Source of the DNA: Ruficoccus sp. ZRK36
GTDB taxonomy: Bacteria > Verrucomicrobiota > Verrucomicrobiia > Opitutales > Cerasicoccaceae
DNA length: 64,000 bases
Assembly (NCBI RefSeq): GCF_019603315.1
Contig: NZ_CP080649.1
Coordinates: 1,193,501 to 1,257,500, forward strand
Direction: 5' to 3'
The position numbers were made by a program, and so were the translations under genes. Under the pieces are notes generated by a model. That model was not told where the DNA came from, ran no database searches, and saw nothing but the letters and a program-made list of their open reading frames with translations. Shown in pieces: positions 1-64,000 of the stretch. Positions within the stretch are counted from its first letter, which is position 1. Each line of letters begins with the position of its first letter.

Positions 1-643
1 CAGTCGTTGACGCGTTTAGCCATGTGGTCGCAGTCGTGTAGCGGCCGAGCGTTTCATCCCAGCCGCCGTAGCGGATGACGAGGAAGTACGTGGTGTAATA
101 GTTCAGGATGCCGCTACTAGCTGCCCGGTTGGCGTCACCGACGCGCGCAATCGTGGTCGGGCCGTTCACGCCACCGAGTGTGAGGTTCGTGGTCGCAGTG
201 CCATCCGAGTCGCTGGCACCCCAGCTGAAAAATGCCGACTCAGAAGCTGTACCAATAATGGGGCTTTGGCTCGTCGATGTGCCATTGTTGACCTGAAAGA
301 TCATGCTGGCGTAGTAGTCCTGGCCACCTGTCTGAGCTTCGGAGAAAACATTACGGCTCAGAGCGGTGTACCCGGCTGTTGTCACCTCCAGTGCGTTGCC
401 GCCACCGCGGCTGATGCCGCCTGCGCTATAACTGATGCCAGAGTCGGTCACGTTTGCCGTGACCGTGCTGCCCCAGGCATTATTCCATCCGGAGCCACCG
501 TTTTGGCCACCGATGGCGCTGTCAGCCGCATAGCTGTCAAAGGTGTCCCACGCCAGCTGGGCTTGGCAGGTGCCCATCAGGGCAAGAGCGCCGACGGAAA
601 AGGCAAAAATAGAGCGAATACTTAAACGTTGGGGCAATCTCAT
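1..643 (-). CDS. Secreted protein, PEP-CTERM-type family (3' end outside window)
   Basis: Reading the minus strand from the ATG at 643 gives an uninterrupted frame to the window edge (214 codons). The N-terminus is a clear signal peptide: a basic start (MRLPQRLSIRS), a hydrophobic core, and a likely cleavage after CQA near residue 27. The mature part opens with WDTFDSYAADSAIGGQNGG followed by SGWNNAWG. Such a 'D.F.Y..G...GQNGG.GW...W' opening is common in secreted verrucomicrobial beta-sandwich proteins that end in a PEP-CTERM anchor. The C-terminus, where the anchor would be, lies outside the window, so anchoring is inferred. There is no catalytic signature and the function is unknown. Its position beside GH28 and PL6 genes suggests a role on extracellular glycans. 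Confidence 0.7.
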   Translation of the reverse strand, partial: MRLPQRLSIRSIFAFSVGALALMGTCQAQLAWDTFDSYAADSAIGGQNGGSGWNNAWGSTVTANVTDSGISYSAGGISRGGGNALEVTTAGYTALSRNVFSEAQTGGQDYYASMIFQVNNGTSTSQSPIIGTASESAFFSWGASDSDGTATTNLTLGGVNGPTTIARVGDANRAASSGILNYYTTYFLVIRYGGWDETLGRYTTATTWLNASTT

Positions 644-1012
644 AGTCGGGGTAGGGCTAATATTTGCAACTTTAGCCGGTCGTGCGTCGATTTGACCGGC
701 ACATGGGGTATATATGCTAGACGACGTTAACCTAATGATACTGCCTTTTTAAGACAAGCAGAATTCGCGTTATTGAGACGCTGGCATCTGGCTGGAGAGC
801 CTACGGCTGCAACCACAGCCTCCGAGCGGACGTGCTGTGGGTATTGGGTTCAGGTCACGAGGCCGTGTCTGGCTCTCGTCCATGCCCTAAGCGGACGCTC
901 CGAAGAGACTCATCGCCAGTGAGCGTCTGCCTTTGAGGGCGTCCGCATCTATGTGCTCCCGCGTCGATAGCGAGAGAGCTCGTGGGTAGGGTCTCCCTGT
1001 CCCCGGGAGGTT
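644..1012. other. Intergenic stretch with an imperfect hairpin
   Basis: This 369-base gap lies between the start of the secreted protein gene and the end of the GH28 gene, both on minus. I see no convincing ORF. The arms GCGGACGCTC (891-900) and GAGCGTCTGC (921-930) can pair with one mismatch, and a third related copy (GGGCGTCCGC) sits at 938-947. No T-tract follows, so this is not a normal intrinsic terminator. The stretch probably contains the promoter of the minus gene starting at 643. Confidence 0.4.
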
Positions 1013-2197
1013 CTATGCCTCTATATTGAACGTGGTGTCGTCCAGATGAAGGTTCTTAACGTGCTGGAAGACCGGGTAGGGCGGCTCTTGCTGGCCGGTG
1101 ACGGTGAAGCTGCAGTGGTTAAAAGAGATGTCCTGGATGATTGCATCCTCGCGCCCAACCACGATGGGAAAGAGCTCGCTGGTGGCAGATATGTTGGAAA
1201 AGTGGATATCCTGGATGGCGTCCACGAGGTTCTCCGGGTGGATGATGATCTGGACGGGGTTTTCAAAAATGCGGTCCAGGACCACGTTGCTAAAATTAAT
1301 GTTACGGACGCGCGTTCGGTTCAGGCTGAAGTCGGTCGGGCTGGAGTGGTCGGGGAGCTCGATCGTCAGGCCCTGGCGAGAGTCGGTGATGACGAGATCC
1401 GAGAAGGTACAGTTCTGGACGGTGCCGTCGTTACGCCAGGCGATGCGGATCGCGTTGTGGATGGAGCTGAGGACACAGCCTTTCACGATGATGCGCTCGC
1501 AGACGCGAGGCTGCTTGAGGGTATTTGTGTTGGCCCGCACGATGATGCTGTCGTCGCCGGAGTGGATGACGCAGTTGCTCAGGGTGATGTCACTGGAGCA
1601 GTTGATGTGGATGCCGTCCGCATTCGGGTATTGAGGATTACAATACATTTTCACGGAGTCGGCGGACACGTACTGGCAGTTGTTAATCCAGCACCCCCAG
1701 CCGCCGGCCATCTCTTTCATGGTAAAGTCACACATGCGCACGTTGGTGCTGCTCATGACAAATATCATGCGTGCCGGCAGAATGTCGGTATTGCGAATGT
1801 AGCGTTTTTTGCCGTCGGGGTCCGTGATCTCGTCACAAAATGCGCTCCCTCTACAGTCGATCAGGCCCATGCCGGTGATCGAGACATTGCTGGCCCCACC
1901 GATGTAGATGAGGCAACGATTGGTCGCCCGCGGGGCTTTTTTCTCGTCGAGCTCCTCGCTGACAAAGTCCGGGTAGTCTTCCCCCTTTGTGCTGGCGGCC
2001 AGGACGCCGTTGGGCTCGAGGTGGAGCTCGATGTTCGAGTAGAGGTGAATCGTCCCGGTGACGTAGGTTCCGTCTGCCACACAGACCCGGCCACCGCCAT
2101 GATCACGACAGGCATCGATAGCCTTCTGGATGGCTGCTGTATTGAGGGTTTCGCCGTCGCCGATGGCGCCGTATTCTGTGATGGGGAAATCTTTCAT
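1013..2197 (-). CDS. Glycoside hydrolase family 28 protein (polygalacturonase/rhamnogalacturonase-like)
   Basis: Right-handed beta-helix enzyme expected to hydrolyse galacturonic acid linkages in pectic or related uronate polysaccharides. The N-terminal FPITEYGAIGDG followed by an AIQKAIDAC helix is the hallmark opening of GH28. Further on are PNADGIHIN (about residue 196) and GDDSIIVRA (about residue 215), which carry the Asn/Asp and Asp-Asp catalytic positions of the family. The usual G-H-G motif is replaced by SSIHNAIRIAW, so activity may be altered or specificity different. I start at the ATG at 2197 because the canonical domain begins there; an in-frame ATG at 2278 would add 27 unrelated residues. 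No secretion signal is evident with either start, which suggests a cytoplasmic enzyme acting on imported oligosaccharides. It is divergent from the AraC regulator at 2363, its likely controller. Confidence 0.88.
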   Translation of the reverse strand: MKDFPITEYGAIGDGETLNTAAIQKAIDACRDHGGGRVCVADGTYVTGTIHLYSNIELHLEPNGVLAASTKGEDYPDFVSEELDEKKAPRATNRCLIYIGGASNVSITGMGLIDCRGSAFCDEITDPDGKKRYIRNTDILPARMIFVMSSTNVRMCDFTMKEMAGGWGCWINNCQYVSADSVKMYCNPQYPNADGIHINCSSDITLSNCVIHSGDDSIIVRANTNTLKQPRVCERIIVKGCVLSSIHNAIRIAWRNDGTVQNCTFSDLVITDSRQGLTIELPDHSSPTDFSLNRTRVRNINFSNVVLDRIFENPVQIIIHPENLVDAIQDIHFSNISATSELFPIVVGREDAIIQDISFNHCSFTVTGQQEPPYPVFQHVKNLHLDDTTFNIEA

Positions 2198-2362
2198 CGT
2201 GTGCGTATGGGGGTTGGTTCCTGAATTAGAGGCAGGAAATAAATGGGTTAGGTTTCTGTTTCTATGATCTATGAGCATCTTATTCTCATCAATAGGAAGG
2301 GCGTATTGTTCTTGTTTAAAAAGTTATGGAAATTGTGCGTTGGGTTCGCATGATGAGCCTTT

Positions 2363-3226
2363 GTGGAACGCGACCGCCTGACTTCCAGCCACTGCATTTG
2401 GACGCAGCTTGATGTGCTGCTGGTGCGTTACTATGTGGATGTGCCAAGCAGGGTGGGGCGTAAGGGCACTTTTAACGCCCGCTACCTGAGCGCCTGGTAT
2501 ATGAAGCGCGGCAGTGTGACTGTGCGAAAGGATGGGCATGCTCTACGCGCAAGGGCCGGGCAGTGGCTGATCATGGTTCCTGGGCAGCGCTATCAGGAGT
2601 TCACCAGTCATGCTGAGCTGATCTCCATCAACCTTAGCGTAAGCTGCGGAGCGGCCATCCTGTCATGGATGGGGAACTGGGCCTGCGTGCTAAAAGAGGA
2701 CTCACGGCTGCTCGCGCAGGCGGAGGCTCTGGCGTCGGCGTTGCCACCGGTGTCTCCGGGGGAGGATCACGGGTTATCCATACCGGGTGTGAAGATGCCC
2801 CTCCGGCAGGCTGCCGATTGTCAGGCTCGTGTATTGGATTTTTTCAACAGCCTTCTCTTCGTGGCCAGCGAGTGGGGAGTTGGCGTAGACATCCAGTTTG
2901 GAGAGGATGAGCGTGTCCAACGGAGCCTCGCATATATGGCAAGCCGTCCGATGGGGAATAAGTTTTCGCGTGAAGAGGTGGCCGAGGATTGCGGGTTGAG
3001 TGCCAGCCGTCTGGATCGTCACTGGCGCAGGGAGATGGGCATCACGATCAGGCAGTATTGGGACAACCGCCGGATGAACTATGCCTGCCAGTGCCTGCGC
3101 GAGAAAACGAAATCCATCAAGGAAGTCTCAGCGGATCTGGGTTTTTCTCATGCGACCCAGTTCTCGATTTGGTTTTCCAGCCACCAGGGGGTCTCACCCC
3201 GCGCCTACCGTCGCTCGATCGTGTAG
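2363..3226 (+). CDS. AraC family transcriptional regulator
   Basis: A 287-residue one-component regulator. The N-terminal 170 residues look like a cupin sensory domain (GHALRARAGQWLIMVPGQRYQEF), typical of sugar-sensing AraC proteins. The C-terminal 100 residues contain the double HTH: FSREEVAEDCGLSASRLDRHW, then the conserved second helix region SIKEVSADLGFSHATQFSIWF. The start is a GTG at 2363; an in-frame stop at 2354 excludes a longer product. It is divergent from the GH28 gene (165-base shared promoter region), which makes that gene the most probable target. Its 3' end overlaps the convergent LacI-type gene by 33 bases. Confidence 0.9.
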   Translation: MERDRLTSSHCIWTQLDVLLVRYYVDVPSRVGRKGTFNARYLSAWYMKRGSVTVRKDGHALRARAGQWLIMVPGQRYQEFTSHAELISINLSVSCGAAILSWMGNWACVLKEDSRLLAQAEALASALPPVSPGEDHGLSIPGVKMPLRQAADCQARVLDFFNSLLFVASEWGVGVDIQFGEDERVQRSLAYMASRPMGNKFSREEVAEDCGLSASRLDRHWRREMGITIRQYWDNRRMNYACQCLREKTKSIKEVSADLGFSHATQFSIWFSSHQGVSPRAYRRSIV

Positions 3227-4249
3227 CCTGAAGCTCTCGTTTTCCACCCAGTTGCCTTCGAGCAGGAGGCTCGCGGGTTTGGCGGGGATGCCCATCTCAC
3301 CGCGTCGGATCATGGAGACGACCTGGTCCACGGCGGAGGCCGCGATCTGCTCGGCGTCTTCGTCGATACCGGACCAGCCCTCGTTGCGATCGAGCAGGCT
3401 GACGACGGCTATCTTGCACGCGATTTGTGTATCGACTTTCATGGCCTTGAGAAACTCCGGCAGGCGGTAGGGGACGGTCAACAGCCCGTCGGGCTTCACC
3501 TTGTGAAACCACTTCGAGAAGCTGCTTTGGGAAAAGCTGTCGCCGTCAAAGACGGGCAAGGGAGTCAGCTCCGGGGCTTGAGCCAGGCAGGTCAGATAGC
3601 CGGCCAGATAATTATGATCAACGCGGCTGTCATGGAACTGGGGTACGGCAAAGCCGACGCGTTTGCAGCCGATGTCGATCAGCTTCTGCATGCAGAGCCG
3701 GGCGGCATGAAACTGGTGGGTGTTGACGACATGGAAGCGCGGGGATTTGAGCGTGTAGCCGAAGCTCACGCATGAAAAACCGCTGAAGTCGAAGTCGTCG
3801 ATACGCTCGATCCCTCGTGGCTGCGGGCACAGCAGGATGCCCTTGATGCCCCGTGCGAGCATGATCTGCCGTAGCCGTGCTCCGGAGATCTTACTGCGGT
3901 TAAAGTCAAAAACCTGAAGCTGATAGCCGTACTCTTCCGCCTTCTTGATCGCGCCAGCCAGATACGATGGGTAGGGCTTGGGCTTGGGGTTTTCCTCGGT
4001 CAGGTTTCGGTTAATCAGAAAGGCCAGGGTGCCCCGGAAGACGCCGTCGCGTCCATGGTGCTTATAGTGGGCTAGCTGGGAGAGAAAGGGATCGGGCTGG
4101 TAGCCCATTTCCTGGGCGATCTTCTGGATGCGCTCTCGTGTCTTTGCGGCCAGAGCAGGGCTATTACTCATGGCCAGTGATACCGTAGAGGGGTGCACGT
4201 TGGCCGCCTTGGCTATGTCTTTTTGGGTATATTTACGGCCAACACTCAT
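3194..4249 (-). CDS. LacI family transcriptional regulator
   Basis: A 351-residue LacI/GalR-type regulator. The N-terminal HTH is complete: TQKDIAKAANVHPSTVSLAM, followed by the hinge region TRERIQKIAQEMGYQPDPF. The rest is a periplasmic-binding-protein-like effector domain (KGILLCPQPRGIERIDDF; CKRVGFAVPQF). The insertion after the hinge (FLSQLAHYKHHGR...) is seen in LacI proteins of Opitutae and Planctomycetes. The gene is divergent from the dehydrogenase (4317) and convergent with the AraC gene, overlapping its end by 33 bases. It probably controls the dehydrogenase and lipoprotein genes to its right; the effector is unknown, with a sugar the family default. Confidence 0.9.
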   Translation of the reverse strand: MSVGRKYTQKDIAKAANVHPSTVSLAMSNSPALAAKTRERIQKIAQEMGYQPDPFLSQLAHYKHHGRDGVFRGTLAFLINRNLTEENPKPKPYPSYLAGAIKKAEEYGYQLQVFDFNRSKISGARLRQIMLARGIKGILLCPQPRGIERIDDFDFSGFSCVSFGYTLKSPRFHVVNTHQFHAARLCMQKLIDIGCKRVGFAVPQFHDSRVDHNYLAGYLTCLAQAPELTPLPVFDGDSFSQSSFSKWFHKVKPDGLLTVPYRLPEFLKAMKVDTQIACKIAVVSLLDRNEGWSGIDEDAEQIAASAVDQVVSMIRRGEMGIPAKPASLLLEGNWVENESFRLHDRATVGAG

Positions 4250-4316
4250 CAGCTACCTTGGTTTGTTGATCGGGGGATATTCAGGACGGCAACAAGCCAT
4301 GAAAGGTGCGGCAATC

Positions 4317-5417
4317 ATGGATGTATTCATGCGCATGAATTTCGTACCAATTGCCGTATCCACCTACAATGATAAAAACGAGGTATTGAACACCTCAACA
4401 TACTCCCCCGTCCGGGCCGCGACTGACCGGCAAGCCCCCGTATTTGCATTTATCCCGAGCGAAGCCGAAGACTTTTACCCGCCACAGTTACGGGGAAAAG
4501 CTATGGCTAACTTTCAGCATGGGATCTGGACGAACCCCGAGGAGGCGCCGGATGGCCTGCTTGAGTCCGCGCAGGTACTCGTCGGGGCCTGGCGCCTGCG
4601 CGACATCCCGCTTGAGTTCCTGAAGAGCCGCGGGGGTAACCTGGAGTACCTCTGCCTGCTGGTGGGCTCTCCCAAGCGAGCGATCACCCGCAAGCACCTT
4701 GAGGAGGGGCTGTTGGTCTCGAACTGGGGAAATATCTGCAGCCCGGTTGTTGCAGAGGGGGCGCTGGCATTGATCCTTTCGCGCCTTCGTGATACCCACT
4801 GGCACCACGACGAGCTGGTGAAGCATGGCGTGTGGAACAACATGTCTCCGAGGTCGGTCACGTTGATTGGCAAGCGCGTTGCGATTCACGGCTTTGGTAA
4901 TCTGGCCCGCGCCCTGATTGAGCTGATCAAGCCGTTTAAGGTTCAGCTCTCAGTCCATGCTCCCGGCGTTCCTGTGGAGCTGATCGAGGCCGTGGGGGCT
5001 CGCCCGGTGGACTCACTGGTGAGCCTTGCTGAGGATTGTGATGTCTTTGTCGAGATGGAGGCCCTGCGCCCCGATAACTATAAATGCATCAACCGCCAAG
5101 TGCTGTCGCATCTCCCGAAGGGGGCACTGTTTGTCAACGTGGGGCGCGGTGCACTGGTGGATGAAGAGGACCTGGTCGAGGTTGCCCGTGAGCGCGAGTT
5201 AAAGGTCGCTCTGGATGTATACCAGCAGGAGCCGTTGGAGCATGGTGCGCCCGTGCTGAGTATTCCGGATGGACTTTTTATGCCGCACACCTCCGGGCCG
5301 ACAAAAGATTCGCGGCATATCTGCGGAGCACTAGGCTTACAGAATCTCAGCCGCTACTACAGTGGGCAAAAGCCTCTGTATGTAGTCGGTCCCGAGGATT
5401 TCGACCGTATGACCTAA
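4317..5417 (+). CDS. D-isomer-specific 2-hydroxyacid dehydrogenase
   Basis: NAD(P)-dependent oxidoreductase of the phosphoglycerate dehydrogenase/glyoxylate reductase superfamily. The cofactor-binding Rossmann motif reads GKRVAIHGFGNLARALIE. The catalytic triad positions are visible: Arg in NVGRGALVDEEDL, Glu in the ALDVYQQEP segment, and His in FMPHTSGP. I chose the ATG at 4317 because an AAGGTG Shine-Dalgarno lies 8 bases upstream; ATGs at 4299 and 4329 are possible. Longer readings overlap the divergent LacI gene and have no family similarity. The gene sits between the LacI regulator and the lipoprotein gene and may handle an acidic sugar product of uronate catabolism. That role is inferred from context. 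Confidence 0.85.
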   Translation: MDVFMRMNFVPIAVSTYNDKNEVLNTSTYSPVRAATDRQAPVFAFIPSEAEDFYPPQLRGKAMANFQHGIWTNPEEAPDGLLESAQVLVGAWRLRDIPLEFLKSRGGNLEYLCLLVGSPKRAITRKHLEEGLLVSNWGNICSPVVAEGALALILSRLRDTHWHHDELVKHGVWNNMSPRSVTLIGKRVAIHGFGNLARALIELIKPFKVQLSVHAPGVPVELIEAVGARPVDSLVSLAEDCDVFVEMEALRPDNYKCINRQVLSHLPKGALFVNVGRGALVDEEDLVEVARERELKVALDVYQQEPLEHGAPVLSIPDGLFMPHTSGPTKDSRHICGALGLQNLSRYYSGQKPLYVVGPEDFDRMT

Positions 5418-5450
5418 GGCCTGTTCAGATAAACGCTCAAGGCGGCTGAA

Positions 5451-6881
5451 ATGCTTTTACTGCCCATTTTACCTCGTCAGATTTTATACCCCATGCGCTT
5501 TCTATTATCCATCCCCCTGTTTGCTCTGTGCTGCTGTTTCACGTCCTGTGAAAAACCATCTCCTGAGCCGCACGCATCCGCTTCTGTTGTGGCATCCGCA
5601 GATACCGTATCTCAGTCTGCTGAGACTCTTTTGCCTCCCGCTGTCCTCGAAAAGGCGCTGACCTATTCGGCTCCCTATTGGGAGTTTCGCCCCAACAAGC
5701 GCTCGCATCACCTCAATCACACCTTTGGTTTTTACACGCTCTGCCTGGAGGCCTATCTGGAGCAGAAGCAGGGGAGTACCCCTGAGCCGTGGCTGGTCGA
5801 GGCGGTGACTTCGCGGTTGCGCTCCGTGCTCGCCGGTGGATCCGAGCCTGAGTGCCAGGGCGGGCTGGGAGGTTGGTCGCATGGCGCCTTTGCCTGGTCG
5901 CTGGGGTATATCCGTAACACACCTGCCGTGTGGGATGCTCTCAGTGCTGAGGAGCAGGGTAAGGCGAACCTGTTGATGCAGGCGCTGGCTGTCGCCGCTT
6001 CTTTCACGCTGGATGATGACAATGACTACCGTACGCTGCTGGACGGGTGCAGGAACTACGGCAAGAGGTGGAACCCCAACCACGTTGAGGGCTATGTGGC
6101 CGCGGGGATGGCGGCTGCCTGGTACTTCGGAGTGGATGATCTTAACGACCGTCTGGTGAATTTCGACTTCGACACCTTCGTAGAGCAGCTACGTGAAGCC
6201 GGTTTTACAAATATCGTTGGCAGCTGGACACATACTCCCGCTACCCGCCAGGCCCTCATGCATGGCGGAGTCTATAAAGGCGAGGATGCCGCGGCGAAGT
6301 ATGGAAAAGGGGCCGGTGTGCACGGCAATACGTTTACCTATCTTGGGCTGAGCTTGGATCAGGATTGGGAGATCTATAAGAAGCTGGCCTCGCGCATGTA
6401 CTCCCATACGGCGCGCACCGAGATCCCGGTGACTAACAAGGAAGGTCTCTACACGCATATTTTGACCAAGGGTGATGACGGCCATTTCCTGATCTCGCCC
6501 TATGATGGGCGCTACGGTATGTGCTACGAGTTCGAGACAACGAATGCGGTGAAGAACGACTCGCCGTTTCGGAGCTCACTCTCCTACGTGTACGAAGGCT
6601 GGATGAATAACATGGCGACGGCGGCAGCCGTTCGGGCCCGTGGTCATTGGAACCCCGAGGGTAAAGAGGGCAGGGAGCTGATGGGTGCCATCTATGTGGG
6701 GAGCGAGGACTTTCTCTATAAGGCCAAGTATGGATACTGGGGCTTTGCCAATGGTGAGGCAAAAATCGTCACCTTGGCCGACCTGACCGATAAACCCCGC
6801 GGTTGGCCCTTTGTGCTAGCTTGGTGGGAGTCGATGATTAAGCCGGTGGTGACTCCTGCAGGGAGTGCGTTGGAGGAGTAA
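5451..6881 (+). CDS. Predicted lipoprotein of unrecognised family (paralogue of the C-terminal half of the 10437 protein)
   Basis: A 476-residue exported protein. The segment MRFLLSIPLFALCCCFTSC is a lipoprotein signal with Cys about residue 33 as the lipidation site, followed by a Ser/Ala/Pro linker to about residue 65. From there to the end is one domain of about 400 residues, rich in alternating helices and aromatics, which resembles an alpha/alpha toroid only by impression. It shares long blocks with the protein at 10437: EPECQGGLGGWSHG, DDDNDYR, WNPNHVEGYV, AAWYFGVD, GFTNIV, GLYTHIL and FLISPY. The invariant His, Asn, Asp, Tyr and Trp residues fit a carbohydrate-active site but I cannot name a family. 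AAGGCGG precedes the ATG at 5451; the ATG at 5493 would give a tidier signal peptide. It lies 33 bases after the dehydrogenase gene, probably co-transcribed. Confidence 0.8.
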   Translation: MLLLPILPRQILYPMRFLLSIPLFALCCCFTSCEKPSPEPHASASVVASADTVSQSAETLLPPAVLEKALTYSAPYWEFRPNKRSHHLNHTFGFYTLCLEAYLEQKQGSTPEPWLVEAVTSRLRSVLAGGSEPECQGGLGGWSHGAFAWSLGYIRNTPAVWDALSAEEQGKANLLMQALAVAASFTLDDDNDYRTLLDGCRNYGKRWNPNHVEGYVAAGMAAAWYFGVDDLNDRLVNFDFDTFVEQLREAGFTNIVGSWTHTPATRQALMHGGVYKGEDAAAKYGKGAGVHGNTFTYLGLSLDQDWEIYKKLASRMYSHTARTEIPVTNKEGLYTHILTKGDDGHFLISPYDGRYGMCYEFETTNAVKNDSPFRSSLSYVYEGWMNNMATAAAVRARGHWNPEGKEGRELMGAIYVGSEDFLYKAKYGYWGFANGEAKIVTLADLTDKPRGWPFVLAWWESMIKPVVTPAGSALEE

Positions 6882-7108
6882 TGCCGAGCTTCGGCCTGTG
6901 CCGTAGGTCTTCATTATCCTTCGTATTATGATGCTATTGGGATGTTTTTTATCTTTTGTGTAGACGGGCGAGTCAGGTTGGTGGATGGTTTTATATTCGT
7001 TTGTTGTTTCTGCTTTTAAAGCTGACGCTGACCCCTCTTCACAACGGATTTCATCTGCATGAAATTTGGTGCCCTTGCAGTGTCGCTCCCCGAATGTAGG
7101 TTGTGCTC

Positions 7109-7825
7109 ATGACATTCTACTACCCCGTGTCTACCTCATCTCGTCGTACTTCTGCCCCTCCGAAATATCGATGGCTCCCCGCAGGAGGGTTTTCGCTGGT
7201 AGAGCTATTATCCGTCATCGCGGTGTTGGCCGTATTGGTATGTCTGTTGGTTCCCGTTATATCGTCGATGCGGATCCGTGCCAGCTCGACGACTAGTGCT
7301 AGTAATTTGAGAGCTATTGGTGTGGCGATGCATATGTATATGCAGGAGCATCAGGGGTACCTGCCGGGCCCTATTATAAATGGCCAAAGACCCTTCTACG
7401 GGACGCATCCCAGCCTCGACCGCAATCTTCCTAATTTTCTTTATCCGTACATGGGCTTACCCGAGCCAAGAGAGAGAGTCATCCTGATGGAGGCTTTTAC
7501 CTTCCCGGAGTATCTTACCCATGATCCAGACATGACCGGGCCTGTGTACTTTGCTACGAGTTCATTAACCTTCGGCGGGCGCAGGAAAAACCCGTGGGGC
7601 TACGCGAGCAGCGATCCTGCCAAGGTCGGGAGCCCCTCGATGCTCATGTACGAGACGGACGTCGATGCCTCCACGGCCATGCTGCTGACCGAAATCGACC
7701 AACAATCACCTTTAATCAATGGCTCGCAGGGCTGGTCTAGCGTGCTGCCTGAAAAGCCGTATCACGGCGATATCCGCAACCAACTCTATCTGGACGGCTC
7801 GGTCAGAGCTGTCGATGTCGAATAA
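7109..7825 (+). CDS. Type II secretion/pseudopilin-like protein with H-x9-DG C-terminal motif
   Basis: A 238-residue prepilin. After a 28-residue leader, the peptidase site and methylation motif GGFSLVELLSVIAVLAVLVCL form the classic N-terminal hydrophobic helix with the +5 Glu. The region RASSTTSASNLRAIGVAMHMY matches the 'SNLRQIG.A...Y' stretch of verrucomicrobial and planctomycetal pseudopilins. Near the end, HGDIRNQLYLDG fits the H-x9-DG motif exactly. An ATG at 7109 is preferred over the GTG at 7103. The protein is expected to be processed by a type IV prepilin peptidase (not in the window) and exposed on the cell surface. It lies 24 bases before the PEP-CTERM gene and in the middle of the glycan-degradation cluster. 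Confidence 0.88.
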   Translation: MTFYYPVSTSSRRTSAPPKYRWLPAGGFSLVELLSVIAVLAVLVCLLVPVISSMRIRASSTTSASNLRAIGVAMHMYMQEHQGYLPGPIINGQRPFYGTHPSLDRNLPNFLYPYMGLPEPRERVILMEAFTFPEYLTHDPDMTGPVYFATSSLTFGGRRKNPWGYASSDPAKVGSPSMLMYETDVDASTAMLLTEIDQQSPLINGSQGWSSVLPEKPYHGDIRNQLYLDGSVRAVDVE

Positions 7826-7848
7826 CGCAAACCCCAAGCACTCATAAT

Positions 7849-8670
7849 ATGAAAAAGATCGTACACGCATGCCTCATAACTTCTCTGCTTACAGCTTCTT
7901 CGGTGCTGTCAGCTCAGACTATTTTTTCGGATAACTTCAACTCAGGAGGCTTCAGCGGCTATGATGTGACCCCGACGGTCTCAGACGAGAATCGTGGAGT
8001 CGTAATCGTTGATGAAGAAAGTACGCCCGCCAATCCGTTCTCCGGTAATGCCGCCCGGGTCTACGACTTGTCGACAGCATCAGTCTTTCTCGAAAATGAC
8101 TACACGAGTACGGCTTCCACTCAGCTCGTGCAGCTTTTCACCTTCGATGCGGCTTTGGCTGTTGGCTCCAGCACGACGGACGGCGTCTTAAGCTTCCGGC
8201 TGACGAATGAAGGGGGCAGCACAAGCAGTAAGGATAACTGTGTCTTTGATATCCAGCTGCGTCAGACTGGCGTGTTCTATGTCTACGGAGCCACGAGCAA
8301 TGGGTTCAGTAACGTCATGGACACGAGCGGCGTGAACATCGCCGTGTACACCAACAGCAGTACATCATCCATCACCCTGACGGATATGGCCAGCAACGAG
8401 CTGACGCTGGGGGCCAGAGAGTTTGCCGTCTATATCGATGGTGAAAACAAGGGGATATGGGGATTCCGGACGGGCAGCACCTACGATCCCACCGAGGGTA
8501 TCGGCCGTTTCGGATTCGTCAGTAGCTCAAGCGCGACAGGAAGCGACGTCATCATCGATAATATCGAGATTTCAGCCATTCCAGAGGCTTCGACCTCTGC
8601 GCTCATGATGGGGGCTGCTATCGCCATGTTCCTGATGGGCCGCAAGCGTTTCACGAAGAGCGCGCAGTAA
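7849..8670 (+). CDS. PEP-CTERM sorting domain protein
   Basis: A 273-residue secreted, probably surface-anchored protein. It has an N-terminal signal peptide (MKKIVHACLITSLLTASSVLSA), a beta-rich ectodomain resembling a concanavalin-like sandwich (opening IFSDNFNSGGFSGYD), and a C-terminal tripartite anchor: IPEAS, a hydrophobic stretch, and a basic tail GRKRFTKSAQ. The motif is IPE rather than VPEP, within the variation of PEP-CTERM anchors. An exosortase would be needed for sorting; none is in this window. Residues 20 to 250 are clearly homologous to the N-terminal 260 residues of the 10437 protein (STQLVQLF, VYGATS, VYTNSST, IDNIE). The role is unknown; glycan binding is a reasonable guess from fold and neighbours. 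Confidence 0.85.
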   Translation: MKKIVHACLITSLLTASSVLSAQTIFSDNFNSGGFSGYDVTPTVSDENRGVVIVDEESTPANPFSGNAARVYDLSTASVFLENDYTSTASTQLVQLFTFDAALAVGSSTTDGVLSFRLTNEGGSTSSKDNCVFDIQLRQTGVFYVYGATSNGFSNVMDTSGVNIAVYTNSSTSSITLTDMASNELTLGAREFAVYIDGENKGIWGFRTGSTYDPTEGIGRFGFVSSSSATGSDVIIDNIEISAIPEASTSALMMGAAIAMFLMGRKRFTKSAQ

Positions 8671-8721
8671 GCGCGGTCTCAGATTCAGCGTTTAGATAGA
8701 AACAGTCAGATCTTTCTTCAT

Positions 8722-10119
8722 ATGCTCCCTACTCATCAGTTGCTTGGGGCTGTCGCCTCGGCTTGCCTTGTTGCGTGTCTTGGACAGGCCGGGGCGGCAG
8801 AAATTAGCGTGGATACGGCTGGGGCACTGCAGTCTGCAGTGTCTCAGGCGGCTCCCGGCGATGTCATTATTGTCGCACCGGGCGAATACAAGCAGACCTT
8901 GCGGCTGAAGGGGCGCGGAACCGAAGAGGCCAGAGTCACCGTGCGTGCGGAGAGTCCGGGGGAAGTGACGCTGAACGCGCCCGTACTGCTCACGGGCACA
9001 TACCTCAGCCTGGAGGGGTTCGACTTCGGCGAAAAGAGTCGCCTGGAGTTCACCGAGGGGACAGGGCACCGCGTGTGGGGTTGCCGCTTCGATGCTCTTC
9101 AGGCGGGGCACTGGGTGCGGTTCAACGACGAGGCCACGCACTGCGAGATCGGGTATTGCTCATTCACCAACGACAACAACGCCGGGGAAAAGAGCAATCA
9201 GCAGATCGTGCAGATCAAGCGGAGCGATGCCACCGGGCCTGATTATCATCGTATCCACCACAACTACTTCGCGAATGTCTCCCCGGGTGAAACGAACAAC
9301 GGCTTTGAGACCATCCAGGTTCATCAGGGGACGGTCGGGGCGCTGGGCAGCTCACATACCGTTATCGAGAAAAACGTGTTTGAGGCCTGCAATGGCGAGG
9401 CCGAGATGATCTCCATCAAGTGCTCGGATAATGTCATCCGCGATAACCTGATCATTGCCTGTCGTGGGAGCATCGTGCTGCGTAAGGGGACGGGAAACCT
9501 CGTCGAAGGTAATGTCTTCATCGGTGATCATGGCAAGGGCACGGGCGGTGTCCGTTTTCGCGGGGATGATCAGGTCGTGATCAATAACTTTTTCTACCAG
9601 CTCGCCTACAGTGCGATAGCTTTGCACAACGGTGATGCGGGCAACTACTATGAGCCTGTGACCCGGGCGACCGTGGCCTTTAACACGATCGTGGACTGCG
9701 GGCGTGTGCTCAATATCGGCATCCGTCACCCGAAGCATGACTCCAGCATTCTGCCGACGGGGGTCGTCTTCGCTAACAACATCATCGTGGGAGTGGGCGC
9801 ACAGATTTATGATCCGGATGGCGCGATGTCTACCTGGACGCTTGAGGGAAACATCGCCTATGGCATGTCCCCCGAGCTTATCACCTTGCCTGGGTTTACG
9901 GTTGTTGATCCCGAGCTTGTTTTACTGTCATCGGGCATTCTCGCCCCAGCAGAGGGCAGCCCGGCGATTGGCCAGGCGCAGGGAGACTTTCCGCAGGTGA
10001 CTATCGATATCTTTGGTAATCCGCGCCCCGAAACGGGCAAGACGATTGGCGCTGTCGAGCAGGCCGTACCCGAGCTGCCCGTGTCGCGCAGCATGGTTGG
10101 CCCCAACGCTCTCCCGTAA
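8722..10119 (+). CDS. Polysaccharide lyase family 6 (alginate lyase/chondroitinase B-like)
   Basis: A 465-residue exported right-handed beta-helix lyase that cleaves uronate-containing polysaccharides by beta-elimination. A signal peptide ends near GQAGA (residue 26). The family opening GALQSAVSQAAPGDVIIVAPG is present. The catalytic region is intact: NGEAEMISIKCSDNVIRDN carries the Lys base of PL6, and GTGGVRFRGDDQVVINNFF carries the Arg acid. The Ca-binding acidic residues of chondroitinase B lie in the same stretch (Asn-Gly-Glu-Ala-Glu). Substrate cannot be read directly; alginate or poly-MG is the commonest PL6 substrate, dermatan sulfate the alternative. It follows the PEP-CTERM gene by 51 bases and precedes the fusion gene. 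There is no visible surface anchor, so it is probably periplasmic or released. Confidence 0.9.
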   Translation: MLPTHQLLGAVASACLVACLGQAGAAEISVDTAGALQSAVSQAAPGDVIIVAPGEYKQTLRLKGRGTEEARVTVRAESPGEVTLNAPVLLTGTYLSLEGFDFGEKSRLEFTEGTGHRVWGCRFDALQAGHWVRFNDEATHCEIGYCSFTNDNNAGEKSNQQIVQIKRSDATGPDYHRIHHNYFANVSPGETNNGFETIQVHQGTVGALGSSHTVIEKNVFEACNGEAEMISIKCSDNVIRDNLIIACRGSIVLRKGTGNLVEGNVFIGDHGKGTGGVRFRGDDQVVINNFFYQLAYSAIALHNGDAGNYYEPVTRATVAFNTIVDCGRVLNIGIRHPKHDSSILPTGVVFANNIIVGVGAQIYDPDGAMSTWTLEGNIAYGMSPELITLPGFTVVDPELVLLSSGILAPAEGSPAIGQAQGDFPQVTIDIFGNPRPETGKTIGAVEQAVPELPVSRSMVGPNALP

Positions 10120-10436
10120 GATATCTAAGGATCGAGGCCCCACTATGTGCGATGCCGCGGTGGCGGGAGCTTTTCTCCTGCCGTATCATCATGTGCAGTT
10201 CAGGAGTCCGTGCGTTGTGTTGGCGTTGGCTCTGGTAGTTGCAGATTCATCAGCATGAGTTTCGGGCCGATTGTCTTTTATCAGATCCCGATACTAGAGT
10301 TCGTGCATGGTGAGAGATCGTTATCGTCTGTGCGCTGTAGCAAGCGCATCTCGTCGATAGTGGGAGGCTTACAGGGCTTTGTTTTCGGGTGTGGACTTGG
10401 GTGTTTGTTTTTCAATCAACCCCCAATCCAAGAATC
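10120..10436 (+). other. Intergenic region upstream of the fusion gene
   Basis: This 317-base gap between the PL6 lyase and the fusion gene has no convincing ORF; an in-frame extension of the fusion gene from 10389 lacks coding character. I see no terminator hairpin with a T-tract. Its length suggests the fusion gene has its own promoter, but no strong -35/-10 pair stands out. Confidence 0.35.
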
Positions 10437-12425
10437 ATGATGAAGTTACTATGTTTGATTACCCTCGTTGCATCCGCCTTTGTTTCCACTGTCAGCCTGA
10501 GAGCCCACATCCTCTATGCGGATGATTTTTCTTCGGCTGATTTGAGCGGATATAATGCCTCTCCCAGCACAGGCACCGCGGATAACGGAGCGCAACTCGT
10601 CGATGTTCAGGCGCTTCTACCGAACTCATTATCGGCGAATGCCGTCCGGCTTTATGATCTCAGTTCCAGTGCTGCGACATCCTTTACGAAAGACTATTCA
10701 GTCATCGCCTCGACGCAGTTGGTCCAGTTGTTTCAGTTCAATGTCGCGCTGTCCGATGATACGTCGAGCGCGGGCGTGTTCAGTTTCCGTGTGGCGAACC
10801 CTGGAGGGAACATAAGCTCGAAGTACAACTGCCCCTTTGATGTGCAGCTGCGGATGTCCAACGGTACGATCTATGTCTACGGGGCGACCAGTGCTGGCTA
10901 TATCAACAAGCTCAATGCTGATGGCACTTTGATCTCGGTCTATACCAACAGCAGCACCGACACCGTGGTGATCGAGAACACCGTGGTGATCGAGAACACT
11001 GTGGTGGGAGGCACACTGACGCTGGAGGCGAATCACTTCGCGGTCTATGCCGGCGGAGCTCTGCTGGGGATATTTGAATACCTCACCAACTCAAGCTTCG
11101 TGCCCGCCAATGGTATCGGTCTGTTCGGGTTCACCAGTGCCAGCACCAGCAATGGCGGCGATATCATGATCGATAACATCGAGGTCATCAGCATTCCGGA
11201 GACATACGCGCTTCCCGCAGGCATCATGGAGGAGGCGCTTCACCTGGAGGCTCCGTATTGGCAGTTCCAGCCTGCACAGCGCTCTCACAAACTTGGTGAG
11301 ACCCATGCGCTCTACGCCCTCTGCCTGGAGGCGTACCTGGAGCAGGAGAATGGCCGCACACCGTACCCTCGGCTGGTGGAGATCATCCACGAGCGCTTCC
11401 GCTCCGTGATGGCCGGAGGTAATGAGCCGGAGTGTCAGGGCGGGCTGGGTGGTTGGTCGCATGGCCCCTTTGCCTGGTCGCTGGCATTCGCGCGCAGGAC
11501 ACCGCAGGTCTGGTCTGCCTTCAGCGCCAGTGATAAGGCCAAGGCGGACCTGCTGATGGAGGCGCTGGCTGTGGCCGCTTCTTTTACCCTGGAGGATGAT
11601 AACGACTACCGCGTGACGGCGGAGGGCGACCGAAATACCCGCAAGACGTGGAACCCGAACCACGTCGAGGGCTATGTGGGAGTGGCGCTGGCTGCGGCCT
11701 GGTACTTTGGCGTCGATGAGCTGAATGCCCGGCTCGTGGGCTTTGACTTTGATCCCTTCGTGCAGGATCTGAGCGCGGCAGGCTTTACAAACATCGTCGA
11801 TTGCTGGACCTATACTCCGGCCACAAAGGTGGCCTTTATGCAAGGAGGGCCCTTTATCGGTGAAGATCCAACTCTGGACTATGGAACGGGGCTTGGTGTG
11901 CGCGGCAACCATTTCACCTATAACGGCTATGAGCTTGATCAGGTCTGGGCCATTTATCTCGGGCTGGCTGAGCGGATGTTTGCACATACCGCGCAGACTG
12001 AGCATGCCGTCACGGGGATCAGCGGTCTCTATACGCACATTCTGGAGACGGATGCTATGGGAGATTTCCTGATCTCTCCCTACGAGGGCCAGGACGGCAT
12101 GTGTATGGAGTTTAAAAGCAGTAACGAGGTACTGAATGGAAGCAGCTTTCGCAGCTCACTCCACTATGTCTTCAGCGGCTTGATGCTCAACATGACCAAC
12201 GCGGTCGGCGTCTGGGCGAGCGGTGAATGGAACGCAAACGGAAGCGATATATCCGTGCTGGAGGCAAAGATGAATGTGGGGATGAACGACTTTTTCTATA
12301 AGGCTGAGCACGGCTATCTGAGCTTTGCGATGGGCGAGTCGCACGAGGAGGATTTTTTTACTGTGCAGGAGACCTTCAGCGTCTGGAACTTCGTGTCCTG
12401 CTGGTGGGCCTGCGTGAGTGGGTGA
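10437..12425 (+). CDS. Two-domain secreted protein: PEP-CTERM-type ectodomain fused to lipoprotein-type domain
   Basis: A 662-residue exported protein starting at MMKLLCLITLVASAFVSTVS (signal peptide). Residues 25 to about 260 are a paralogue of the ectodomain at 7849 (DDFSSADLSGYN, STQLVQLFQF, VYGATS, IDNIE). At the position where that protein begins its IPE anchor, this one reads ISIPETYALPAGIMEEAL and continues directly into about 400 residues that are a paralogue of the lipoprotein at 5451 (EPECQGGLGGWSHG, DDNDYR, WNPNHVEGYV, GFTNIV, GLYTHIL). The hydrophobic anchor is therefore replaced by a second domain, so the product should be soluble and secreted or periplasmic. An 18-base in-frame duplication lies in the first domain. 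The chemistry is unknown; the fusion supports a joint function of the two families, with binding plus catalysis the simplest model. Confidence 0.85.
   Translation: MMKLLCLITLVASAFVSTVSLRAHILYADDFSSADLSGYNASPSTGTADNGAQLVDVQALLPNSLSANAVRLYDLSSSAATSFTKDYSVIASTQLVQLFQFNVALSDDTSSAGVFSFRVANPGGNISSKYNCPFDVQLRMSNGTIYVYGATSAGYINKLNADGTLISVYTNSSTDTVVIENTVVIENTVVGGTLTLEANHFAVYAGGALLGIFEYLTNSSFVPANGIGLFGFTSASTSNGGDIMIDNIEVISIPETYALPAGIMEEALHLEAPYWQFQPAQRSHKLGETHALYALCLEAYLEQENGRTPYPRLVEIIHERFRSVMAGGNEPECQGGLGGWSHGPFAWSLAFARRTPQVWSAFSASDKAKADLLMEALAVAASFTLEDDNDYRVTAEGDRNTRKTWNPNHVEGYVGVALAAAWYFGVDELNARLVGFDFDPFVQDLSAAGFTNIVDCWTYTPATKVAFMQGGPFIGEDPTLDYGTGLGVRGNHFTYNGYELDQVWAIYLGLAERMFAHTAQTEHAVTGISGLYTHILETDAMGDFLISPYEGQDGMCMEFKSSNEVLNGSSFRSSLHYVFSGLMLNMTNAVGVWASGEWNANGSDISVLEAKMNVGMNDFFYKAEHGYLSFAMGESHEEDFFTVQETFSVWNFVSCWWACVSG
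10961..11006 (+). repeat. In-frame 18-bp tandem duplication within the fusion gene
   Basis: The unit CACCGTGGTGATCGAGAA occurs at 10961-10978 and again at 10979-10996, followed by a partial third copy (CACTGTGGTG, 10997-11006). It encodes a repeated TVVIEN. The paralogue at 7849 has no such repeat, so this is a recent slippage insertion in a surface loop. Confidence 0.9.
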
Positions 12426-12608
12426 ACCGTCCGCCTCGAGGTGAACTCAGGGTGTCGTGGTTGCTTTCGTTGGGGGCTGTGGCAAACACTAGAAGTCACT
12501 AGGATTTCTGTCCATTCGGGGCAATTTCAGGCAATCTGCATCTCCCTCGAAAAAGTCGAATTTTCGGTTCAACTGCCTATTTATCAGTAAATTAGGCTTG
12601 AAATATAA

Positions 12609-12683
12609 TGGTGCGGGCGGAGGGAGTCGAACCCTCGTCTCAAGCTTGGGAAGCTCACATAATAGCCGTTATACGACGCCCGC
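12609..12683 (-). tRNA. tRNA-Gly (anticodon CCC)
   Basis: The minus strand folds into a standard cloverleaf of 72 nt plus CCA. The acceptor stem GCGGGCG pairs with CGCCCGC, the T arm contains GGTTCGACTCC, and the anticodon stem TGAGC/GCTTG closes the loop TTCCCAA, giving anticodon CCC (Gly, GGG codons). The discriminator is A and the 3' CCA is encoded. The 3' end faces the carbohydrate island to the left, the orientation at which mobile islands usually integrate, although no integrase or attachment repeat is visible. Confidence 0.93.
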
Positions 12684-12928
12684 ATTTTACGGCTCAAAAC
12701 GACAACATAGTGATCGCGGCCTATCTGTAAAGGGCGATTGCGGCCCGTGTGAAAGAAATGCAATGGCATGCGGCTGGGGGTGTCGTTGATGATTTGCGTA
12801 AAAAAAATGCTAAGCGGGGCTATTAAAAACCCTTGTTTGAGACGGCTTTAAGACTGGCCAAGGCGGGGGGCGATCGGTAGGCTAGCGGCTTGATTTTAGC
12901 TCCTGCGGAGCATGGATACAGACGCTTT

Positions 12929-13915
12929 ATGAAGGTAAAGTTTTGGGGCACACAAGGATCATTACCGGCCAGCGTGAACGAGGAAACCGTTCGCGCAAAG
13001 GTGTTTATGGCCCTACAGGCGTCCCAGGGCTACACACTGGATTCTGCTGAGGCCATCGATGCCTTCATCGATAAAGAGCTGCCCTTCAGCGTGCGGGGCA
13101 CCTACGGGACGAACACCTCCTGTGTGCAGTTGGAGAATCCGGACGGCGATATGGTCATCCTGGATGCGGGCTCAGGCCTACGGGATCTGGGGCTGTCTCT
13201 GGTGCGCAGTGGCCAGGCGCGAAAGCCCACGACCTACCACTTCGTGATGAGCCACCTGCACTGGGATCACCTTCAGGGATTCCCGTTTTTTGTCCCGGCT
13301 TTTGTACCTGGGAACCGGATCGTCATTCACAGTTATCACCCGCAGGCCGAGGAGTGCTTCCGGCGGCAGATGTCGGGACAGTTTTTCCCCATCGAGTTCG
13401 ATCAGCTCTCGGCGGATATCAGCTTTGAGATCCGGGAGCCGTGTACGCCCTTTGAGCTGGCAGGGTTTCAGGTGAGCAGTGTGGTCCAGAATCACCCTGG
13501 TACCTCCTATGGCTATCGTTTTGAAAAGGATGGCAAGGTCCTGGTGTACTCGACGGATTCGGAGCACAAGCACGACGCCTACGAGGAGAATTATCCCTTT
13601 GTTGATTTCATCCGCGGGGCGGATTTGCTGATTTTTGACGCGCAGTACACGATGGCCGATGCCACCTTTACGAAAGCGAACTGGGGCCACTCCAGTAATG
13701 TGATCGGGGTGGAGCTGGCTGCACGCGCTCGTGTCCGCAACCTGGTGATTTTCCACCACGAGCCGACGAGTAGCGACGCGGAGTTGGAAGAATTTCTTTT
13801 CAACACGCGCATGTACTGCAATATTTACCATCAGGAAGCGGGCAGCAAACTCGGCCACGAGCGCTACCCCGAAAAGATTCTTCTCGCCTATGACGGGCTT
13901 GAGATGGACATATAG
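12929..13915 (+). CDS. MBL-fold metallo-hydrolase
   Basis: A 328-residue cytoplasmic metallo-beta-lactamase-fold hydrolase. The N-terminus MKVKFWGTQGSLPAS is typical of the phosphodiesterase/PhnP-RNase Z-like branch. Metal ligands are visible in order: MSHLHWDHLQGFPFF (the HxHxDH motif), His in VVQNHPGTSYGY, Asp in YSTDSEHKH, and His in VIFHHEPTSS. I start at the ATG at 12929 because the family N-terminus begins there; the upstream TTG at 12890 adds unrelated residues. Its stop codon is immediately followed by the ATG of the exonuclease (TAGATG), so the two are translationally linked. The substrate is unknown; a cyclic nucleotide or nucleic acid phosphodiester is the family expectation. Confidence 0.85.
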   Translation: MKVKFWGTQGSLPASVNEETVRAKVFMALQASQGYTLDSAEAIDAFIDKELPFSVRGTYGTNTSCVQLENPDGDMVILDAGSGLRDLGLSLVRSGQARKPTTYHFVMSHLHWDHLQGFPFFVPAFVPGNRIVIHSYHPQAEECFRRQMSGQFFPIEFDQLSADISFEIREPCTPFELAGFQVSSVVQNHPGTSYGYRFEKDGKVLVYSTDSEHKHDAYEENYPFVDFIRGADLLIFDAQYTMADATFTKANWGHSSNVIGVELAARARVRNLVIFHHEPTSSDAELEEFLFNTRMYCNIYHQEAGSKLGHERYPEKILLAYDGLEMDI

Positions 13916-14557
13916 ATGGTTGGAGAGGATATTGTAGCATTGGACAGCGAGACAGAGACCGAGGCGTTACCATACGCCACTAGCATTACGAAAGCAGAGA
14001 TCAACGAGCTGCCGCTCTACCGGTACGAGGGCATGATTCATCTGATCAATACCGATGAAGACGCGCGCCGTGCGGTTAAGATACTGAAGAAAGAGCCCGT
14101 GCTGGGCTTCGACACCGAGTCGCGCCCGTCCTTCCGCAAGGGGGATCACTACCTGCCCTCGCTGGTGCAGTTCGCATCGGCGACCGAGGTATACCTTTTC
14201 CAGATTGGCCAGTTCGACGGGATGGAGGCAATCAAGCCGCTGCTCAGCAGCAAGTCGATCGCCAAGGTCGGGGTAGCCCTGCACGATGATGTGAAGCGCC
14301 TGCAGGAGATCACCCCGTACAAGGACCGCAACTTTGTCGAAATCGCCACGATGACCAAGCAGCTCGAGATCACCAACACCGGGTTGCGTTCGCTAGCGGC
14401 GATATTGCTCGGCTTCCGTATCTCAAAGGGGGCGCAGGTCTCCAATTGGGCGCGGCAGAATCTCAGCCGCAGTCAGCTGACGTATGCCGCAACGGATGCG
14501 TGGGTCAGCCGCCTGCTCTATGAGAAGGCCGCCGCACTGGTCGACGATTCACAATAA
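13916..14557 (+). CDS. 3'-5' exonuclease, RNase D-like (DEDD family)
   Basis: A 213-residue protein with a single DEDDy exonuclease domain and no HRDC domain. ExoI carries the Asp and Glu (LGFDTESRPSF), ExoII the Asp in VGVALHDDVKRLQEI, and ExoIII the Tyr/Asp pair in LTYAATDAWVSRLLY. The first 45 residues are a non-catalytic leader. It probably trims RNA or DNA 3' ends in the cytoplasm. The start abuts the stop of the metallo-hydrolase gene, so both are expressed together, which suggests a shared role in nucleic-acid turnover. Closest named relatives are stand-alone RNase D-like proteins; I give no symbol because the HRDC domain is missing. Confidence 0.88.
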   Translation: MVGEDIVALDSETETEALPYATSITKAEINELPLYRYEGMIHLINTDEDARRAVKILKKEPVLGFDTESRPSFRKGDHYLPSLVQFASATEVYLFQIGQFDGMEAIKPLLSSKSIAKVGVALHDDVKRLQEITPYKDRNFVEIATMTKQLEITNTGLRSLAAILLGFRISKGAQVSNWARQNLSRSQLTYAATDAWVSRLLYEKAAALVDDSQ

Positions 14558-14584
14558 GCGTTCGCTGATTCTCCGTCCTGTCAG

Positions 14585-16291
14585 TTAAGGGCGGTTGTCG
14601 TTCATTTTCTTGCGCACACGCTTCTCCTGCTCTTCGACTTGTTTTTGAGTCAGGTCAGACTGCCAGTCTCCGGCCTGGTCGATGTGGTTGAGCTTGTGGG
14701 CCAACTCAATCGCAAAGGGGTAATAAGCCGTCTGCGCAGCGGGTGTGTCAGCGCTGATCTGGAGCAGGTTGCGCATGACGCTCAGGGATTGCTCGCTCTC
14801 ACCGATGGACTCGAGAAAGTTGCCGACCTTATAGTACAGGCCCCACTGGCTTACGGGAAGACTGTCAGGATCCAGCCATGGCTCAAGGCTACTGAGCGCC
14901 TTGGCATGGCCACCGCGCATCTCGTACTGGCGTGCGAGGGAGAGAGCCAGTGCCAGACCGGTGTGGCTGCGGTTTTGCTCAACACCGAAGATGAAAGAGT
15001 CCTCGTATTGTTTTTCGGCGCGCAGGAGCTTCATCTTGCGCAGGACGACATACTGGTCGAGTTCGTCGCCGTCTTCCATCTGCTTGATCTGGGTATCCAG
15101 GTCGACCTTGAAAGGCTGGTAGAGTGGGTCGCCGATGTAGAGGCACATCCAGCTGAGAACGGGCAGGGAGTAGTAGGCAGCCTCGCCGGCACTCATACCC
15201 TTGACCAGTCCCTCCATCAGGAGGTTGGGGCGATGGGTGAGCTGGAGGTAGGGCTCGTACACATTACCGACGGTGAGGGCGGCACCTCGCTGCACGAGGG
15301 GGGCTGTCCAGCTGCTGTCCGGGGACCGGAGCTGGCTGGCTGAGTAGCTATGGATGTGGATGGCGATGGCGCCTGGCGCGAAGCGAAACGTCGGGTCCGC
15401 AAAGGTGCCATTGATGCTCTGGGTCCACCAGCCAAAGTAAAAGGCAGCAGCGTCGGAGCGGTCTTTCCACCCCAGGAAGCTCTTCTCCTTGTTCCAGGTG
15501 ACGGGATAGCCTTCGTCTTCGACGCGTCGACCAGCCATTTCGATCCAGCGGTCTCCGTCCCCATGAGGTCCGCCCAGGTCGATGTAGCCACGGCCACGCA
15601 GCCCACTGCGCTCGGCTTCCAGTGCGGAGTCGATGCAGCCCTTTACGGCCTCGAAGCTCGGCCCGTCGAGCCGCGCTACACGCACGACACTGTCGCCGAC
15701 CAGTGGGGGCAGCTTGAGCTTGCCAAAGAGGGGGTTGCCGACGAATCCGACGATCGGGGGGTTGTTGGCCATGAGCAGCGCCAGCTCCGCGTCAACAGAA
15801 GCCCGATTGACTTTGAACTCTCTCTTTTCGGGGAGCTCCCGCGCGTGGGCCATACGCGATGCGTCTTCTTTGATTTTGACCGGCAGGCGGCACAGTACGA
15901 GGAAGTCGATATTGTTCGCGACAAGGGCGGCCTGCACCCGGCCCTCGGGGTCGGTCTGGTCCATGACCGTGCCGCTGAGCCAGTCCTTTTCCACGAGCTC
16001 TCGCCGAAGCGGATTGTAAATGGTCGAGATGAACTCATCCCACTTCACGTCCGTGCCAGTCGTCGTTTCAATCTCGATCAGGTTCTTCTCGGGGATCGCC
16101 CGCTGCTGCATGTAATACTGCGCGATTTGCAGCGAGACTGGATCGGCTGAATTCGCGACAACGACGACGCGCTCGGGTGAGACTTCGGCCTGCGTCTCAG
16201 AAAAAAGCCCAGCCAGGCTCAGGATAAGAAGAAAGCCGCACGAGGCTGCGCGACCGAATCGATGATGACGGCGGATCGTAGGATACCTCAT
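14585..16291 (-). CDS. TIGR03790 family exported protein
   Basis: A 568-residue protein with a signal peptide (RAASCGFLLILSLAGLFSETQA). The segment VVVVANSADPVSLQIAQYYM followed by RAIPEKNLIEIE is the defining start of TIGR03790, a family of uncharacterised exported proteins frequent in Verrucomicrobia, Planctomycetes and Acidobacteria. Later blocks (GRGYIDLGG; GAIAIHIHSYSASQLR; AALTVGNVYEPYL) are also family features. The last 150 residues look helical, like short TPR repeats. It is the last gene of a minus-strand run after crcB, with a 16-base gap. The function is not known; this annotation rests on recognising the family pattern. Confidence 0.8.
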   Translation of the reverse strand: MRYPTIRRHHRFGRAASCGFLLILSLAGLFSETQAEVSPERVVVVANSADPVSLQIAQYYMQQRAIPEKNLIEIETTTGTDVKWDEFISTIYNPLRRELVEKDWLSGTVMDQTDPEGRVQAALVANNIDFLVLCRLPVKIKEDASRMAHARELPEKREFKVNRASVDAELALLMANNPPIVGFVGNPLFGKLKLPPLVGDSVVRVARLDGPSFEAVKGCIDSALEAERSGLRGRGYIDLGGPHGDGDRWIEMAGRRVEDEGYPVTWNKEKSFLGWKDRSDAAAFYFGWWTQSINGTFADPTFRFAPGAIAIHIHSYSASQLRSPDSSWTAPLVQRGAALTVGNVYEPYLQLTHRPNLLMEGLVKGMSAGEAAYYSLPVLSWMCLYIGDPLYQPFKVDLDTQIKQMEDGDELDQYVVLRKMKLLRAEKQYEDSFIFGVEQNRSHTGLALALSLARQYEMRGGHAKALSSLEPWLDPDSLPVSQWGLYYKVGNFLESIGESEQSLSVMRNLLQISADTPAAQTAYYPFAIELAHKLNHIDQAGDWQSDLTQKQVEEQEKRVRKKMNDNRP

Positions 16292-16307
16292 GGGTATCCT
16301 ATAAAGG

Positions 16308-16682
16308 CTACACCCGAGCGGTAAGTCCAGCCAGTTTCAGGCCGGCTGCTACCGCCAGCAGGGTCAGCACGAGGTTGAGCGCGATATTGGCGAGGGCGCC
16401 CGCTATTTCACCTTTAGAGAACAGCGCCATCGTCTGGTAGCTGAACGTCGAGAATGTGGTCAGGGCTCCACAAAATCCGGTGGTCAACAACAGTCGCAGG
16501 TGCGGATTGATGTGGTGAAAGGCTTCCAGCCCGAAAATGAAGCCGATCAGCAGGGAGCCGAAGACATTGACCACGAGCGTGGCCCACGGGTACTCAGCGG
16601 GAATCCACAGGCTGACGACTGCGCGGCTGACGGCCCCCAGTGCGCCCCCGAGGGCGATGCAGATCAGATGCATGAAGTTCAC
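16308..16682 (-). CDS. crcB: Fluoride ion channel CrcB/FluC
   Basis: A 124-residue membrane protein with four predicted helices, the standard size for a Fluc channel that exports fluoride as a dual-topology dimer. Signature stretches are present: GGALGAVSRAVVSLWIP, TLVVNVFGSLLIGFIFG (with the pore Asn) and TTGFCGALTTFSTFSYQ (with the Phe-box and Ser/Thr track). The start is a GTG at 16682, with a GGAAGGGG Shine-Dalgarno located inside the end of the amidase gene 9 bases upstream. No fluoride riboswitch fits in that gap, so expression probably depends on the upstream infC-amidase transcript. Confidence 0.95.
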   Translation of the reverse strand: MNFMHLICIALGGALGAVSRAVVSLWIPAEYPWATLVVNVFGSLLIGFIFGLEAFHHINPHLRLLLTTGFCGALTTFSTFSYQTMALFSKGEIAGALANIALNLVLTLLAVAAGLKLAGLTARV

Positions 16683-16691
16683 GGCGAATAT

Positions 16692-17732
16692 TTATCCCCT
16701 TCCGCGTAAAAGGTTAAGCTTCTTTTGGTACAGCAGGATTCCTTCCACCAGCGCATCAGCCAGCTTTTCCCGCCCCGCCGTAGTCTTTAAGCGGCGAGCT
16801 TCGGCGGAGTTGGAGAGGAAGCCGCCCTCGACGAGGATACCGGGGCAGTTCAGGTCTTTTAGTACGGCGAAGCGTGCGCGCTTGAGCCCGCGGTCGTCGG
16901 CGCCGAGTTCACGGACCATGGCGCTTTGGATAAAGTAGGCGGCCAGCGTGTTCCAGGGGTCGTTTTTGTTCCCGGGGTAGCTCTTGCGGGCCGAGGCCGT
17001 GAGCTTGGAGCTGCTGGTGGACGGCAGGTAGGGTGGGGTCATGGCGTAGGTTTCTACGCCGCTGACGCTGCTGTCGCCCACCGCGTTGAAATGAATGCTA
17101 ACGAACAGATCGGCATCTACGCGGTTGGCGTAGGCAGGGCGGGAGCTCAGCGAGATAAATTTGTCCGTCTCGCGGGTGAGTTCCACCTTGTAGCCATAGG
17201 ATTCGAGTTTGCGCTTGAGGCGCTTGGCCACGTCGAGGGTCAGGGTCTTTTCGTTGACGCCCAGGTGTGTGTTTTGCGCGCCGGGGTCTTTGCCGCCGTG
17301 TCCGGGGTCGATCACGATGCGGTAGAGCTTGGGGACGGGCTGGAACTGCGTAGGCGTGAGCAGTGGGCGGATCGTGGTATCATAATCGCGTTTGGAGATC
17401 ATGAGCTGCCCCCGGTTAGAGGCGATCGACATGCCCAGGTAGATGCGCTCCCCGTTCAGCGTCAGCCAGCGTTTGTGCAGGCTGAAGTCCAGGGTCGTCC
17501 ACTTGCTTTTGAGCTGGAGGCGCTCCCCGCTCTTGAGCCAGCTCGTGCCCATGCCCAGCTTTGCGGCGATGGTATCGAGCGAGATGTAGGTGGTGCCGTT
17601 AATCGTCGCCTGAGCAGCGACCGCTTGTTGGAGCGGGCACAGCGTCAGGAGACATAGCAGCAGAAAAAGGGAAGTCGGCTTCGGCTTACTCTTCGTCGTC
17701 CTCGTCGTCGTCTTCTTCGTCGAGGTCCACAT
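16692..17732 (-). CDS. N-acetylmuramoyl-L-alanine amidase (Amidase_3)
   Basis: Exported zinc amidase that cleaves the lactyl-peptide bond of peptidoglycan. From the ATG at 17732 the protein is 346 residues, with a long basic n-region and hydrophobic core ([19 protein letters not shown]). Residues 45-125 are a small beta-rich domain resembling the copper amine oxidase-like/AMIN-type cell wall targeting fold. The catalytic domain begins at [16 protein letters not shown]; zinc ligands are His (DPGHGG), Glu (GVNEKTL) and His (FVSIHFNA), and the catalytic Glu is in [12 protein letters not shown] longer reading to 17897 lies wholly within infC in another frame and is rejected. The chosen start still overlaps the infC 3' end by 47 bases, which suggests coupling. 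Confidence 0.88.
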
Positions 17733-18333
17733 TGTACTTGAGCTTGCGTTTGTTGGCGGGCAGCGGCGACATCGTGAGGGTGATGTTGCGCCCGACGAGC
17801 TTGGCCGGAGCATCGGCAGTAGCGATGTGTGCAAGGTCTTCCACGGCACGTTTGATGACGTCAAAGCCCAGGTCCTTGTGTTCCATTTCACGACCACGGA
17901 ACATCAGCGTCATCTTGAGCTTGGAGCCCTTGGCCAGAAACTTTTCACCACGCTTGAGCTTGGTAATGTAGTCATGCTCCTCGATGCGGACGCGGAACTT
18001 GACCTCCTTGAGCTTGCTCGAAGCATTCTGTGCCTTGGCCTTGGTCTCCTTCTCCTTCTTGCTCTGCTCGTACATGTACTTGCCGTAGTCGAGGATACGG
18101 CACACGGGCGGGCGCGCAGTGGGGGAGATCTCGATCAGGTCGAGGCCGTTGTTCTTGGCCAGCGCAAGGGCTTCACGCGTCTGCATGACGCCGATTTGCT
18201 TACCGTCGGGTCCGATGACACGGATTTCCGGTACGCGGATGCGCTCGTTCTTACGAGGCCCCCGGTTGCGTTGATAGCGTTTGCGGTTACCGCCTGGACG
18301 GCGCCCGCCTCCTGAGAATGGCAAGTTTCCCAT
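17686..18333 (-). CDS. infC: Translation initiation factor IF-3
   Basis: IF-3 binds the 30S subunit, prevents premature 50S joining and proofreads the start codon. At 215 residues it is longer than the E. coli protein because of a basic Gly/Arg-rich N-terminal extension (residues 1-28) and a 15-residue Glu/Asp tail. Core motifs are intact: [37 protein letters not shown] (N-domain) and [28 protein letters not shown] (C-domain). The start is an ATG at 18333, not the AUU typical of enterobacteria. The usual downstream rpmI-rplT pair is absent; an amidase gene overlapping the 3' end takes its place. Confidence 0.96.
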
Positions 18334-18419
18334 TACGAAGCGATTTGCCGCACGACGGCGGCATGCCCTTCACAGCGGGGCGTGGGGTTGGTGGTGATGA
18401 GTACCTCTTTAGTCAGCAT
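18333..18419 (-). CDS. Candidate 28-residue leader ORF overlapping the infC start
   Basis: The minus strand has an ATG at 18419 that opens a 28-codon frame (begins [16 protein letters not shown]) whose TAA shares a base with the infC ATG (TAATG). No Shine-Dalgarno is visible before it, nor before infC itself, so translational re-initiation from this small frame could drive infC. It might equally be chance, because 29-codon frames are common in GC-rich DNA. Confidence 0.3.
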
Positions 18420-18551
18420 AAAATGTGTATCGGGTATTTTGATAAAGCATCTACCCGGTGATTTTCAACTCTTTTTACCAGAGTCGTTAGTAACAAAATC
18501 GTATCAGTGCGCGGGTTCGAGCGTCATCGGGCGTATCGATGGGGCCTGAAA

Positions 18552-19724
18552 TCAGGCGTCCATCGGCACGTCGGCCTCGACATCGGCCTCGTAGTCCACG
18601 CCGTCCAGGCCAAAGCCGAAGAGCTGGAGGAAGTCCTTCTGATAGCCGGCAAAGTCGGAGATTTCTTCGAGGTTTTCGGAGGTGACGGTCGGCCAGAGCG
18701 CCTTAACGGCTTCCTGAACCTCGGGCTTCATCTCCCAGTCGTCGAGGCGAATGCGCTTGGCTTCGTCGGTTTCGGGTTGGCCGTTGTTGTACTTCTCGGC
18801 GAAGAGCCGGTACATCTGCTCGATGCAGCCCTCGTGCAGGCCCTTTTCCTTCATGATCTTGAACAGAAGCGACACGTAGAGCGGGACCACGGGGATGGCC
18901 GAGCTGGCCTGCGTGACGACGGCCTTGTTAATGGCGACCCAGGCCGGGTGCCCCTTGGCGGTCAGGGTGGCGGCGGTGTTTTCGAGGTGTTCCTTGGCCT
19001 TGCCGATGGTACCGCTGCGGTAAATGGGGTGGGTGACTTCCGGCCCGATGTAGGAGTAGGCGAGGGTGGCCGCGCCTTCGGCGAGCACACCGGCTTCGCT
19101 CAGGGCGTCCATCCACATGACCCAGTCTTCGCCGCCCATGACTTTGACGGTGTCGGCGATTTCCTGCTCGTTGGCCGGTTCGATGGTCTGCTCGGAAATG
19201 ATCTTCTTGTCGGTGTCGAGGGTCTTGGCCGCAAAGGAGGAGCCGACGGGCTTGAGCACGGACTTGTACGTTTCGCCGGATACCGGGTCGGTGCGGCGGG
19301 GGGAGGCGAGGCTGTAAATGACGAGGTCCACCTGACCGAGCTTTTCGCGGATGGTGGCAATCGTCTTGTCCTTGATCTCCTGGGAGAAAGCGTCGCCGTT
19401 GATGTTACCGGCGTAGAGGCCCTTGGCCTCGGCAGCAGCGGTGAAGGCTGCGGTGTTGTACCAGCCGGCGCTGGCGGGGCGGCCGTTGGAGCTGGGGCGC
19501 TCGAAAAACACACCCAGCGTGTCGGCCCCGAATCCGAAGGCCGTGACGATGCGCGAGGAGAGCCCGTACCCGGTGGAGGAGCCTACGACGAGCACGCGCT
19601 TGGGGCCGCCTTCGAGGGCTCCCTGCTTGGCGACGTAGTCGATTTCTTCCTGCACGTGCGCGGCGCACCCGGCGGGGTGAGAGGTGATGCAAACAAATCC
19701 GCGAATTTTCGGCTTAATGACCAT
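18552..19724 (-). CDS. fabV: Trans-2-enoyl-ACP/CoA reductase FabV
   Basis: NAD(P)H-dependent enoyl reductase performing the last step of the fatty acid elongation cycle; FabV enzymes are typically insensitive to triclosan. The 390-residue length matches the family (about 400). The N-terminus MVIKPKIRGFVCITSHPAGC, the nucleotide-binding PKRVLVVGSSTGYGLSSRI, the LVIYSLASPRRTDP block, and the active-site Tyr-x8-Lys region (YSYIGPEVTHPIY followed by RSGTIGKAK) are all diagnostic. It is a single gene 218 bases upstream of infC. No FabI is visible in the window, so this may be the organism's main enoyl reductase. Confidence 0.96.
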   Translation of the reverse strand: MVIKPKIRGFVCITSHPAGCAAHVQEEIDYVAKQGALEGGPKRVLVVGSSTGYGLSSRIVTAFGFGADTLGVFFERPSSNGRPASAGWYNTAAFTAAAEAKGLYAGNINGDAFSQEIKDKTIATIREKLGQVDLVIYSLASPRRTDPVSGETYKSVLKPVGSSFAAKTLDTDKKIISEQTIEPANEQEIADTVKVMGGEDWVMWMDALSEAGVLAEGAATLAYSYIGPEVTHPIYRSGTIGKAKEHLENTAATLTAKGHPAWVAINKAVVTQASSAIPVVPLYVSLLFKIMKEKGLHEGCIEQMYRLFAEKYNNGQPETDEAKRIRLDDWEMKPEVQEAVKALWPTVTSENLEEISDFAGYQKDFLQLFGFGLDGVDYEADVEADVPMDA

Positions 19725-19818
19725 GGCGCGCAGTAAACCACTATTCCGCGGAATTAATCACGCCTTTTTTTTCACATCGTCGCCTAAAAAAACCGTGCCC
19801 TGACCCGCAGACGATGCG

Positions 19819-20487
19819 ATGATTCCACCTATGGCGAGTCTGCAAGGAGCACTTTTTGACTGGGATGGCGTCGTGATCGACTCCTCCTCGGCGCATGAAT
19901 TAAGCTGGGATCTCCTGGCCGAGGAAGAGAAAATGCCGCTGCCCGAGGGGCACTTCAAGCGCGGTTTCGGGCGCAAAAACACAGTTATTATCCCCGAGAT
20001 CCTTGAGTGGACGACTGATGCCAGGGAGATTGCCCGCCTGGATGCCCGTAAGGAAGAACTCTACCGTGAGATCATCCGTGAGCGCGGCATTGATCCGCTG
20101 CCCGGTGTGCGCGAGCTGCTGCAGGGGCTGATGGATGCGGGTATCCCGTGCTGCGTCGGCTCCTCCACCTCTCGCGAGAATATCGAGACGATCATGGATA
20201 TCGCCGACCTGCGCAAATACTTCGCGGACATCACCAGTGCCGAGGACGTCTCAGCCGGTAAGCCCGACCCGGAAGTCTTTGTCAAAGCTGCCCAGAAAAT
20301 CCACCGTCTGCCCGAGGACTGTGTGGTCTTCGAGGATGCGATCCATGGTATCAAGGCTGGACTGGCCGGGGGGATGAAGGTTGTTGCCGTCGCTACGACG
20401 CACCGGCTGGAGGATCTCGGTATGGCGGATCTGGCCGTGTACCGCTTGACGGATGTGGATGTCCCCCGCCTGCAGTCTCTATTTTAG
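19819..20487 (+). CDS. HAD-superfamily hydrolase, beta-phosphoglucomutase/phosphatase-like
   Basis: A 222-residue subfamily IA HAD enzyme. Motif I is GALFDWDGVVIDSS (nucleophile Asp, acid/base Asp), motif II is CCVGSSTSRENIE, motif III Lys is in SAGKPDPEVF, and motif IV is CVVFEDAIHGIKAGLAGG. The helical cap domain (residues 25-90) with FKRGFGRKN is typical of beta-phosphoglucomutases and small sugar-phosphate phosphatases. The substrate cannot be fixed from sequence. It is on + and precedes the porin gene by about 130 bases; a functional link with the arginine cluster is not evident. Confidence 0.88.
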   Translation: MIPPMASLQGALFDWDGVVIDSSSAHELSWDLLAEEEKMPLPEGHFKRGFGRKNTVIIPEILEWTTDAREIARLDARKEELYREIIRERGIDPLPGVRELLQGLMDAGIPCCVGSSTSRENIETIMDIADLRKYFADITSAEDVSAGKPDPEVFVKAAQKIHRLPEDCVVFEDAIHGIKAGLAGGMKVVAVATTHRLEDLGMADLAVYRLTDVDVPRLQSLF

Positions 20488-20615
20488 AAGTGCTGATTTA
20501 AAAGAAGAGATCACCGATGGCGTGGAGAGCGTGGGGCCTTTAAACAGGTTTTTTACTGTTGCCAACGGAGTGCCCAACACCGTTAGTATGCCTGCGTAGA
20601 TTCGCGCTTAAATCT

Positions 20616-22106
20616 ATGTATGCTCGCCTTCTGCTCTCCCTTGCTTTGAGCCTGCCATGTGTGGTGGGAGCGGCACAACAGGAGATCGATCCGGCGACTG
20701 CGCAGCAGCTCCTGCAAAAGCTGGAGGCGATGGAGAAGCGCATCTCTCAGCTCGAGACTGAGGTCTCTGATCTGCGCGAAGAAAACCAGCGGCTTCAGAC
20801 CACTGCGGATACCGCTGCTCCTCCCGCCCTTGCGGAGGCTTCGAAAGCCGCTCCCGCCAAAGCCGCTCAAACTGAGGCGGCACCTGCTGTTGTCCAGAAG
20901 AGCGCCACGGACGCATCCGTAGCGGCTTCTAAGGGCACGCCTGCCGCGGTGCAGGTCCAGGCTCCACCTGCGGCCCAGTTGTCGATCGAAAAACTTCCCT
21001 CCAATGTGCCCCAGGGCTTTATCCCGGTCTGGGGGACGGATGCGTATGTGAAGTTCTCGCTCACCATGCAGGCGGACGTCATCGGCGATACGAATAATGC
21101 CAACAGCCCCGGCGAATTTATAACCTCGGCGCTGCCGGTTTTCGGGCAGAACGACTACGGTGGCGGCCCGAATGCTACGATTAGCTTCAGGCAGTCCACG
21201 CTGGCATTTCAGGGGATTCTGGAGACCGGCCACGGCCCTCTCAATGTGCAGTACGCGAACAACTTTTTCGCAAACGCCAGCACATCCCAGTATGGCTACT
21301 ACTTGCTGCGTTTCTACGGTGAGTGGGAGGGCCTGCGCATCGGCTACGGGTACAGTGCCATGACGGACGAGAATGCCATCCCGGCCACGCTCGACTACGA
21401 GGGGCCAAATTCACTGATCATCACGTATAACGCCCAGATTCGCTATACCCGCGCTTTGCTCGATCTGGGGGATGCCGAGCTGGTCGGGCTTGCCTCGCTG
21501 GAGGCGGCCAGCCCGAGCGTGACCAACGCCAACTCCACCGACCAGCGCGCTCCGGATATCATTGCCGGTGCAGCACTGCGCGGGGATAACTGGCATGTGC
21601 AGGCCACCGGTGTGTTGAGCAGTTTCTCCTCGCAGACCGCGGTGGGTACCTCGGATGCTCTGGGCTGGGGGTTGTCGTTGTCCGGTGCCTGGAACTTTAC
21701 CGAGGACGACGAGTTGATGGCCTGGGCCAGTGGCGGCAGTGGTTATGCCAACTACTTGCAGGATGTTTCCGGGCTCGGGCTCGACGCCTATGTGGATGCC
21801 TCGGGCCAGCTGCAGACCATCGGGGCCTGGGGCTTTGGCGTGGGCTATGAGCACAGCTGGACTGATGCGGTCAGCTCGACCTTTACCATCGGTTACATCA
21901 ATATCGATGACGAGAACACGGGGGGCGTCATCAATCCCTTTGTCATGCACGAGACCTACTACGCCTCTGGTAATGTGGTCTGGCAGATATTTCCGGAGCT
22001 CACCGTCGGTGCCGAGTTGATGTACGGGCGCAAGCGCGCCATCAACGGCAGCGATGGGGATGATTTCCGTTTGCAGATAACGACTCGTTACAGCTTCAAC
22101 CCCTAA
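20616..22106 (+). CDS. DcaP-like outer membrane porin
   Basis: A 496-residue outer-membrane protein. The signal peptide MYARLLLSLALSLPCVVGA is followed by a coiled coil (LLQKLEAMEKRISQLETEV...) and an Ala/Pro linker. From about residue 130 there is a beta-barrel whose opening GFIPVWGTDAYVKFSLTMQ followed by ADVIGD is characteristic of DcaP-type trimeric porins with N-terminal coiled coils. The protein ends in an aromatic beta-signal (TTRYSFNP). Residues upstream of 20616 (a TTG reading from 20559) are unlikely to be translated. It lies 12 bases before adiC, so it is probably the outer-membrane entry for the arginine/agmatine exchange genes that follow. DcaP-type porins are known to favour small anionic solutes, so the cargo here is uncertain. 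Confidence 0.85.
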   Translation: MYARLLLSLALSLPCVVGAAQQEIDPATAQQLLQKLEAMEKRISQLETEVSDLREENQRLQTTADTAAPPALAEASKAAPAKAAQTEAAPAVVQKSATDASVAASKGTPAAVQVQAPPAAQLSIEKLPSNVPQGFIPVWGTDAYVKFSLTMQADVIGDTNNANSPGEFITSALPVFGQNDYGGGPNATISFRQSTLAFQGILETGHGPLNVQYANNFFANASTSQYGYYLLRFYGEWEGLRIGYGYSAMTDENAIPATLDYEGPNSLIITYNAQIRYTRALLDLGDAELVGLASLEAASPSVTNANSTDQRAPDIIAGAALRGDNWHVQATGVLSSFSSQTAVGTSDALGWGLSLSGAWNFTEDDELMAWASGGSGYANYLQDVSGLGLDAYVDASGQLQTIGAWGFGVGYEHSWTDAVSSTFTIGYINIDDENTGGVINPFVMHETYYASGNVVWQIFPELTVGAELMYGRKRAINGSDGDDFRLQITTRYSFNP

Positions 22107-22118
22107 CGAAGGCCCACA

Positions 22119-23480
22119 ATGGGATTAGCCAAACACGCCGGCAAGGTCGGTGTCGTGCCCGCGACGCTGATGGTGGCTGGTAATATCATGGGCTCGGGTG
22201 TTTTTATGCTCCCGGCCAATCTCGCCGCTACCGGCGGCATCGCCATCTATGGGTGGCTGGTCACGATCACGGGGGCCGTGTGCCTGGCCCTGGTCTATGC
22301 GAAGATGTCCGCTATCGACGACAGCCCTGGTGGTTCCTACGCCTACGCGCGCCGTAGCTTTGGCCCCTTTGTCGGCTATCAGACGAACCTGCTCTACTGG
22401 CTCGGGAGCTGGATCGGTAACGTCGCGCTGGCGGTGGTCGGTGTGGGGTATCTGAGCTACTTCATCCCCGCGCTGAATGCGCCGTGGGTGCTGGCCATAG
22501 CTTGCCTGGCGATGATCTGGCTCTTCACCTTTATCAATATCCTCGGTCCTCGCCTGACCGCACACGTGCAGTCGGTGGCGACGATTCTCGCACTTGTCGC
22601 GATTGTGGGGGTGGCCATCCTCGGCTGGTTCAAGTTCAGCGGCGAAACCTATATGGCGGCCTGGAACGTGAGCGGCAAAGGCGACTTTGCGGCGATTCAG
22701 GGGGTGCTGAACGTTACGCTCTGGTCCTTCATCGGGGTGGAAACAGCCGCAGTCGCAGCCGGGGTGGTGGACAACCCGAAGAAGAACGTCCCCATCGCCA
22801 CCATTGGCGGGGTCGTGTTGGCGGCGATTACCTATGTGCTTTCGTGTACCGCGATCATGGGCGCTATTCCGAATGAGCAGCTGGTCAAGTCGGCCGCGCC
22901 CTTCGCGGACTGCGCGAAACTGGTCTTCGGCGAAATCGGCGGAGCGGCGGTCAGCATCTGTGCGGCAGTCGGCTGCCTGGGGTCGCTCGGGGGCTGGATT
23001 CTGGCGACGGCGCAGACGGCCAAGGCTGCCGCTGACGATGGCCTGTTCCCGAAGATTTTTGGTCACCAGAATAAGCATGGCGTCCCCGTGAAGGGGTTGC
23101 TCATCGTCGCTGTGCTCATGACAGCCACGCAGCTGCTGACGGTTTCGCCCTCGGCCAGCAAGGAGTTTGGGGTCATCTCGTCCATCGCGGTTTTGATGAC
23201 GGTGGTGGCTTACCTCTATGTGGCTTCGGCCCTCATTCGTTTTATCGGCAGTGAGCGCCGCAAGTGGCTGACCGGTACGATTATTTTTATCACGCTGGCC
23301 TACTGCTCATGGGCCATGATCGGCTCCAATGCCAAGCAGGTCGCCTGGCTCGCCGTGTGCATCATGATCTCCGCCGCCTGCTACAGCTTCAATCGCCTGC
23401 GTCGTGACGACGAGCCCCCGCACGAGCACGAGGGCAAGCCCGAGCACGCCTTGCCACCGGCTGCGGAGCCGCGCAGATAA
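22119..23480 (+). CDS. adiC: Arginine:agmatine antiporter AdiC
   Basis: A 453-residue APC-superfamily exchanger, 12 predicted helices, that imports arginine and exports agmatine, giving net proton removal when paired with arginine decarboxylase. It resembles E. coli AdiC closely along its full length: [75 protein letters not shown] and [13 protein letters not shown]. Substrate-site positions of AdiC (Asn22/Ser26 in the GNIMGSG loop, Trp202 in TLWSF, Trp293 in GSLGGW) are conserved. GAAGG precedes the ATG by a proper distance. It is the second gene of the porin-adiC-adiA unit; the decarboxylase follows after 38 bases. Confidence 0.92.
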
Positions 23481-23518
23481 TCCTCCTCATCCTCTTAAAA
23501 TATCCGATTTATAGTCTT

Positions 23519-25756
23519 ATGATCGAACGCCGCTCAGATATTTTCCGTCCGCGAGTCCTGCTCGTCAGTCACCACCTCGAACGCGACAGCGCCGTGGGCC
23601 GAGCCGGTCGCATGCTCGTCGGCGAGCTTGAGGCCAATGGGGTCAAGGTGCTCCAGGCTCCCGGCCCGGATGACGCCTATGCGCTCTTTGGCTCGGACGC
23701 CGCCGTGCACGCCGTCCTGGTGGACTGGCTGCTGGGCGAGAACGCCCAGGACCCCCATGCCGAGGCGGAGGACTTTATCGAGTATGTGCGCCAGTGTAAT
23801 GAACGGGTACCGCTCTTTCTGCTGACGTCACGCGAAACCACGACCGTCCTGCACGAGCACTTGCTGCGTCAGGTTTCGGAGCTGATCTGGCTCATGGAGG
23901 ATAGTGCGCCGTTTATCGGAGGGCGTATTCTCGCCGCCGTGCGCAAGTACTCCCGTAACGTACTCGGGCCGGTAGCGCAGGCCTTGATCGACTTTGACCT
24001 CGTGCACGAGTATTCGTGGCACACGCCGGGGCATACGGGTGGCGTCGCCTTTCAGAAGCATCCGGCCGGGCGTATGTTCTACGACTATTTCGGGGAGTCG
24101 GTCTTCCGCTCCGACCTCTCGATCAGCGTGGGGGAGCTGGGCTCACTGCTTGACCACAGTGGCCCCATTGGTGAGGGCGAGAGATTCGCGGCCCGTGTCT
24201 TCGGGGCGGATCGCAGCTACACGGTGACCAACGGCACCTCCACCTCCAACCGTGTGATCTGGACGGCCTGCGTCGGCCGTGGCCAGTCGGTGCTGGTGGA
24301 CCGTAATTGCCACAAATCCAATGAGCAGGGCCTGACCCTGACCGGGGCCGTGCCTACGTATCTCATGCCGACCCGCAACCGCTACGGCATCATCGGGCCT
24401 ATCCCGCCCGCAGGGCTGTTCCCGGAGGGTGCGGAGGGAGCCGTTCACGCGGTTATCACCAACTCCACCTACGACGGCCTCACCTATAACGTGGATCGCG
24501 TGCTGGAGATCATCGGCGACAAGCTCGACCGCATCCACTTCGACGAGGCCTGGTATGGATACGCGCGTTTCCACCCGCTGTATGAGGGGCGCTTTACCAT
24601 GCGCGGCGAGCCCGTTGACCAGCCCGAGGGTGGCCCGACGCTTTTCGCCACGCACTCCACGCACAAGCTGTTGGCGGCGTTCTCGCAGGCTTCCTTTATC
24701 CACATGCGTGAGGGCCGCAAAAATATTTCGCACGCGCGCTTCAATGAGTCGTTCATGATGCACGCCTCGACCTCGCCATTCTACCCGATCATCGCCTCCA
24801 ACGACGTGAGTGCCTCGATGATGGACGGACGCGGCGGCACCATGCTGGTGGACCAGTCCATCCGTGAGGCCATCGCCTTCCGTCAGAGCGTGATGGGCCT
24901 GTGGCGTACCTACACGGAGCGTGACGACTGGTTCTTCCGCACCTGGAATCCGGATACGGTCAAGGAAGAGGGTGCCGAGGTGCCCTTCGACGAGGCTTCG
25001 CCTGACCTGCTCGCGACCGATCCGTCCTGCTGGGTGCTGCATCCCGGTGATGACTGGCACGGCTTCGATCTGGAGGAGGACTACTGCATGCTCGACCCGA
25101 TCAAGGTCTCTGTGCTCACTCCCGGCCTCAATGACGACGGCACGCTCGACCCGAAGGGCTTCCCGGCCTCCCTCCTCACAGCCTACCTCGACGGACGCGG
25201 CATCGTGGTGGAGAAAACGACAGACTTCTCCGTGCTGTTCCTGTTCTCCCTCGGTATCACTAACGCCAAGTGGAGTACGCTCGTGCACGCCATGATCGCC
25301 TTTAAGGACGATCTCGATACCAACACGCCGCTGGCCGACTGCATCCCCCACGTGGCCGAGTTATATCCCGGTCTCGGGCTGAGGGATCTGGCCGAGAAAA
25401 TGATGCAAACCCTGGCCGGGACCGGTCAGCTCAAGGCGCAGGACGAGGCCTTTTCGCAGTTGCCGGACCGCCGGATGATTCCCGCCGATGCCTATCAAAA
25501 TCTGGTGGCGGGCGAGGTGGAGCGTATCCCGTTGGAGAAGGCCGCCGGGCGTGTCGCCGCGACCGGGATAGTGCCGTACCCGCCGGGCATTCCGCTGGTC
25601 ATGCCGGGCGAGGAAATGGGCACTGCGGACGAGCCGTTCATGCGCTATCTGCTGGCCTTGCAGGAGTGGGACCGCGCCCTGCCGGGTTTTGGCCACGACA
25701 CTCACGGCATCGAGGCCGAGGATGGCACCTACTACATGCTTGCCCTGAAGGAATAG
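23519..25756 (+). CDS. adiA: Biodegradative arginine decarboxylase (Orn/Lys/Arg decarboxylase family)
   Basis: A 745-residue fold-type I PLP enzyme, the size of E. coli AdiA (about 756). It has an N-terminal response-regulator-like wing domain (residues 1-130), the PLP core and a C-terminal domain. The PLP Lys is residue 383 in FATHSTHKLLAAFSQAS; HFDEAWYGYARFHPLY provides the cofactor Asp/His contacts. Blocks such as HTPGHTGGVAFQKHPAGR, SLLDHSGPIGEGE, RNRYGIIGPI and MLDPIKVSVL match AdiA better than CadA or SpeC by eye. It converts arginine to agmatine and CO2, consuming a proton. The adjacent AdiC-like antiporter supports arginine as substrate. Lysine specificity is the main alternative. Confidence 0.9.
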   Translation: MIERRSDIFRPRVLLVSHHLERDSAVGRAGRMLVGELEANGVKVLQAPGPDDAYALFGSDAAVHAVLVDWLLGENAQDPHAEAEDFIEYVRQCNERVPLFLLTSRETTTVLHEHLLRQVSELIWLMEDSAPFIGGRILAAVRKYSRNVLGPVAQALIDFDLVHEYSWHTPGHTGGVAFQKHPAGRMFYDYFGESVFRSDLSISVGELGSLLDHSGPIGEGERFAARVFGADRSYTVTNGTSTSNRVIWTACVGRGQSVLVDRNCHKSNEQGLTLTGAVPTYLMPTRNRYGIIGPIPPAGLFPEGAEGAVHAVITNSTYDGLTYNVDRVLEIIGDKLDRIHFDEAWYGYARFHPLYEGRFTMRGEPVDQPEGGPTLFATHSTHKLLAAFSQASFIHMREGRKNISHARFNESFMMHASTSPFYPIIASNDVSASMMDGRGGTMLVDQSIREAIAFRQSVMGLWRTYTERDDWFFRTWNPDTVKEEGAEVPFDEASPDLLATDPSCWVLHPGDDWHGFDLEEDYCMLDPIKVSVLTPGLNDDGTLDPKGFPASLLTAYLDGRGIVVEKTTDFSVLFLFSLGITNAKWSTLVHAMIAFKDDLDTNTPLADCIPHVAELYPGLGLRDLAEKMMQTLAGTGQLKAQDEAFSQLPDRRMIPADAYQNLVAGEVERIPLEKAAGRVAATGIVPYPPGIPLVMPGEEMGTADEPFMRYLLALQEWDRALPGFGHDTHGIEAEDGTYYMLALKE

Positions 25757-25854
25757 GTGAAAAAGCACCGGTAATACCCGACCCTTGTCACCGTGAATAC
25801 TTGGACTCGATCCCTCTGCATGGCAGCTATTCTGCTAACAACGAGGCCTGCATC

Positions 25855-26586
25855 ATGAGTTCTGAACACCCGCATATGTCCAAATCCGGGCGCACCACGC
25901 TGCACCGCGACCCCTCGCACGGCAGCCACGATCGCGCTGTCATTCACCGCGTCATCGACCGCGCGCCGTACTGCCACATCTCCTTTGTCGAGGACGGCGA
26001 ACCGCGCCTGATCCCTTCGCTGCATGCGCGCGACGGAGAGCGGCTCTTTTTCCACGGCTCACGCGCCAGCCGCCTGATGAAGGTGCTCGGCTCCGGGCAG
26101 ACGGTCTGCTGCGCCTTTACGCTGCTGCACGGCTTTGTGTTGGCTCGCTCGGCCTTCGCGCACAACATGACCTACGCCTGCGCCATCGGGTTTGGTGAGG
26201 GACGCCTGCTGGAGGGAGAGGAGCACCTCGCCGCGCTCAAGGCCATCTCCGACCGGATGTTTCCGGGCCGCTGGGAGAGCCTGCGTCCCGTGACCGAGCA
26301 GGAGCTCAAGGCTACCGCCGTGGCCGAGGTTGTCCTGCGCGATGCCTCTGCGAAGTTTAACCAGGAGCTGCCTCCCACCCGCGACATTGACCAACCCTAC
26401 ACGCCGTGGACAGGTCTCTTTCCGATCCAGACGGTCCCTGCCGCGCCCATCCCGATGGCGGACGACGCCGGTAAGGAGCCCGCGCCCACGCCGGAGCAGG
26501 TCGCGCCCTTCCTTTGGAGTTGCGGCGAGGGGGACCTGGAGTCATTCTTTGGCCCATTCCGGGGGGAGCAGGGGGACGATAACTAA
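25855..26586 (+). CDS. Pyridoxamine 5'-phosphate oxidase-like flavin-binding protein
   Basis: A 243-residue protein of the FMN-binding split-barrel superfamily. The diagnostic parts are VIHRVIDRAPYCHISFVEDG, then IPSLHARDGERLFFHGSRAS, the pattern of the PNPOx-like group related to Nim/FlaRed proteins. The C-terminal 50 residues are Pro/Ala-rich. ATG 25855 has GAGG upstream; a longer reading from 25666 runs inside adiA. It lies 98 bases after adiA and 51 before the second antiporter, in the same orientation. Homologues of this type are often found beside PLP enzymes, so supply or repair of PLP, or protection of the decarboxylase, is conceivable; that is inference. Confidence 0.8.
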   Translation: MSSEHPHMSKSGRTTLHRDPSHGSHDRAVIHRVIDRAPYCHISFVEDGEPRLIPSLHARDGERLFFHGSRASRLMKVLGSGQTVCCAFTLLHGFVLARSAFAHNMTYACAIGFGEGRLLEGEEHLAALKAISDRMFPGRWESLRPVTEQELKATAVAEVVLRDASAKFNQELPPTRDIDQPYTPWTGLFPIQTVPAAPIPMADDAGKEPAPTPEQVAPFLWSCGEGDLESFFGPFRGEQGDDN

Positions 26587-26637
26587 GCCCCGGCAGCTTC
26601 GTCCGACTCTCTCACTTATCGAGGACAAATCCGCCGC

Positions 26638-27984
26638 ATGGTACCGAGTTCACCGAATCGCAAGATGGGGCTTTTTGCCGCGACGATGCTCGTCACGGTC
26701 AACATGGTCGGGACGGGTATTTTCCTGCTGCCGGTCAGTATGGCTTCGGTCGGGACGGCGTCGATTCTCGGGTGGATTGTGGCCTCGCTCGGAGCCGGAT
26801 CGATCGGGCTGATGTTCGCGTTTCTGGGGGCGACGGACCCTGAGCCGGGTGGCCCCTATGCCTACGCGCGTAACACCTTCGGGCCGTACCTGGGCTTCCA
26901 GACCAACTACGTGTACTGGACGGCCAACCTCGTGGGCAATGTCGCTGTGGCCACGACCGTGATCGGCTACTGCACGGCTTTTGCTCCCGCGTTGAAGGCC
27001 CCCGCCTTGACTCTCGTCGGTGCGCTGATCGTTGTCTGGCTGGCGACGGTTTTCAACATCATGGGGCCACGTGTGGTCGGGCTGCTGACCGGCTGGTCCA
27101 CCGTGGTGGCGATGGTGCCGCTGGTGCTGGTGGCGGTCTTCGGATGGATCTGGTTCGACGGAAAAGTCTTTATGGACGCCTGGCTGCCCAAGGGGGAGAC
27201 GACGATTGGAGCGATTTCTACCAGTGCGACCTATGCTCTGTGGGCCTTTATGGGCGTGGAGAGTGCCTCGGTCTCGGCCGGGGTGATCGACAACCCGAAG
27301 CGAAATATCCCGCTCGCCACGCTGTTGGGGCTCATCATTGCCACGGTGCTGTACGTGAGCACCTGCACGGTGTTGATGGGGATCATCCCTGCGCCCGAGC
27401 TGGCCAAGTCTGACGACCCCTTCTCGGAGGCGGCGCTGCGCTCGGTCGGGCAGATCGGGGCATGGATCATCGCCGGGGCCGCCATCCTGAAGGCGGGTGG
27501 CTCGCTCATCGGCTGGACGCTCACGATCAGCCAGTCCGCCCGTGCGGCGGCAGCGGATGGGATGTTCCCGCGGCTGTACGCGCGCACGAACCGCATGGGT
27601 GTGCCAGTCTTCAACCTCGTCATTTCCGCCATCCTTATGTCGGTGATCCTCGTGGCTACGGCTTCGCCTTCGCTGACCGAGCAGTTTAATATCATCATCG
27701 ACGTGGCGATCATCCTGAACCTGCTGCCGTATCTCTACTGTGCGGTGGCGTTTTTGTTCTCGGTACAGCGCCGGAAGATCACAGGACGCAAGCGTGTCGG
27801 CGCCATTACGGTGACTGTGCTGGCTATCGGCTACTGTCTGTGGGCCTTGATTGGCTCGGAGGTGCGGTTGGCCCGCGACGCCATGATCCTGCTTTTTCTG
27901 AGCATCCCGTTCTTCCTGATCTTTTACCGCGAGGCAACGGCCCCCACCCCTGCGGTGGAGGAAGTGCCCAACAAGGACGAATAG
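26638..27984 (+). CDS. APC-family basic amino acid/polyamine antiporter (PotE/CadB-like)
   Basis: A 448-residue, 12-helix exchanger of the AdiC/CadB/PotE group, clearly distinct from AdiC at 22119. The N-terminus KMGLFAATMLVTVNMVGTGI and blocks ALWAFMGVESASVSAGV, NPKRNIPLATLLG and SPSLTEQFNIIIDVA resemble PotE/CadB rather than AdiC. Substrate-pocket positions differ from AdiC (NMVGTG instead of NIMGSG). It may exchange agmatine with putrescine, ornithine with putrescine, or lysine with cadaverine. It ends the five-gene + strand block that starts at the porin and is followed by the convergent MATE gene after 12 bases. Confidence 0.87.
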   Translation: MVPSSPNRKMGLFAATMLVTVNMVGTGIFLLPVSMASVGTASILGWIVASLGAGSIGLMFAFLGATDPEPGGPYAYARNTFGPYLGFQTNYVYWTANLVGNVAVATTVIGYCTAFAPALKAPALTLVGALIVVWLATVFNIMGPRVVGLLTGWSTVVAMVPLVLVAVFGWIWFDGKVFMDAWLPKGETTIGAISTSATYALWAFMGVESASVSAGVIDNPKRNIPLATLLGLIIATVLYVSTCTVLMGIIPAPELAKSDDPFSEAALRSVGQIGAWIIAGAAILKAGGSLIGWTLTISQSARAAAADGMFPRLYARTNRMGVPVFNLVISAILMSVILVATASPSLTEQFNIIIDVAIILNLLPYLYCAVAFLFSVQRRKITGRKRVGAITVTVLAIGYCLWALIGSEVRLARDAMILLFLSIPFFLIFYREATAPTPAVEEVPNKDE

Positions 27985-27996
27985 GCAGGCGTTTCC

Positions 27997-29391
27997 TCAG
28001 GCCGCCGGTTCCGGCGTGCTAAGAGGCTCGGTGGGCAGGTAGGGCGGCCGGGGTAGCGCCGGGGAGGTTCTGAGCCAGGCGAGGATGCCGAAGGTCAGCG
28101 CCATCATGCACAGGCCAAGTGTGAAGCCCCACCACACGCCGATGACTCCGTACCCGAGCGGATAAGCTAAAACCCATCCGCTGGGGATTGAGATGAACCA
28201 GCAGGCGATGAACGACAGCCAGGCCGGGCGACGGACCTCGCCCAGCCCCCGGAGGGCGCCGACCGAGATGATCTGCATCGCGTCGCTGAACTGGAAAAGC
28301 GCAGCCACGATGAGAAGCGAGGCAGCGAGTGCGAGGGCATCGGGGTCCTCAATAAACAAGCCAGCAATGGCGTGGTTAAGGAGCAGAAAGGCGGTCGCAC
28401 TGAAGCATGTGAACAGGCCACCCATGGTCCAGCCACCGGCCAGAATGGGTCGCAAGCTCTGGAAGCGACCGGCCCCGTAGGACTCACCGATGCGCACCGT
28501 GATGGCCTGCGAGAGCCCAACAGGGACCATGTAGATCGTGGCCGCGCAGGTGATGGCGACCTGGTGTGCTGCCAGCGCATTGGCCCCCAGTGTACCGATG
28601 ATCAATGTCGCCATGACAAAGGCGCTGACCTCGGCCAGTAGCTGCAGGCTGGTAGGCCACCCCAGGGACCAGAGCTTGCGGAGCTCGCGCCAGTCAGGCC
28701 GCTGTACCCAGCGTTCGGGTGTCCAGCTGCGCAGGCCTTCGTCTTGGCGGTACCATAGGGCGAGCCCGAGCAGTGTGAGGGCGCGCGCCAGCAGCGTGGC
28801 CACACCTGCACCTTCCAGCCCCCAGGCCGGGAAGCCCCAGTGCCCGTAGATGAGCAGCCAGTTAAAGAGCACGTTTGCCGCCACGCCACCCAGCAGGATG
28901 AACAAGGGTATCCAGGGGCGGTTCATGGCATCGGCGTGGTTTTTAAAAGCCATCGTGCCCATCGCCGGGATGAACGAAACCGCCACCAGCATGAAGTAGC
29001 CCGGTGCAGCCGCAGCCACTTCCGGAGGTTGTTGGAAAAACGGTAGCAGGGGGACGACGCAAGCGGCGCCCGCAACAGTGACTAAGCCGATGGCGGCTGC
29101 CAGCACGAGACCGTGCCGCAGGGCTGAGCGTGCCTGGGCAGGCTTGTTCGCACCTCGTGCCTGTGAGACCTGGATGGAAACAGCGACCGTGAGCCCGATG
29201 CAGAACATCAGCGGCAGGTACAGCAGGGAGTTGGCAAAGGTGGCGGCGGCCAGCGGTGTGACGCCGAGTCGGCCGATCATGATGGTGTCGGCCAGCGCGG
29301 TCAGCATGTAGCTGAGCTGCCCGGCGATCAGTGGCAGGGCCAGCAGGAGCGTGGGACGGGATTCCTGGAAGAGGCGTGAGCGGAAATTCAT
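27997..29391 (-). CDS. MATE family multidrug efflux transporter (NorM-like)
   Basis: A 464-residue inner membrane protein with 12 predicted helices arranged as two 6-helix halves. The first half opens with PLIAGQLSYMLTALADTIMIG and GVTPLAAATFANSL, the signature of NorM-type Na+/H+-coupled exporters of cationic drugs. The second half repeats the pattern at LWSLGWPTSLQLLAEVSAF and NALAAHQVAITCAA. I use the ATG at 29391 rather than the TTG at 29406. It is convergent with the antiporter gene (12-base gap) and appears monocistronic. Confidence 0.9.
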   Translation of the reverse strand: MNFRSRLFQESRPTLLLALPLIAGQLSYMLTALADTIMIGRLGVTPLAAATFANSLLYLPLMFCIGLTVAVSIQVSQARGANKPAQARSALRHGLVLAAAIGLVTVAGAACVVPLLPFFQQPPEVAAAAPGYFMLVAVSFIPAMGTMAFKNHADAMNRPWIPLFILLGGVAANVLFNWLLIYGHWGFPAWGLEGAGVATLLARALTLLGLALWYRQDEGLRSWTPERWVQRPDWRELRKLWSLGWPTSLQLLAEVSAFVMATLIIGTLGANALAAHQVAITCAATIYMVPVGLSQAITVRIGESYGAGRFQSLRPILAGGWTMGGLFTCFSATAFLLLNHAIAGLFIEDPDALALAASLLIVAALFQFSDAMQIISVGALRGLGEVRRPAWLSFIACWFISIPSGWVLAYPLGYGVIGVWWGFTLGLCMMALTFGILAWLRTSPALPRPPYLPTEPLSTPEPAA

Positions 29392-29451
29392 GGTGGGAAA
29401 AGTCAAAAGTAAGGAAGGCGAAATCCGCCGGCTTTTCCTGACATGAAAACG

Positions 29452-29476
29452 AAAAAACCCGCGGACGTGTCGCGGG
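29452..29476 (-). terminator. Intrinsic terminator (minus strand)
   Basis: On minus, CCCGCG (29471-29476 complement) pairs with CGCGGG (29458-29463 complement) around a 7-base loop, followed directly by six T residues (29457-29452). It ends minus transcription about 200 bases beyond the CDF transporter gene, and just after the 19-residue frame at 29507-29566. Confidence 0.75.
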
Positions 29477-29506
29477 CTTGGGTAGAGTGAAAACGATGAG
29501 GCGTAC

Positions 29507-29566
29507 CTACCTGAGTCCCGCGGCTGTGGCTACTGCTGCCGAGATATGTTTTACGCGGGTCATCAT
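29507..29566 (-). CDS. Candidate 19-residue small protein
   Basis: A short minus-strand frame (MMTRVKHISAAVATAAGLR) ends 31 bases before a strong intrinsic terminator. Upstream at 29613-29618 is a consensus TTGACA on the same strand. It could be a tiny independent gene, a leader peptide, or chance. No similarity to a known small protein is recognised. Confidence 0.25.
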   Translation of the reverse strand: MMTRVKHISAAVATAAGLR

Positions 29567-29587
29567 TTTCAGAAAATAGGTTAAGGC

Positions 29588-29618
29588 ATTACGCTGCCCG
29601 AATCTCTCCGACTGTCAA
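29588..29618 (-). promoter_or_regulatory. Candidate sigma-70-type promoter for the small unit
   Basis: On minus, TTGACA (29618-29613) is a perfect -35. A weaker CGTAAT lies 19 bases downstream (29593-29588). It points toward the 19-residue frame and terminator and lies downstream of the CDF gene. The -10 match is poor, so confidence is low. Confidence 0.3.
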
Positions 29619-29671
29619 TGCCGATTCGCATCAAAAGTCCGGGCGTAACGACATTGTCACTAGGTAGATGT

Positions 29672-30595
29672 TCAGCTGTTCGGCAGCTCGTCGCCGGTCG
29701 CACGGTAGGCCCAGTGCTCATCTCCGACGAAGGACACATCGAGAGCGAGGTAGGGGAACTCCTTGCGGAGCGTCTTGTCGAGCCGGGCGCGCAGGGCATC
29801 GAATTCACGGACATCACCGTGATTGATGATGAAGTAGATGTGCGCGGTTATCAGGCGACCATGCTGCTGGACCCGGACTTCACGCTGAGGCCACTTGTCT
29901 GTGGGGGCGGCCTCGGCGATGAGGGCGTTTATCTGCTCCACCAGCTCGTCCGCCGGTGCGCGGGCTACGATTTGCGCCCAGTTATCGCGGATGATGCGTG
30001 CGGGCACCGGCAGCACGACCAGTGATAGGAAAGCCACCACCAGCGGGTCGACGTAGTTCAGGTACTGTGTGTGCCCACTGAAGGTCAGCAGCCAGCTGAG
30101 CCCAAAGGCGAAGGCGACGGCTGCGCTCAGGACGGCGTCGATGACCCAGTTTTTCGCATCTGTTTCCACCAGGGTGGAGCGGGTCTTGCGAGCGACTCGC
30201 CGGAAATATACGGCCATCCCAATACAGCCGGCGGTAGCCCCCAGGGCATAGAAAAACGCTAACTCCGTATGGACAGACGTGCCGCCGCTGAGCAGGGTGG
30301 TGACCGCGCTGAACAGCGCGTAGACCGCTACGATAACCAGCAGCAGGCCTTTGAAAAGGTTGACCAGTGGCTCGTACACGACGTACCCGAAGGGATACTT
30401 GTCGCTGTCCGGCTGCATGACCAGGTCGGCTACGTGCCAGGTGACCACGGCGAACAGCAGCGTGACCAGTGAGTAGATCCCATCCAGCAGGATGGCCTCA
30501 GAGCGGGTGGTGAGGGCAAAGCCGAAGGCGCTGACGGCGAACAGGACGTCCGCAGCGATGTTGAGCCGGAGGGCTCGTTTTTCAGTTTGAAACAT
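29672..30595 (-). CDS. Cation diffusion facilitator family transporter
   Basis: A 307-residue protein with about six membrane helices and a cytosolic C-terminal domain, the CDF layout for divalent metal/H+ antiport. The helix II region FALTTRSEAILLDGIYSLVTL carries only one of the acidic ligands expected in the classic S-x-A-x-x-D-x-x-x-D pattern (LLDGIYS). Helix V reads TDAKNWVIDAVLSAAVAFAF with Asp residues at the expected positions. DKYPFGYVVYEPLVNLFKG is the typical loop. The C-terminal 90 residues form the ferredoxin-like domain (VRVQQHGRLITAHIYFIIN). The metal is unknown. It is a single minus gene with upstream AraC in the same orientation, about 100 bases away. Confidence 0.85.
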   Translation of the reverse strand: MFQTEKRALRLNIAADVLFAVSAFGFALTTRSEAILLDGIYSLVTLLFAVVTWHVADLVMQPDSDKYPFGYVVYEPLVNLFKGLLLVIVAVYALFSAVTTLLSGGTSVHTELAFFYALGATAGCIGMAVYFRRVARKTRSTLVETDAKNWVIDAVLSAAVAFAFGLSWLLTFSGHTQYLNYVDPLVVAFLSLVVLPVPARIIRDNWAQIVARAPADELVEQINALIAEAAPTDKWPQREVRVQQHGRLITAHIYFIINHGDVREFDALRARLDKTLRKEFPYLALDVSFVGDEHWAYRATGDELPNS

Positions 30596-30700
30596 GGGGG
30601 TAGTCGGCGGTTTCGGGCCGTGTTTTATGCGTATTTAGAGCCTTTCTGAGTGCCTTGGCGAACGCATATTCGCGCTCTGCCTCGCCTTTCTTTGGGTAGG

Positions 30701-31558
30701 TCAGGTGCCGCCCCGACGTTGGCGGAACAGGGTGGGGGAAACGCCCACGTGTTGCTTGAACTGTTTGGAAAAGGCAAAGGCGTCGCTGTAGCCGAGCCGG
30801 TCGGCAATTTCCTTGATGCTAAGGGCCGTCGCCTCCAGCAGGGCGCAGGCTTGCTCGATACGTACCTGCACGCGGTATTCGCCGGGACTGATGCCGTACG
30901 CCTGGCGAAAGAGCCCCCGCAGCCGCGAATAGCTGAGGCCCGTTCCGGCCAGGACCGTTTCCAGCCCCTCGTGTTCACAGGCTCGCTGGCGGATGCGTTC
31001 GCGGGCGGTGCGGAGAAGTTCGCGCCGGGGCAGGTCGGCCTGAGAGTCTTCCCGCACGCGTGAGAGCGTCCACTGCATGAGTGCCGCGATGTCGAACTCC
31101 ACTTGGGCATTTTCGCTCGGTGTATCGGTGCTGCGTAGTCGCTGTAGAAAGCTGGCCGTCATCTCGGGCAGGTAGGGGACCGGCCCGAGGGTGAAGCAGG
31201 ACTGCCCGGTGGGGATCAGATCCATGGAGCGGAAGAGCTCGTGCCAGTGGCTGCGCACAGAGACGAAGCACTCGTGCCACGCGCTGTCGGGATCGACCTC
31301 AGTGGTATGCCGCCGGTCGGGACGCCGGAAAAAAACATCCCCCGCTCTCAGCGTTAGTCGGTGGCCGTGGCTGTCGCTGTATGTCCCGCTGCCGTTAAGC
31401 AGATAGATCATGGCAAAGCGGTCCGAGTACTGGTCTGTGACATCCTCAGTCCAGCCGCTTTTGCTCATGAATCCGCAGCTGAATGTATGCTCAAAGGGCT
31501 TCCCGAGGGATGTTCGGTAGATCGTATCGTTTAAAAACCAGCGGTTGAACGATTCCAT
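30701..31558 (-). CDS. AraC family transcriptional regulator
   Basis: A 285-residue regulator. Residues 1-150 form a cupin-type arabinose-binding-like domain (FAMIYLLNGSGTYSD; LRAGDVFFRRPDRRHTTE). Residues 185-285 are the AraC HTH pair, ending in the standard ALSIKEIADRLGYSDAFAFSK followed by HVGVSPTLFRQRR. It is divergent from the beta-galactosidase gene with a 75-base shared promoter region, so that gene is the probable target, with a galactoside-derived sugar as the likely inducer. It is not closely similar to the AraC protein at 2363. Confidence 0.9.
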   Translation of the reverse strand: MESFNRWFLNDTIYRTSLGKPFEHTFSCGFMSKSGWTEDVTDQYSDRFAMIYLLNGSGTYSDSHGHRLTLRAGDVFFRRPDRRHTTEVDPDSAWHECFVSVRSHWHELFRSMDLIPTGQSCFTLGPVPYLPEMTASFLQRLRSTDTPSENAQVEFDIAALMQWTLSRVREDSQADLPRRELLRTARERIRQRACEHEGLETVLAGTGLSYSRLRGLFRQAYGISPGEYRVQVRIEQACALLEATALSIKEIADRLGYSDAFAFSKQFKQHVGVSPTLFRQRRGGT

Positions 31559-31585
31559 GGGCAGTCAAATATGACATGAATGTAG

Positions 31586-34768
<3,183 letters not shown>

Positions 34769-35065
34769 TCCGATTGATGGGGCTTTGCCCCATGAAAGCT
34801 GGTCCAGCCGGACCTCACTGCGTTTGCTATCCCACAGGTTGCAAACGCGGTGAGGAGCTGTATCGCTACGCGGCGACAAAGGCCGCTACCGAGGCAATAC
34901 TCAGTTCGTTAAAATATTCCCGATCCCGTTTTGATGCTTTGCTCAGCGATTACCGGAATGAGCCACGCTCATTCCGGTAATCGCTGACACGATGCGCAGC
35001 ATCGAAAGTGCAGCCCGCGGCTGCCGCGGGTGCGGGGCGCGTAGCCCTGCGAAACTCTTTCCCCA
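34769..35065. other. Non-coding stretch packed with hairpins
   Basis: This 297-base gap between the beta-galactosidase and the convergent TIM-barrel gene holds at least four inverted repeats: ATGGGGC/GCCCCAT (around 34777-34793), a 15-base stem (34813-34827 with 34841-34855, one mismatch), a perfect 20-base stem (34943-34985), and CCCGCGG/CCGCGGG (35013-35029). None has a clear T-tract. No ORF here is convincing. The first hairpin belongs to the dispersed repeat described at 49262 and 59435. Confidence 0.6.
34943..34985. repeat. Perfect 20-bp inverted repeat
   Basis: Arms 34943-34962 (CAGCGATTACCGGAATGAGC) and 34966-34985 are exact reverse complements separated by CAC. Outer bases extend the pairing, with GATGC near 34932 and GCATC near 35000. 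With the genes on both sides converging, it could act as a bidirectional terminator or protect mRNA 3' ends, and it is REP-like in size. Confidence 0.85.
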
Positions 35066-35902
35066 TTAGGCCCTGCTGACGGCTTCGCCGAGGGAGCGCA
35101 GGGCGTCTGGGAGTGGATCCATCTCAGCGTGCCAGAGCTTTTCCCACTCCAGGCTGACCGGGCCGCTGAAGCCATCGGCTTCGAGGCGGTCGAGTAGTGC
35201 GCGCAGAGGGAACTCGCCCTGTCCGGGCTTGACGTACGTGTACGGGAGCTTGGCGGAGGGCTCGGGCAGGCTGTCCTTGACGTGGATGTGTGTGGTCCAC
35301 GGGCGCAGGGTGTCCCAGCTCTCGAGCGGGTCGAGTCCCTTCTTGCGCCAGGTGTGGTGCGAGTCCCAGAGCAGGGTGACGTTCTCGTGGCCCTTACTCA
35401 GTAGGATGTCGACCTCCTCGGCGGTGAAAAGCGAGTCGTGCGTTTCGACCGAGAGGGAGAAATTCCAGCCGTTTTCGGCACGTGCCTTTTCCCAATTGTC
35501 GAGCCACTGCCAGGCTGTGTCGGGATCGTTGAAAAGGTCGAGCTTGCCGTCGAACACCCGCAGCGATCCTGCTCCGAAGTGTGCCATCAGGGGGGCGAAA
35601 GCCTTGATCTCGTTCAGCCCGTCTTCGAAGGGCTTGTGGAGCCAGACCGAGCTGTTAAAGGCGACGACCTCGGCCGGGGATCCTCCCAGTAGTTCGCTGG
35701 GTGAGCGGGCGAGCCAGTTATCCTCAGTAGCGAGCTCGGGGATGTTGATTTTTCCGCCGACGGCGCGCAGCTCAAGCAGGCCGATACCGGCAGAGTCAGC
35801 GAGGGCAGCGATTTGGGGGAGGGTGAGCTCCGCGCAGCCCATGCTGGAGAAGCACCAGCGCAGCGGGGAGGTGGCCTTGAGATTGGCAAGCGTGTCAGGC
35901 AT
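35066..35902 (-). CDS. Sugar phosphate isomerase/epimerase-like TIM barrel protein
   Basis: A 278-residue protein of the xylose isomerase-like (AP endonuclease 2) superfamily. The opening CFSSMGCAELTLPQIAALAD, the central FSLSVETHDSLFTAEEV with a metal-ligand Glu, then WDSHHTWRKKG and WTTHIHVKDSLP with Asp/His ligands, and finally SLEWEKLWH, follow the usual order of metal-binding strands. Such enzymes interconvert sugars or sugar acids such as inosose or hydroxypyruvate. The substrate is not deducible. It is convergent with the beta-galactosidase gene across the hairpin-rich gap and appears monocistronic. Confidence 0.85.
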   Translation of the reverse strand: MPDTLANLKATSPLRWCFSSMGCAELTLPQIAALADSAGIGLLELRAVGGKINIPELATEDNWLARSPSELLGGSPAEVVAFNSSVWLHKPFEDGLNEIKAFAPLMAHFGAGSLRVFDGKLDLFNDPDTAWQWLDNWEKARAENGWNFSLSVETHDSLFTAEEVDILLSKGHENVTLLWDSHHTWRKKGLDPLESWDTLRPWTTHIHVKDSLPEPSAKLPYTYVKPGQGEFPLRALLDRLEADGFSGPVSLEWEKLWHAEMDPLPDALRSLGEAVSRA

Positions 35903-36037
35903 CCGAATGAAGAATTAAGCGTTCGAGTCTGTGGGTTTTACCCATTCAGTCGGCAGGAGCGCTTAAGGTCAAGGATGGGGACGAATCTTTGAGCCTTTAT
36001 CGGATAAAGCGGGAGTGGGCAACTGAGCTGAGACTTC

Positions 36038-36697
36038 TCAGGCCTTTGCGGCTTCGCGCTCGCGGATGCGGTCCCGCATGGCGTAGAGGGCGTGCAGCGA
36101 AAAGAAAGTGATGTGGTCGATGACTTCGTCGCGGTGGTGGCTTTTGGCGAGCTTGGGGTGCGCGTACTTGAGAACTTCCTGGTGGTAGGTGTGCAGGAAG
36201 CACTGACCGCCGATGCTCATGCTGGCGTAGGCGACTTCCTTGTCGGTTGCGCCCGACCCCAGAATGTCCCGCACGATAGCATTACTGCGCTCGATGCGAG
36301 GGCGGATGAGCTCGTCCATGATGGCCTTGAGGGCTTCGGTCGGCTGTGCCAGCTCGTGGGCGATCAGAGTCGTGTGCCAGGCGGGGCGGGTACGCGAGTA
36401 CATGTCGTCGATCTGCACCGCGATGTGGTCGCGCATGCGCTCCTCCACGGTAGTGCCCTCCTTGAAGGCGATGTCCCCGCATGGGCTGCTGGCCACCGCG
36501 TAGCGAATGACTTCAGCGTACAGTTCGAACTTGTCGCTGAAGTGGTAGTTGATGGCAGCACAATTGACGCCCGCCCGCGTCGTGATGTCTTTGATGGTTG
36601 CCGCATGCAGGCCCCGCTCAGCGAAAATTTCGCCAGCGGCTTCGATCAGTTTGCGGCAGGTCTCCTGGGCGGAGGCGTTATTTTTTACGTTGGGCAC
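36038..36697 (-). CDS. TetR family regulator, CecR-like, probable repressor of the efflux operon
   Basis: A 219-residue protein with an N-terminal TetR HTH: KLIEAAGEIFAERGLHAATI, then KDITTRAGVNCAAINYHFSDK. The C-terminal 140 residues (MYSRTRPAWHTTLIAHELAQP, then FLHTYHQEVLKYAHP) resemble the DUF1956 domain of CecR/YbiH, which senses drugs such as cefoperazone or chloramphenicol. It is divergent from the RND efflux genes at 36935. The promoter region between them contains paired 14-base inverted repeats, its most likely operator. De-repression on ligand binding would raise efflux; this is inferred from family and location. Confidence 0.9.
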   Translation of the reverse strand: MPNVKNNASAQETCRKLIEAAGEIFAERGLHAATIKDITTRAGVNCAAINYHFSDKFELYAEVIRYAVASSPCGDIAFKEGTTVEERMRDHIAVQIDDMYSRTRPAWHTTLIAHELAQPTEALKAIMDELIRPRIERSNAIVRDILGSGATDKEVAYASMSIGGQCFLHTYHQEVLKYAHPKLAKSHHRDEVIDHITFFSLHALYAMRDRIREREAAKA

Positions 36698-36765
36698 CGT
36701 ATTTAATGGGGTAGGTCGTCTTTCCTGTTACGGGAAACCGGGCAGATGTCTAAAGGATTTCTGTT

Positions 36766-36837
36766 TATTATTCAAATATTATTTAGATTAATCGCTTGAC
36801 ATGGCAAGTGATAAATGAAATCTATATTTGAATAATA
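36766..36837 (+). promoter_or_regulatory. Efflux operon promoter with TetR-type operator repeats
   Basis: TATTATTCAAATAT (36766-36779) and its exact reverse complement ATATTTGAATAATA (36824-36837) flank a consensus -35 TTGACA (36796-36801). A -10-like TCTATA or TATATT (36821-36828) overlaps the right copy. Occupancy by the divergent TetR/CecR-like repressor would cover the promoter. The AT-rich stretch stands out against the GC-rich surroundings. Confidence 0.65.
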
Positions 36838-36872
36838 GATGGTGCAGAAGCCGCTAAGGCGGCAAAACAATG

Positions 36873-36909
36873 CGCCCGCCGGGGTTACTCCCCGGTGGGC
36901 GTCCTTTCT
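36873..36909 (+). terminator. Leader hairpin (possible attenuator) of the efflux operon
   Basis: CGCCCGCCGGGG (36873-36884) pairs with CCCCGGTGGGCG (36890-36901) over 12 pairs with one G-U and a TTACT loop, followed by TCCTTTCT. A smaller GCCGC/GCGGC hairpin lies just upstream near 36850. The U-tract is interrupted, so it might attenuate transcription rather than stop it. It lies 34 bases before the adaptor gene start, inside its leader. Confidence 0.5.
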
Positions 36910-36934
36910 ATCAGCCCATTCCATTTGCTGAGTC

Positions 36935-38170
36935 ATGAAGAACATTATTCCCGTTTCTCTTACCGTGGGTGCCCTTGGACTGGGCGTCCTGCTCGCTGGC
37001 TGTGACCGCGGCCCACAGGCACAGGCCGCTGCGCAGGCTCCTCTGGTCACGACTGTCACGCTGGAGTCCGAGCCTGTCGTGCTGAAGACCGAGCTGCCGG
37101 GCCGCACATCGAGCTACCGGGTGGCCGAGATCCGCCCTCAGGTCAGCGGCTTGCTGGAGGAAAGGCTCTTTACTGAAGGGGCAGAGGTTGAGGCCGGAGA
37201 CGTACTTTACCAGATCGATCCGGCACCCTTCGAGGCTGAGGTCGCAAGTGCACAGGCAAATCTGGCCGCTGCGCAGAAGTCGGTCGAGCAGGCAGAGGCT
37301 TCCCTGTCACTGGCGAAAATCAACGAAGAGCGCTATGGCGCACTGTATGAGGAGAAGGCCGTGGCTGCCTCCGAGCGTGATCAGGCCTCGACGGACCTCG
37401 ATGTGGCTCTGGCCACCCTCGCTGCCTCCCAAGCCGCTGTGCAGCAGGCTGAGGCCGCGCTGAAGACCGCCCAGATCAACCTCGACTACACAAAGATTCG
37501 CGCTCCTATTTCCGGTAAAATCGGACGCTCCAGTGTGACGGACGGGGCGATCCTCACCGCGTACCAGGCCCAGTCGTTGGCTACGATCCAGCAGCTGGAC
37601 CCGATCTATGTGGACGTGCCGCAGTCGACCGCGCAGCTCATGGAGCTGAAGCGCCGTGTCGCGGCCGGGCACTTGAGCCGTGGTGGCGACAGTGTCGACG
37701 AGGTGGAGCTGATTTTCGAGGACGGCTCACGCTACGCGCACAAGGGTGAGCTGCAGTTCCAGGAGGTGACGGTGGACCCCTCGACGGGCTCGGTCATCGT
37801 GCGAATGGTTTTCCCGAATCCCGACGGCGACCTGCTTCCGGGGATGTTTGTCCGCGTAGAGGTTAAAGAGGGGCAGAACGACAGGGCGCTCCTCGTGATG
37901 CAGCAGGGCGTGACGCGTAACCGTAAGGGTGAAGCGACGTCGCTGGTCGTTGACGAGTCCGGGACGGTCATACAGCGGGTGCTGGATATTGACCGCTCGA
38001 TCGGAAACCGCTGGCTGGTGTCCTCGGGGCTCAAGCCTGGTGACCGGGTGATCGTAGAGGGCTCGCAGCGCGTGCGCCCGGGCATGGAGGTCGAGGTTAC
38101 TGACTTCGACCCGGAGGCTAACCCGGCAGGAAATCCGGCTGCGCAACAGAAGCAGCCCGCCGCAGAATGA
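36935..38170 (+). CDS. RND efflux periplasmic adaptor subunit (AcrA/MexA type)
   Basis: A 411-residue lipoprotein that links the inner membrane pump to the outer membrane channel. The signal ends in the lipobox LLAGC (Cys about residue 23). Membrane fusion protein features are in order: the lipoyl half-motif GLLEERLFTEGAEVEAGDVLY followed by IDPAPFEAE, a long helical hairpin (residues 75-160, ANLAAAQKSVEQAEASLSLAK), the second lipoyl half TKIRAPISGKIGRSSV, then the beta-barrel domain (DPSTGSVIVRMVFPNPDG). First gene of the tripartite operon, 87 bases before the pump gene. Regulated in all likelihood by the divergent CecR-like repressor. Confidence 0.95.
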   Translation: MKNIIPVSLTVGALGLGVLLAGCDRGPQAQAAAQAPLVTTVTLESEPVVLKTELPGRTSSYRVAEIRPQVSGLLEERLFTEGAEVEAGDVLYQIDPAPFEAEVASAQANLAAAQKSVEQAEASLSLAKINEERYGALYEEKAVAASERDQASTDLDVALATLAASQAAVQQAEAALKTAQINLDYTKIRAPISGKIGRSSVTDGAILTAYQAQSLATIQQLDPIYVDVPQSTAQLMELKRRVAAGHLSRGGDSVDEVELIFEDGSRYAHKGELQFQEVTVDPSTGSVIVRMVFPNPDGDLLPGMFVRVEVKEGQNDRALLVMQQGVTRNRKGEATSLVVDESGTVIQRVLDIDRSIGNRWLVSSGLKPGDRVIVEGSQRVRPGMEVEVTDFDPEANPAGNPAAQQKQPAAE

Positions 38171-38257
38171 TTTGAACTGACTTTTAGACGTTATAGCCAG
38201 GCAGCGGTTTGAGCCGGTCAAGGATCGGCGCAGGCGCGGCCTCAACGAAGTGCTGAC

Positions 38258-41200
38258 ATGTTATCAAGATTCTTTCTAGTCCGACCCGTTTTTGCCTGGG
38301 TGGTGTCCATCATCATGATGGTCGCCGGCCTGCTGGCTATTTACACGCTGCCTGTTTCCCAGTATCCGCCGATCGCGCCGCCCTCGATCGCCATTACGGC
38401 CACCTATCCGGGGGCGTCGGCTGAGACGGTGGAGAACAGCGTCACCCAGATCATCGAGCAGAAGATGACGGGCTTTGACGATATGCTCTACATGAGCGCC
38501 ACGAGTGACTCCTCGGGCAGCTCGCGTATCGAGCTGACCTTCGAGCCGGGGACGGACCCGGATATGGCCTGGTCGCAGGTGCAGAACAAGCTCCAGCTCG
38601 CCATGGCCAGCCTGCCGGATGTGGTGCAGCGCCAGGGGGTGAAGGTCGGGAAGTCGACCCGCAACTACCTGATGATTGTGGCCGTTGTCTCCGAGGACGG
38701 GAGCATGGACGAGTACGACCTGCATGACTTTGCCCAGTCGGACCTGGAGAAAATTCTCTCCCGCGTGCCCGGTGTGGGTGAGGTGGAAGTTTTTGGCACA
38801 CAGTACGCGATGCGCGTGTGGCTGGACCCTGATCGGCTGACCGAGTACCAGATGACGGTGCAGGACGTGATCAACGGCCTGCAGTCCTATAACGTCGAAG
38901 TCTCAGCGGGCCAGTTTGGAGCCGCGCCGACGGTGGAGGGGCAGCGCCTGAATGCCGTGGTCACGGTGCAGACGATGCTGAAGACGCCCGAAGAGTTTGG
39001 TGAAGTGCCTCTGCGTATCAATCCGGATGGCTCCACGGTGCGTGTCAATGATGTGGCACGTGTCGAGCTGGGCTCGGAAAACTACGACACGTCGGCCTAC
39101 TACAACAATAAGCCGACGGCGGCCCTGGCCATCCGCCAGGCTGCGGGTGCCAACGCCCTGCAGACCGCGAACAACATTCGCAATCGTATCGACGAGATGA
39201 TGCCGTACTTCCCGGCAGGCCTCAAGGTGGTGTATCCGTATGACACTACGCCTTTCGTCGAGGTCGCTATTCACGAGGTGGTGAAGACGCTCTTTGAGGC
39301 GATCCTGCTGGTGTTCCTGGTTATGTACGTGTTCCTCGGGAATATCCGCGCCACGCTTATCCCGACCATCGCGGTGCCGGTGGTTATCCTGGGGACTTTT
39401 GCGATCCTGGGGCTGTTCGGATTTTCCATTAACATGCTGACGATGTTCGCCATGGTGCTGGCCATTGGCCTGCTGGTGGACGATGCCATCGTGGTGGTGG
39501 AAAACGTCGAGCGTATCATGCACGACGAGGGCTTGCCGCCTTTTGAGGCGACGCGCAAGTCGATGGACGAAATCACCCCGGCGCTGATCGGTATCGGTCT
39601 GGTGCTCTCGGCGGTGTTCGGGCCGATGGCGTTTTTCGCCGGTTCGACCGGTGTTATCTACCGTCAGTTCTCGGTCACGATTATCGCGGCCATGATGCTG
39701 TCCGTGCTGGTGGCGCTGGTGCTGACACCGGTGCTGTGCGCCTCGCTGCTCAAGCCCGTGAAGAAGGGGCACAACGCCTCCGAGAGCGGGCTGCGTATCC
39801 TGCGCCCGTTCTTTAGGTGGTTCGAGCGTACGTTTGAGAAGACGCGGGCTCATTACCTGAGCGTGGTTGGAAACAGCCTGCACAAGCAGCTGCGGTACAT
39901 CGTGGTGTTTATCGTCATCGCGGTGGCGATGGGTTATCTCTTTAAGAAGATGCCGACGGCCTACCTGCCCAATGAGGACCAGGGCGTGCTGATGGTGCAG
40001 GCCACCCTGCCGGGTAACTCCACACTCGAGCAGACCGAGGAGATCATGAAGGAGGTCTCACGCTACTTCCTGGAAGAGGAGGGCGATGCGGTGGAGTCTG
40101 CGCTCTTTATCTCCGGTACGAATTTCGCAGGGCGTGGCCAGAACTCCGGGATGGCCTTTATTAAACTGAAGGACTGGGAGCTGCGCCAGCACGCGGGCAT
40201 GGATGTGAACAGCATTGCTGGCCGCGCCTCTGCTCACTTCGCCCAAATCCGTAACGGCCTGGTCTTCGCCTTCCCGCCTCCGGCGGTGCTCGAGCTGGGC
40301 CACGCCAAGGGCTTTGACTTCGAGCTGCTGGACCTCGGCGGTCTGGGCCACGAGAAGCTGATGGAAGCCCGTAACCAGCTCTTGGGGATGGCTGCCCAGG
40401 ACCCTGAACTGCAGAAGGTTCGTCCGAATGGTTTGGAAGACGTGGCGCAGTACGACGTCAACGTTGACTGGGAAAAGGCCGGTGCGCTGGGCGTGCCGAT
40501 CGACTCGATCCACAACACGATCTCGGCCAGCTTTGGTAGCTCGTATGTGAACGACTTTATCCAGAATGGTCGCGTCAAGCGCGTCTACGTACAGTCGGAT
40601 GCGCCTTTCCGCACAGCTCCAGAGGATCTGGAAAAGCTCTACGTGCGCAATGTTGAGGGCACGATGGTGCCGTTCCTGTCCTTTGCCAGTGGTGAGTGGA
40701 CCTATGGCTCGCCGAAGCTGGAACGCTACAACGCCTTCCCGGCGATCAACATCTTGGGTGAGCCCGCAGAGGGCATCAGCTCCGGGCAGGCGATGGCGAA
40801 GATGGAAAGCTTCGTCGAGAAGCTGCCCGCCGGGATCGGCTTTGACTGGAACGGGCTCTCGTATCAGGAGCGGCAGGCGGGCTCGCAGTCCGGCGTGCTC
40901 TATGCGTTCTCGATTCTGGTGATCTTCCTCTGTCTGGCTGCGCTCTATGAAAGCTGGTCCATCCCGATTTCCGTGCTCCTGGCGCTGCCGCTGGGGGTGA
41001 TCGGGGGCGTTATCGCCTCGTCGTTGCGCGGACTTCCCAATGACGTGTATTTCCAGATCGGCTTGCTGACGACGCTTGGCCTGACGACCAAGAACGCGAT
41101 CCTGATCGTGCAGTTTGCCAAGCAGAGACTGGACGACGGTATGCGCGTGATCGATGCGACCCTGGAGGCTGCTAAGCTCCGCTTGCGCCCGATTCTGATG

Positions 41201-41446
41201 ACCTCGCTGGCGTTCGGCTTTGGGGTGCTTCCTCTGGCCATGGCGACCGGTGCAGGTGCCGGTGCCCAGAAGGCGATTGGCACGAGTGTGCTGGGGGGCG
41301 TGGTCACCTCGACCTTCCTCGTCACGGTTTTCGCACCGTTGTTCTACGTGTTGGTCGAGCGGTTTGGGCGTGTCTTCAGCAAGAAGAAACGCGAGCAGGC
41401 CGCCCGCAATCAGGAGGCTGCCCGGCAGCAACACCCGGCTTCCTAG
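38258..41446 (+). CDS. RND multidrug efflux transporter, inner membrane pump (AcrB/MexB type, HAE1)
   Basis: A 1062-residue trimeric proton-driven drug exporter with 12 predicted membrane helices and two large periplasmic loops. Hallmarks: N-terminal FFLVRPVFAWVVSIIMMVAG, QYPPIAPPSIAITATYPGAS, the proton-relay Asp pair in GLLVDDAIVVVENVER (residues 408-409), and the second half GLTTKNAILIVQFAKQR with the essential Lys. The pump domain contains SGTNFAGRGQNSGMAFIKLK. Length and motifs match the HAE1 family. It sits between the adaptor gene and the outer membrane channel gene (28-base gap to the latter). Confidence 0.97.
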   Translation: MLSRFFLVRPVFAWVVSIIMMVAGLLAIYTLPVSQYPPIAPPSIAITATYPGASAETVENSVTQIIEQKMTGFDDMLYMSATSDSSGSSRIELTFEPGTDPDMAWSQVQNKLQLAMASLPDVVQRQGVKVGKSTRNYLMIVAVVSEDGSMDEYDLHDFAQSDLEKILSRVPGVGEVEVFGTQYAMRVWLDPDRLTEYQMTVQDVINGLQSYNVEVSAGQFGAAPTVEGQRLNAVVTVQTMLKTPEEFGEVPLRINPDGSTVRVNDVARVELGSENYDTSAYYNNKPTAALAIRQAAGANALQTANNIRNRIDEMMPYFPAGLKVVYPYDTTPFVEVAIHEVVKTLFEAILLVFLVMYVFLGNIRATLIPTIAVPVVILGTFAILGLFGFSINMLTMFAMVLAIGLLVDDAIVVVENVERIMHDEGLPPFEATRKSMDEITPALIGIGLVLSAVFGPMAFFAGSTGVIYRQFSVTIIAAMMLSVLVALVLTPVLCASLLKPVKKGHNASESGLRILRPFFRWFERTFEKTRAHYLSVVGNSLHKQLRYIVVFIVIAVAMGYLFKKMPTAYLPNEDQGVLMVQATLPGNSTLEQTEEIMKEVSRYFLEEEGDAVESALFISGTNFAGRGQNSGMAFIKLKDWELRQHAGMDVNSIAGRASAHFAQIRNGLVFAFPPPAVLELGHAKGFDFELLDLGGLGHEKLMEARNQLLGMAAQDPELQKVRPNGLEDVAQYDVNVDWEKAGALGVPIDSIHNTISASFGSSYVNDFIQNGRVKRVYVQSDAPFRTAPEDLEKLYVRNVEGTMVPFLSFASGEWTYGSPKLERYNAFPAINILGEPAEGISSGQAMAKMESFVEKLPAGIGFDWNGLSYQERQAGSQSGVLYAFSILVIFLCLAALYESWSIPISVLLALPLGVIGGVIASSLRGLPNDVYFQIGLLTTLGLTTKNAILIVQFAKQRLDDGMRVIDATLEAAKLRLRPILMTSLAFGFGVLPLAMATGAGAGAQKAIGTSVLGGVVTSTFLVTVFAPLFYVLVERFGRVFSKKKREQAARNQEAARQQHPAS

Positions 41447-41474
41447 CCCGTTTTCAACTCAAGATTTCTGTTCC

Positions 41475-42929
41475 ATGAACAAGCCTTTCTTATTTCTCCT
41501 GTCCTCGGTGGGCGTCGTGCTCGCCGGGTGTACGATGGCACCCGACTACGAGCGACCCGTGGCCCCCATCCCGGTGGATTTCCCCACCGGCGAAGCTTAT
41601 GCTGCGGATGATGCGGTCAACGGCGCTCCAGCGGGTAGCCACATGCCGTGGCGTGAATTCTACACCGATGACAAGCTGAGAGACGTCGTCGTGCTGACGC
41701 TGGAGAATAACCGCGATCTGCGAGTGTCGGTGCTCAATATTGAGCGTACGCGCGCCCTGTATAATATCGAGCGTTCCGCCCTGCTGCCGACTATCGCAGC
41801 AGGTGGGAGCGTGGACCGCGCACGGACACCGGCTGACCTGTCGTACTCGGGTACTGCCAGCACGTCCTCGCAATACTCGGCGGACTTCGGGTTTGCCTCC
41901 TGGGAAATCGATTTGTTCGGCCGCATCCGCAGTATGTCGGAAGCCGCCCTGCAGGAGTACTTTGCCACCCAGCAGGCTGCTCTGAGTGTGCAGACCATGC
42001 TCATCTCGGAGGTCGCCAGCAGCTACCTGACGCTGGCCGCCGACCAGGCCCGGCTGGAGCTGGCCAAGACGACGCTCCAGACCCGCGAGCAGGCGCTCGA
42101 TCTGGTCACGCGCCGCTACGAACGCGGTCTGAGCCCGCTGCTGGACGTCCACCGCGCGCAGGCGCAGGTGGATGCCGCTCAGGTTTCGCTCGTCACCTTC
42201 GTGCAGTTGATCGCTCTGGACAAGAATCAGCTTAACCTGCTGGCCGGGACAACGGTGCCGGACCATTTGCTGCCCGGTGATCTGGACTCGGTCGAAGAGC
42301 CTGCGCCGATCTCGGCGGGGATCTCTTCACTGGTCCTGCTGAACCGCCCGGACATCATGGAGGCCGAGCACACACTGATGGCCGCCAACGCCAACATCGG
42401 GGCCGCGCGTGCTGCCTTCTTCCCGCGGATTTCACTCACCGCCGCCGCTGGCACAGCCAGCAGTGACCTCTCCAGCCTGTTTACGTCAGGGCAGGGGATG
42501 TGGACCTACGGCGCGCAGATTGTGATGCCTATTTTTGACCCGCGGACCTGGGCTCAGGTGCGTGTAAGCCAGGCCGACAAGGACATCGCCATCGCTCAGT
42601 ACGAGCAGGCGATTCAGGCGAGCTTCCGCGAAGTCGCCGATACGCTGGCTGTGCGGGGGACGATCCTCCAGCAGTTGAAGGCGCAGCGCGACTACGTGCA
42701 GTCGGAGTCCGAGGTTAACCGCCTCTCTAATGTCCGCTACGTGCGGGGGCTGGACGGTTACCTCAGCGTGCTCGACTCGGAGCGTGAGCTCTATGCCGCG
42801 CAGCTGGACCTCGTCGAGCTGGAGCTGACCCGCCTGACGAACAAGGTCCGGCTCTATGCCGTGCTCGGTGGTGGCTGGCAGCCCCTGGAAGAGCCTGACG
42901 GCGGAGAATCGGACGAGATCGTACAATAG
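41475..42929 (+). CDS. Outer membrane efflux lipoprotein (OprM/NodT family)
   Basis: A 484-residue TolC-like channel. The signal MNKPFLFLLSSVGVVLAGC ends in a lipobox with Cys about residue 19; the mature start TMAPDYERPVAPIP is the standard NodT-family opening ('M.P.Y.RP..P.P'). Two repeats of long helices and beta segments follow (EIDLFGRIRSMSEAALQEYFA; DLVTRRYERGLSPLLDVHRAQ), each containing the conserved FxSWEIDLFGR or RYERGL elements. I start at the ATG at 41475, 28 bases after the pump gene; a longer reading from 41220 runs inside the pump gene in another frame. Last gene of the operon. Confidence 0.95.
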   Translation: MNKPFLFLLSSVGVVLAGCTMAPDYERPVAPIPVDFPTGEAYAADDAVNGAPAGSHMPWREFYTDDKLRDVVVLTLENNRDLRVSVLNIERTRALYNIERSALLPTIAAGGSVDRARTPADLSYSGTASTSSQYSADFGFASWEIDLFGRIRSMSEAALQEYFATQQAALSVQTMLISEVASSYLTLAADQARLELAKTTLQTREQALDLVTRRYERGLSPLLDVHRAQAQVDAAQVSLVTFVQLIALDKNQLNLLAGTTVPDHLLPGDLDSVEEPAPISAGISSLVLLNRPDIMEAEHTLMAANANIGAARAAFFPRISLTAAAGTASSDLSSLFTSGQGMWTYGAQIVMPIFDPRTWAQVRVSQADKDIAIAQYEQAIQASFREVADTLAVRGTILQQLKAQRDYVQSESEVNRLSNVRYVRGLDGYLSVLDSERELYAAQLDLVELELTRLTNKVRLYAVLGGGWQPLEEPDGGESDEIVQ

Positions 42930-43230
42930 CGCCGGCCTCGGCGTCGCATCGACTTAATGCGAGTGGCTGCCAGGGGAGCGGAGGATACAGGACTGACCCA
43001 CCACGATACTGTGCTACGTGTCCGTAGCCTATAGACTGACCTTCCGCTCCCTCGGCGGCTGCTTGTGTGGCGTGTGACATTTTGGGCCGTTGTTATCAAA
43101 GCATTGACGGTACGTAGGCTTTGGCTCATAGTCCGGCTTACAGCTGACGTTGGTTATTTTTGACATGTGCGGATGGCTGTGTAAGGTGGTTTTACTAATT
43201 TCTCTTTGAGAATTCTAGGTCTACACACAC
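42930..43230 (+). other. Intergenic region with candidate promoter
   Basis: This 301-base gap separates the efflux operon from the HTH regulator. GC-rich inverted repeats directly after the channel gene (CGCCG/CGGCG at 42930-42943; TCGCAT/ATGCGA at 42943-42961) may help terminate the operon, but there is no T-tract. I see no ORF. The AT-rich final 100 bases contain the promoter candidate listed separately. Confidence 0.4.
43160..43187 (+). promoter_or_regulatory. Candidate promoter for the HTH-PBP regulator
   Basis: TTGACA (43160-43165) is a perfect -35, with TAAGGT 16 bases later (43182-43187) as a weak -10. A second possibility is TTGACG (43104-43109) with CATAGT 17 bases later (43127-43132). 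Either would transcribe the regulator starting at 43231. Confidence 0.35.
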
Positions 43231-44289
43231 ATGGACAGTCTGCTGGTTAATAATTTTATACAAAAGTACCGCAAGGAGCTTGGCTGGACGCAGTCCGACC
43301 TCGCTCGTCAGGCCGGTCTGTCCAGACAGTTGATCCATGCCGTGGAGGGTGGCCGCTCCAAGCCTGGAATCGAGGTCGCCCTGCGGCTGGCCCGTGCGCT
43401 GAAGTGTACGGTGGAGGAGCTTTTCCCGCTGCCCGAGGAGTGGCAGCTCCAGTCCTGGCCGGGGCTGGAGGAGGGGCGCTGTCAGCTGGCCCGGGTACGT
43501 GACCAGTGGTACGCGATTCCCTGTGGGGATGCCGGAAGCTTTGACCTGGCAGATGCTGTGGTGGAAAAGACGGGCACGGAGCTGCATATCCAGCCCATGC
43601 AGCCGCTGGGGCACCTGCCCGACTCCGTCGTGATCTGTGGCTGCGATCCGGGGCTGGCGATTGCCGCCCGCATGGCTGAGCTGGAGAGCAAGGGCTCGGC
43701 GCGTCCGTTGTGGCGGAGTGTTTCCAGCTCGGAGAGCCTGCGTCGCCTGGCTGCCGGGCAGTGCCACCTGGCCGGTGTGCACTACTCTGGTCAGAGCGGC
43801 TCGCTGAATGTCGAAAAGGTACGGGCCTTCGGGCTTCCCTTTGAATACGATTTAATCCCCTTTGCCTCCTGGGAGCAGGGGATCATGGTTGCCGCCGGTA
43901 ACCCCAGGGGCATCCGCGAGGTCGAGGACCTGCTGCGTGATGACATCCGCTTCGCCAATCGCGAGCCGGGATCGGCTCACTACAGTATGCTGGAGATGCT
44001 TCTCGCGGCCAAAGGCCGTGGGGTGCCCGCTGAGACGCCGCTCACGGTGCGCAGTCATGGTGCTGGCGCACAGCTGGTTGCCTCCGGCGTTGTTGATGCG
44101 GCACTGGGCTTACGGGCCGTTGCCCGGCCTTACGGGCTGGATTTTGTCCCGCTGCTGGAAGGACACTTTGACCTCGTACTGCCGCGTGACCTGCGCAGCC
44201 ACAACCCGGTGGGAACATTTCTGGATACGCTCGCCTCGCTGCCCTGCCGACGTCAGATCGCCCAGCTACCCGGCTACGCTACGGCCTAG
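43231..44289 (+). CDS. HTH regulator fused to a PBP-like (molybdate-binding type) domain
   Basis: A 352-residue one-component regulator. Residues 8-66 form a Cro/CI-type HTH (GWTQSDLARQAGLSRQLIHA, then VEGGRSKPGIEVALRLARAL). Residues 140-340 form a type 2 periplasmic-binding-protein-like domain: CDPGLAIAARMAE, the loop HYSGQSGSLNVEKV, FANREPGSAHYSMLEMLL and DAALGLRAVARPYGLDFVPL. This matches the PBP_like domain (PF12727) found in ModE-like and MoeA-linked proteins, so molybdate or tungstate is the leading ligand guess. No molybdenum genes are in the window. Its 3' end overlaps the convergent metW by 4 bases. Confidence 0.83.
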   Translation: MDSLLVNNFIQKYRKELGWTQSDLARQAGLSRQLIHAVEGGRSKPGIEVALRLARALKCTVEELFPLPEEWQLQSWPGLEEGRCQLARVRDQWYAIPCGDAGSFDLADAVVEKTGTELHIQPMQPLGHLPDSVVICGCDPGLAIAARMAELESKGSARPLWRSVSSSESLRRLAAGQCHLAGVHYSGQSGSLNVEKVRAFGLPFEYDLIPFASWEQGIMVAAGNPRGIREVEDLLRDDIRFANREPGSAHYSMLEMLLAAKGRGVPAETPLTVRSHGAGAQLVASGVVDAALGLRAVARPYGLDFVPLLEGHFDLVLPRDLRSHNPVGTFLDTLASLPCRRQIAQLPGYATA

Positions 44290-44915
44290 TCTGTGGCTTT
44301 TTTCTCGTCGGATTTGGTGATCTCGTAGAGCACGTATCCGGCGAGCCACGATGGCAGAAAAGTGCAGGGGGTGTGCCAGTCGCCGCGCAGGTAGGCCCGG
44401 CGTGTGATGACCAGCCCCTCGCGTGCGCAGAAGTCCTCGAAATCGCCGACGGTGACCGGATTGAGCGGGCGGCTTTCGCCCCAGCCCTCGGGGAAGACCT
44501 CGTTAACGACGCGGCGGCCATGGCGGAACATGTGCACGCGGTTGCGCCAGTAGCCATGGTTGACGAAGCCCACCGCGAAGCGTTTACCCACGCGCAGGGA
44601 CTCGCGGATGATGTCCTGTGGTCGGGCCAGCTCCTGAAGTGTGCGCGAGCACAGCACCCAGTCGAAAAAGCCGTCGGAAAACTGGCGCAGCGAGGTTTCG
44701 ATGTCGCCCTGGTACACGTTCACGCCGCGCTTGACGCAGCCGCCGACCTTTTCGATCTGGTTGTCGAGACCGACCCCGTAGATGTGCTTGGTCTGGCGGA
44801 GATATTCCAGAAAAATGCCGCGGCCGCAGCCCAGATCGAGCACGCGCGCACCCTCGCTGACCCAGTCTCCCAGGATCTGCAGGTCCACTTCGCGTTTGAT
44901 GGCCGAGCGCTTCAT
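44286..44915 (-). CDS. metW: Methionine biosynthesis protein MetW
   Basis: A 209-residue SAM-dependent methyltransferase-fold protein that works with MetX homoserine acyltransferase in several bacteria. The family pattern is complete: MKRSAIKREVDLQILGDWVS, RVLDLGCGRGIFLEYL (SAM motif I), then VYQGDIETSL and FDWVLCSRTLQELARPQDII, and the characteristic FVNHGYWRNRVHMFRHGRR. No metX is visible in the window. It lies downstream of the ArsR-methyltransferase gene in the same direction, separated by 55 bases containing a short GGGTGCAACCC palindrome (44945-44959). That neighbour is also a SAM-fold protein, hinting at a shared methionine/SAM context. Confidence 0.92.
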   Translation of the reverse strand: MKRSAIKREVDLQILGDWVSEGARVLDLGCGRGIFLEYLRQTKHIYGVGLDNQIEKVGGCVKRGVNVYQGDIETSLRQFSDGFFDWVLCSRTLQELARPQDIIRESLRVGKRFAVGFVNHGYWRNRVHMFRHGRRVVNEVFPEGWGESRPLNPVTVGDFEDFCAREGLVITRRAYLRGDWHTPCTFLPSWLAGYVLYEITKSDEKKATD

Positions 44916-44970
44916 AAAGTTGCTTATTTAAAATATTCATGCCGCCGGGTGCAACCCGGACTCACAGAAA

Positions 44971-45903
44971 CTATGCTTTTACTCCGCTGGCGAGGAGGGT
45001 CTCGAAGTACGGCTCCTGCTCCTCGCGGGCAACGACAGAGACATCGACCTGCTCGAAGCCGAGCTCCTTGAGCCACTGGTAGAGGGTGTTCTCGGCGAAG
45101 CCCAGCCAGGCGTCGGCGTAGAGGTCGCGAGCTCTTTCAAAGGTGTGCTCCTTGAGATCGAGCACGATGATGCGGCCGCCGGGCTTGAGGATGCGGTGCG
45201 CCTCGCTGAGGGCGCGAAAGGGCTTGCGGGCGTGGTGAAGGGCCTGGCTGAGGTAAGCGAGGTCCACGCTGGCATCCTCCAGCGGCACGTCTTCGATGTC
45301 GCCGTGCTGGTAGTAAAGGTTATCGATGCCGTGGCGCTTGGCCAGGTCGGTGCCGACCTCGACCATCTTTTTCGAGTTATCGATGCAGTAAACGGATTCG
45401 GCACGCTGAGCCAGCAGCTGCGCGAGTACACCCTCGCCGGCGCCGAGGTCCGCGATCTTGATACGCGGGGTCAGGTGGAGCAGAAAGTGGCCGATGCCTT
45501 CCCATGAGCGGCCGGGGCAATAGTTTTTACCCAAACGCCCGGCGACCTGACTGAAGTACTGCTCGGCCTGGCGGCGACGCTTGTCGAGGATACGGGCGAG
45601 GTTGGCGGCGTCGGTTTCCAGCTCGGGCTGGTTGGCGGTGGCGCGGCAGGCGGCCTCGATGAGCTGGCGTTCTCCGGTGGGGAGGTTTCGCGCGAGCGAG
45701 TAAAAGCTGCGCTTGCCGTCGCGGCGGTCGGTGGTCAGCCCGCCCTTGCGCAGCAGCGACAGGTGCGAGGAGATGCGCGACTGGCCCATCCCGAGTATCT
45801 CCTGAAGCTCCGCCACGGACAGCTCCTCCTGCGCTAACAGTGCGACCACGCGCAGGCGCGTCGGGTCGGCCAGGAGCTTGAGCGTTTCGAGAGGATCGGA
45901 CAT
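44971..45903 (-). CDS. ArsR-type HTH fused to SAM-dependent methyltransferase
   Basis: A 310-residue fusion. Residues 1-90 are an ArsR/SmtB winged helix (LKLLADPTRLRVVALLAQEEL; LGMGQSRISSHLSLLRKGGL). Residues 130-305 are a class I methyltransferase: IKIADLGAGEGVLAQLLAQ (motif I), YYQHGDIEDVPLEDASVDLA, then YLSQALHHARKPFRALSEAH and RILKPGGRIIVLDLKEH, close to UbiE-type enzymes. Such fusions probably couple DNA binding to SAM or SAH levels. The ArsR metal-binding Cys motif is absent. It is followed by metW, so control of methionine/SAM metabolism is plausible but inferred. Confidence 0.88.
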   Translation of the reverse strand: MSDPLETLKLLADPTRLRVVALLAQEELSVAELQEILGMGQSRISSHLSLLRKGGLTTDRRDGKRSFYSLARNLPTGERQLIEAACRATANQPELETDAANLARILDKRRRQAEQYFSQVAGRLGKNYCPGRSWEGIGHFLLHLTPRIKIADLGAGEGVLAQLLAQRAESVYCIDNSKKMVEVGTDLAKRHGIDNLYYQHGDIEDVPLEDASVDLAYLSQALHHARKPFRALSEAHRILKPGGRIIVLDLKEHTFERARDLYADAWLGFAENTLYQWLKELGFEQVDVSVVAREEQEPYFETLLASGVKA

Positions 45904-45956
45904 CGCGGCCCATGTTCACGGCTCGTTAGCCCCGGGTCAATGCGAATGGTGGGCAC

Positions 45957-45989
45957 AAAAAAAGACGGAGCCAGCAACGGCTCCGTCTT
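45957..45989 (-). terminator. Intrinsic terminator of the GreA-family gene
   Basis: On minus, AAGACGGAGCC pairs with GGCTCCGTCTT (45979-45989 with 45962-45972) around a 6-base loop, followed by seven T residues (45963-45957). It sits 29 bases after the GreA gene stop and separates it from the ArsR-methyltransferase gene downstream. Confidence 0.88.
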
Positions 45990-46017
45990 GAAGGGAAAGA
46001 AAACAAATGGCGGCTAC

Positions 46018-47877
46018 TTACAGGGTGCGGCCCGAGTCGAGCCAGCGGGAGATGCTTTTGATCTTCCAGTTGTAGACGGTGTTGTCGATCTCGGTCTGGA
46101 CGGTGTCGCCGACATGCTTGTTCATGAGGGCCTGTCCGAGCGGCGTCTTGTAGGACATGATGCTCTGCTCGGGGGCGGAGTCCCAGGCGCCGAGGAGGGC
46201 GTATTCCTGGACTTCGCCGGAGGCGGTATCCTCGACCACGACGATGGAGCCGATGCCGACGGTGTCGGCGGAGACTTCCTCGAAGGTGGTGACGCGAGCG
46301 CGGTTGAAATCTTTTTCCAGCAGGGCCTTGCGGGCCATGAGGGTTTCCTGGTCCTGACGGGCCATCTTGTACTCCGCGTTTTCGCGCAAGTCCCCGTGCT
46401 CGCGGGCGACCTCGATGGCCTCCTTGTTCTCGGGGATCTTCTTGTTGATGAGCTCTTCGTACTCGGCCTTGCGGTCGTCGAGGCTCTTCTGGGAGACGAT
46501 GAGCTCGTCCACCTTCTGCTCGGCTTCGCCGGAGACGAGGTTTTGGATGCTCGGGAAACGCTTGATGAAGCGAGCCAGCAGGGACTTCTTGGTCAGGTCT
46601 TCAAAGCCCTGATTGAGGATGAGGCCCTGGGCGAGGTCGCGGGCGACTTCGTCGTTGGCGTCAGCCAGCATGTCCGGGATGAGTTCCTGGTCATCGCTGA
46701 GGACGTCGGCGAGCTGGATGCGGCGGTTACCGGTGCTCTGGAGTGCCTCGTAGTCGATGGCGTACAGGATGGCGTTGAGCATGCGGGTGCCGACCATGCC
46801 GTCAACGAGCTTGGCAAACTTGCGGGAGTTGCGGTTCTTGACGATCCAGTACAGCACGGGGCCCTTGAGGTTCTGCTCGTTGAGCCAGCGCTTGAAGTGC
46901 TCGTGGACCATCTCGCCGCAGTCGCGCTCGACCAGGAAGCTGATACACTCGCTGGTCATCTTGCCCTCGGAGTTCTTCAGGATGTCGATGAGGACGCTCT
47001 TCCAGTCTTCCGGGTAAACGCGGGTGAGCAGGTCGAGGAAGCGCTTGTGGTAGCCGTTGGGGATCTCGCTGGCGAGCTCGTTGAGGTCGTTGGCACCGAG
47101 GATGAGGGACTTGGAGGTCGGCTCGATCAGTTCGGGGTCTTCGTCGAGGTGGCGGGCCAGGTCATTGCGGACCCAGACGCCGTGCAGACGCTCGGCGTAG
47201 TTGAGGCCCATGGCGTCCTTCACGGCTTCGGTGAGGTGCTCAAAGATGTTGGGCAGGTCGCTGGCGATCTCTTCGACGTTTTCGGAGATCTGGTAAAGTT
47301 TTTCGGCCAGAGCGATCTTCTTCTTGGGCTGCTTGACCATGTAGAAGTCCTCAAGAATCTCCTGTTCGGGCTTGAGGGGCTCGTCACGCAGCAAGTACGG
47401 ATCGGTCTTGCGGCTGGGGGTGGCGATGCGTGGGTCCTTGACGAGGGCCTTCTTTGTGGCGGTCCACCACTTCTTGAATTTGGTGGGGCCGAGCAGGCGG
47501 GTGAGGAGGTTCTCCAGCTCGGTCGGGCTGGCGCTCTGGTTCTCGTGATGGGCAAGGATGTCGGCGACGAGGTCGGTCGGGCGCTTCTTGATCATCTCGT
47601 TGATGACCTCGGGCTCGGTGCGCAGGCGCACCAGGACGCTGCTCGCGTCGAGCAGTTCGAGCTTGTCGGCGCAGAAGGCCGGGTCCATCGGGTGTCCCGG
47701 CTTGTCATCGAAGTCGATGATGAGCTTGTCCTGGGCTTCATCATAGGCCTTAATCTGGCCGAAGCCCCAGCTGCGGTGCATGCAATAGGTACCCGGCTGC
47801 ATGGCTTCCAATTTGGAGCGCAGGCGTTTCATGCCGGGTTGCTTTGCAATGATCGTATCGATCACATCTTTGTCCAT
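46018..47877 (-). CDS. GreA/GreB-type transcription elongation factor with 450-residue N-terminal extension
   Basis: A 619-residue protein, about four times the length of E. coli GreA (158). The last 160 residues are a standard Gre factor: coiled-coil NTD with GDLRENAEYKMARQDQ (the acidic tip and basic patch) and an FKBP-like CTD (GSIVVVEDTASGEVQEYALLG; SYKTPLGQALMNKHVGDTVQ). These stimulate transcript cleavage by backtracked RNA polymerase. The N-terminal 450 residues begin MHRSWGFGQIKAYDEAQDKL (a small SH3/Tudor-like patch near residue 35) followed by helical repeats of unrecognised type. The same architecture occurs in other Verrucomicrobia. An intrinsic terminator follows the gene. Confidence 0.92.
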   Translation of the reverse strand: MDKDVIDTIIAKQPGMKRLRSKLEAMQPGTYCMHRSWGFGQIKAYDEAQDKLIIDFDDKPGHPMDPAFCADKLELLDASSVLVRLRTEPEVINEMIKKRPTDLVADILAHHENQSASPTELENLLTRLLGPTKFKKWWTATKKALVKDPRIATPSRKTDPYLLRDEPLKPEQEILEDFYMVKQPKKKIALAEKLYQISENVEEIASDLPNIFEHLTEAVKDAMGLNYAERLHGVWVRNDLARHLDEDPELIEPTSKSLILGANDLNELASEIPNGYHKRFLDLLTRVYPEDWKSVLIDILKNSEGKMTSECISFLVERDCGEMVHEHFKRWLNEQNLKGPVLYWIVKNRNSRKFAKLVDGMVGTRMLNAILYAIDYEALQSTGNRRIQLADVLSDDQELIPDMLADANDEVARDLAQGLILNQGFEDLTKKSLLARFIKRFPSIQNLVSGEAEQKVDELIVSQKSLDDRKAEYEELINKKIPENKEAIEVAREHGDLRENAEYKMARQDQETLMARKALLEKDFNRARVTTFEEVSADTVGIGSIVVVEDTASGEVQEYALLGAWDSAPEQSIMSYKTPLGQALMNKHVGDTVQTEIDNTVYNWKIKSISRWLDSGRTL

Positions 47878-47940
47878 GAGTGGAATGTCTTGTCTTTATA
47901 ATAGAAAATCAAGCCGATAACCTTTTGGCTATAAAAGGTC

Positions 47941-49215
47941 ATGACTCAATTAAAACCAACAGTGCCGCCGTGGCAGCAAGCCGCAAGTCTATGTGAAGTT
48001 TATCAGGCTCAGCCCGCGAAGGCTGAGGCGCTGATAATGGATATCACCTTTCAATCCAGCGCGGATCGACGACGTTGTCAATTCCTGTTCTACGGGGTCC
48101 TAAGGCATCGTCGCCGGATCGATACGCTGCTGGCGCGGCTGATTTCTCGCCGTCCCAAGCCCAAGCTGGTAGCCATGCTCCAGGTGGCAGTCTTTGAGCT
48201 GCTCAGCGCTGGACCGGAGCGCCAGCCCAAGGTGGTGGACTACGCGGTGGGCCGGATACGGCGCCAGATGAGCCGCTCCGAGGCTGGGCTGGCCAACGCC
48301 GTGCTGCGGAAAATTCCTGCCGAGGATGAAAAACTTCAGCGCGAGGCCCCGGCGGCGGTCCGCTTCAGCCATCCCGATTGGCTCGCTGAGCGCTGGACGG
48401 AGAATTTTGGCCCCGAGGCGGCGGAAGAGCTCATGGCCTGGAATCTGGAGCCCCCGCCCATTACTTTTCGGGTGCGCGGCGAGACTCCCGCCATTGAGGC
48501 CCTCAAGCCCGCTTCATGGCCGGGCTTTGTTCAGCTCGATGGTGAATGGGCGCGCGTTGAGCCCTACCTGAAGGCGGGGATGCTCTACGCGCAGGACCCC
48601 TCCACGCGCCTGGCCCCCGAGGCCCTCACTGTGCGCCCCGGCGAGGCCGTGCTGGACCTGTGCGCGGCTCCCGGTGGTAAAGCCCTCGCCCTCGCAGATG
48701 CCCTCGGGCGCGATACGGCCGGGGTACTCGTGGCGGTGGACCTGCCCGGTCCGCGTCTGGCACCGCTGGATGAGAATTTATGCAAGCTCGACGACGGGGA
48801 TGGCCCCCGCGTCTGCCTGCTCGCCGCCGATGTGCGGGAGCTGGGCGAGGAGACGCTCAAGGCTTCGCGCCTGCCTCGGCTCTTTGACGCCGTGCTGCTC
48901 GACGCCCCCTGCTCGAATACCGGGGTGCTGCGTCGCCGTCCGGACGCCAAGTGGCGGCTGGAGCCTGAAGATGTGGAGGCTAGCGCGGCTCTTCAGTCCG
49001 AGCTGCTCGCCGCCGCCGCCAAGTGGGTCAAGCCCGGCGGTCGCCTGGTGTACTCGACCTGCTCGATCGAGCCGGAGGAGAACGCCGGGGTGGTAAAGGC
49101 ATTCCTCAAAAGCCCGGTCGGGAAGGACTTTACCTGCCAATCGCAGCAAATCTGGCTTCCCTGGGAGTGCGGTCATGATGGCGCAGGCGTTGCGGTGCTG
49201 GTGAAGGGGGAGTGA
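47941..49215 (+). CDS. rsmB: 16S rRNA (cytosine-C5) methyltransferase, RsmB/NOL1-NOP2-Sun family
   Basis: A 424-residue protein. Residues 1-125 are a NusB-like helical domain (DRRRCQFLFYGVLRHRRRID; LLSAGPERQPKVVDYAVG). Residues 200-420 are the catalytic domain: AVLDLCAAPGGKALALADAL (SAM motif I), DAVLLDAPCSNTGVLRRRPD (motif IV Cys) and LVYSTCSIEPEENAGVV (motif VI catalytic Cys). This places a methyl on C967 of 16S rRNA if orthologous to RsmB. It starts at the ATG at 47941, divergent from the GreA-family gene with a 63-base gap. Other members of the family (RsmF) lack the NusB domain, which favours RsmB. Confidence 0.9.
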   Translation: MTQLKPTVPPWQQAASLCEVYQAQPAKAEALIMDITFQSSADRRRCQFLFYGVLRHRRRIDTLLARLISRRPKPKLVAMLQVAVFELLSAGPERQPKVVDYAVGRIRRQMSRSEAGLANAVLRKIPAEDEKLQREAPAAVRFSHPDWLAERWTENFGPEAAEELMAWNLEPPPITFRVRGETPAIEALKPASWPGFVQLDGEWARVEPYLKAGMLYAQDPSTRLAPEALTVRPGEAVLDLCAAPGGKALALADALGRDTAGVLVAVDLPGPRLAPLDENLCKLDDGDGPRVCLLAADVRELGEETLKASRLPRLFDAVLLDAPCSNTGVLRRRPDAKWRLEPEDVEASAALQSELLAAAAKWVKPGGRLVYSTCSIEPEENAGVVKAFLKSPVGKDFTCQSQQIWLPWECGHDGAGVAVLVKGE

Positions 49216-49261
49216 GGGGATCATTTTGGTTTGTGGGGGCTATGCGCTCCCACTCCCCGCC

Positions 49262-49302
49262 CCGGGTTGCACCCGGTGGCATTAATGGGGCTCCGTCCCA
49301 TC
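49262..49302 (+). repeat. Dispersed 41-bp double-palindrome repeat, copy A
   Basis: This element has two adjacent hairpins: CCGGGTTGCACCCGG and ATGGGGCTCCGTCCCAT. The reverse complement of 59435-59475 matches it at 36 of 41 positions by eye. It lies in the gap between rsmB and the convergent Smr gene, touching the Smr stop. Partial relatives occur at 34773-34793 and 44945-44959. All copies lie in intergenic DNA, which suggests a REP-like family. Confidence 0.7.
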
Positions 49303-49308
49303 GCTCCA

Positions 49309-49596
49309 TCAATGACTAGTGCGGTCAGGCACCAGCCCGACCCAGGTCGCACCCCAGGAGCCGGCGGTTTCGTCGGCGAGGCGAAAGCTCTCCACGTAGT
49401 CGAGTTTACGGAGTTGGGCGTGGACGGTCTCGCGGAGAGTACCGGTGCCCTTGCCGTGGATGATACGCACGCGCAGCAGGCCCTTTTCGCGGCAGGCTTC
49501 GAGGTAGGCGGGCAGGAGTTCACCCACCTCCTGCGGTCGAAAGGTGTGCAGGTCGAGCTGGTCGGTGATCGGGACTTCTACCGGGTCGTCGTCCAT
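49309..49596 (-). CDS. Smr domain protein
   Basis: A 95-residue protein that is essentially a single Smr (small MutS-related) domain. The diagnostic motifs are ITDQLDLHTFRPQEV (LDLHG-type) and VRIIHGKGTGTLRETVHA (HGKGTGxL). Smr domains act as endonucleases or nucleic-acid binders; stand-alone copies are now linked to cleavage of collided-ribosome mRNA in some bacteria. Its convergent neighbour is rsmB and rmuC follows in the same direction, 42 bases away. The function in this organism is inferred only from the domain. Confidence 0.9.
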   Translation of the reverse strand: MDDDPVEVPITDQLDLHTFRPQEVGELLPAYLEACREKGLLRVRIIHGKGTGTLRETVHAQLRKLDYVESFRLADETAGSWGATWVGLVPDRTSH

Positions 49597-49638
49597 AGTC
49601 TGAGAGAGAAAGGGGCGCTGATGCCTGTCGTGGCCGCC

Positions 49639-51051
49639 TCAGGCTTTGTCTTCGGAGGTGTCGGGAAGTTCTTGCGAGGGTGAGCGTAGCTCGTCGGCGG
49701 CGGGTTCACGCAGGATTTTCTCGACCGGCTGGGTTTCGGCGATCTCGGTGTCGGTAGAGACGTGCAGGTCCTTGAATTTGCGGGCGGTGACGAGGACGCG
49801 GCTTTCCATCGAGGCGACGGCCTTGTTGTAGCCGTCGTTGGCGCGCTCGAGGCCGCGGCGCATCTCATCAAAATATCCGGCCAGCGTGCCGAGGCGGCTG
49901 TAGAGGTCGCGGCCCAGCTCGCTGATGGCGCGGGCCTCGCGGGCGATCTCCTCCTGACGCCAGCCGTAGGCGACGGCCTTCAGCAGGGCGATGAGAGTGG
50001 TGGGGGTGGCGAGGATGACGCGCTGCTCGCTGCCGTACTCGATCAGGTCACTGTCCTGCTCCAGCGCGGCGCTGAAAAACGACTCGGTGGGCAGGAAAAG
50101 CACGACGAACTCCGGGGTCGGCTCGAACTGGCGCCAGTAGGCCTTTTCGCCCAGTTTCTTGAGCTGGTCGCGCACCTGGCGGGCGTGCTTTTTTAAAAGG
50201 TCGCGTTGGCGGTCGGGGTCCTCGGTCAGGATGGCTTCCCCGAAGGCGTCAAAGGTCATCTTGGCATCGACGACGATCTGGCGGCCATTGGGCAGGCGTA
50301 CGATCATGTCCGGGCGCAGCATGCGGCCCTCGTCGGTGGTGGCGTTTTCCTGCTCGGTAAAGTCGCAGTGCGAGACCATCCCGGCGAACTCCACGCAGCG
50401 GCGCAGCTGCATCTCCCCCCAGCGGCCGCGGACCTGTGGGGCGCGCAGGGCACGCACGAGGTTCCCGGTCTCGGTGCCGAGGTGGCGCTGGGCATCGAGC
50501 AGCCCCTGCACCTGCTGGGTCAGGCCTTCGTAGGCGGCCACGCGCTTTTCTTCGAGCTGGCCGATCTGGGTGTTAAATTTCTCCAGCGACTCACGCACGG
50601 GGTTAACGAGCTGGTTGATGGCTGCCTGGCGCTTGTCCAGGTCACCCTGTGCGCCCTGCTGGAACTTCTCCAGCGACTCTTTGGCGAGTTTGAGGAAGCT
50701 CTCGTTGTTGCTGCGGAGGGCTTCGGAGGAAAGGGCCTGAAAGGCCTCACGCAGTTGCTTCTCGGCCTTGTCGAGGACGGCGAGCTTTTCGGCGGCAGCG
50801 GTAGCCTCGTCTTCGCGGCGGGTTTCGCTCTCGCGGTATTTCAGGGCAAGCTCGCTGGCTTCGGCGGCCTTGGCGGCGAGTTCAGCGCGTACCTGCTCCA
50901 GCTCGGCGGCCGTGCGCTCCAGCGACTGGTTGAGGAGGGCCTTTTCGGTCTCGCCAGCGGCGGTAGCGGTCTTTTTGAGGAAAAGCCAGATGAGGCCCGC
51001 TCCACCAAGCGCGCCAAAAAGAAACAACAAAACCGAAACAATGGGGTCCAT
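49639..51051 (-). CDS. rmuC: DNA recombination protein RmuC homologue
   Basis: A 470-residue protein. The start is set at the ATG at 51051 because a membrane helix (VSVLLFLFGALGGAGLIWLFL) begins there; longer readings to 51630 lie inside the opposite-strand binding-protein gene. A long coiled coil follows (residues 35-190), then the RmuC domain: GRWGEMQLRRCVEFAGMVSH, DMIVRLPNGRQIVVDAKMTF and FVVLFLPTESFFSAAL. The domain has a restriction-endonuclease-like fold and limits inversions at short inverted repeats in E. coli. The C-terminus is acidic. It is in line with the Smr gene. Confidence 0.93.
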   Translation of the reverse strand: MDPIVSVLLFLFGALGGAGLIWLFLKKTATAAGETEKALLNQSLERTAAELEQVRAELAAKAAEASELALKYRESETRREDEATAAAEKLAVLDKAEKQLREAFQALSSEALRSNNESFLKLAKESLEKFQQGAQGDLDKRQAAINQLVNPVRESLEKFNTQIGQLEEKRVAAYEGLTQQVQGLLDAQRHLGTETGNLVRALRAPQVRGRWGEMQLRRCVEFAGMVSHCDFTEQENATTDEGRMLRPDMIVRLPNGRQIVVDAKMTFDAFGEAILTEDPDRQRDLLKKHARQVRDQLKKLGEKAYWRQFEPTPEFVVLFLPTESFFSAALEQDSDLIEYGSEQRVILATPTTLIALLKAVAYGWRQEEIAREARAISELGRDLYSRLGTLAGYFDEMRRGLERANDGYNKAVASMESRVLVTARKFKDLHVSTDTEIAETQPVEKILREPAADELRSPSQELPDTSEDKA

Positions 51052-51105
51052 AGAGTAAAAGTGTTGTTCATCCTGAGCAATCGCGCCTAGCCTGTCAAAG
51101 ACCAG

Positions 51106-52098
51106 ATGCATTTCCGCCGACATTCTGCCCTCTACTCCTTCCTCCCGGCCCTGCTCGGGCTGGTGTTGCTGCCGTTGACTCTGGCGGCCAAGCCCCGCGA
51201 GGTGTGGGAGCGCTATAAGATCGCCGTCATCTCCGCAGACGGTGAGGCCCCGGCTGCCAAGGCGATTGAGGCGGGAGCGCGGGCCAAGTCTCCAGCTCTG
51301 GAGGATGAGTACTACCTCGCGCTCAAGGTGGACAACCTCTCTCCGGTGGATAACACGCCGCGCTCGCGACAGGCAGCTCTCAATCGGGCTTTTCTCGAAG
51401 GGTACCACGGGGTTTTGTTGAGCGTGGGGGAGGGTGTCGATGTGGCCGACGAGGTGGATTTTCTCAGTCGGCACGGTATTCCTGTTGTGACCGTGGGGGC
51501 AAATGTCGACTCGACGCGCCTGGCGTCCATCGTGACCGACGAGGAAGCTGCCGGGCGCCTGGCGGCTGAGACTTTCCTTAAAAACATGCGCTACATGCGC
51601 GATAATGTGGCCCTGATGGCTGGGACACAAGGTGATCCTGTCGCCGAGCGTCGTCTCGCCGGTGCTAAAGCGGTCCTGGCTGAAGCAGAAGTGCTGAATG
51701 TGGATGGGCCCTATGCGACGGACGAAACCTTTGCCAGTACCTATCCGTTATTGCGCGAGGTGACAGAGGCGGACTATGGCCAAAATCTGCGCGGCTGGCT
51801 GATCCTTGGAAACTGGCCCCTGCTCGGCGGGCAGCCGCTGCCCTGGCAGCCGGGAAAAAAAGTCTGCGTGGTGATGGATGCCACGCCGCACATCATCCCC
51901 TTTCTGGCCAGTGGGCAGGTGCAGGCTGCGCTCGCAGAGGACAACTTCGCGATGGGTGAGCTCGGGATGCAGCTGTTGATCGAGAAGGTCCACAACGGCA
52001 AAGAGCCCGAGCAGTTGGTTTACGCAGTGCCGCCTGCCGTGATCACCCCCAAAGACCTGGCGAAGTTTCAGGCCGACTGGACACGTTGGCTTCAGTAG
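51106..52098 (+). CDS. Periplasmic sugar-binding protein (LacI/ribose-binding-like), orphan
   Basis: A 330-residue exported protein with a signal peptide ending near PLTLAA (residue 28). The body follows the type 1 periplasmic binding fold of ribose/galactose-binding proteins: YKIAVISADGEAPAAKAIEAG, HGVLLSVGEGVDVADEV, IPVVTVGANVDSTRLASIVTD and GYHGVLL. Unlike typical ABC transporter operons, no permease or ATPase gene is adjacent, so it may feed a distant transporter or a sensor. The rmuC gene diverges 54 bases upstream. The ligand is unknown; the closest similarity is to sugar-binding proteins. Confidence 0.8.
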   Translation: MHFRRHSALYSFLPALLGLVLLPLTLAAKPREVWERYKIAVISADGEAPAAKAIEAGARAKSPALEDEYYLALKVDNLSPVDNTPRSRQAALNRAFLEGYHGVLLSVGEGVDVADEVDFLSRHGIPVVTVGANVDSTRLASIVTDEEAAGRLAAETFLKNMRYMRDNVALMAGTQGDPVAERRLAGAKAVLAEAEVLNVDGPYATDETFASTYPLLREVTEADYGQNLRGWLILGNWPLLGGQPLPWQPGKKVCVVMDATPHIIPFLASGQVQAALAEDNFAMGELGMQLLIEKVHNGKEPEQLVYAVPPAVITPKDLAKFQADWTRWLQ

Positions 52099-52227
52099 AG
52101 TCGTAAGTGTCGTGTGACACAGTTTTGATGAGCCTTGCTAAAACAAAGGGCCAAGATCTGCTATCATGCGACGAGGTTTTCTAGATAAGCCTTGTACGGG
52201 AAAGATAGGAAGGGGTATTGGTTGTGG

Positions 52228-53202
52228 ATGCGTATGCTGAAAATTACCCTCTTTGTGCCCCTTTTGCTTCTTTTCGCGACCGCGCTGCGAGCAGAGACCG
52301 AGACGATCAAGGTACTCGGTATCGGCAATAGCTTTACCAACAACGCGCACCATTTCCTGAGCAAGGTTTGCGAATCCGTGGACGGTGTAAATGCGGAGAT
52401 CGGCACGGCCTTTATCGGTGGCTGCTCGCTGGATCGCCACATGCGCCACGCGCAGGAGCACGAGGCCGATCCCGAGACCGGCAACGAATATGTGTTCCGG
52501 CTTAACTGGAAGTACATGGGCTCGCACAAGTCCCTGAAGGAAATCCTGCAATACACCGACTGGGACGTCATCTCCATCCAGCAGGTCAGCACCAAGAGCT
52601 ACAAGGAAGAGACCTTTTATCCCTATGCCAAGCAGCTGATCGACTATGTGCGCCAGTACTGCCCGGATGCCGAGATCGTCGTGCACGAAACCTGGTCGCA
52701 CAGCGTGAACAGCCCCCGCACGAAGAGGATGATCGATTCGGACGCCATGTATGAAAAGTTGCACGCGAACTATGCCAAAATCGCAGCCGAGAACGGCTTG
52801 CGCGTCATCCCGGTGGGGACGGCCTTTCAGAATGCCCGTGCCACGGAGATGTGGGACCTCAAGCCGAACGATTTTGACCCCGAAAACCACGGGCTCGTTT
52901 ACCCGCAGGACAAGGACAACCTGCCTGATATGAGCAAATCGCTCAACAAAGACTATATGTGGAGAGAGACTGATGATGGCTGGGTTGTGAAGACGGATGG
53001 CTATCACGCCAACACCGCTGGGGAGTATCTTGGGGCGCTCGTATGGTTTCAATTCCTCACCGGAGTGGATGCCCGTAAGGTTACTTATCAGCCTGATGGT
53101 CTGAGCGATGAACAGGCGGCCTCCCTGCGTCAGATCGCCTATGAGACCGTCGAGGCCATTCAGCCGGCTGGCTGCTGCTCGGCGGCTGCCAAGGCGAAGT
53201 AG
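52228..53202 (+). CDS. DUF4886 domain secreted protein (SGNH hydrolase-like)
   Basis: A 324-residue exported protein: signal peptide MRMLKITLFVPLLLLFATAL, then IKVLGIGNSFTNNAHHFLSK, the nucleophile-Ser block (GNSF in place of GDS) that defines DUF4886. Later motifs are FIGGCSLDRHMRHAQEH (oxyanion Gly), WDVISIQQVSTKSYKEE with the Gln typical of block III, and TDGYHANTAGEYLGALVWFQF with the Asp/His pair. SGNH enzymes are esterases/acetylesterases, so a role in removing ester groups from glycans or other molecules is possible. The ATG at 52228 is favoured; TTG at 52222 (better spaced from AGGAAGGGG) is an alternative. It stands alone before uvrB. Confidence 0.82.
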   Translation: MRMLKITLFVPLLLLFATALRAETETIKVLGIGNSFTNNAHHFLSKVCESVDGVNAEIGTAFIGGCSLDRHMRHAQEHEADPETGNEYVFRLNWKYMGSHKSLKEILQYTDWDVISIQQVSTKSYKEETFYPYAKQLIDYVRQYCPDAEIVVHETWSHSVNSPRTKRMIDSDAMYEKLHANYAKIAAENGLRVIPVGTAFQNARATEMWDLKPNDFDPENHGLVYPQDKDNLPDMSKSLNKDYMWRETDDGWVVKTDGYHANTAGEYLGALVWFQFLTGVDARKVTYQPDGLSDEQAASLRQIAYETVEAIQPAGCCSAAAKAK

Positions 53203-53322
53203 AAAAACGCCGTTGGCCGGTCTCTCGCTGATCGCGACAAGCGATGGGTAAGAGCACTTTGTCTGCACAAACATTTCTGCCCGTGCTTGCGGCGGGCTGG
53301 ACTTGGCTGCACAGTAGTTCAC

Positions 53323-55353
53323 GTGCGATTTGAACTGGCAGCCGAATACCAGCCGATGGGCGACCAGCCTGCGGCGATTGAGAAGCTCGTGAACTCGGTG
53401 CAGGCGGGTAACCCCTACCAGACCCTGCTCGGGGTCACTGGCTCGGGGAAGACCTTTACCGTGGCCAATGTGATCGAGCGCGTGCAGCGGCCTACGCTCA
53501 TCATGTCGCATAACAAGACGCTGGCGGCGCAGCTGTACTCGGAGCTGAAGGCGTTTTTCCCGAACAATGCGGTCGAGTACTTCGTCAGCTACTACGACTA
53601 CTACCAGCCCGAGGCCTATGTGCCCTCGTCCGACACGTACATCGAGAAAGACTCCTCCATCAACGACGAGATCGAGCGTCTGCGCATCGCGGCCACCAGC
53701 TCGCTGATCAGCCGCCGGGATGTGATCGTGGTGGCCAGTGTCTCGTGTATTTATGGGCTGGGCTCACCGGAAGACTTTGAGGAGATGATGATCCCGATCC
53801 GCGTGGGCGAGGAACTCGGGCGGGACCGCTTTCTGGAGCGGCTGGTGGAGAACCTCTACACGCGCAACGATGTGGTGCTCTCGCGGGGAAATTTCCGGGT
53901 GCGTGGTGAGGTGGTGGATGTCTTTCCCGCCTACATGGAGAGCGCGATTCGGATCGAGTTCTGGGGGGACGAGGTGGAGTCCATCCAGGCGCTTGACCCG
54001 CTCACCGGCGATACTGGCGAGCGCATGGAGCACTTTCAGCTCTATCCGGCCAACCAGTACATCACCCCGCGCCGGAAGCTCGAGACCGCCGTCAAGGCCA
54101 TCCGTGAGGAGCTGGACGGGCGGATTGCCGAGCTGGAGAAGGACCAGCGACTGGTCGAGGCTCAGCGTCTGCGCATGCGTACCGAGTATGATATCGAGCT
54201 GTTACAGGAGATGGGCTTTTGCAGCGGCATCGAGAACTATTCGCGCCACCTGAGCGGTCGTAAGTCCGGCGAACGCCCCTGGTGCCTGATCGACTTTTTC
54301 CCGGACGACTTCCTGCTCGTGCTCGACGAGAGCCACGCCACCTGGCCGCAGATCGGGGCCATGTACAAGGGTGACCGTTCGCGAAAGGAGCGGCTGGTCG
54401 AGTACGGCTTTCGGCTGCCCTCGGCGCTGGATAACCGCCCGCTGCGCAGCGAGGAGTTTCAGGAGGTGACGGGGCAGACAATCTTTGTCTCGGCCACCCC
54501 GGCGGCCTATGAACTGGAGCACTCCAGCGTCATCGCTGAGCAGGTGATTCGGCCGACTGGCTTGCTGGACCCCATCATGGAGCTGCGCCCGATCAAGGGG
54601 CAGGTCGAGCACCTTATTGGCGAGGTCAAGTCCGCTGCCGAGCGTGGCGAGCGGGTGCTCGTGACGACGCTGACCAAGCGCATGTCCGAGGACCTCACGA
54701 CCTACCTGCGCGAGTCTGGGGCGCGCGTCGAGTACCTGCACTCGGACATCGATGCGATCGAGCGGGTGGAGATCCTTCGTAATCTGCGCAGAGGAGACTT
54801 CGACGTGCTGGTTGGCGTGAACCTCCTGCGTGAAGGCCTTGACCTGCCCGAGGTTTCGCTGGTGGCGATCCTGGACGCGGACAAGGAGGGCTTTCTGCGG
54901 AGTGAGACCAGCCTGATTCAGACAGCTGGTCGCGCTGCCCGGCACGAGAAGGGCCGTGTGATCCTCTATGCTGACGTGATGACCGACTCGCTGCGTCGAA
55001 CGCTGGAGGTGACCGATAAGCGTCGTCAGAAGCAGGCGGCCTATAATGCGGAGCACGGGATCACGCCGCGCTCAGTCAAGCGAGGCCTCCAGGCGAGCCT
55101 GCATGTGCCGGGGGCAAGCGATGAGGCAGATGCGGTCAATGTCGCCGAGGCCGGCGGCGACGAGGATGTCGCTATCGTACTGGCCGAGCTGGAAAGCGAG
55201 ATGCTCGAAGCCGCCGCGAATCTGGAGTTCGAGCGCGCCGCCGTGCTGCGGGATCAGATCGATGCGCTCAAAAGCGGGGAGGCTAGGGGCGGCTTCTCAG
55301 GGAAGCGCCGCAAATCAGCCTCACGTAAAAAGAAAAGCGGCCGCCGACGATAG
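53323..55353 (+). CDS. uvrB: UvrABC excinuclease subunit B
   Basis: A 676-residue DNA repair helicase-like subunit that verifies damage and recruits UvrC. It begins at GTG 53323 with RFELAAEYQPMGDQPAAIEK, the standard N-terminus. Walker A is LLGVTGSGKTFTVANV (residues 37-44), the beta-hairpin is YYDYYQPEAYVPSSDTYIEK, Walker B is LVLDESHATWPQI, and helicase motifs VLVTTLTKRMSEDL and VNLLREGLDLPEVSLVAILD are intact. The C-terminal UVR domain (LESEMLEAAANLEFERAAVLR) contacts UvrC. The last 35 residues are a Lys/Arg-rich tail (KSASRKKKSGRRR) beyond the usual end. Upstream start options at 53287 are less likely. Confidence 0.97.
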   Translation: MRFELAAEYQPMGDQPAAIEKLVNSVQAGNPYQTLLGVTGSGKTFTVANVIERVQRPTLIMSHNKTLAAQLYSELKAFFPNNAVEYFVSYYDYYQPEAYVPSSDTYIEKDSSINDEIERLRIAATSSLISRRDVIVVASVSCIYGLGSPEDFEEMMIPIRVGEELGRDRFLERLVENLYTRNDVVLSRGNFRVRGEVVDVFPAYMESAIRIEFWGDEVESIQALDPLTGDTGERMEHFQLYPANQYITPRRKLETAVKAIREELDGRIAELEKDQRLVEAQRLRMRTEYDIELLQEMGFCSGIENYSRHLSGRKSGERPWCLIDFFPDDFLLVLDESHATWPQIGAMYKGDRSRKERLVEYGFRLPSALDNRPLRSEEFQEVTGQTIFVSATPAAYELEHSSVIAEQVIRPTGLLDPIMELRPIKGQVEHLIGEVKSAAERGERVLVTTLTKRMSEDLTTYLRESGARVEYLHSDIDAIERVEILRNLRRGDFDVLVGVNLLREGLDLPEVSLVAILDADKEGFLRSETSLIQTAGRAARHEKGRVILYADVMTDSLRRTLEVTDKRRQKQAAYNAEHGITPRSVKRGLQASLHVPGASDEADAVNVAEAGGDEDVAIVLAELESEMLEAAANLEFERAAVLRDQIDALKSGEARGGFSGKRRKSASRKKKSGRRR

Positions 55354-55839
55354 AGTTGTGTCCTTACTCTTAGGGGGTGGCTTATCGGGATGGCTTTCGG
55401 GGGATGTGATCAACGTTGGTGTTAGTTAATCCGTTAAAACAGTAACCTGCTAGTGGGTACATCACTATGTCCCGGTCGGAGGTTTTTTTAGGTCTATGTC
55501 TCTATCGTTAATTGAAAGTCATTAACTATAATAGTGCAAAGTGGTGGCATCTAGTAGCATCGTAGTACAAATGTTTGCATAAAATACTACGTTGAATGCA
55601 AAAAAGCAGGCGGACGAATTCGTCCGCCTGCCACCAGTAAAAACAGGGTTCCCAGGTAAGGTTAATACAGGCCTGAAATTGGCGCAGGTGGCCAGATTAA
55701 CGCTTAGTCTCCAGTTTTTGGGGTGCCATCGCGCACGCAAACGATGGTCCCGATGAGCAGTGGCCTGAAGGTTCAGGCTTGGGTGAGCTTGGTCGACCTG
55801 CCCGGACCGACTGTCGCTATAAACCCGCCGGAGCGAGTG
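55354..55839. other. Long intergenic region after uvrB
   Basis: This 486-base stretch has only one clear element, the perfect 26-base palindrome terminator at 55600-55631. The left half (55430-55600) is AT-rich relative to the rest of the window. A 10-residue frame on minus (55697-55729) begins MAPQKLETKR and ends TAA, about 65 bases before the terminator; its status is uncertain. A CCTGAAGGTTCAGG palindrome lies at 55764-55777. I see no tRNA. Confidence 0.5.
55600..55631 (-). terminator. Strong minus-strand terminator built on a perfect 26-bp palindrome
   Basis: GCAGGCGGACGAA (55606-55618) and TTCGTCCGCCTGC (55619-55631) form a perfect palindrome around an EcoRI-type GAATTC. On minus it is followed by six T residues (55605-55600). 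It would end a minus transcript entering from the RHH gene or from a small unit just downstream of it. Confidence 0.75.
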
Positions 55840-56052
55840 CTATTTCTTCTTTGCAGCCTTGAAGTCTGCAGCAGGTTCGCTGGCGACGATGCCGTCTGCG
55901 AGCCGCTCCAGGTGAGTCGCAATGAAGTTGGATCGATTGCGATTCTCCTCATCCGCCAACTTGTCGATACGCTCAACCAAGTTTTGCGGAAGGCTGATGG
56001 AGATTTGGGTTTTACCGGGCGCACGCCCGTGGTTTTGTTTTCTTTGTGCCAT
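55840..56052 (-). CDS. Ribbon-helix-helix DNA-binding protein (orphan)
   Basis: A 70-residue protein. The segment KTQISISLPQNLVERIDKLA followed by NRSNFIATHLERL is a ribbon-helix-helix fold of the CopG/Arc type: a beta-strand for the DNA major groove then two helices. I start at ATG 56052 (MAQRKQNHGRAPG); a longer reading to 56121 adds unrelated residues. The C-terminus is lysine-rich. No toxin gene (RelE, PIN or similar) flanks it, so it does not look like half of a standard toxin-antitoxin pair. It may be a stand-alone repressor. The sucCD operon lies upstream on the same strand. Confidence 0.8.
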   Translation of the reverse strand: MAQRKQNHGRAPGKTQISISLPQNLVERIDKLADEENRNRSNFIATHLERLADGIVASEPAADFKAAKKK

Positions 56053-56176
56053 ATGCAGTGTGCTTATTGATAAACCTTTATCTATTACACTTGCGGAAAT
56101 GATTTTCAACAAAAATATCATTTTCGCAGTATCTAATCAGATACGGGCTATCTACGTGTATACTGATGTCCAATCA

Positions 56177-56204
56177 ACTGGTGCTTACCGTGGTAAGCAC
56201 CAGT
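56177..56204. repeat. Perfect 13-bp inverted repeat after sucD
   Basis: ACTGGTGCTTACC (56177-56189) and GGTAAGCACCAGT (56192-56204) are exact reverse complements separated by GT. It lies 15 bases after the sucD stop. No T-run follows on either strand. It may be a rho-assisted terminator for sucCD or an operator between sucD and the RHH gene. Confidence 0.7.
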
Positions 56205-56219
56205 ACGGACACTGTATAA

Positions 56220-57095
56220 CTAACCCTTGTAAATCTCAAGCAGGGTATCTGCAATTTCCGACGGAGTCGGAGAGACGGCAATGCCGGCATCTTTGAGGGC
56301 GGCAATCTTGGTATCGGCGGAGCCGCTGCTGCCCGAAACGATGGCACCAGCGTGGCCCATGCGGCGTCCGGGAGGCGCGGTTGTACCCGCGATAAAGGCG
56401 GCAACCGGCTTTTTGACATTGGCTTTGATGTAGGCGGCGGCTTCCTCTTCGGCGCTGCCACCGATTTCACCGATCAAAATAATGGCTTCGGTCTCGGGAT
56501 CTTCGTTGAAGAGCTTGACCGCGTCGGTGTGGCTGGTGCCGTTGACGGGGTCGCCACCGATACCGATGCAGGTGGTCTGGCCGTGGCCGCGTACGGTCAG
56601 CTGGTACATGGCCTCGTAGGTGAGGGTACCGGAGCGGCTGACGACGCCGACCTTACCGGGCTGGGCAATGTAACCGGGCATGATGCCGATATTGCAGACG
56701 CCGGGGGTCATGATGCCGGGGCAGTTCGGCCCGATGAGGCGGGCTTTGCTCTTCTTGAGGGCGTCCTTGACGATCGTCATGTCGCGGACCGGGATGCCCT
56801 CGGTGATGCAGATAATGGTCTCGATACCGGCGTCGATGGCCTCGAGGATGCCGTCCGCAGCGAAGGGCGGCGGGACGAAGATCACCGAGGTGTTGGCGCC
56901 TTCCTTTTCGACGGCGTCGTGCACCGTGTTAAAGATCGGGAGCTTGTCTTCCCATTTGGTTCCGCCCTTACCCGGCGTGACCGCAGCCACGTAGTTGGTG
57001 CCGTAGGCGATGTTATTGAGTGCGTGCAGGGTTCCGGCTTTGCCAGTAATGCCCTGGCCAACCACCCGCGTATCTTTTCCGACGAGAACGCTCAT
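56220..57095 (-). CDS. sucD: Succinyl-CoA synthetase alpha subunit
   Basis: A 291-residue subunit of the TCA-cycle enzyme that converts succinyl-CoA to succinate with formation of ATP or GTP. It carries the CoA-binding Rossmann domain ([19 protein letters not shown]) and the phospho-His loop [15 protein letters not shown] with His at about residue 248. The blocks [20 protein letters not shown] and [17 protein letters not shown] are invariant family features. It follows sucC with a 46-base gap, and its stop is followed by a perfect inverted repeat. Confidence 0.97.
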
Positions 57096-57141
57096 TGTAC
57101 GAAATAGACTTAAATAGTTTAAAGTGGGTTAGGTGCCGGGC

Positions 57142-58329
57142 TTACTTCTTGATCTGCTCGACAATTTTCTTGGCGGCGTCGGCGAGCGAGTCACCCGAGG
57201 TCAGCTTGAGGCCGCTTTCTTCGAGCAGCTTCTTGCCTTCGGCGACTTCGTTGCCTTCGAGGCGGACGACCAGGGGCACGTTCAGATCGACGTTCTTGGC
57301 CGCGCCGATGATGCCCAGGGCAATGGTCTTGCAGCTCATGATGCCGCCGAAGATGTTGACCAGGATGCCTTCGACATTCGGGTCGCTGAGGATGATCCGG
57401 AAGGCTTCGGTGACCTGCTCTTCGTTAGCACCACCGCCTACGTCGAGGAAGTTGGCAGGGTTGCCGCCAAAGTGCTTGATGATGTCCATGGTGGCCATGG
57501 CCAGGCCGGCACCGTTCACGAGGCAGGCGATGTTCCCGTCCAGAGCGATGTAGTTGAGTCCGAACTTGGAAGCTTCGACTTCCTTGGGGTCTTCTTCTCC
57601 GAGGTCGCGCATGGCGACGACGTCGGGATGGCGGTAAAGGGCGTTGCTGTCAAAGTTGACCTTGGCGTCGAGGGCTTCGACGTCACCGTCAACCGTGGTG
57701 ATCAGCGGGTTGATCTCGACCAGCGAGCAGTCCTTTTCCCAGAACATGTTGTACAGGCCGGTGAGGATCTTATCCATCTGCTTGAGCTGCTCCTTTGTGT
57801 TGAGCCCAAGGCCAAAGGCGATCTGGCGCTTATGGAAGGGATGGAGTCCACCGGCGGGATCGACGTGAACCTTCGTGATCTTCTCAGGCGTTTCAGCTGC
57901 GACCTTCTCGATGTCCATGCCGCCCTCGGTGGAGGCGATGAAGACCGGTTGCGAGGTTTCGCGGTCGAGCAGGATGGCGAGGTAGAACTCCTTGCCGATC
58001 TTGCTGGCTTCAGTGAAGTAGACGGTCTTGACCTCGCGGCCCTTGGGGCCGGTCTGGTGGGTGACCAGGGTGTTGCCGAGCATGGCCTTACCGGCCGCCA
58101 TGGCTTCTTCCTTGGTGTCGAGGACTTTTACCCCGCCCTTGTACCCGTCGGTAAAGGTACCTTTGCCGCGTCCGCCGGCGTGGATCTGTGACTTCACGAC
58201 GATCTTCTCGCCCGTGATGCTGTCAATCGCTGCCTCGAATTCATCTACGCTCTGAACCGCTTTACCAGCGGGCACCGGAATGCCGTACTGGGTGAACAGT
58301 TCCTTGGCCTGATATTCATGAATGTTCAT
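57142..58329 (-). CDS. sucC: Succinyl-CoA synthetase beta subunit (ADP-forming type)
   Basis: A 395-residue ATP-grasp subunit, paired with SucD. The start [20 protein letters not shown] at ATG 58329 is canonical; upstream readings are not. The nucleotide site includes [21 protein letters not shown], and the metal and phosphate residues lie in [10 protein letters not shown] and [20 protein letters not shown]. Family length is about 390. It precedes sucD and is preceded by RNase PH in the same orientation, 89 bases upstream. Confidence 0.97.
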
Positions 58330-58418
58330 GTCGTGTGTGCTGTGCTGTTTACACATGACGGGGGATTGACCCGGCATGGCAACCAATTTTTTTGCAATTG
58401 CAGGTATTAGAAGCACTC

Positions 58419-59150
58419 TTAACCGAGCACTTCAGCTTGTCTGGCGGTAATCTGCGCGATGCCGTGCTTACCCAGCTCCAGCAGACGTGCCAGTTGGTCG
58501 GCCGAGAACGTAGCTTCCTCGCCCGTGCCCTGCACTTCTACGTACTGGCCAGCGCCGGTCATGACAATATTAAAGTCCACCGAGGCCTCCCGGTCTTCTG
58601 GATAGTTCAGGTCGAGGATCTCCAACTCGTGGAAAATGCCGACGCTGACCGCGGCCACGGAGTCACGGAAAGGGCTCTCTGTGAGCACGCCGTCATCGAT
58701 CAGACGCTTGACGGCCAACTGCGCGGCGACGTAGGAGCCAGAAATGGAGGCGGTGCGGGTGCCACCGTCGGCCTGGAGCACGTCGCAGTCGATCCACAGC
58801 GTGTAGCCGGGGATTTTTGAGAGGTCCACCACAGCGCGCAGGGAGCGGCCGATCAGGCGCTGGATTTCAACCGAGCGGCCATCGAGCTTGCCCTTGGCGA
58901 TATCGCGCTTTTTGCGATCATGGGTGGAGTAGGGGAGCATCGAGTACTCCGCGGTGATCCAGCCACTCTCGACGCCCTGCTCGCGCATCCAGCCGGGGAC
59001 GCGCTTCTCCAGCGTGGCCGCGCAGATGACGCGGGTGTTGCCGTAGCAAGCCAGGACCGAGCCGGTAGCGTGGGGCGCGAACCCCGGTTCGAAAGACAGG
59101 GGACGCAGCTGGTCAGGCAGCCGGCCATCGAGTCGCTTTTCAGTGGACAT
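58419..59150 (-). CDS. rph: Ribonuclease PH
   Basis: A phosphorolytic 3'-5' exoribonuclease that trims tRNA 3' ends, 243 residues from ATG 59150 ([20 protein letters not shown], which fits the family N-terminus 'RPDGR..DQLRP'). A start at 59180 would add 10 residues. Signature parts are intact: [40 protein letters not shown] and [20 protein letters not shown]. The catalytic Asp and phosphate-binding Arg fall in these regions. It forms a hexameric ring in known homologues. It is upstream of sucC in the same direction and downstream of ispG, from which it is separated by a 325-base region containing repeat copy B. Confidence 0.96.
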
Positions 59151-59434
59151 ACCCGGCCCAGCATTAAGGGCTGTCGGCATTTGGGCAACGGGAAACTCCG
59201 GCTGGGTGTGTGATCAGTAGGACGATCTTTTTTAACCGTAGAGACGCAAAGGCTCAAAGTCCTGATCCTTCATTGAAATATATTATGATGTCGGTAACTC
59301 GTTGCGTCGAGCGAATTGCGACATACTGGTGCGAAGGGGGGCATAAGTCTTCTGCTGCTTTCTGCTCTTTGGCAGTGGAAAGCACACAATGACCAATCTC
59401 AGCTGCGTTTGCCGGGGCAGCGAACGTAGTGAGC

Positions 59435-59475
59435 GATGGGGCGCAGCCCCATCAATGCCAGCGGGTGCAACCCGC
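59435..59475 (-). repeat. Dispersed 41-bp double-palindrome repeat, copy B
   Basis: Two stems in tandem, ATGGGGC/GCCCCAT and GCGGGT/ACCCGC. In reverse orientation the sequence matches 49262-49302 at 36 of 41 positions. It ends directly at the ispG stop codon (59476), so it forms the 3' end of that mRNA and could act as terminator or stabiliser. Confidence 0.7.
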
Positions 59476-61515
59476 TTAGGCTTCGACTTCTTCGGGGGCG
59501 GGTTCGACCCACTTGCCATGTTCCTTGATCAGGTCCACGAGGCGGTCGAGGGCTTCGGCCTCGGGGATGTTGACCTTCACGCACTCCTTGCCGACGTAGA
59601 GGTTGATCTTGGCCGGGGCGCCGCCCACGTATCCGAAGTCTGCGTCAGCCATTTCACCGGGGCCATTGACGATGCAGCCCATGACGGCGATGGTCACTCC
59701 CTTGAGGTGCCCGGTGCGGGCCTTGATGCGGCCGGTGACCTCCTGCAGGTCGAAGAGCGTGCGTCCGCAGCTCGGGCAGGCCACGTACTCGGTCTTGACG
59801 GTGCGCATGCGCGCGCCTTGCAGGATGTTGTAGGACAGAGCGGTGCAGCGGGCCAGGTCGTCGATGGTGTCCACGCTGATGAGGTCCCCGAAGCCATCCG
59901 CGAAGGACGGGCCGGTGAACATGGCGGCTTCCAGCAACTGGCGGCCAAAGCCTTCTTCTTTAAGAATCTCGAAGTCCGCGCGCATGCGCAGCCACAGCGG
60001 ACCGCGCAGGTCCTTTTTCAGGAGGATGTCGCCGAGAGCGCGGTAGGCACCGACGGCGTGAATGTCCGTGTGGCTGGAAAGGGTGTGGACGACGTTGGGC
60101 TGTCCGGCGAGCTGGGTGCTCAGGGCGGAGACGGCAGCGGCGTCGGCATCGACGGCGAGCAACAGGCCGTGCTTCTGCGTGAGGGTGAGGTACTCAGCGA
60201 GCGCATCGGCATCGCCTGCCCCAAAGCGTTTGACGAGCATCCAGCCGCAGCGGTCGTTCCAGTCAAAGGCATCGAGAGCAGCGGTGGAAACGCCGTCGCC
60301 CAGCTCGGCTACGAGCACCTTAATGGCGGGGGCGAGGGTCTTTTGCAGACTCAGCAGGTGAATCAGGTCGAGATCGCTCTCAACCTTTACGAGCAGACCC
60401 TCGATGCGGGCGTCCTTGAGGACCTTATGGGCAGCGAGCACATCCTTGGTGATCTGAGTATGCTCGGAAAGCGGACGGAAGCTGGGCGAGATGACGCGCG
60501 GCGGCTCCAGCGTGTTGATCGGGCACTCGGCCCCGAAGTTGATCTCGGTGATGTCGCGGCGCTTGTAATGGTAGGGATCGACGGCTTCCGGTTCGCGCTC
60601 GGTTGCCGGATGGGCTGCGGATTGCTCCCAGAGAGCGTGGGCGCGGTCGGCCAGGTCGCGGGCGACGGGGACTTCGTACCAAGGGTCCTCGGTCAGGGAG
60701 ACGCGGATGGTGTCGCCGAGGCCGTCGTAAAGCAGGGCGCCGATACCGATGGCGCTCTTGATACGGGCGTCTTCACCGTCCCCGGCCTCGGTCACACCGA
60801 GGTGGAGCGGGTAATTAAAACCGGCCTCATCCATGCGGGCGACAGCGAGGCGGTAGGCCTCGATCATGACCTTGGTGTTGCTGGCCTTCATGGAGACGAC
60901 GATATCGCGGAATCCATGATCGTCGGCGATGCGCATGAACTCCAGGGCGCTCTCGACCATGCCCAGCGGGGAGTCCCCGTAGCGGTTCATGATGCGGTCG
61001 GAGAGGGAGCCGTGGTTGGTGCCGATGCGCAGGACGCGGCCCAGCTCCTTGGAGCGCTTGACCAGCGGGGTAAAGGCTTCGTGCAGGCGCTGAAGTTCGT
61101 TGTCGTATTCGGCGTCGGTGTACTCCTTGACGGCGAACTTCTTCTTGTCGGCGTAGTTGCCGGGGTTGACGCGGACCTTCTCCACGTGCTCGATGGCGAC
61201 CATCGCGGCGGAGGGCAGGAAGTGGATGTCGGCGACCAGCGGGATGTCGGCGAAGCCCGCGGCGCTGAACTGCGCGCGAATGTCCTTGAGGGCTTCGGCG
61301 GCGGCCTTGTTGGGGGCGGTCAGGCGCACGATCTCGCACCCGGCCTCGGCCAGCTTGATGCATTGCTTGACGGAGGCGTCTACGTCCTGGGTCAGGCTGG
61401 TCGTCATCGACTGGACCCGGATCGGGTTATTTCCGCCGATGCCGACGGCACCGATCTTAACCTCGGTGGTCGGACGGCGCAGGGCCTGAAAACGCGACTG
61501 GCAGTAAAGTCTCAT
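59476..61515 (-). CDS. ispG: 4-hydroxy-3-methylbut-2-enyl diphosphate synthase, long (insertion-type) IspG
   Basis: A 679-residue MEP-pathway enzyme that converts ME-cPP to HMBPP using a [4Fe-4S] cluster. The N-terminal TIM barrel runs from GGNNPIRVQSMTTSLTQDVD through VRVNPGNYADKKK and IRIGTNHGSLSDRI. From about residue 290 to 530 there is a large insertion (A* domain) found in plants, Chlamydiae, Bacteroidetes and Verrucomicrobia; E. coli IspG is only 372 residues. The C-terminal reductase domain carries the cluster cysteines in ACPSCGRTLFD (about 578) and MGCIVNGPGEM (about 611) with the catalytic Glu. The start MRLYCQSRFQALRRPTTEVK fits. The next upstream genes are rseP and dxr, so two MEP genes flank the protease. 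Confidence 0.96.
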   Translation of the reverse strand: MRLYCQSRFQALRRPTTEVKIGAVGIGGNNPIRVQSMTTSLTQDVDASVKQCIKLAEAGCEIVRLTAPNKAAAEALKDIRAQFSAAGFADIPLVADIHFLPSAAMVAIEHVEKVRVNPGNYADKKKFAVKEYTDAEYDNELQRLHEAFTPLVKRSKELGRVLRIGTNHGSLSDRIMNRYGDSPLGMVESALEFMRIADDHGFRDIVVSMKASNTKVMIEAYRLAVARMDEAGFNYPLHLGVTEAGDGEDARIKSAIGIGALLYDGLGDTIRVSLTEDPWYEVPVARDLADRAHALWEQSAAHPATEREPEAVDPYHYKRRDITEINFGAECPINTLEPPRVISPSFRPLSEHTQITKDVLAAHKVLKDARIEGLLVKVESDLDLIHLLSLQKTLAPAIKVLVAELGDGVSTAALDAFDWNDRCGWMLVKRFGAGDADALAEYLTLTQKHGLLLAVDADAAAVSALSTQLAGQPNVVHTLSSHTDIHAVGAYRALGDILLKKDLRGPLWLRMRADFEILKEEGFGRQLLEAAMFTGPSFADGFGDLISVDTIDDLARCTALSYNILQGARMRTVKTEYVACPSCGRTLFDLQEVTGRIKARTGHLKGVTIAVMGCIVNGPGEMADADFGYVGGAPAKINLYVGKECVKVNIPEAEALDRLVDLIKEHGKWVEPAPEEVEA

Positions 61516-61622
61516 GGTGGTCTCAATTAGATTTCCTCAGCCCGGAAAACAAGCGAAAAGGCGTGTCAGCCCCATGCTGCGGGGTGATTCTCCCGGTCTG
61601 TTGCAAAGTTGTAACGGGCAGG

Positions 61623-63458
61623 CTACTCGGTCTTTTCGGGGAAGGCAACCGGGATGTAGTAGGCCTGATTGCGGATGGCCTGGCGTTTGGATTCGGCGTC
61701 GCCGACCCAGTCGAGCGAGTCAAAGAGCGTGATGTAGGCCATGAGCCCGAAGAGCAGCACGACGAAGACCCCGGTCGCAGCCTCGATCAGGCTGCGCGGC
61801 ATGGGGCGGCCAAGCAGCTTCGAGACGGTGGCGATAGTCATGTGCCCGCCGTCGAGGACGGGGATGGGCAGCAGGTTGAGCAGGGCGAGGTTGACGTTCA
61901 GGATAACGGCAAAGGCCAGAGCGGCGCGGAAGCCGTCCCACTTGGTCTCGAAAATGTCCGGGCTGGAAAAGCTGTGCACGAGTCGGCCGATGCCGATGGC
62001 GCCGTTGAGGTCCTTGAAGCCGATGTCCGAGCGCGGGCTGACCAGGCTGCCGAGTACGCGGCCGATCATACGGAGGCTGGCTACGAACTGCTCGGGGGGC
62101 GTGGGGTGGGCGATGATGAGGTCGTCCTGCAGGGAAAAGCCGATCATGGCCATGGTGATCGGGTCGACGAGGGACGCCTGCCAGTCATCAATGCCCTGAA
62201 ATACGTAGTCTTTGCCCTCCTGGCTAAATGTAAGTGCGGGGCCGGGCTCGTCAGCATTGGCGGCAGCGATGAGGGATGAGAGGCTGTTGACGGGCGTGCT
62301 GCCGATGCTCAGCAACGTATCGCCGGGATGGAACTGATCGGCCAGCGGGCTGTTTTCGGCTACATCGAAAAGGATGACACGCGCCTCTGTGTTGGGGGAG
62401 GCGGGGTTACCGCTTTCGCCCGGTTCATACATGGGCATGAACTCGGCGTAGGCCTCGGGCTGGTCGATGGGGGCAAGACGGGCCAGGGGTTTGGTCCAGG
62501 GGACGCTGGCAGGGGAGACCTCAAGGGTGATCGGTTTGCCGTCGCGGATGAGGGCGAGGGTGACGGTTTCGCCGACATGGCCGTCGATATAATCGTTGAG
62601 GCTCCGGAGGTTATAAAGTTTTTCGCCATCCACGGCCTTGATCATGTCGCCGGGCTGGAGGCCCGCCCGCTCGGCGGGAGAGTTGGGCATGATCGCGCCT
62701 ACGCGCAGGTTCTGGGCCGGAGCGATACCGATGCGGCGGATGTCGCGCCCGGAGCGCTCATTGTAGGTCGAGAGCACGGGAAAGGCCTCGATGGGAAGGA
62801 TGTCACCGTCGCGGTCGATGAGGAGCTTGACGCGGGGGTTCCCGGCGGCATCGCGCCCGGAGCCGGTCGCGATCAGCATGGAAATATCCTGAAAGTCGGT
62901 GACGGGCTCACCGTCGATCTGGAGGATGCGGTCACCGGGCTGCAGTCCGGCCTTGGCGGCGGGGGAGGGCACGGAGGTTTCGGCGTCGATGCTCAGCTCA
63001 GGAGTCACGTAGCCGATGACATTGGTCTCAACGGAGCTGCGGGTCGGGGTGCCTGCGACCCACACGGCGGTGGCTAACAGTACGGCCAGCACGAGATTGA
63101 AGAACGGACCGGCGAAGGCCACGATCATCTTGTCGGCGTAGCTGATTGAGGGCAGGGTGTCGGCGTCATCGCTGTCGCCTTCGAGGGCTTTCATGTCCGC
63201 CAGCTGCGGGAGCGCGACGAAGGCCCCAAAGGGGATCCAGCAGAAGCAGTACTCGACGCCGTCTTTGCCGCGCCAGCCGAAGATTTTCGGCCCCAGCCCG
63301 AAGATCGAGAAGCGCTCGACCTTGAGGCCGCGCCATTTGGCGGCCAGAAAGTGCCCGAGCTCGTGGATGATGATGGCTCCGTTGAAAAACAGGATAATCA
63401 GCACCCAGCCCCACGCGTTGGTGAAGAGGTTTTGCAGGAGATTGCCGTCGCCACTCAT
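61623..63458 (-). CDS. rseP: RIP metalloprotease RseP (site-2 protease)
   Basis: A 611-residue inner-membrane zinc protease that cleaves transmembrane substrates such as anti-sigma factors and signal-peptide remnants. The zinc motif HELGH is at residues 32-36 in the first helix, and the third ligand Asp is in NLLPIPVLDGGHMTI. The periplasmic region between the two contains at least three PDZ-like units (AAKAGLQPGDRILQIDGEP; PAERAGLQPGDMIKAVDGEK; PLADQFHPGDTLLSIGSTP), more than the two of E. coli RseP (450 residues). This extra length is the main oddity. It sits between dxr and ispG, a placement conserved in many bacteria. Confidence 0.95.
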   Translation of the reverse strand: MSGDGNLLQNLFTNAWGWVLIILFFNGAIIIHELGHFLAAKWRGLKVERFSIFGLGPKIFGWRGKDGVEYCFCWIPFGAFVALPQLADMKALEGDSDDADTLPSISYADKMIVAFAGPFFNLVLAVLLATAVWVAGTPTRSSVETNVIGYVTPELSIDAETSVPSPAAKAGLQPGDRILQIDGEPVTDFQDISMLIATGSGRDAAGNPRVKLLIDRDGDILPIEAFPVLSTYNERSGRDIRRIGIAPAQNLRVGAIMPNSPAERAGLQPGDMIKAVDGEKLYNLRSLNDYIDGHVGETVTLALIRDGKPITLEVSPASVPWTKPLARLAPIDQPEAYAEFMPMYEPGESGNPASPNTEARVILFDVAENSPLADQFHPGDTLLSIGSTPVNSLSSLIAAANADEPGPALTFSQEGKDYVFQGIDDWQASLVDPITMAMIGFSLQDDLIIAHPTPPEQFVASLRMIGRVLGSLVSPRSDIGFKDLNGAIGIGRLVHSFSSPDIFETKWDGFRAALAFAVILNVNLALLNLLPIPVLDGGHMTIATVSKLLGRPMPRSLIEAATGVFVVLLFGLMAYITLFDSLDWVGDAESKRQAIRNQAYYIPVAFPEKTE

Positions 63459-63630
63459 GGTTTAATCTATCGTTGTCCGCAAAGGTACGGAATGATGGAA
63501 CGGTAAAAAGTCAAAGCGCAGGGTAATATCATGAGCGGGTGGCGTGTGGATGGATGGCGTGGGCAGTCTGGGGCGGCTGACAGCGAGGTGGATACGCTTA
63601 GAACCGCTCCGGGGCGAAAATGTTCGCTGC

Positions 63631-64000
63631 TTATTGGGCAAGGCTGGTGGTCAGCGTGGCGACCTTGTCGGCGGCGATACGGCGGGCCTCGGCATCGGCG
63701 GCCAGCAGGTCGTCGAGGTTGTCCGGGTCGTGGTTAGAGATAGCGGAAAGGGTCTGCTCAATGACGCGCGGGATGTCCAGATAGCCGATGCGGTCGGCCA
63801 CGAAGGCCTCGACGGCGACCTCATTCGAGGCATTAAAGGCGCCGGTGGCGATCCCGCCAGCCAGGGCGGCTTCACGGGCCAGACGCAGGCAGGGGAACTG
63901 TACCTCGTCCGGCGGGCGGAATTCGAGGCTCATCAGCTGCGAAAAGTCGAGGGTGGCGTCCACGCCCACCGCCCGCTCAGGGTAGAGGAGGGTGTGCTGG
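63631..64000 (-). CDS. dxr: 1-deoxy-D-xylulose 5-phosphate reductoisomerase, C-terminal part (5' end outside window)
   Basis: The visible 122 residues are the end of DXR, which converts DXP to MEP at the committed step of the isoprenoid pathway. Frame continues from the window edge through QHTLLYPERAVGVDA, then DATLDFSQLMSLEFRPPDEV, then FPCLRLAREAALAGGIATG and AFNASNEVAVEAFVADRIG, all standard C-terminal DXR motifs. The N-terminal NADPH-binding part is beyond the edge. The stop is at 63631 and rseP begins 172 bases downstream on the same strand. Confidence 0.93.
   Translation of the reverse strand, partial: QHTLLYPERAVGVDATLDFSQLMSLEFRPPDEVQFPCLRLAREAALAGGIATGAFNASNEVAVEAFVADRIGYLDIPRVIEQTLSAISNHDPDNLDDLLAADAEARRIAADKVATLTTSLAQ

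Follow-up and report, generated by a model that had tools for sequence, protein, structure and literature searches.

A putative family of (alpha/alpha) toroid carbohydrate-active domains, duplicated beside PL6- and GH28-type genes in Ruficoccus sp. ZRK36

In toroid polysaccharide lyases, the active site is described as comprising an Asn (or other) neutralizer, a catalytic His, and a Tyr 53-63 residues past the Asn (as listed in Table 4 of PMC12088678). For PL38, the spacing of the site is given by His243 and Tyr298 (in the available portion of PMC13169297). In the glucuronate dehydratase of family GH154, the residues proposed to be catalytic are Tyr229, Arg285, and Tyr289 (in the available portion of PMC12269599). 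Here we compare with these systems a domain found twice in a stretch of 64,000 nucleotides from Ruficoccus sp. ZRK36, referred to below as the window. The explanation that we tentatively prefer, at somewhat less than an even chance, is that the domain represents a family, as yet unnamed, of (alpha/alpha) toroid enzymes that are exported and would act on uronic-acid-bearing glycans or oligosaccharides by beta-elimination or dehydration.

Two copies of one domain and their surroundings

The genes and domains considered are the following:

1013-2278, minus strand: GH28-type protein (60.5 bits)
2363-3226, plus strand: AraC-type regulator (Pfam search)
3194-4249, minus strand: LacI-type regulator (Pfam search)
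4128-5417, plus strand: D-2-hydroxyacid dehydrogenase-like protein (120.3 bits)
5451-6881, plus strand: stand-alone copy, a putative lipoprotein followed by the toroid domain (likely lipobox Cys at 5547-5549, by eye)
5631-6878, plus strand: predicted toroid domain, residues 61-476; domain numbering is protein numbering minus 60 (AF2 model and VIA)
7103-7825, plus strand: prepilin-like exported protein (homologues in loci L030 and L003)
7849-8670, plus strand: PEP-CTERM-type exported protein, homologous to the N-terminal part of the fusion (PEP-CTERM match under the cut-off)
8722-10119, plus strand: PL6-type (Chondroitinas_B) beta-helix protein (158.5 bits)
10437-12425, plus strand: fusion of a signal, a PEP-CTERM-protein-like N-terminal domain, and the predicted toroid domain (ORF call and alignments)
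10437-11210, plus strand: N-terminal part of the fusion (alignment to the 7849 protein)
11211-12422, plus strand: second predicted toroid domain (alignment)

The reading frame at 5451-6881 encodes 476 amino acids and that at 10437-12425 encodes 662 from its ATG, or 678 if an upstream GTG at 10389 is the start. Residues 61-459 of the 5451 protein align without gaps to residues 259-657 of the 10437 protein, with 232 of 399 positions identical (58%); the E-value of this single comparison, 4e-167, places the paralogy far outside chance. The domain of about 400 residues that an earlier note on this DNA had seen in the 5451 protein and the C-terminal half of the 10437 protein is therefore real, and all five conserved blocks quoted there occur in both copies. 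Two of these blocks, GLYTHIL and FLISPY, are nonetheless not deep features of the family, as they recur in similar form only in the four members nearest the window.

The 5451 protein, a lipoprotein candidate, begins with a hydrophobic stretch ending in FTSC-E, and the 10437 protein begins with a Sec-like signal. Read by eye in this way, export signals in both copies are plausible, as the note had proposed, and the domain family is probably exported; in members L021 and L022 no such signal was seen by eye. The N-terminus of the 10437 protein shares 115 of 264 aligned columns with the 7849 protein, reaching just beyond the IPE motif of the latter. This alignment marks the 10437 gene as a fusion of the domain with the neighboring PEP-CTERM-type gene.

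The PL6 and GH28 neighbors are also as the note described them. Furthermore, three sulfatases, a GH3 gene, and a fucose/arabinose-isomerase-like gene lie within the 18 kb upstream, and homologues of the D-2-hydroxyacid dehydrogenase-like protein recur at L003, L030, L033, and L034.

Sequence recognition and predicted fold

That the family is unrecognized was confirmed, in that Pfam (2025), NCBIfam (2026), and PDB sequences (2026) gave no usable match. For the two whole proteins, the best Pfam match was Mucin, on the low-complexity linker of the 5451 protein (16.6 bits; cut-off 34.7). Ten family members searched at E up to 10 matched five Pfam families in all, the best at E 0.074. We take the matches under the cut-off (Mucin, HEPN_AbiV, RNA ligase, DUF1285_N, and others), none of which recurred in a second member, to be chance hits. 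NCBIfam gave none at E up to 1, and PDB sequences none at E up to 10, whether searched with a single sequence (phmmer) or a 10-member profile. Among the families of known toroid enzymes, PF05426 (the PL5/PL38 Alginate_lyase family) was not one of the five matched, and neither the window proteins nor the ten members matched PF10022 (GH154/DUF2264), PF07470 (GH88/GH105), PF03663 (GH76), or PF16889 and PF07940 (heparinase II/III, PL12/15/21-like). PF10022 is also absent from the host genome at E up to 0.001; PF05426 has seven matches there (three strong, four near the cut-off), which do not fix the substrate. The domain family was not found in the literature searched, although it may be in print.

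Profile-profile comparisons with hhalign used six profiles: PL5, a second PF05426 set, heparinase-N, GH88, GH76, and GH154. The highest values, all with heparinase-N, were 0.9% for the whole domain (local), 1.24% (global), and 1.75% for the N-terminal half; the C-terminal part alone, with the Arg/Tyr region, reached at most 0.24%. PL5 gave 0.6%, GH154 0.5%, and GH88 and GH76 0.1% each. For reference, PL5 against heparinase-N reaches 96.5% and GH88 against GH76 87.8%, but the method is weak for remote kinship, with 1.2% for GH154 against heparinase-N and 15.3% for GH154 against PL5. In the non-significant PL5 alignment, WNPNH lands on the NNH motif of PL5; we do not count this as proof.

The AlphaFold (AF2) model of the window domain (mean pLDDT 79.9, pTM 0.87) is a single, mainly helical domain. 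A second model, led by a Microbacteriaceae domain that is 26-27% identical to that of the window, has a pTM of 0.76. Compared by VIA, the window and Microbacteriaceae models gave Z-scores of, respectively, 11.2 and 12.5 for GH105, 11.1 and 11.8 for PL35 (9o3q), 10.5 and 11.0 for PL38, 10.1 and 10.9 for GH76, 9.9 and 10.5 for PL17, 9.9 and 10.2 for PL15, and 8.8 and 10.1 for the GH154 dehydratase, although helical models can attain Z-scores this high without kinship. GH105 is the top row for both models, with no single family clearly ahead. It is by VIA, on predicted models, that the (alpha/alpha) toroid resemblance was found; Foldseek alone gave nothing significant (best E 0.22), and none among viral structures at E up to 0.001. 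The earlier note had suggested that the family is perhaps a lyase with a toroid fold. The predicted toroid stands, but the fold cannot separate a lyase from a hydrolase, because GH105 and GH76 score on a par with PL35 and PL38. Together with the fusions seen in relatives (below), these models support a toroid carbohydrate-active domain well, but not a particular activity.

Invariant residues and the proposed site

Conservation was assessed in an alignment of 22 members, with residues numbered as in the 5451 protein. The polar or charged residues invariant in all 22 are Asp189, Asn208, Asn210, Glu360, Arg374, Tyr379, Asp420, and Tyr429, and the second toroid domain of the window retains every residue invariant in the alignment. 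The motifs are located as follows:

5844-5864, plus strand: EPECQGG, residues 132-138; Gly137 and Gly138 invariant (22/22)
6015-6017, plus strand: Asp189, invariant (22/22)
6072-6092, plus strand: NPNHVEG, residues 208-214; Asn208, Asn210, and Gly214 invariant, His211 not
6528-6533, plus strand: Glu360-Phe361, invariant (22/22)
6570-6587, plus strand: Arg374 to Tyr379 (Arg-x4-Tyr), both invariant (22/22); putative charge-neutralizing and acid/base pair
11652-11672, plus strand: NPNHVEG of the second copy, residues 406-412 (gapless alignment)
12150-12167, plus strand: Arg572 to Tyr577 of the second copy (gapless alignment)

The loop bearing Asp189 and the loop after Glu360 have pLDDT under 50 in the window model. 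Contrary to the conserved His of the earlier note, no His is invariant: His211 is present in 14 of 22 members (Ile, Phe, or Tyr in the others), and His144 in 16. Thus, relative to the toroid-lyase scheme, the family has the invariant Asn and lacks the invariant His as well as the Tyr at 53-63 residues, a range in which some of the 22 sequences have scattered, unaligned Tyr residues; the first invariant Tyr follows the Asn by 135-169 residues.

The PL5/PL38 alginate lyases resemble the window domain in being a single toroid or barrel domain, and in having an Asn motif at a helix start (NNH there, NPNH here), but the His is not conserved here, and their Tyr about 55 residues past Asn/His has no aligned counterpart. 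PL35, PL15, and PL17 share the toroid part but carry an extra antiparallel beta-sheet domain (as described in the part of PMC12088678 consulted), whereas the window domain is single and mainly helical. GH105/GH88 unsaturated uronyl hydrolases and GH76 mannanases share the toroid fold, a likeness that rests on the fold and not on a matched catalytic Asp. The GH154 beta-D-glucuronate dehydratase (BcGDH, PDB 9O4U) is a toroid of similar length, and, as far as its site is given in the source cited above, the invariant Arg374, Tyr379, and Tyr429 recall in sequence its Arg285, Tyr289, and Tyr229. However, sequence kinship is not detectable by hhalign, the Arg-Tyr spacing is four there and five here, the Asn-x-Asn motif is a feature of the present domain, and the resemblance is known from sequence and not from spatial positions.

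On sequence and secondary structure, the invariant polar residues would gather at the mouth of the toroid. The uronate carboxylate could be neutralized by Asn208/Asn210 and Arg374, while Tyr379, with Tyr429 or Glu360, would take the C5 proton and protonate the leaving group. The outcome would be bond cleavage by beta-elimination, or dehydration of a terminal uronate as by GH154 glucuronate dehydratase. The lipid-anchored copy may be active at the cell envelope alongside the PL6-type enzyme, and its product could pass to sugar-acid enzymes, namely the 2-hydroxyacid dehydrogenase in the window and UxuA in L003, or elsewhere to the products of epimerase-, DHDPS-, and enolase-type genes.

Relatives, their loci, and competing explanations

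A clear glycan-degradation gene is nearby in 9 of 21 loci, and in 3 no glycan gene of any kind was seen. L003 has a sulfatase, a heparinase-II/III-like lyase, and UxuA; L030 has GH3, AXE1, and homologues of PL6 and GH28. We also compared two sets of 78 proteins. The neighbors came from the roughly 127 called at 8 loci, without the domain genes and without ORFs that were short, cut, or overlapping; the controls were a random draw from 143 called proteins of 200 aa or more (11 stretches, six genomes). Among the first 25 of 87 neighbor and 111 control families, recurring neighbor families are mostly sugar or sugar-acid genes, unlike the controls; as the control is unmatched per locus and related loci count repeatedly, this is suggestive and not an enrichment test.

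Elimination or dehydration of a uronate is, in our tentative judgment, to be favored over hydrolysis, which we regard as doubtful, though a real contender. In the latter case, a toroid glycoside hydrolase or GH88/GH105-like unsaturated uronyl hydrolase would hydrolyze a glycosidic bond or hydrate an enol ether, with Asp189 and Glu360 as acid and base near inner-helix ends. The leading VIA position of GH105, with GH76 close, fits such an enzyme, as does the invariance of Asp189, Glu360, and Asp420. The host genome has no PF07470 match at E up to 0.001, so that a GH88-type role is vacant there; 21 of 39 genomes likewise lack a match, and the absence does not fix the substrate. L021 and L022, in which no signal peptide was seen, would suit an intracellular oligosaccharide enzyme. 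However, hhalign finds 0.1% to each of two families that find one another readily, and the invariant Asn-x-Asn, Arg, and two Tyr exceed what a hydrolase needs. A toroid sugar epimerase or isomerase, akin to cellobiose 2-epimerase, mannose isomerase, or dermatan sulfate epimerase, seems very improbable: the Z-scores would fit it (9.0 and 10.6 for cellobiose 2-epimerase; 10.7 for dermatan sulfate epimerase, second model), but these enzymes use a catalytic His, and the 22 members have no invariant one. Nor do we give much weight to a non-catalytic glycan-binding or scaffold domain at the surface, which one lipoprotein-like copy and one fused to a PEP-CTERM-type body might suggest; eight invariant polar or charged residues, kept in both window copies, in records of two phyla, and in proteins that share as little as 21% identity with that domain of the window, point to a catalytic site.

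The asparaginase- or M20-type homologues close to 8 relatives among the 21 loci are left unexplained if the domain is simply a glycan lyase. Asparaginase homologues adjoin the domain gene in L031, L035, and L036 (three Pfam matches); M20 homologues adjoin it in L004, L006, L007, and L009, and lie a few genes away in L032 (Pfam match in L004 only). Seven loci have homologous epimerase-type genes (Pfam match in L004), and seven a second homologous gene of about 350 aa, read as DHDPS-type; 3 of the 78 neighbors match DHDPS, the genes not being named, and the L004 copy matched nothing. These genes would suit an enzyme whose substrates are small sugar acids carrying an amide or an amino acid, from an imported or periplasmic glycoconjugate and not a polysaccharide, where the M20- or asparaginase-type enzyme would remove the amide and aldolase- and dehydrogenase-type enzymes degrade the remainder. 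We consider this improbable, since every one of these loci falls in a single clade (genome family f14, or records grouping with it in the tree), whereas the marine-clade copies, including those of the window, adjoin lyase, sulfatase, and GH genes instead.

To return to uronate elimination or dehydration, a more specific form of it, which we think rather unlikely, is a new lyase or uronate-dehydratase family whose toroid has a His-free site (Asn-x-Asn, Arg-x4-Tyr, a second Tyr, and Glu) and whose substrate, perhaps amidated or substituted uronates, known CAZymes do not address. If elimination or dehydration is correct, the domain may join GH154 as a candidate for toroid beta-elimination without a catalytic His, and a carbohydrate-active family would be added that the Pfam, NCBIfam, and PDB sequences searched fail to recognize. 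Some members of the host's phylum are specialized on sulfated and acidic polysaccharides. The invariant residues offer targets for mutation, and the fusions and loci narrow the substrate.

The family is sparse: of 387 genomes sampled in its own phylum, at least 12 carry it, the host included; beyond this single-phylum sample, one Microbacteriaceae contig is known. The candidate His-free family would occur sporadically in Verrucomicrobiota and in one or more actinobacteria. The window domain matched none of 50,697 phage records (E up to 0.01), three queries matched none of 72,556 plasmid records, and in two scans of viral contigs, 15 and 1 stretches fitted the pattern and none was confirmed. 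Some relatives carry modules that bind glycans or resemble glycosidases: those in L023 and L024 have a sialidase-like CBM under the cut-off, those in L018 and L020 are fused to BNR_2 (58.7 and 58.3 bits; cut-off 31.4), and that in L010 is fused to CBM96 (117 bits), the founding member of which binds alginate (according to the part of PMC9971899 available).

A family of predicted toroid-domain proteins and its spread

Two genes of the window encode the domain of about 400 residues referred to here as the toroid domain:

5451-6881, stand-alone copy, 476 aa
10437-12425, fusion protein with the toroid domain in its C-terminal part, 662 aa

The two copies align without gaps over 399 residues, 232 of them identical, which bears out an earlier note's claim of a common domain. 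That note had also been unable to assign the domain to a known family, and our searches agree: Pfam gave zero families for either protein at the families' own cut-offs, NCBIfam returned none, and phmmer and profile searches of PDB sequences with the toroid domain gave no match at E up to 10. In their own genome (3.76 Mb, 98.6% complete), the two copies are the only toroid-domain matches at E up to 1.

A contig scan yielded eight related loci (L003-L010), seven in Verrucomicrobiota records and one in a Microbacteriaceae genome. The domain is sparse, being found in 5 of 88 sampled relatives, own genome included, with two of these five among the four genomes of the genus. It occurs in at least 12 of 387 genomes of a phylum sample and, with a wider profile, in at least 12 of 384 of a class sample (own genome included in each); these are lower bounds because at most four candidates were scored per genome. 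Judged by length, the genome samples overlap the contig-scan loci in part (L003 with G001, L009 with G085). No carrier was found among phage, plasmid and viral-contig records. In a tree of 22 members, one clade holds both window copies, L003 and L011; a second is Opitutaceae-type; and a distant set includes the Microbacteriaceae member, which lies on a long branch and whose position is unsure. We conclude that the toroid-domain proteins form a genuine family without a name, whose members are most likely toroid carbohydrate-active enzymes.

Predicted fold and candidate chemistry

For the window domain, an AlphaFold model built on a 10-sequence alignment has a mean pLDDT of 79.9 and a pTM of 0.87, and is poor in parts, the Asp189 loop and the loop after Glu360 (numbering of the 5451 protein) being among the stretches with pLDDT below 50. 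A second model, led by the Microbacteriaceae domain, has a mean pLDDT of 65.5 and a pTM of 0.76. Foldseek found no significant match for the toroid-domain model in the PDB; its top four rows, GH76 enzymes and an unsaturated glucuronyl hydrolase, have non-significant E values of 0.22-0.34. A second structural comparison, VIA, superposed 241-257 residues of the two models at an rmsd of 4.2-5.5 Å.

VIA Z scores of the two toroid-domain models (window model; Microbacteriaceae model)
GH105: 11.2; 12.5
PL35: 11.1; 11.8
PL38: 10.5; 11.0
GH76: 10.1; 10.9
PL17: 9.9; 10.5
GH154 dehydratase: 8.8; 10.1

All 50 rows listed for the window model are sugar enzymes by title, and we take them all to be toroid-type. 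Those for the Microbacteriaceae model are mostly toroid sugar enzymes, with TehA channels, complement C3 chains and a designed repeat among the rest, these at Z 7.8-9.0. Z scores of the size seen for the two models may be reached by helical models without kinship. The models thus provide good but not conclusive evidence for a predicted (alpha/alpha) toroid, and in these comparisons neither VIA nor Foldseek gives evidence favoring one toroid family over another.

Sequence profiles were compared with hhalign, using PL5-like, heparinase-N, GH88, GH76 and GH154 (DUF2264) proteins from the sampled genomes. DUF2264 is linked to GH154 by a member that matches two enzymes of solved structure, 8OI4 and 9O4U. 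Accepted relatives score 96.5% (PL5 against heparinase-N) and 87.8% (GH88 against GH76). Over its full length, the toroid domain scores at most 0.9% against any of these profiles; the highest values are 1.24% when it is aligned globally and 1.75% for the N-terminal half. These negatives are compatible with remote kinship, because GH154 itself scores only 1.2% with heparinase-N.

Twenty residues never vary in the 22-member alignment A3: Ala69, Gly137, Gly138, Trp161, Asp189, Asn208, Asn210, Gly214, Pro350, Gly353, Gly356, Glu360, Phe361, Arg374, Tyr379, Gly417, Asp420, Gly428, Tyr429 and Trp459. From the His/Asn/Asp/Tyr/Trp set proposed previously, Asn, Asp, Tyr and Trp therefore stand and His does not, since no His is invariant among the 22 (His211 is His in 14, His144 in 16); Glu and Arg are to be added.

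Table 4 of PMC12088678 lists toroid lyases, and in those that have an Asn as carboxylate neutralizer the catalytic Tyr follows 53-63 residues after the Asn and a His participates; for PL38, the pair proposed in PMC13169297 is His243 and Tyr298. The toroid domain shares the Asn with the tabulated lyases, but among the 22 members no His is invariant and no Tyr aligns at 53-63 residues after the Asn. The invariant Arg374 and Tyr379 lie 130-169 residues beyond Asn210; a further Tyr, Tyr429, is likewise invariant. These three can be likened to Tyr229, Arg285 and Tyr289, the residues proposed for GH154 glucuronate dehydratase in PMC12269599. On the basis of this likeness, and because the marine copies lie in a uronate-rich setting, we tentatively favor beta-elimination or dehydration of a uronate, a reading that may well prove wrong. 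Its main rival, hydrolysis through Asp189 and Glu360, both likewise invariant, appears rather unlikely.

Gene context and domain partners

The context survey covered 21 loci (the window, L003-L010 and L030-L041). Clear glycan genes lie near nine of them, the signal is weak or indirect at another nine (L004-L009, L032-L034), and none was seen at three (L037, L038, L040).

Glycan genes near toroid-domain genes
Window: GH28, PL6-type; clear
L003: sulfatase, heparinase-II/III-like, UxuA; clear
L010: AXE1; clear
L030: GH3, AXE1, homologues of PL6 and GH28; clear
L031: sulfatase; clear
L035: Melibiase (33.5 bits, cut-off 27); clear
L036: end of a sulfatase homologue (BLAST); clear
L039: GH106; clear
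L041: polysaccharide deacetylase; clear
L004: sub-cut-off GH42-like gene, with BLAST homologues in L005-L009; weak or indirect
L032: sub-cut-off MGH1-like gene, with BLAST homologues in L033 and L034; weak or indirect

Some of the neighbors were scanned singly, and 145 in two bulk sets, members unnamed, with family counts from the first 25 of 87 and the first 25 of 109 families, so that "none seen" does not equal "none there". Among 78 neighbors at eight loci, the families listed with at least two members include 2-hydroxyacid dehydrogenase, AP_endonuc_2 and Gfo/Idh (four each), DegT, asparaginase, LacI, DHDPS and epimerase (three each), and sulfatase, SSF, MR_MLE and Amidohydro_2 (two each), but also CinA, PhyH and FG-GAP (two each). 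Those listed for 78 control proteins include ABC_tran (four), MacB, FtsX and AAA_21 (three each), and short-chain dehydrogenases (two); Gfo/Idh has two members there and SSF one. For the 67 neighbors of the other 11 loci, the list is headed by sigma factors, peptidases, and ABC and kinase domains, and no sugar-acid family recurs among the families listed; hence the marine clade, together with part of the Opitutaceae clade, accounts for the sugar-acid signal. A second recurring theme is amide chemistry, with asparaginase in L031, L035 and L036 and M20 homologues in L004, L006, L007, L009 and L032; a plain polysaccharide-lyase reading leaves it unexplained.

Some relatives carry further domains. 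The L010 protein has a CBM96 (117 bits), a family whose founding module binds alginate according to PMC9971899. In both L018 and L020, BNR_2 (sialidase-like) is fused to the toroid domain in a protein of about 800 aa, scoring 58.7 and 58.3 bits against a cut-off of 31.4. L023 and L024 have a sub-cut-off sialidase-like CBM plus an SH3 domain. By eye, L021 and L022 appear to start at the toroid domain, with no export signal.

An 18-kb stretch adjoining the window on its upstream side (L029) has genes for three sulfatases and a GH3 enzyme, a fucose/arabinose-isomerase-like gene, and a gene whose 804-aa product matches nothing in Pfam at E up to 0.0001; thus, the glycan region extends past the window. 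In the own genome, PF05426 (alginate-lyase family) has seven matches, of which three are strong and four lie close to the cut-off; a GH88-type match is absent at E up to 0.001. At six loci a protein of about 570-840 aa lies directly downstream of the toroid gene (L004:11442-13637; BLAST homologues in L005-L009). The L004 copy, the one scanned, has only a sub-cut-off GH42 match (18 bits, cut-off 21), and these proteins are possible candidates for a further unrecognized glycosidase. Two related-looking proteins of about 475 aa (L033:11757-13181, L034:12357-13790) are enolase-superfamily-like by eye; for that of L033, Pfam gave nothing at E up to 1.

Origin of the fused copy

The N-terminal half of the fusion protein is a diverged duplicate of a neighboring protein:

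7849-8670, PEP-CTERM-type protein
10437-11210, N-terminal part of the fusion protein, 44% identical to the 7849 protein

The likeness ends just past the IPE motif, at the start of the PEP-CTERM tail, and the toroid domain follows from there; the sorting tail has therefore been replaced by an enzyme-like domain. L030, from a genome with a single toroid match, has the same gene order as the window (dehydrogenase, toroid, prepilin-like, PEP-CTERM-type protein, PL6 homologue). Given this order and the kinship of the N-terminal half with the 7849 protein, the fusion probably arose through recombination of two genes within one block. The 22-member tree gives weak support (82/65) to a position of the fused copy outside the 5451 copy, L011 and L003.

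The PL6 homologue of L030 (L030:3673-5097) consists of two ORFs (347 and 126 aa) and is perhaps a broken gene. Just past the last gene of the window's block lies a tRNA gene, at which an island of patchy distribution may have integrated:

12609-12683, minus strand, tRNA-Gly (ccc)
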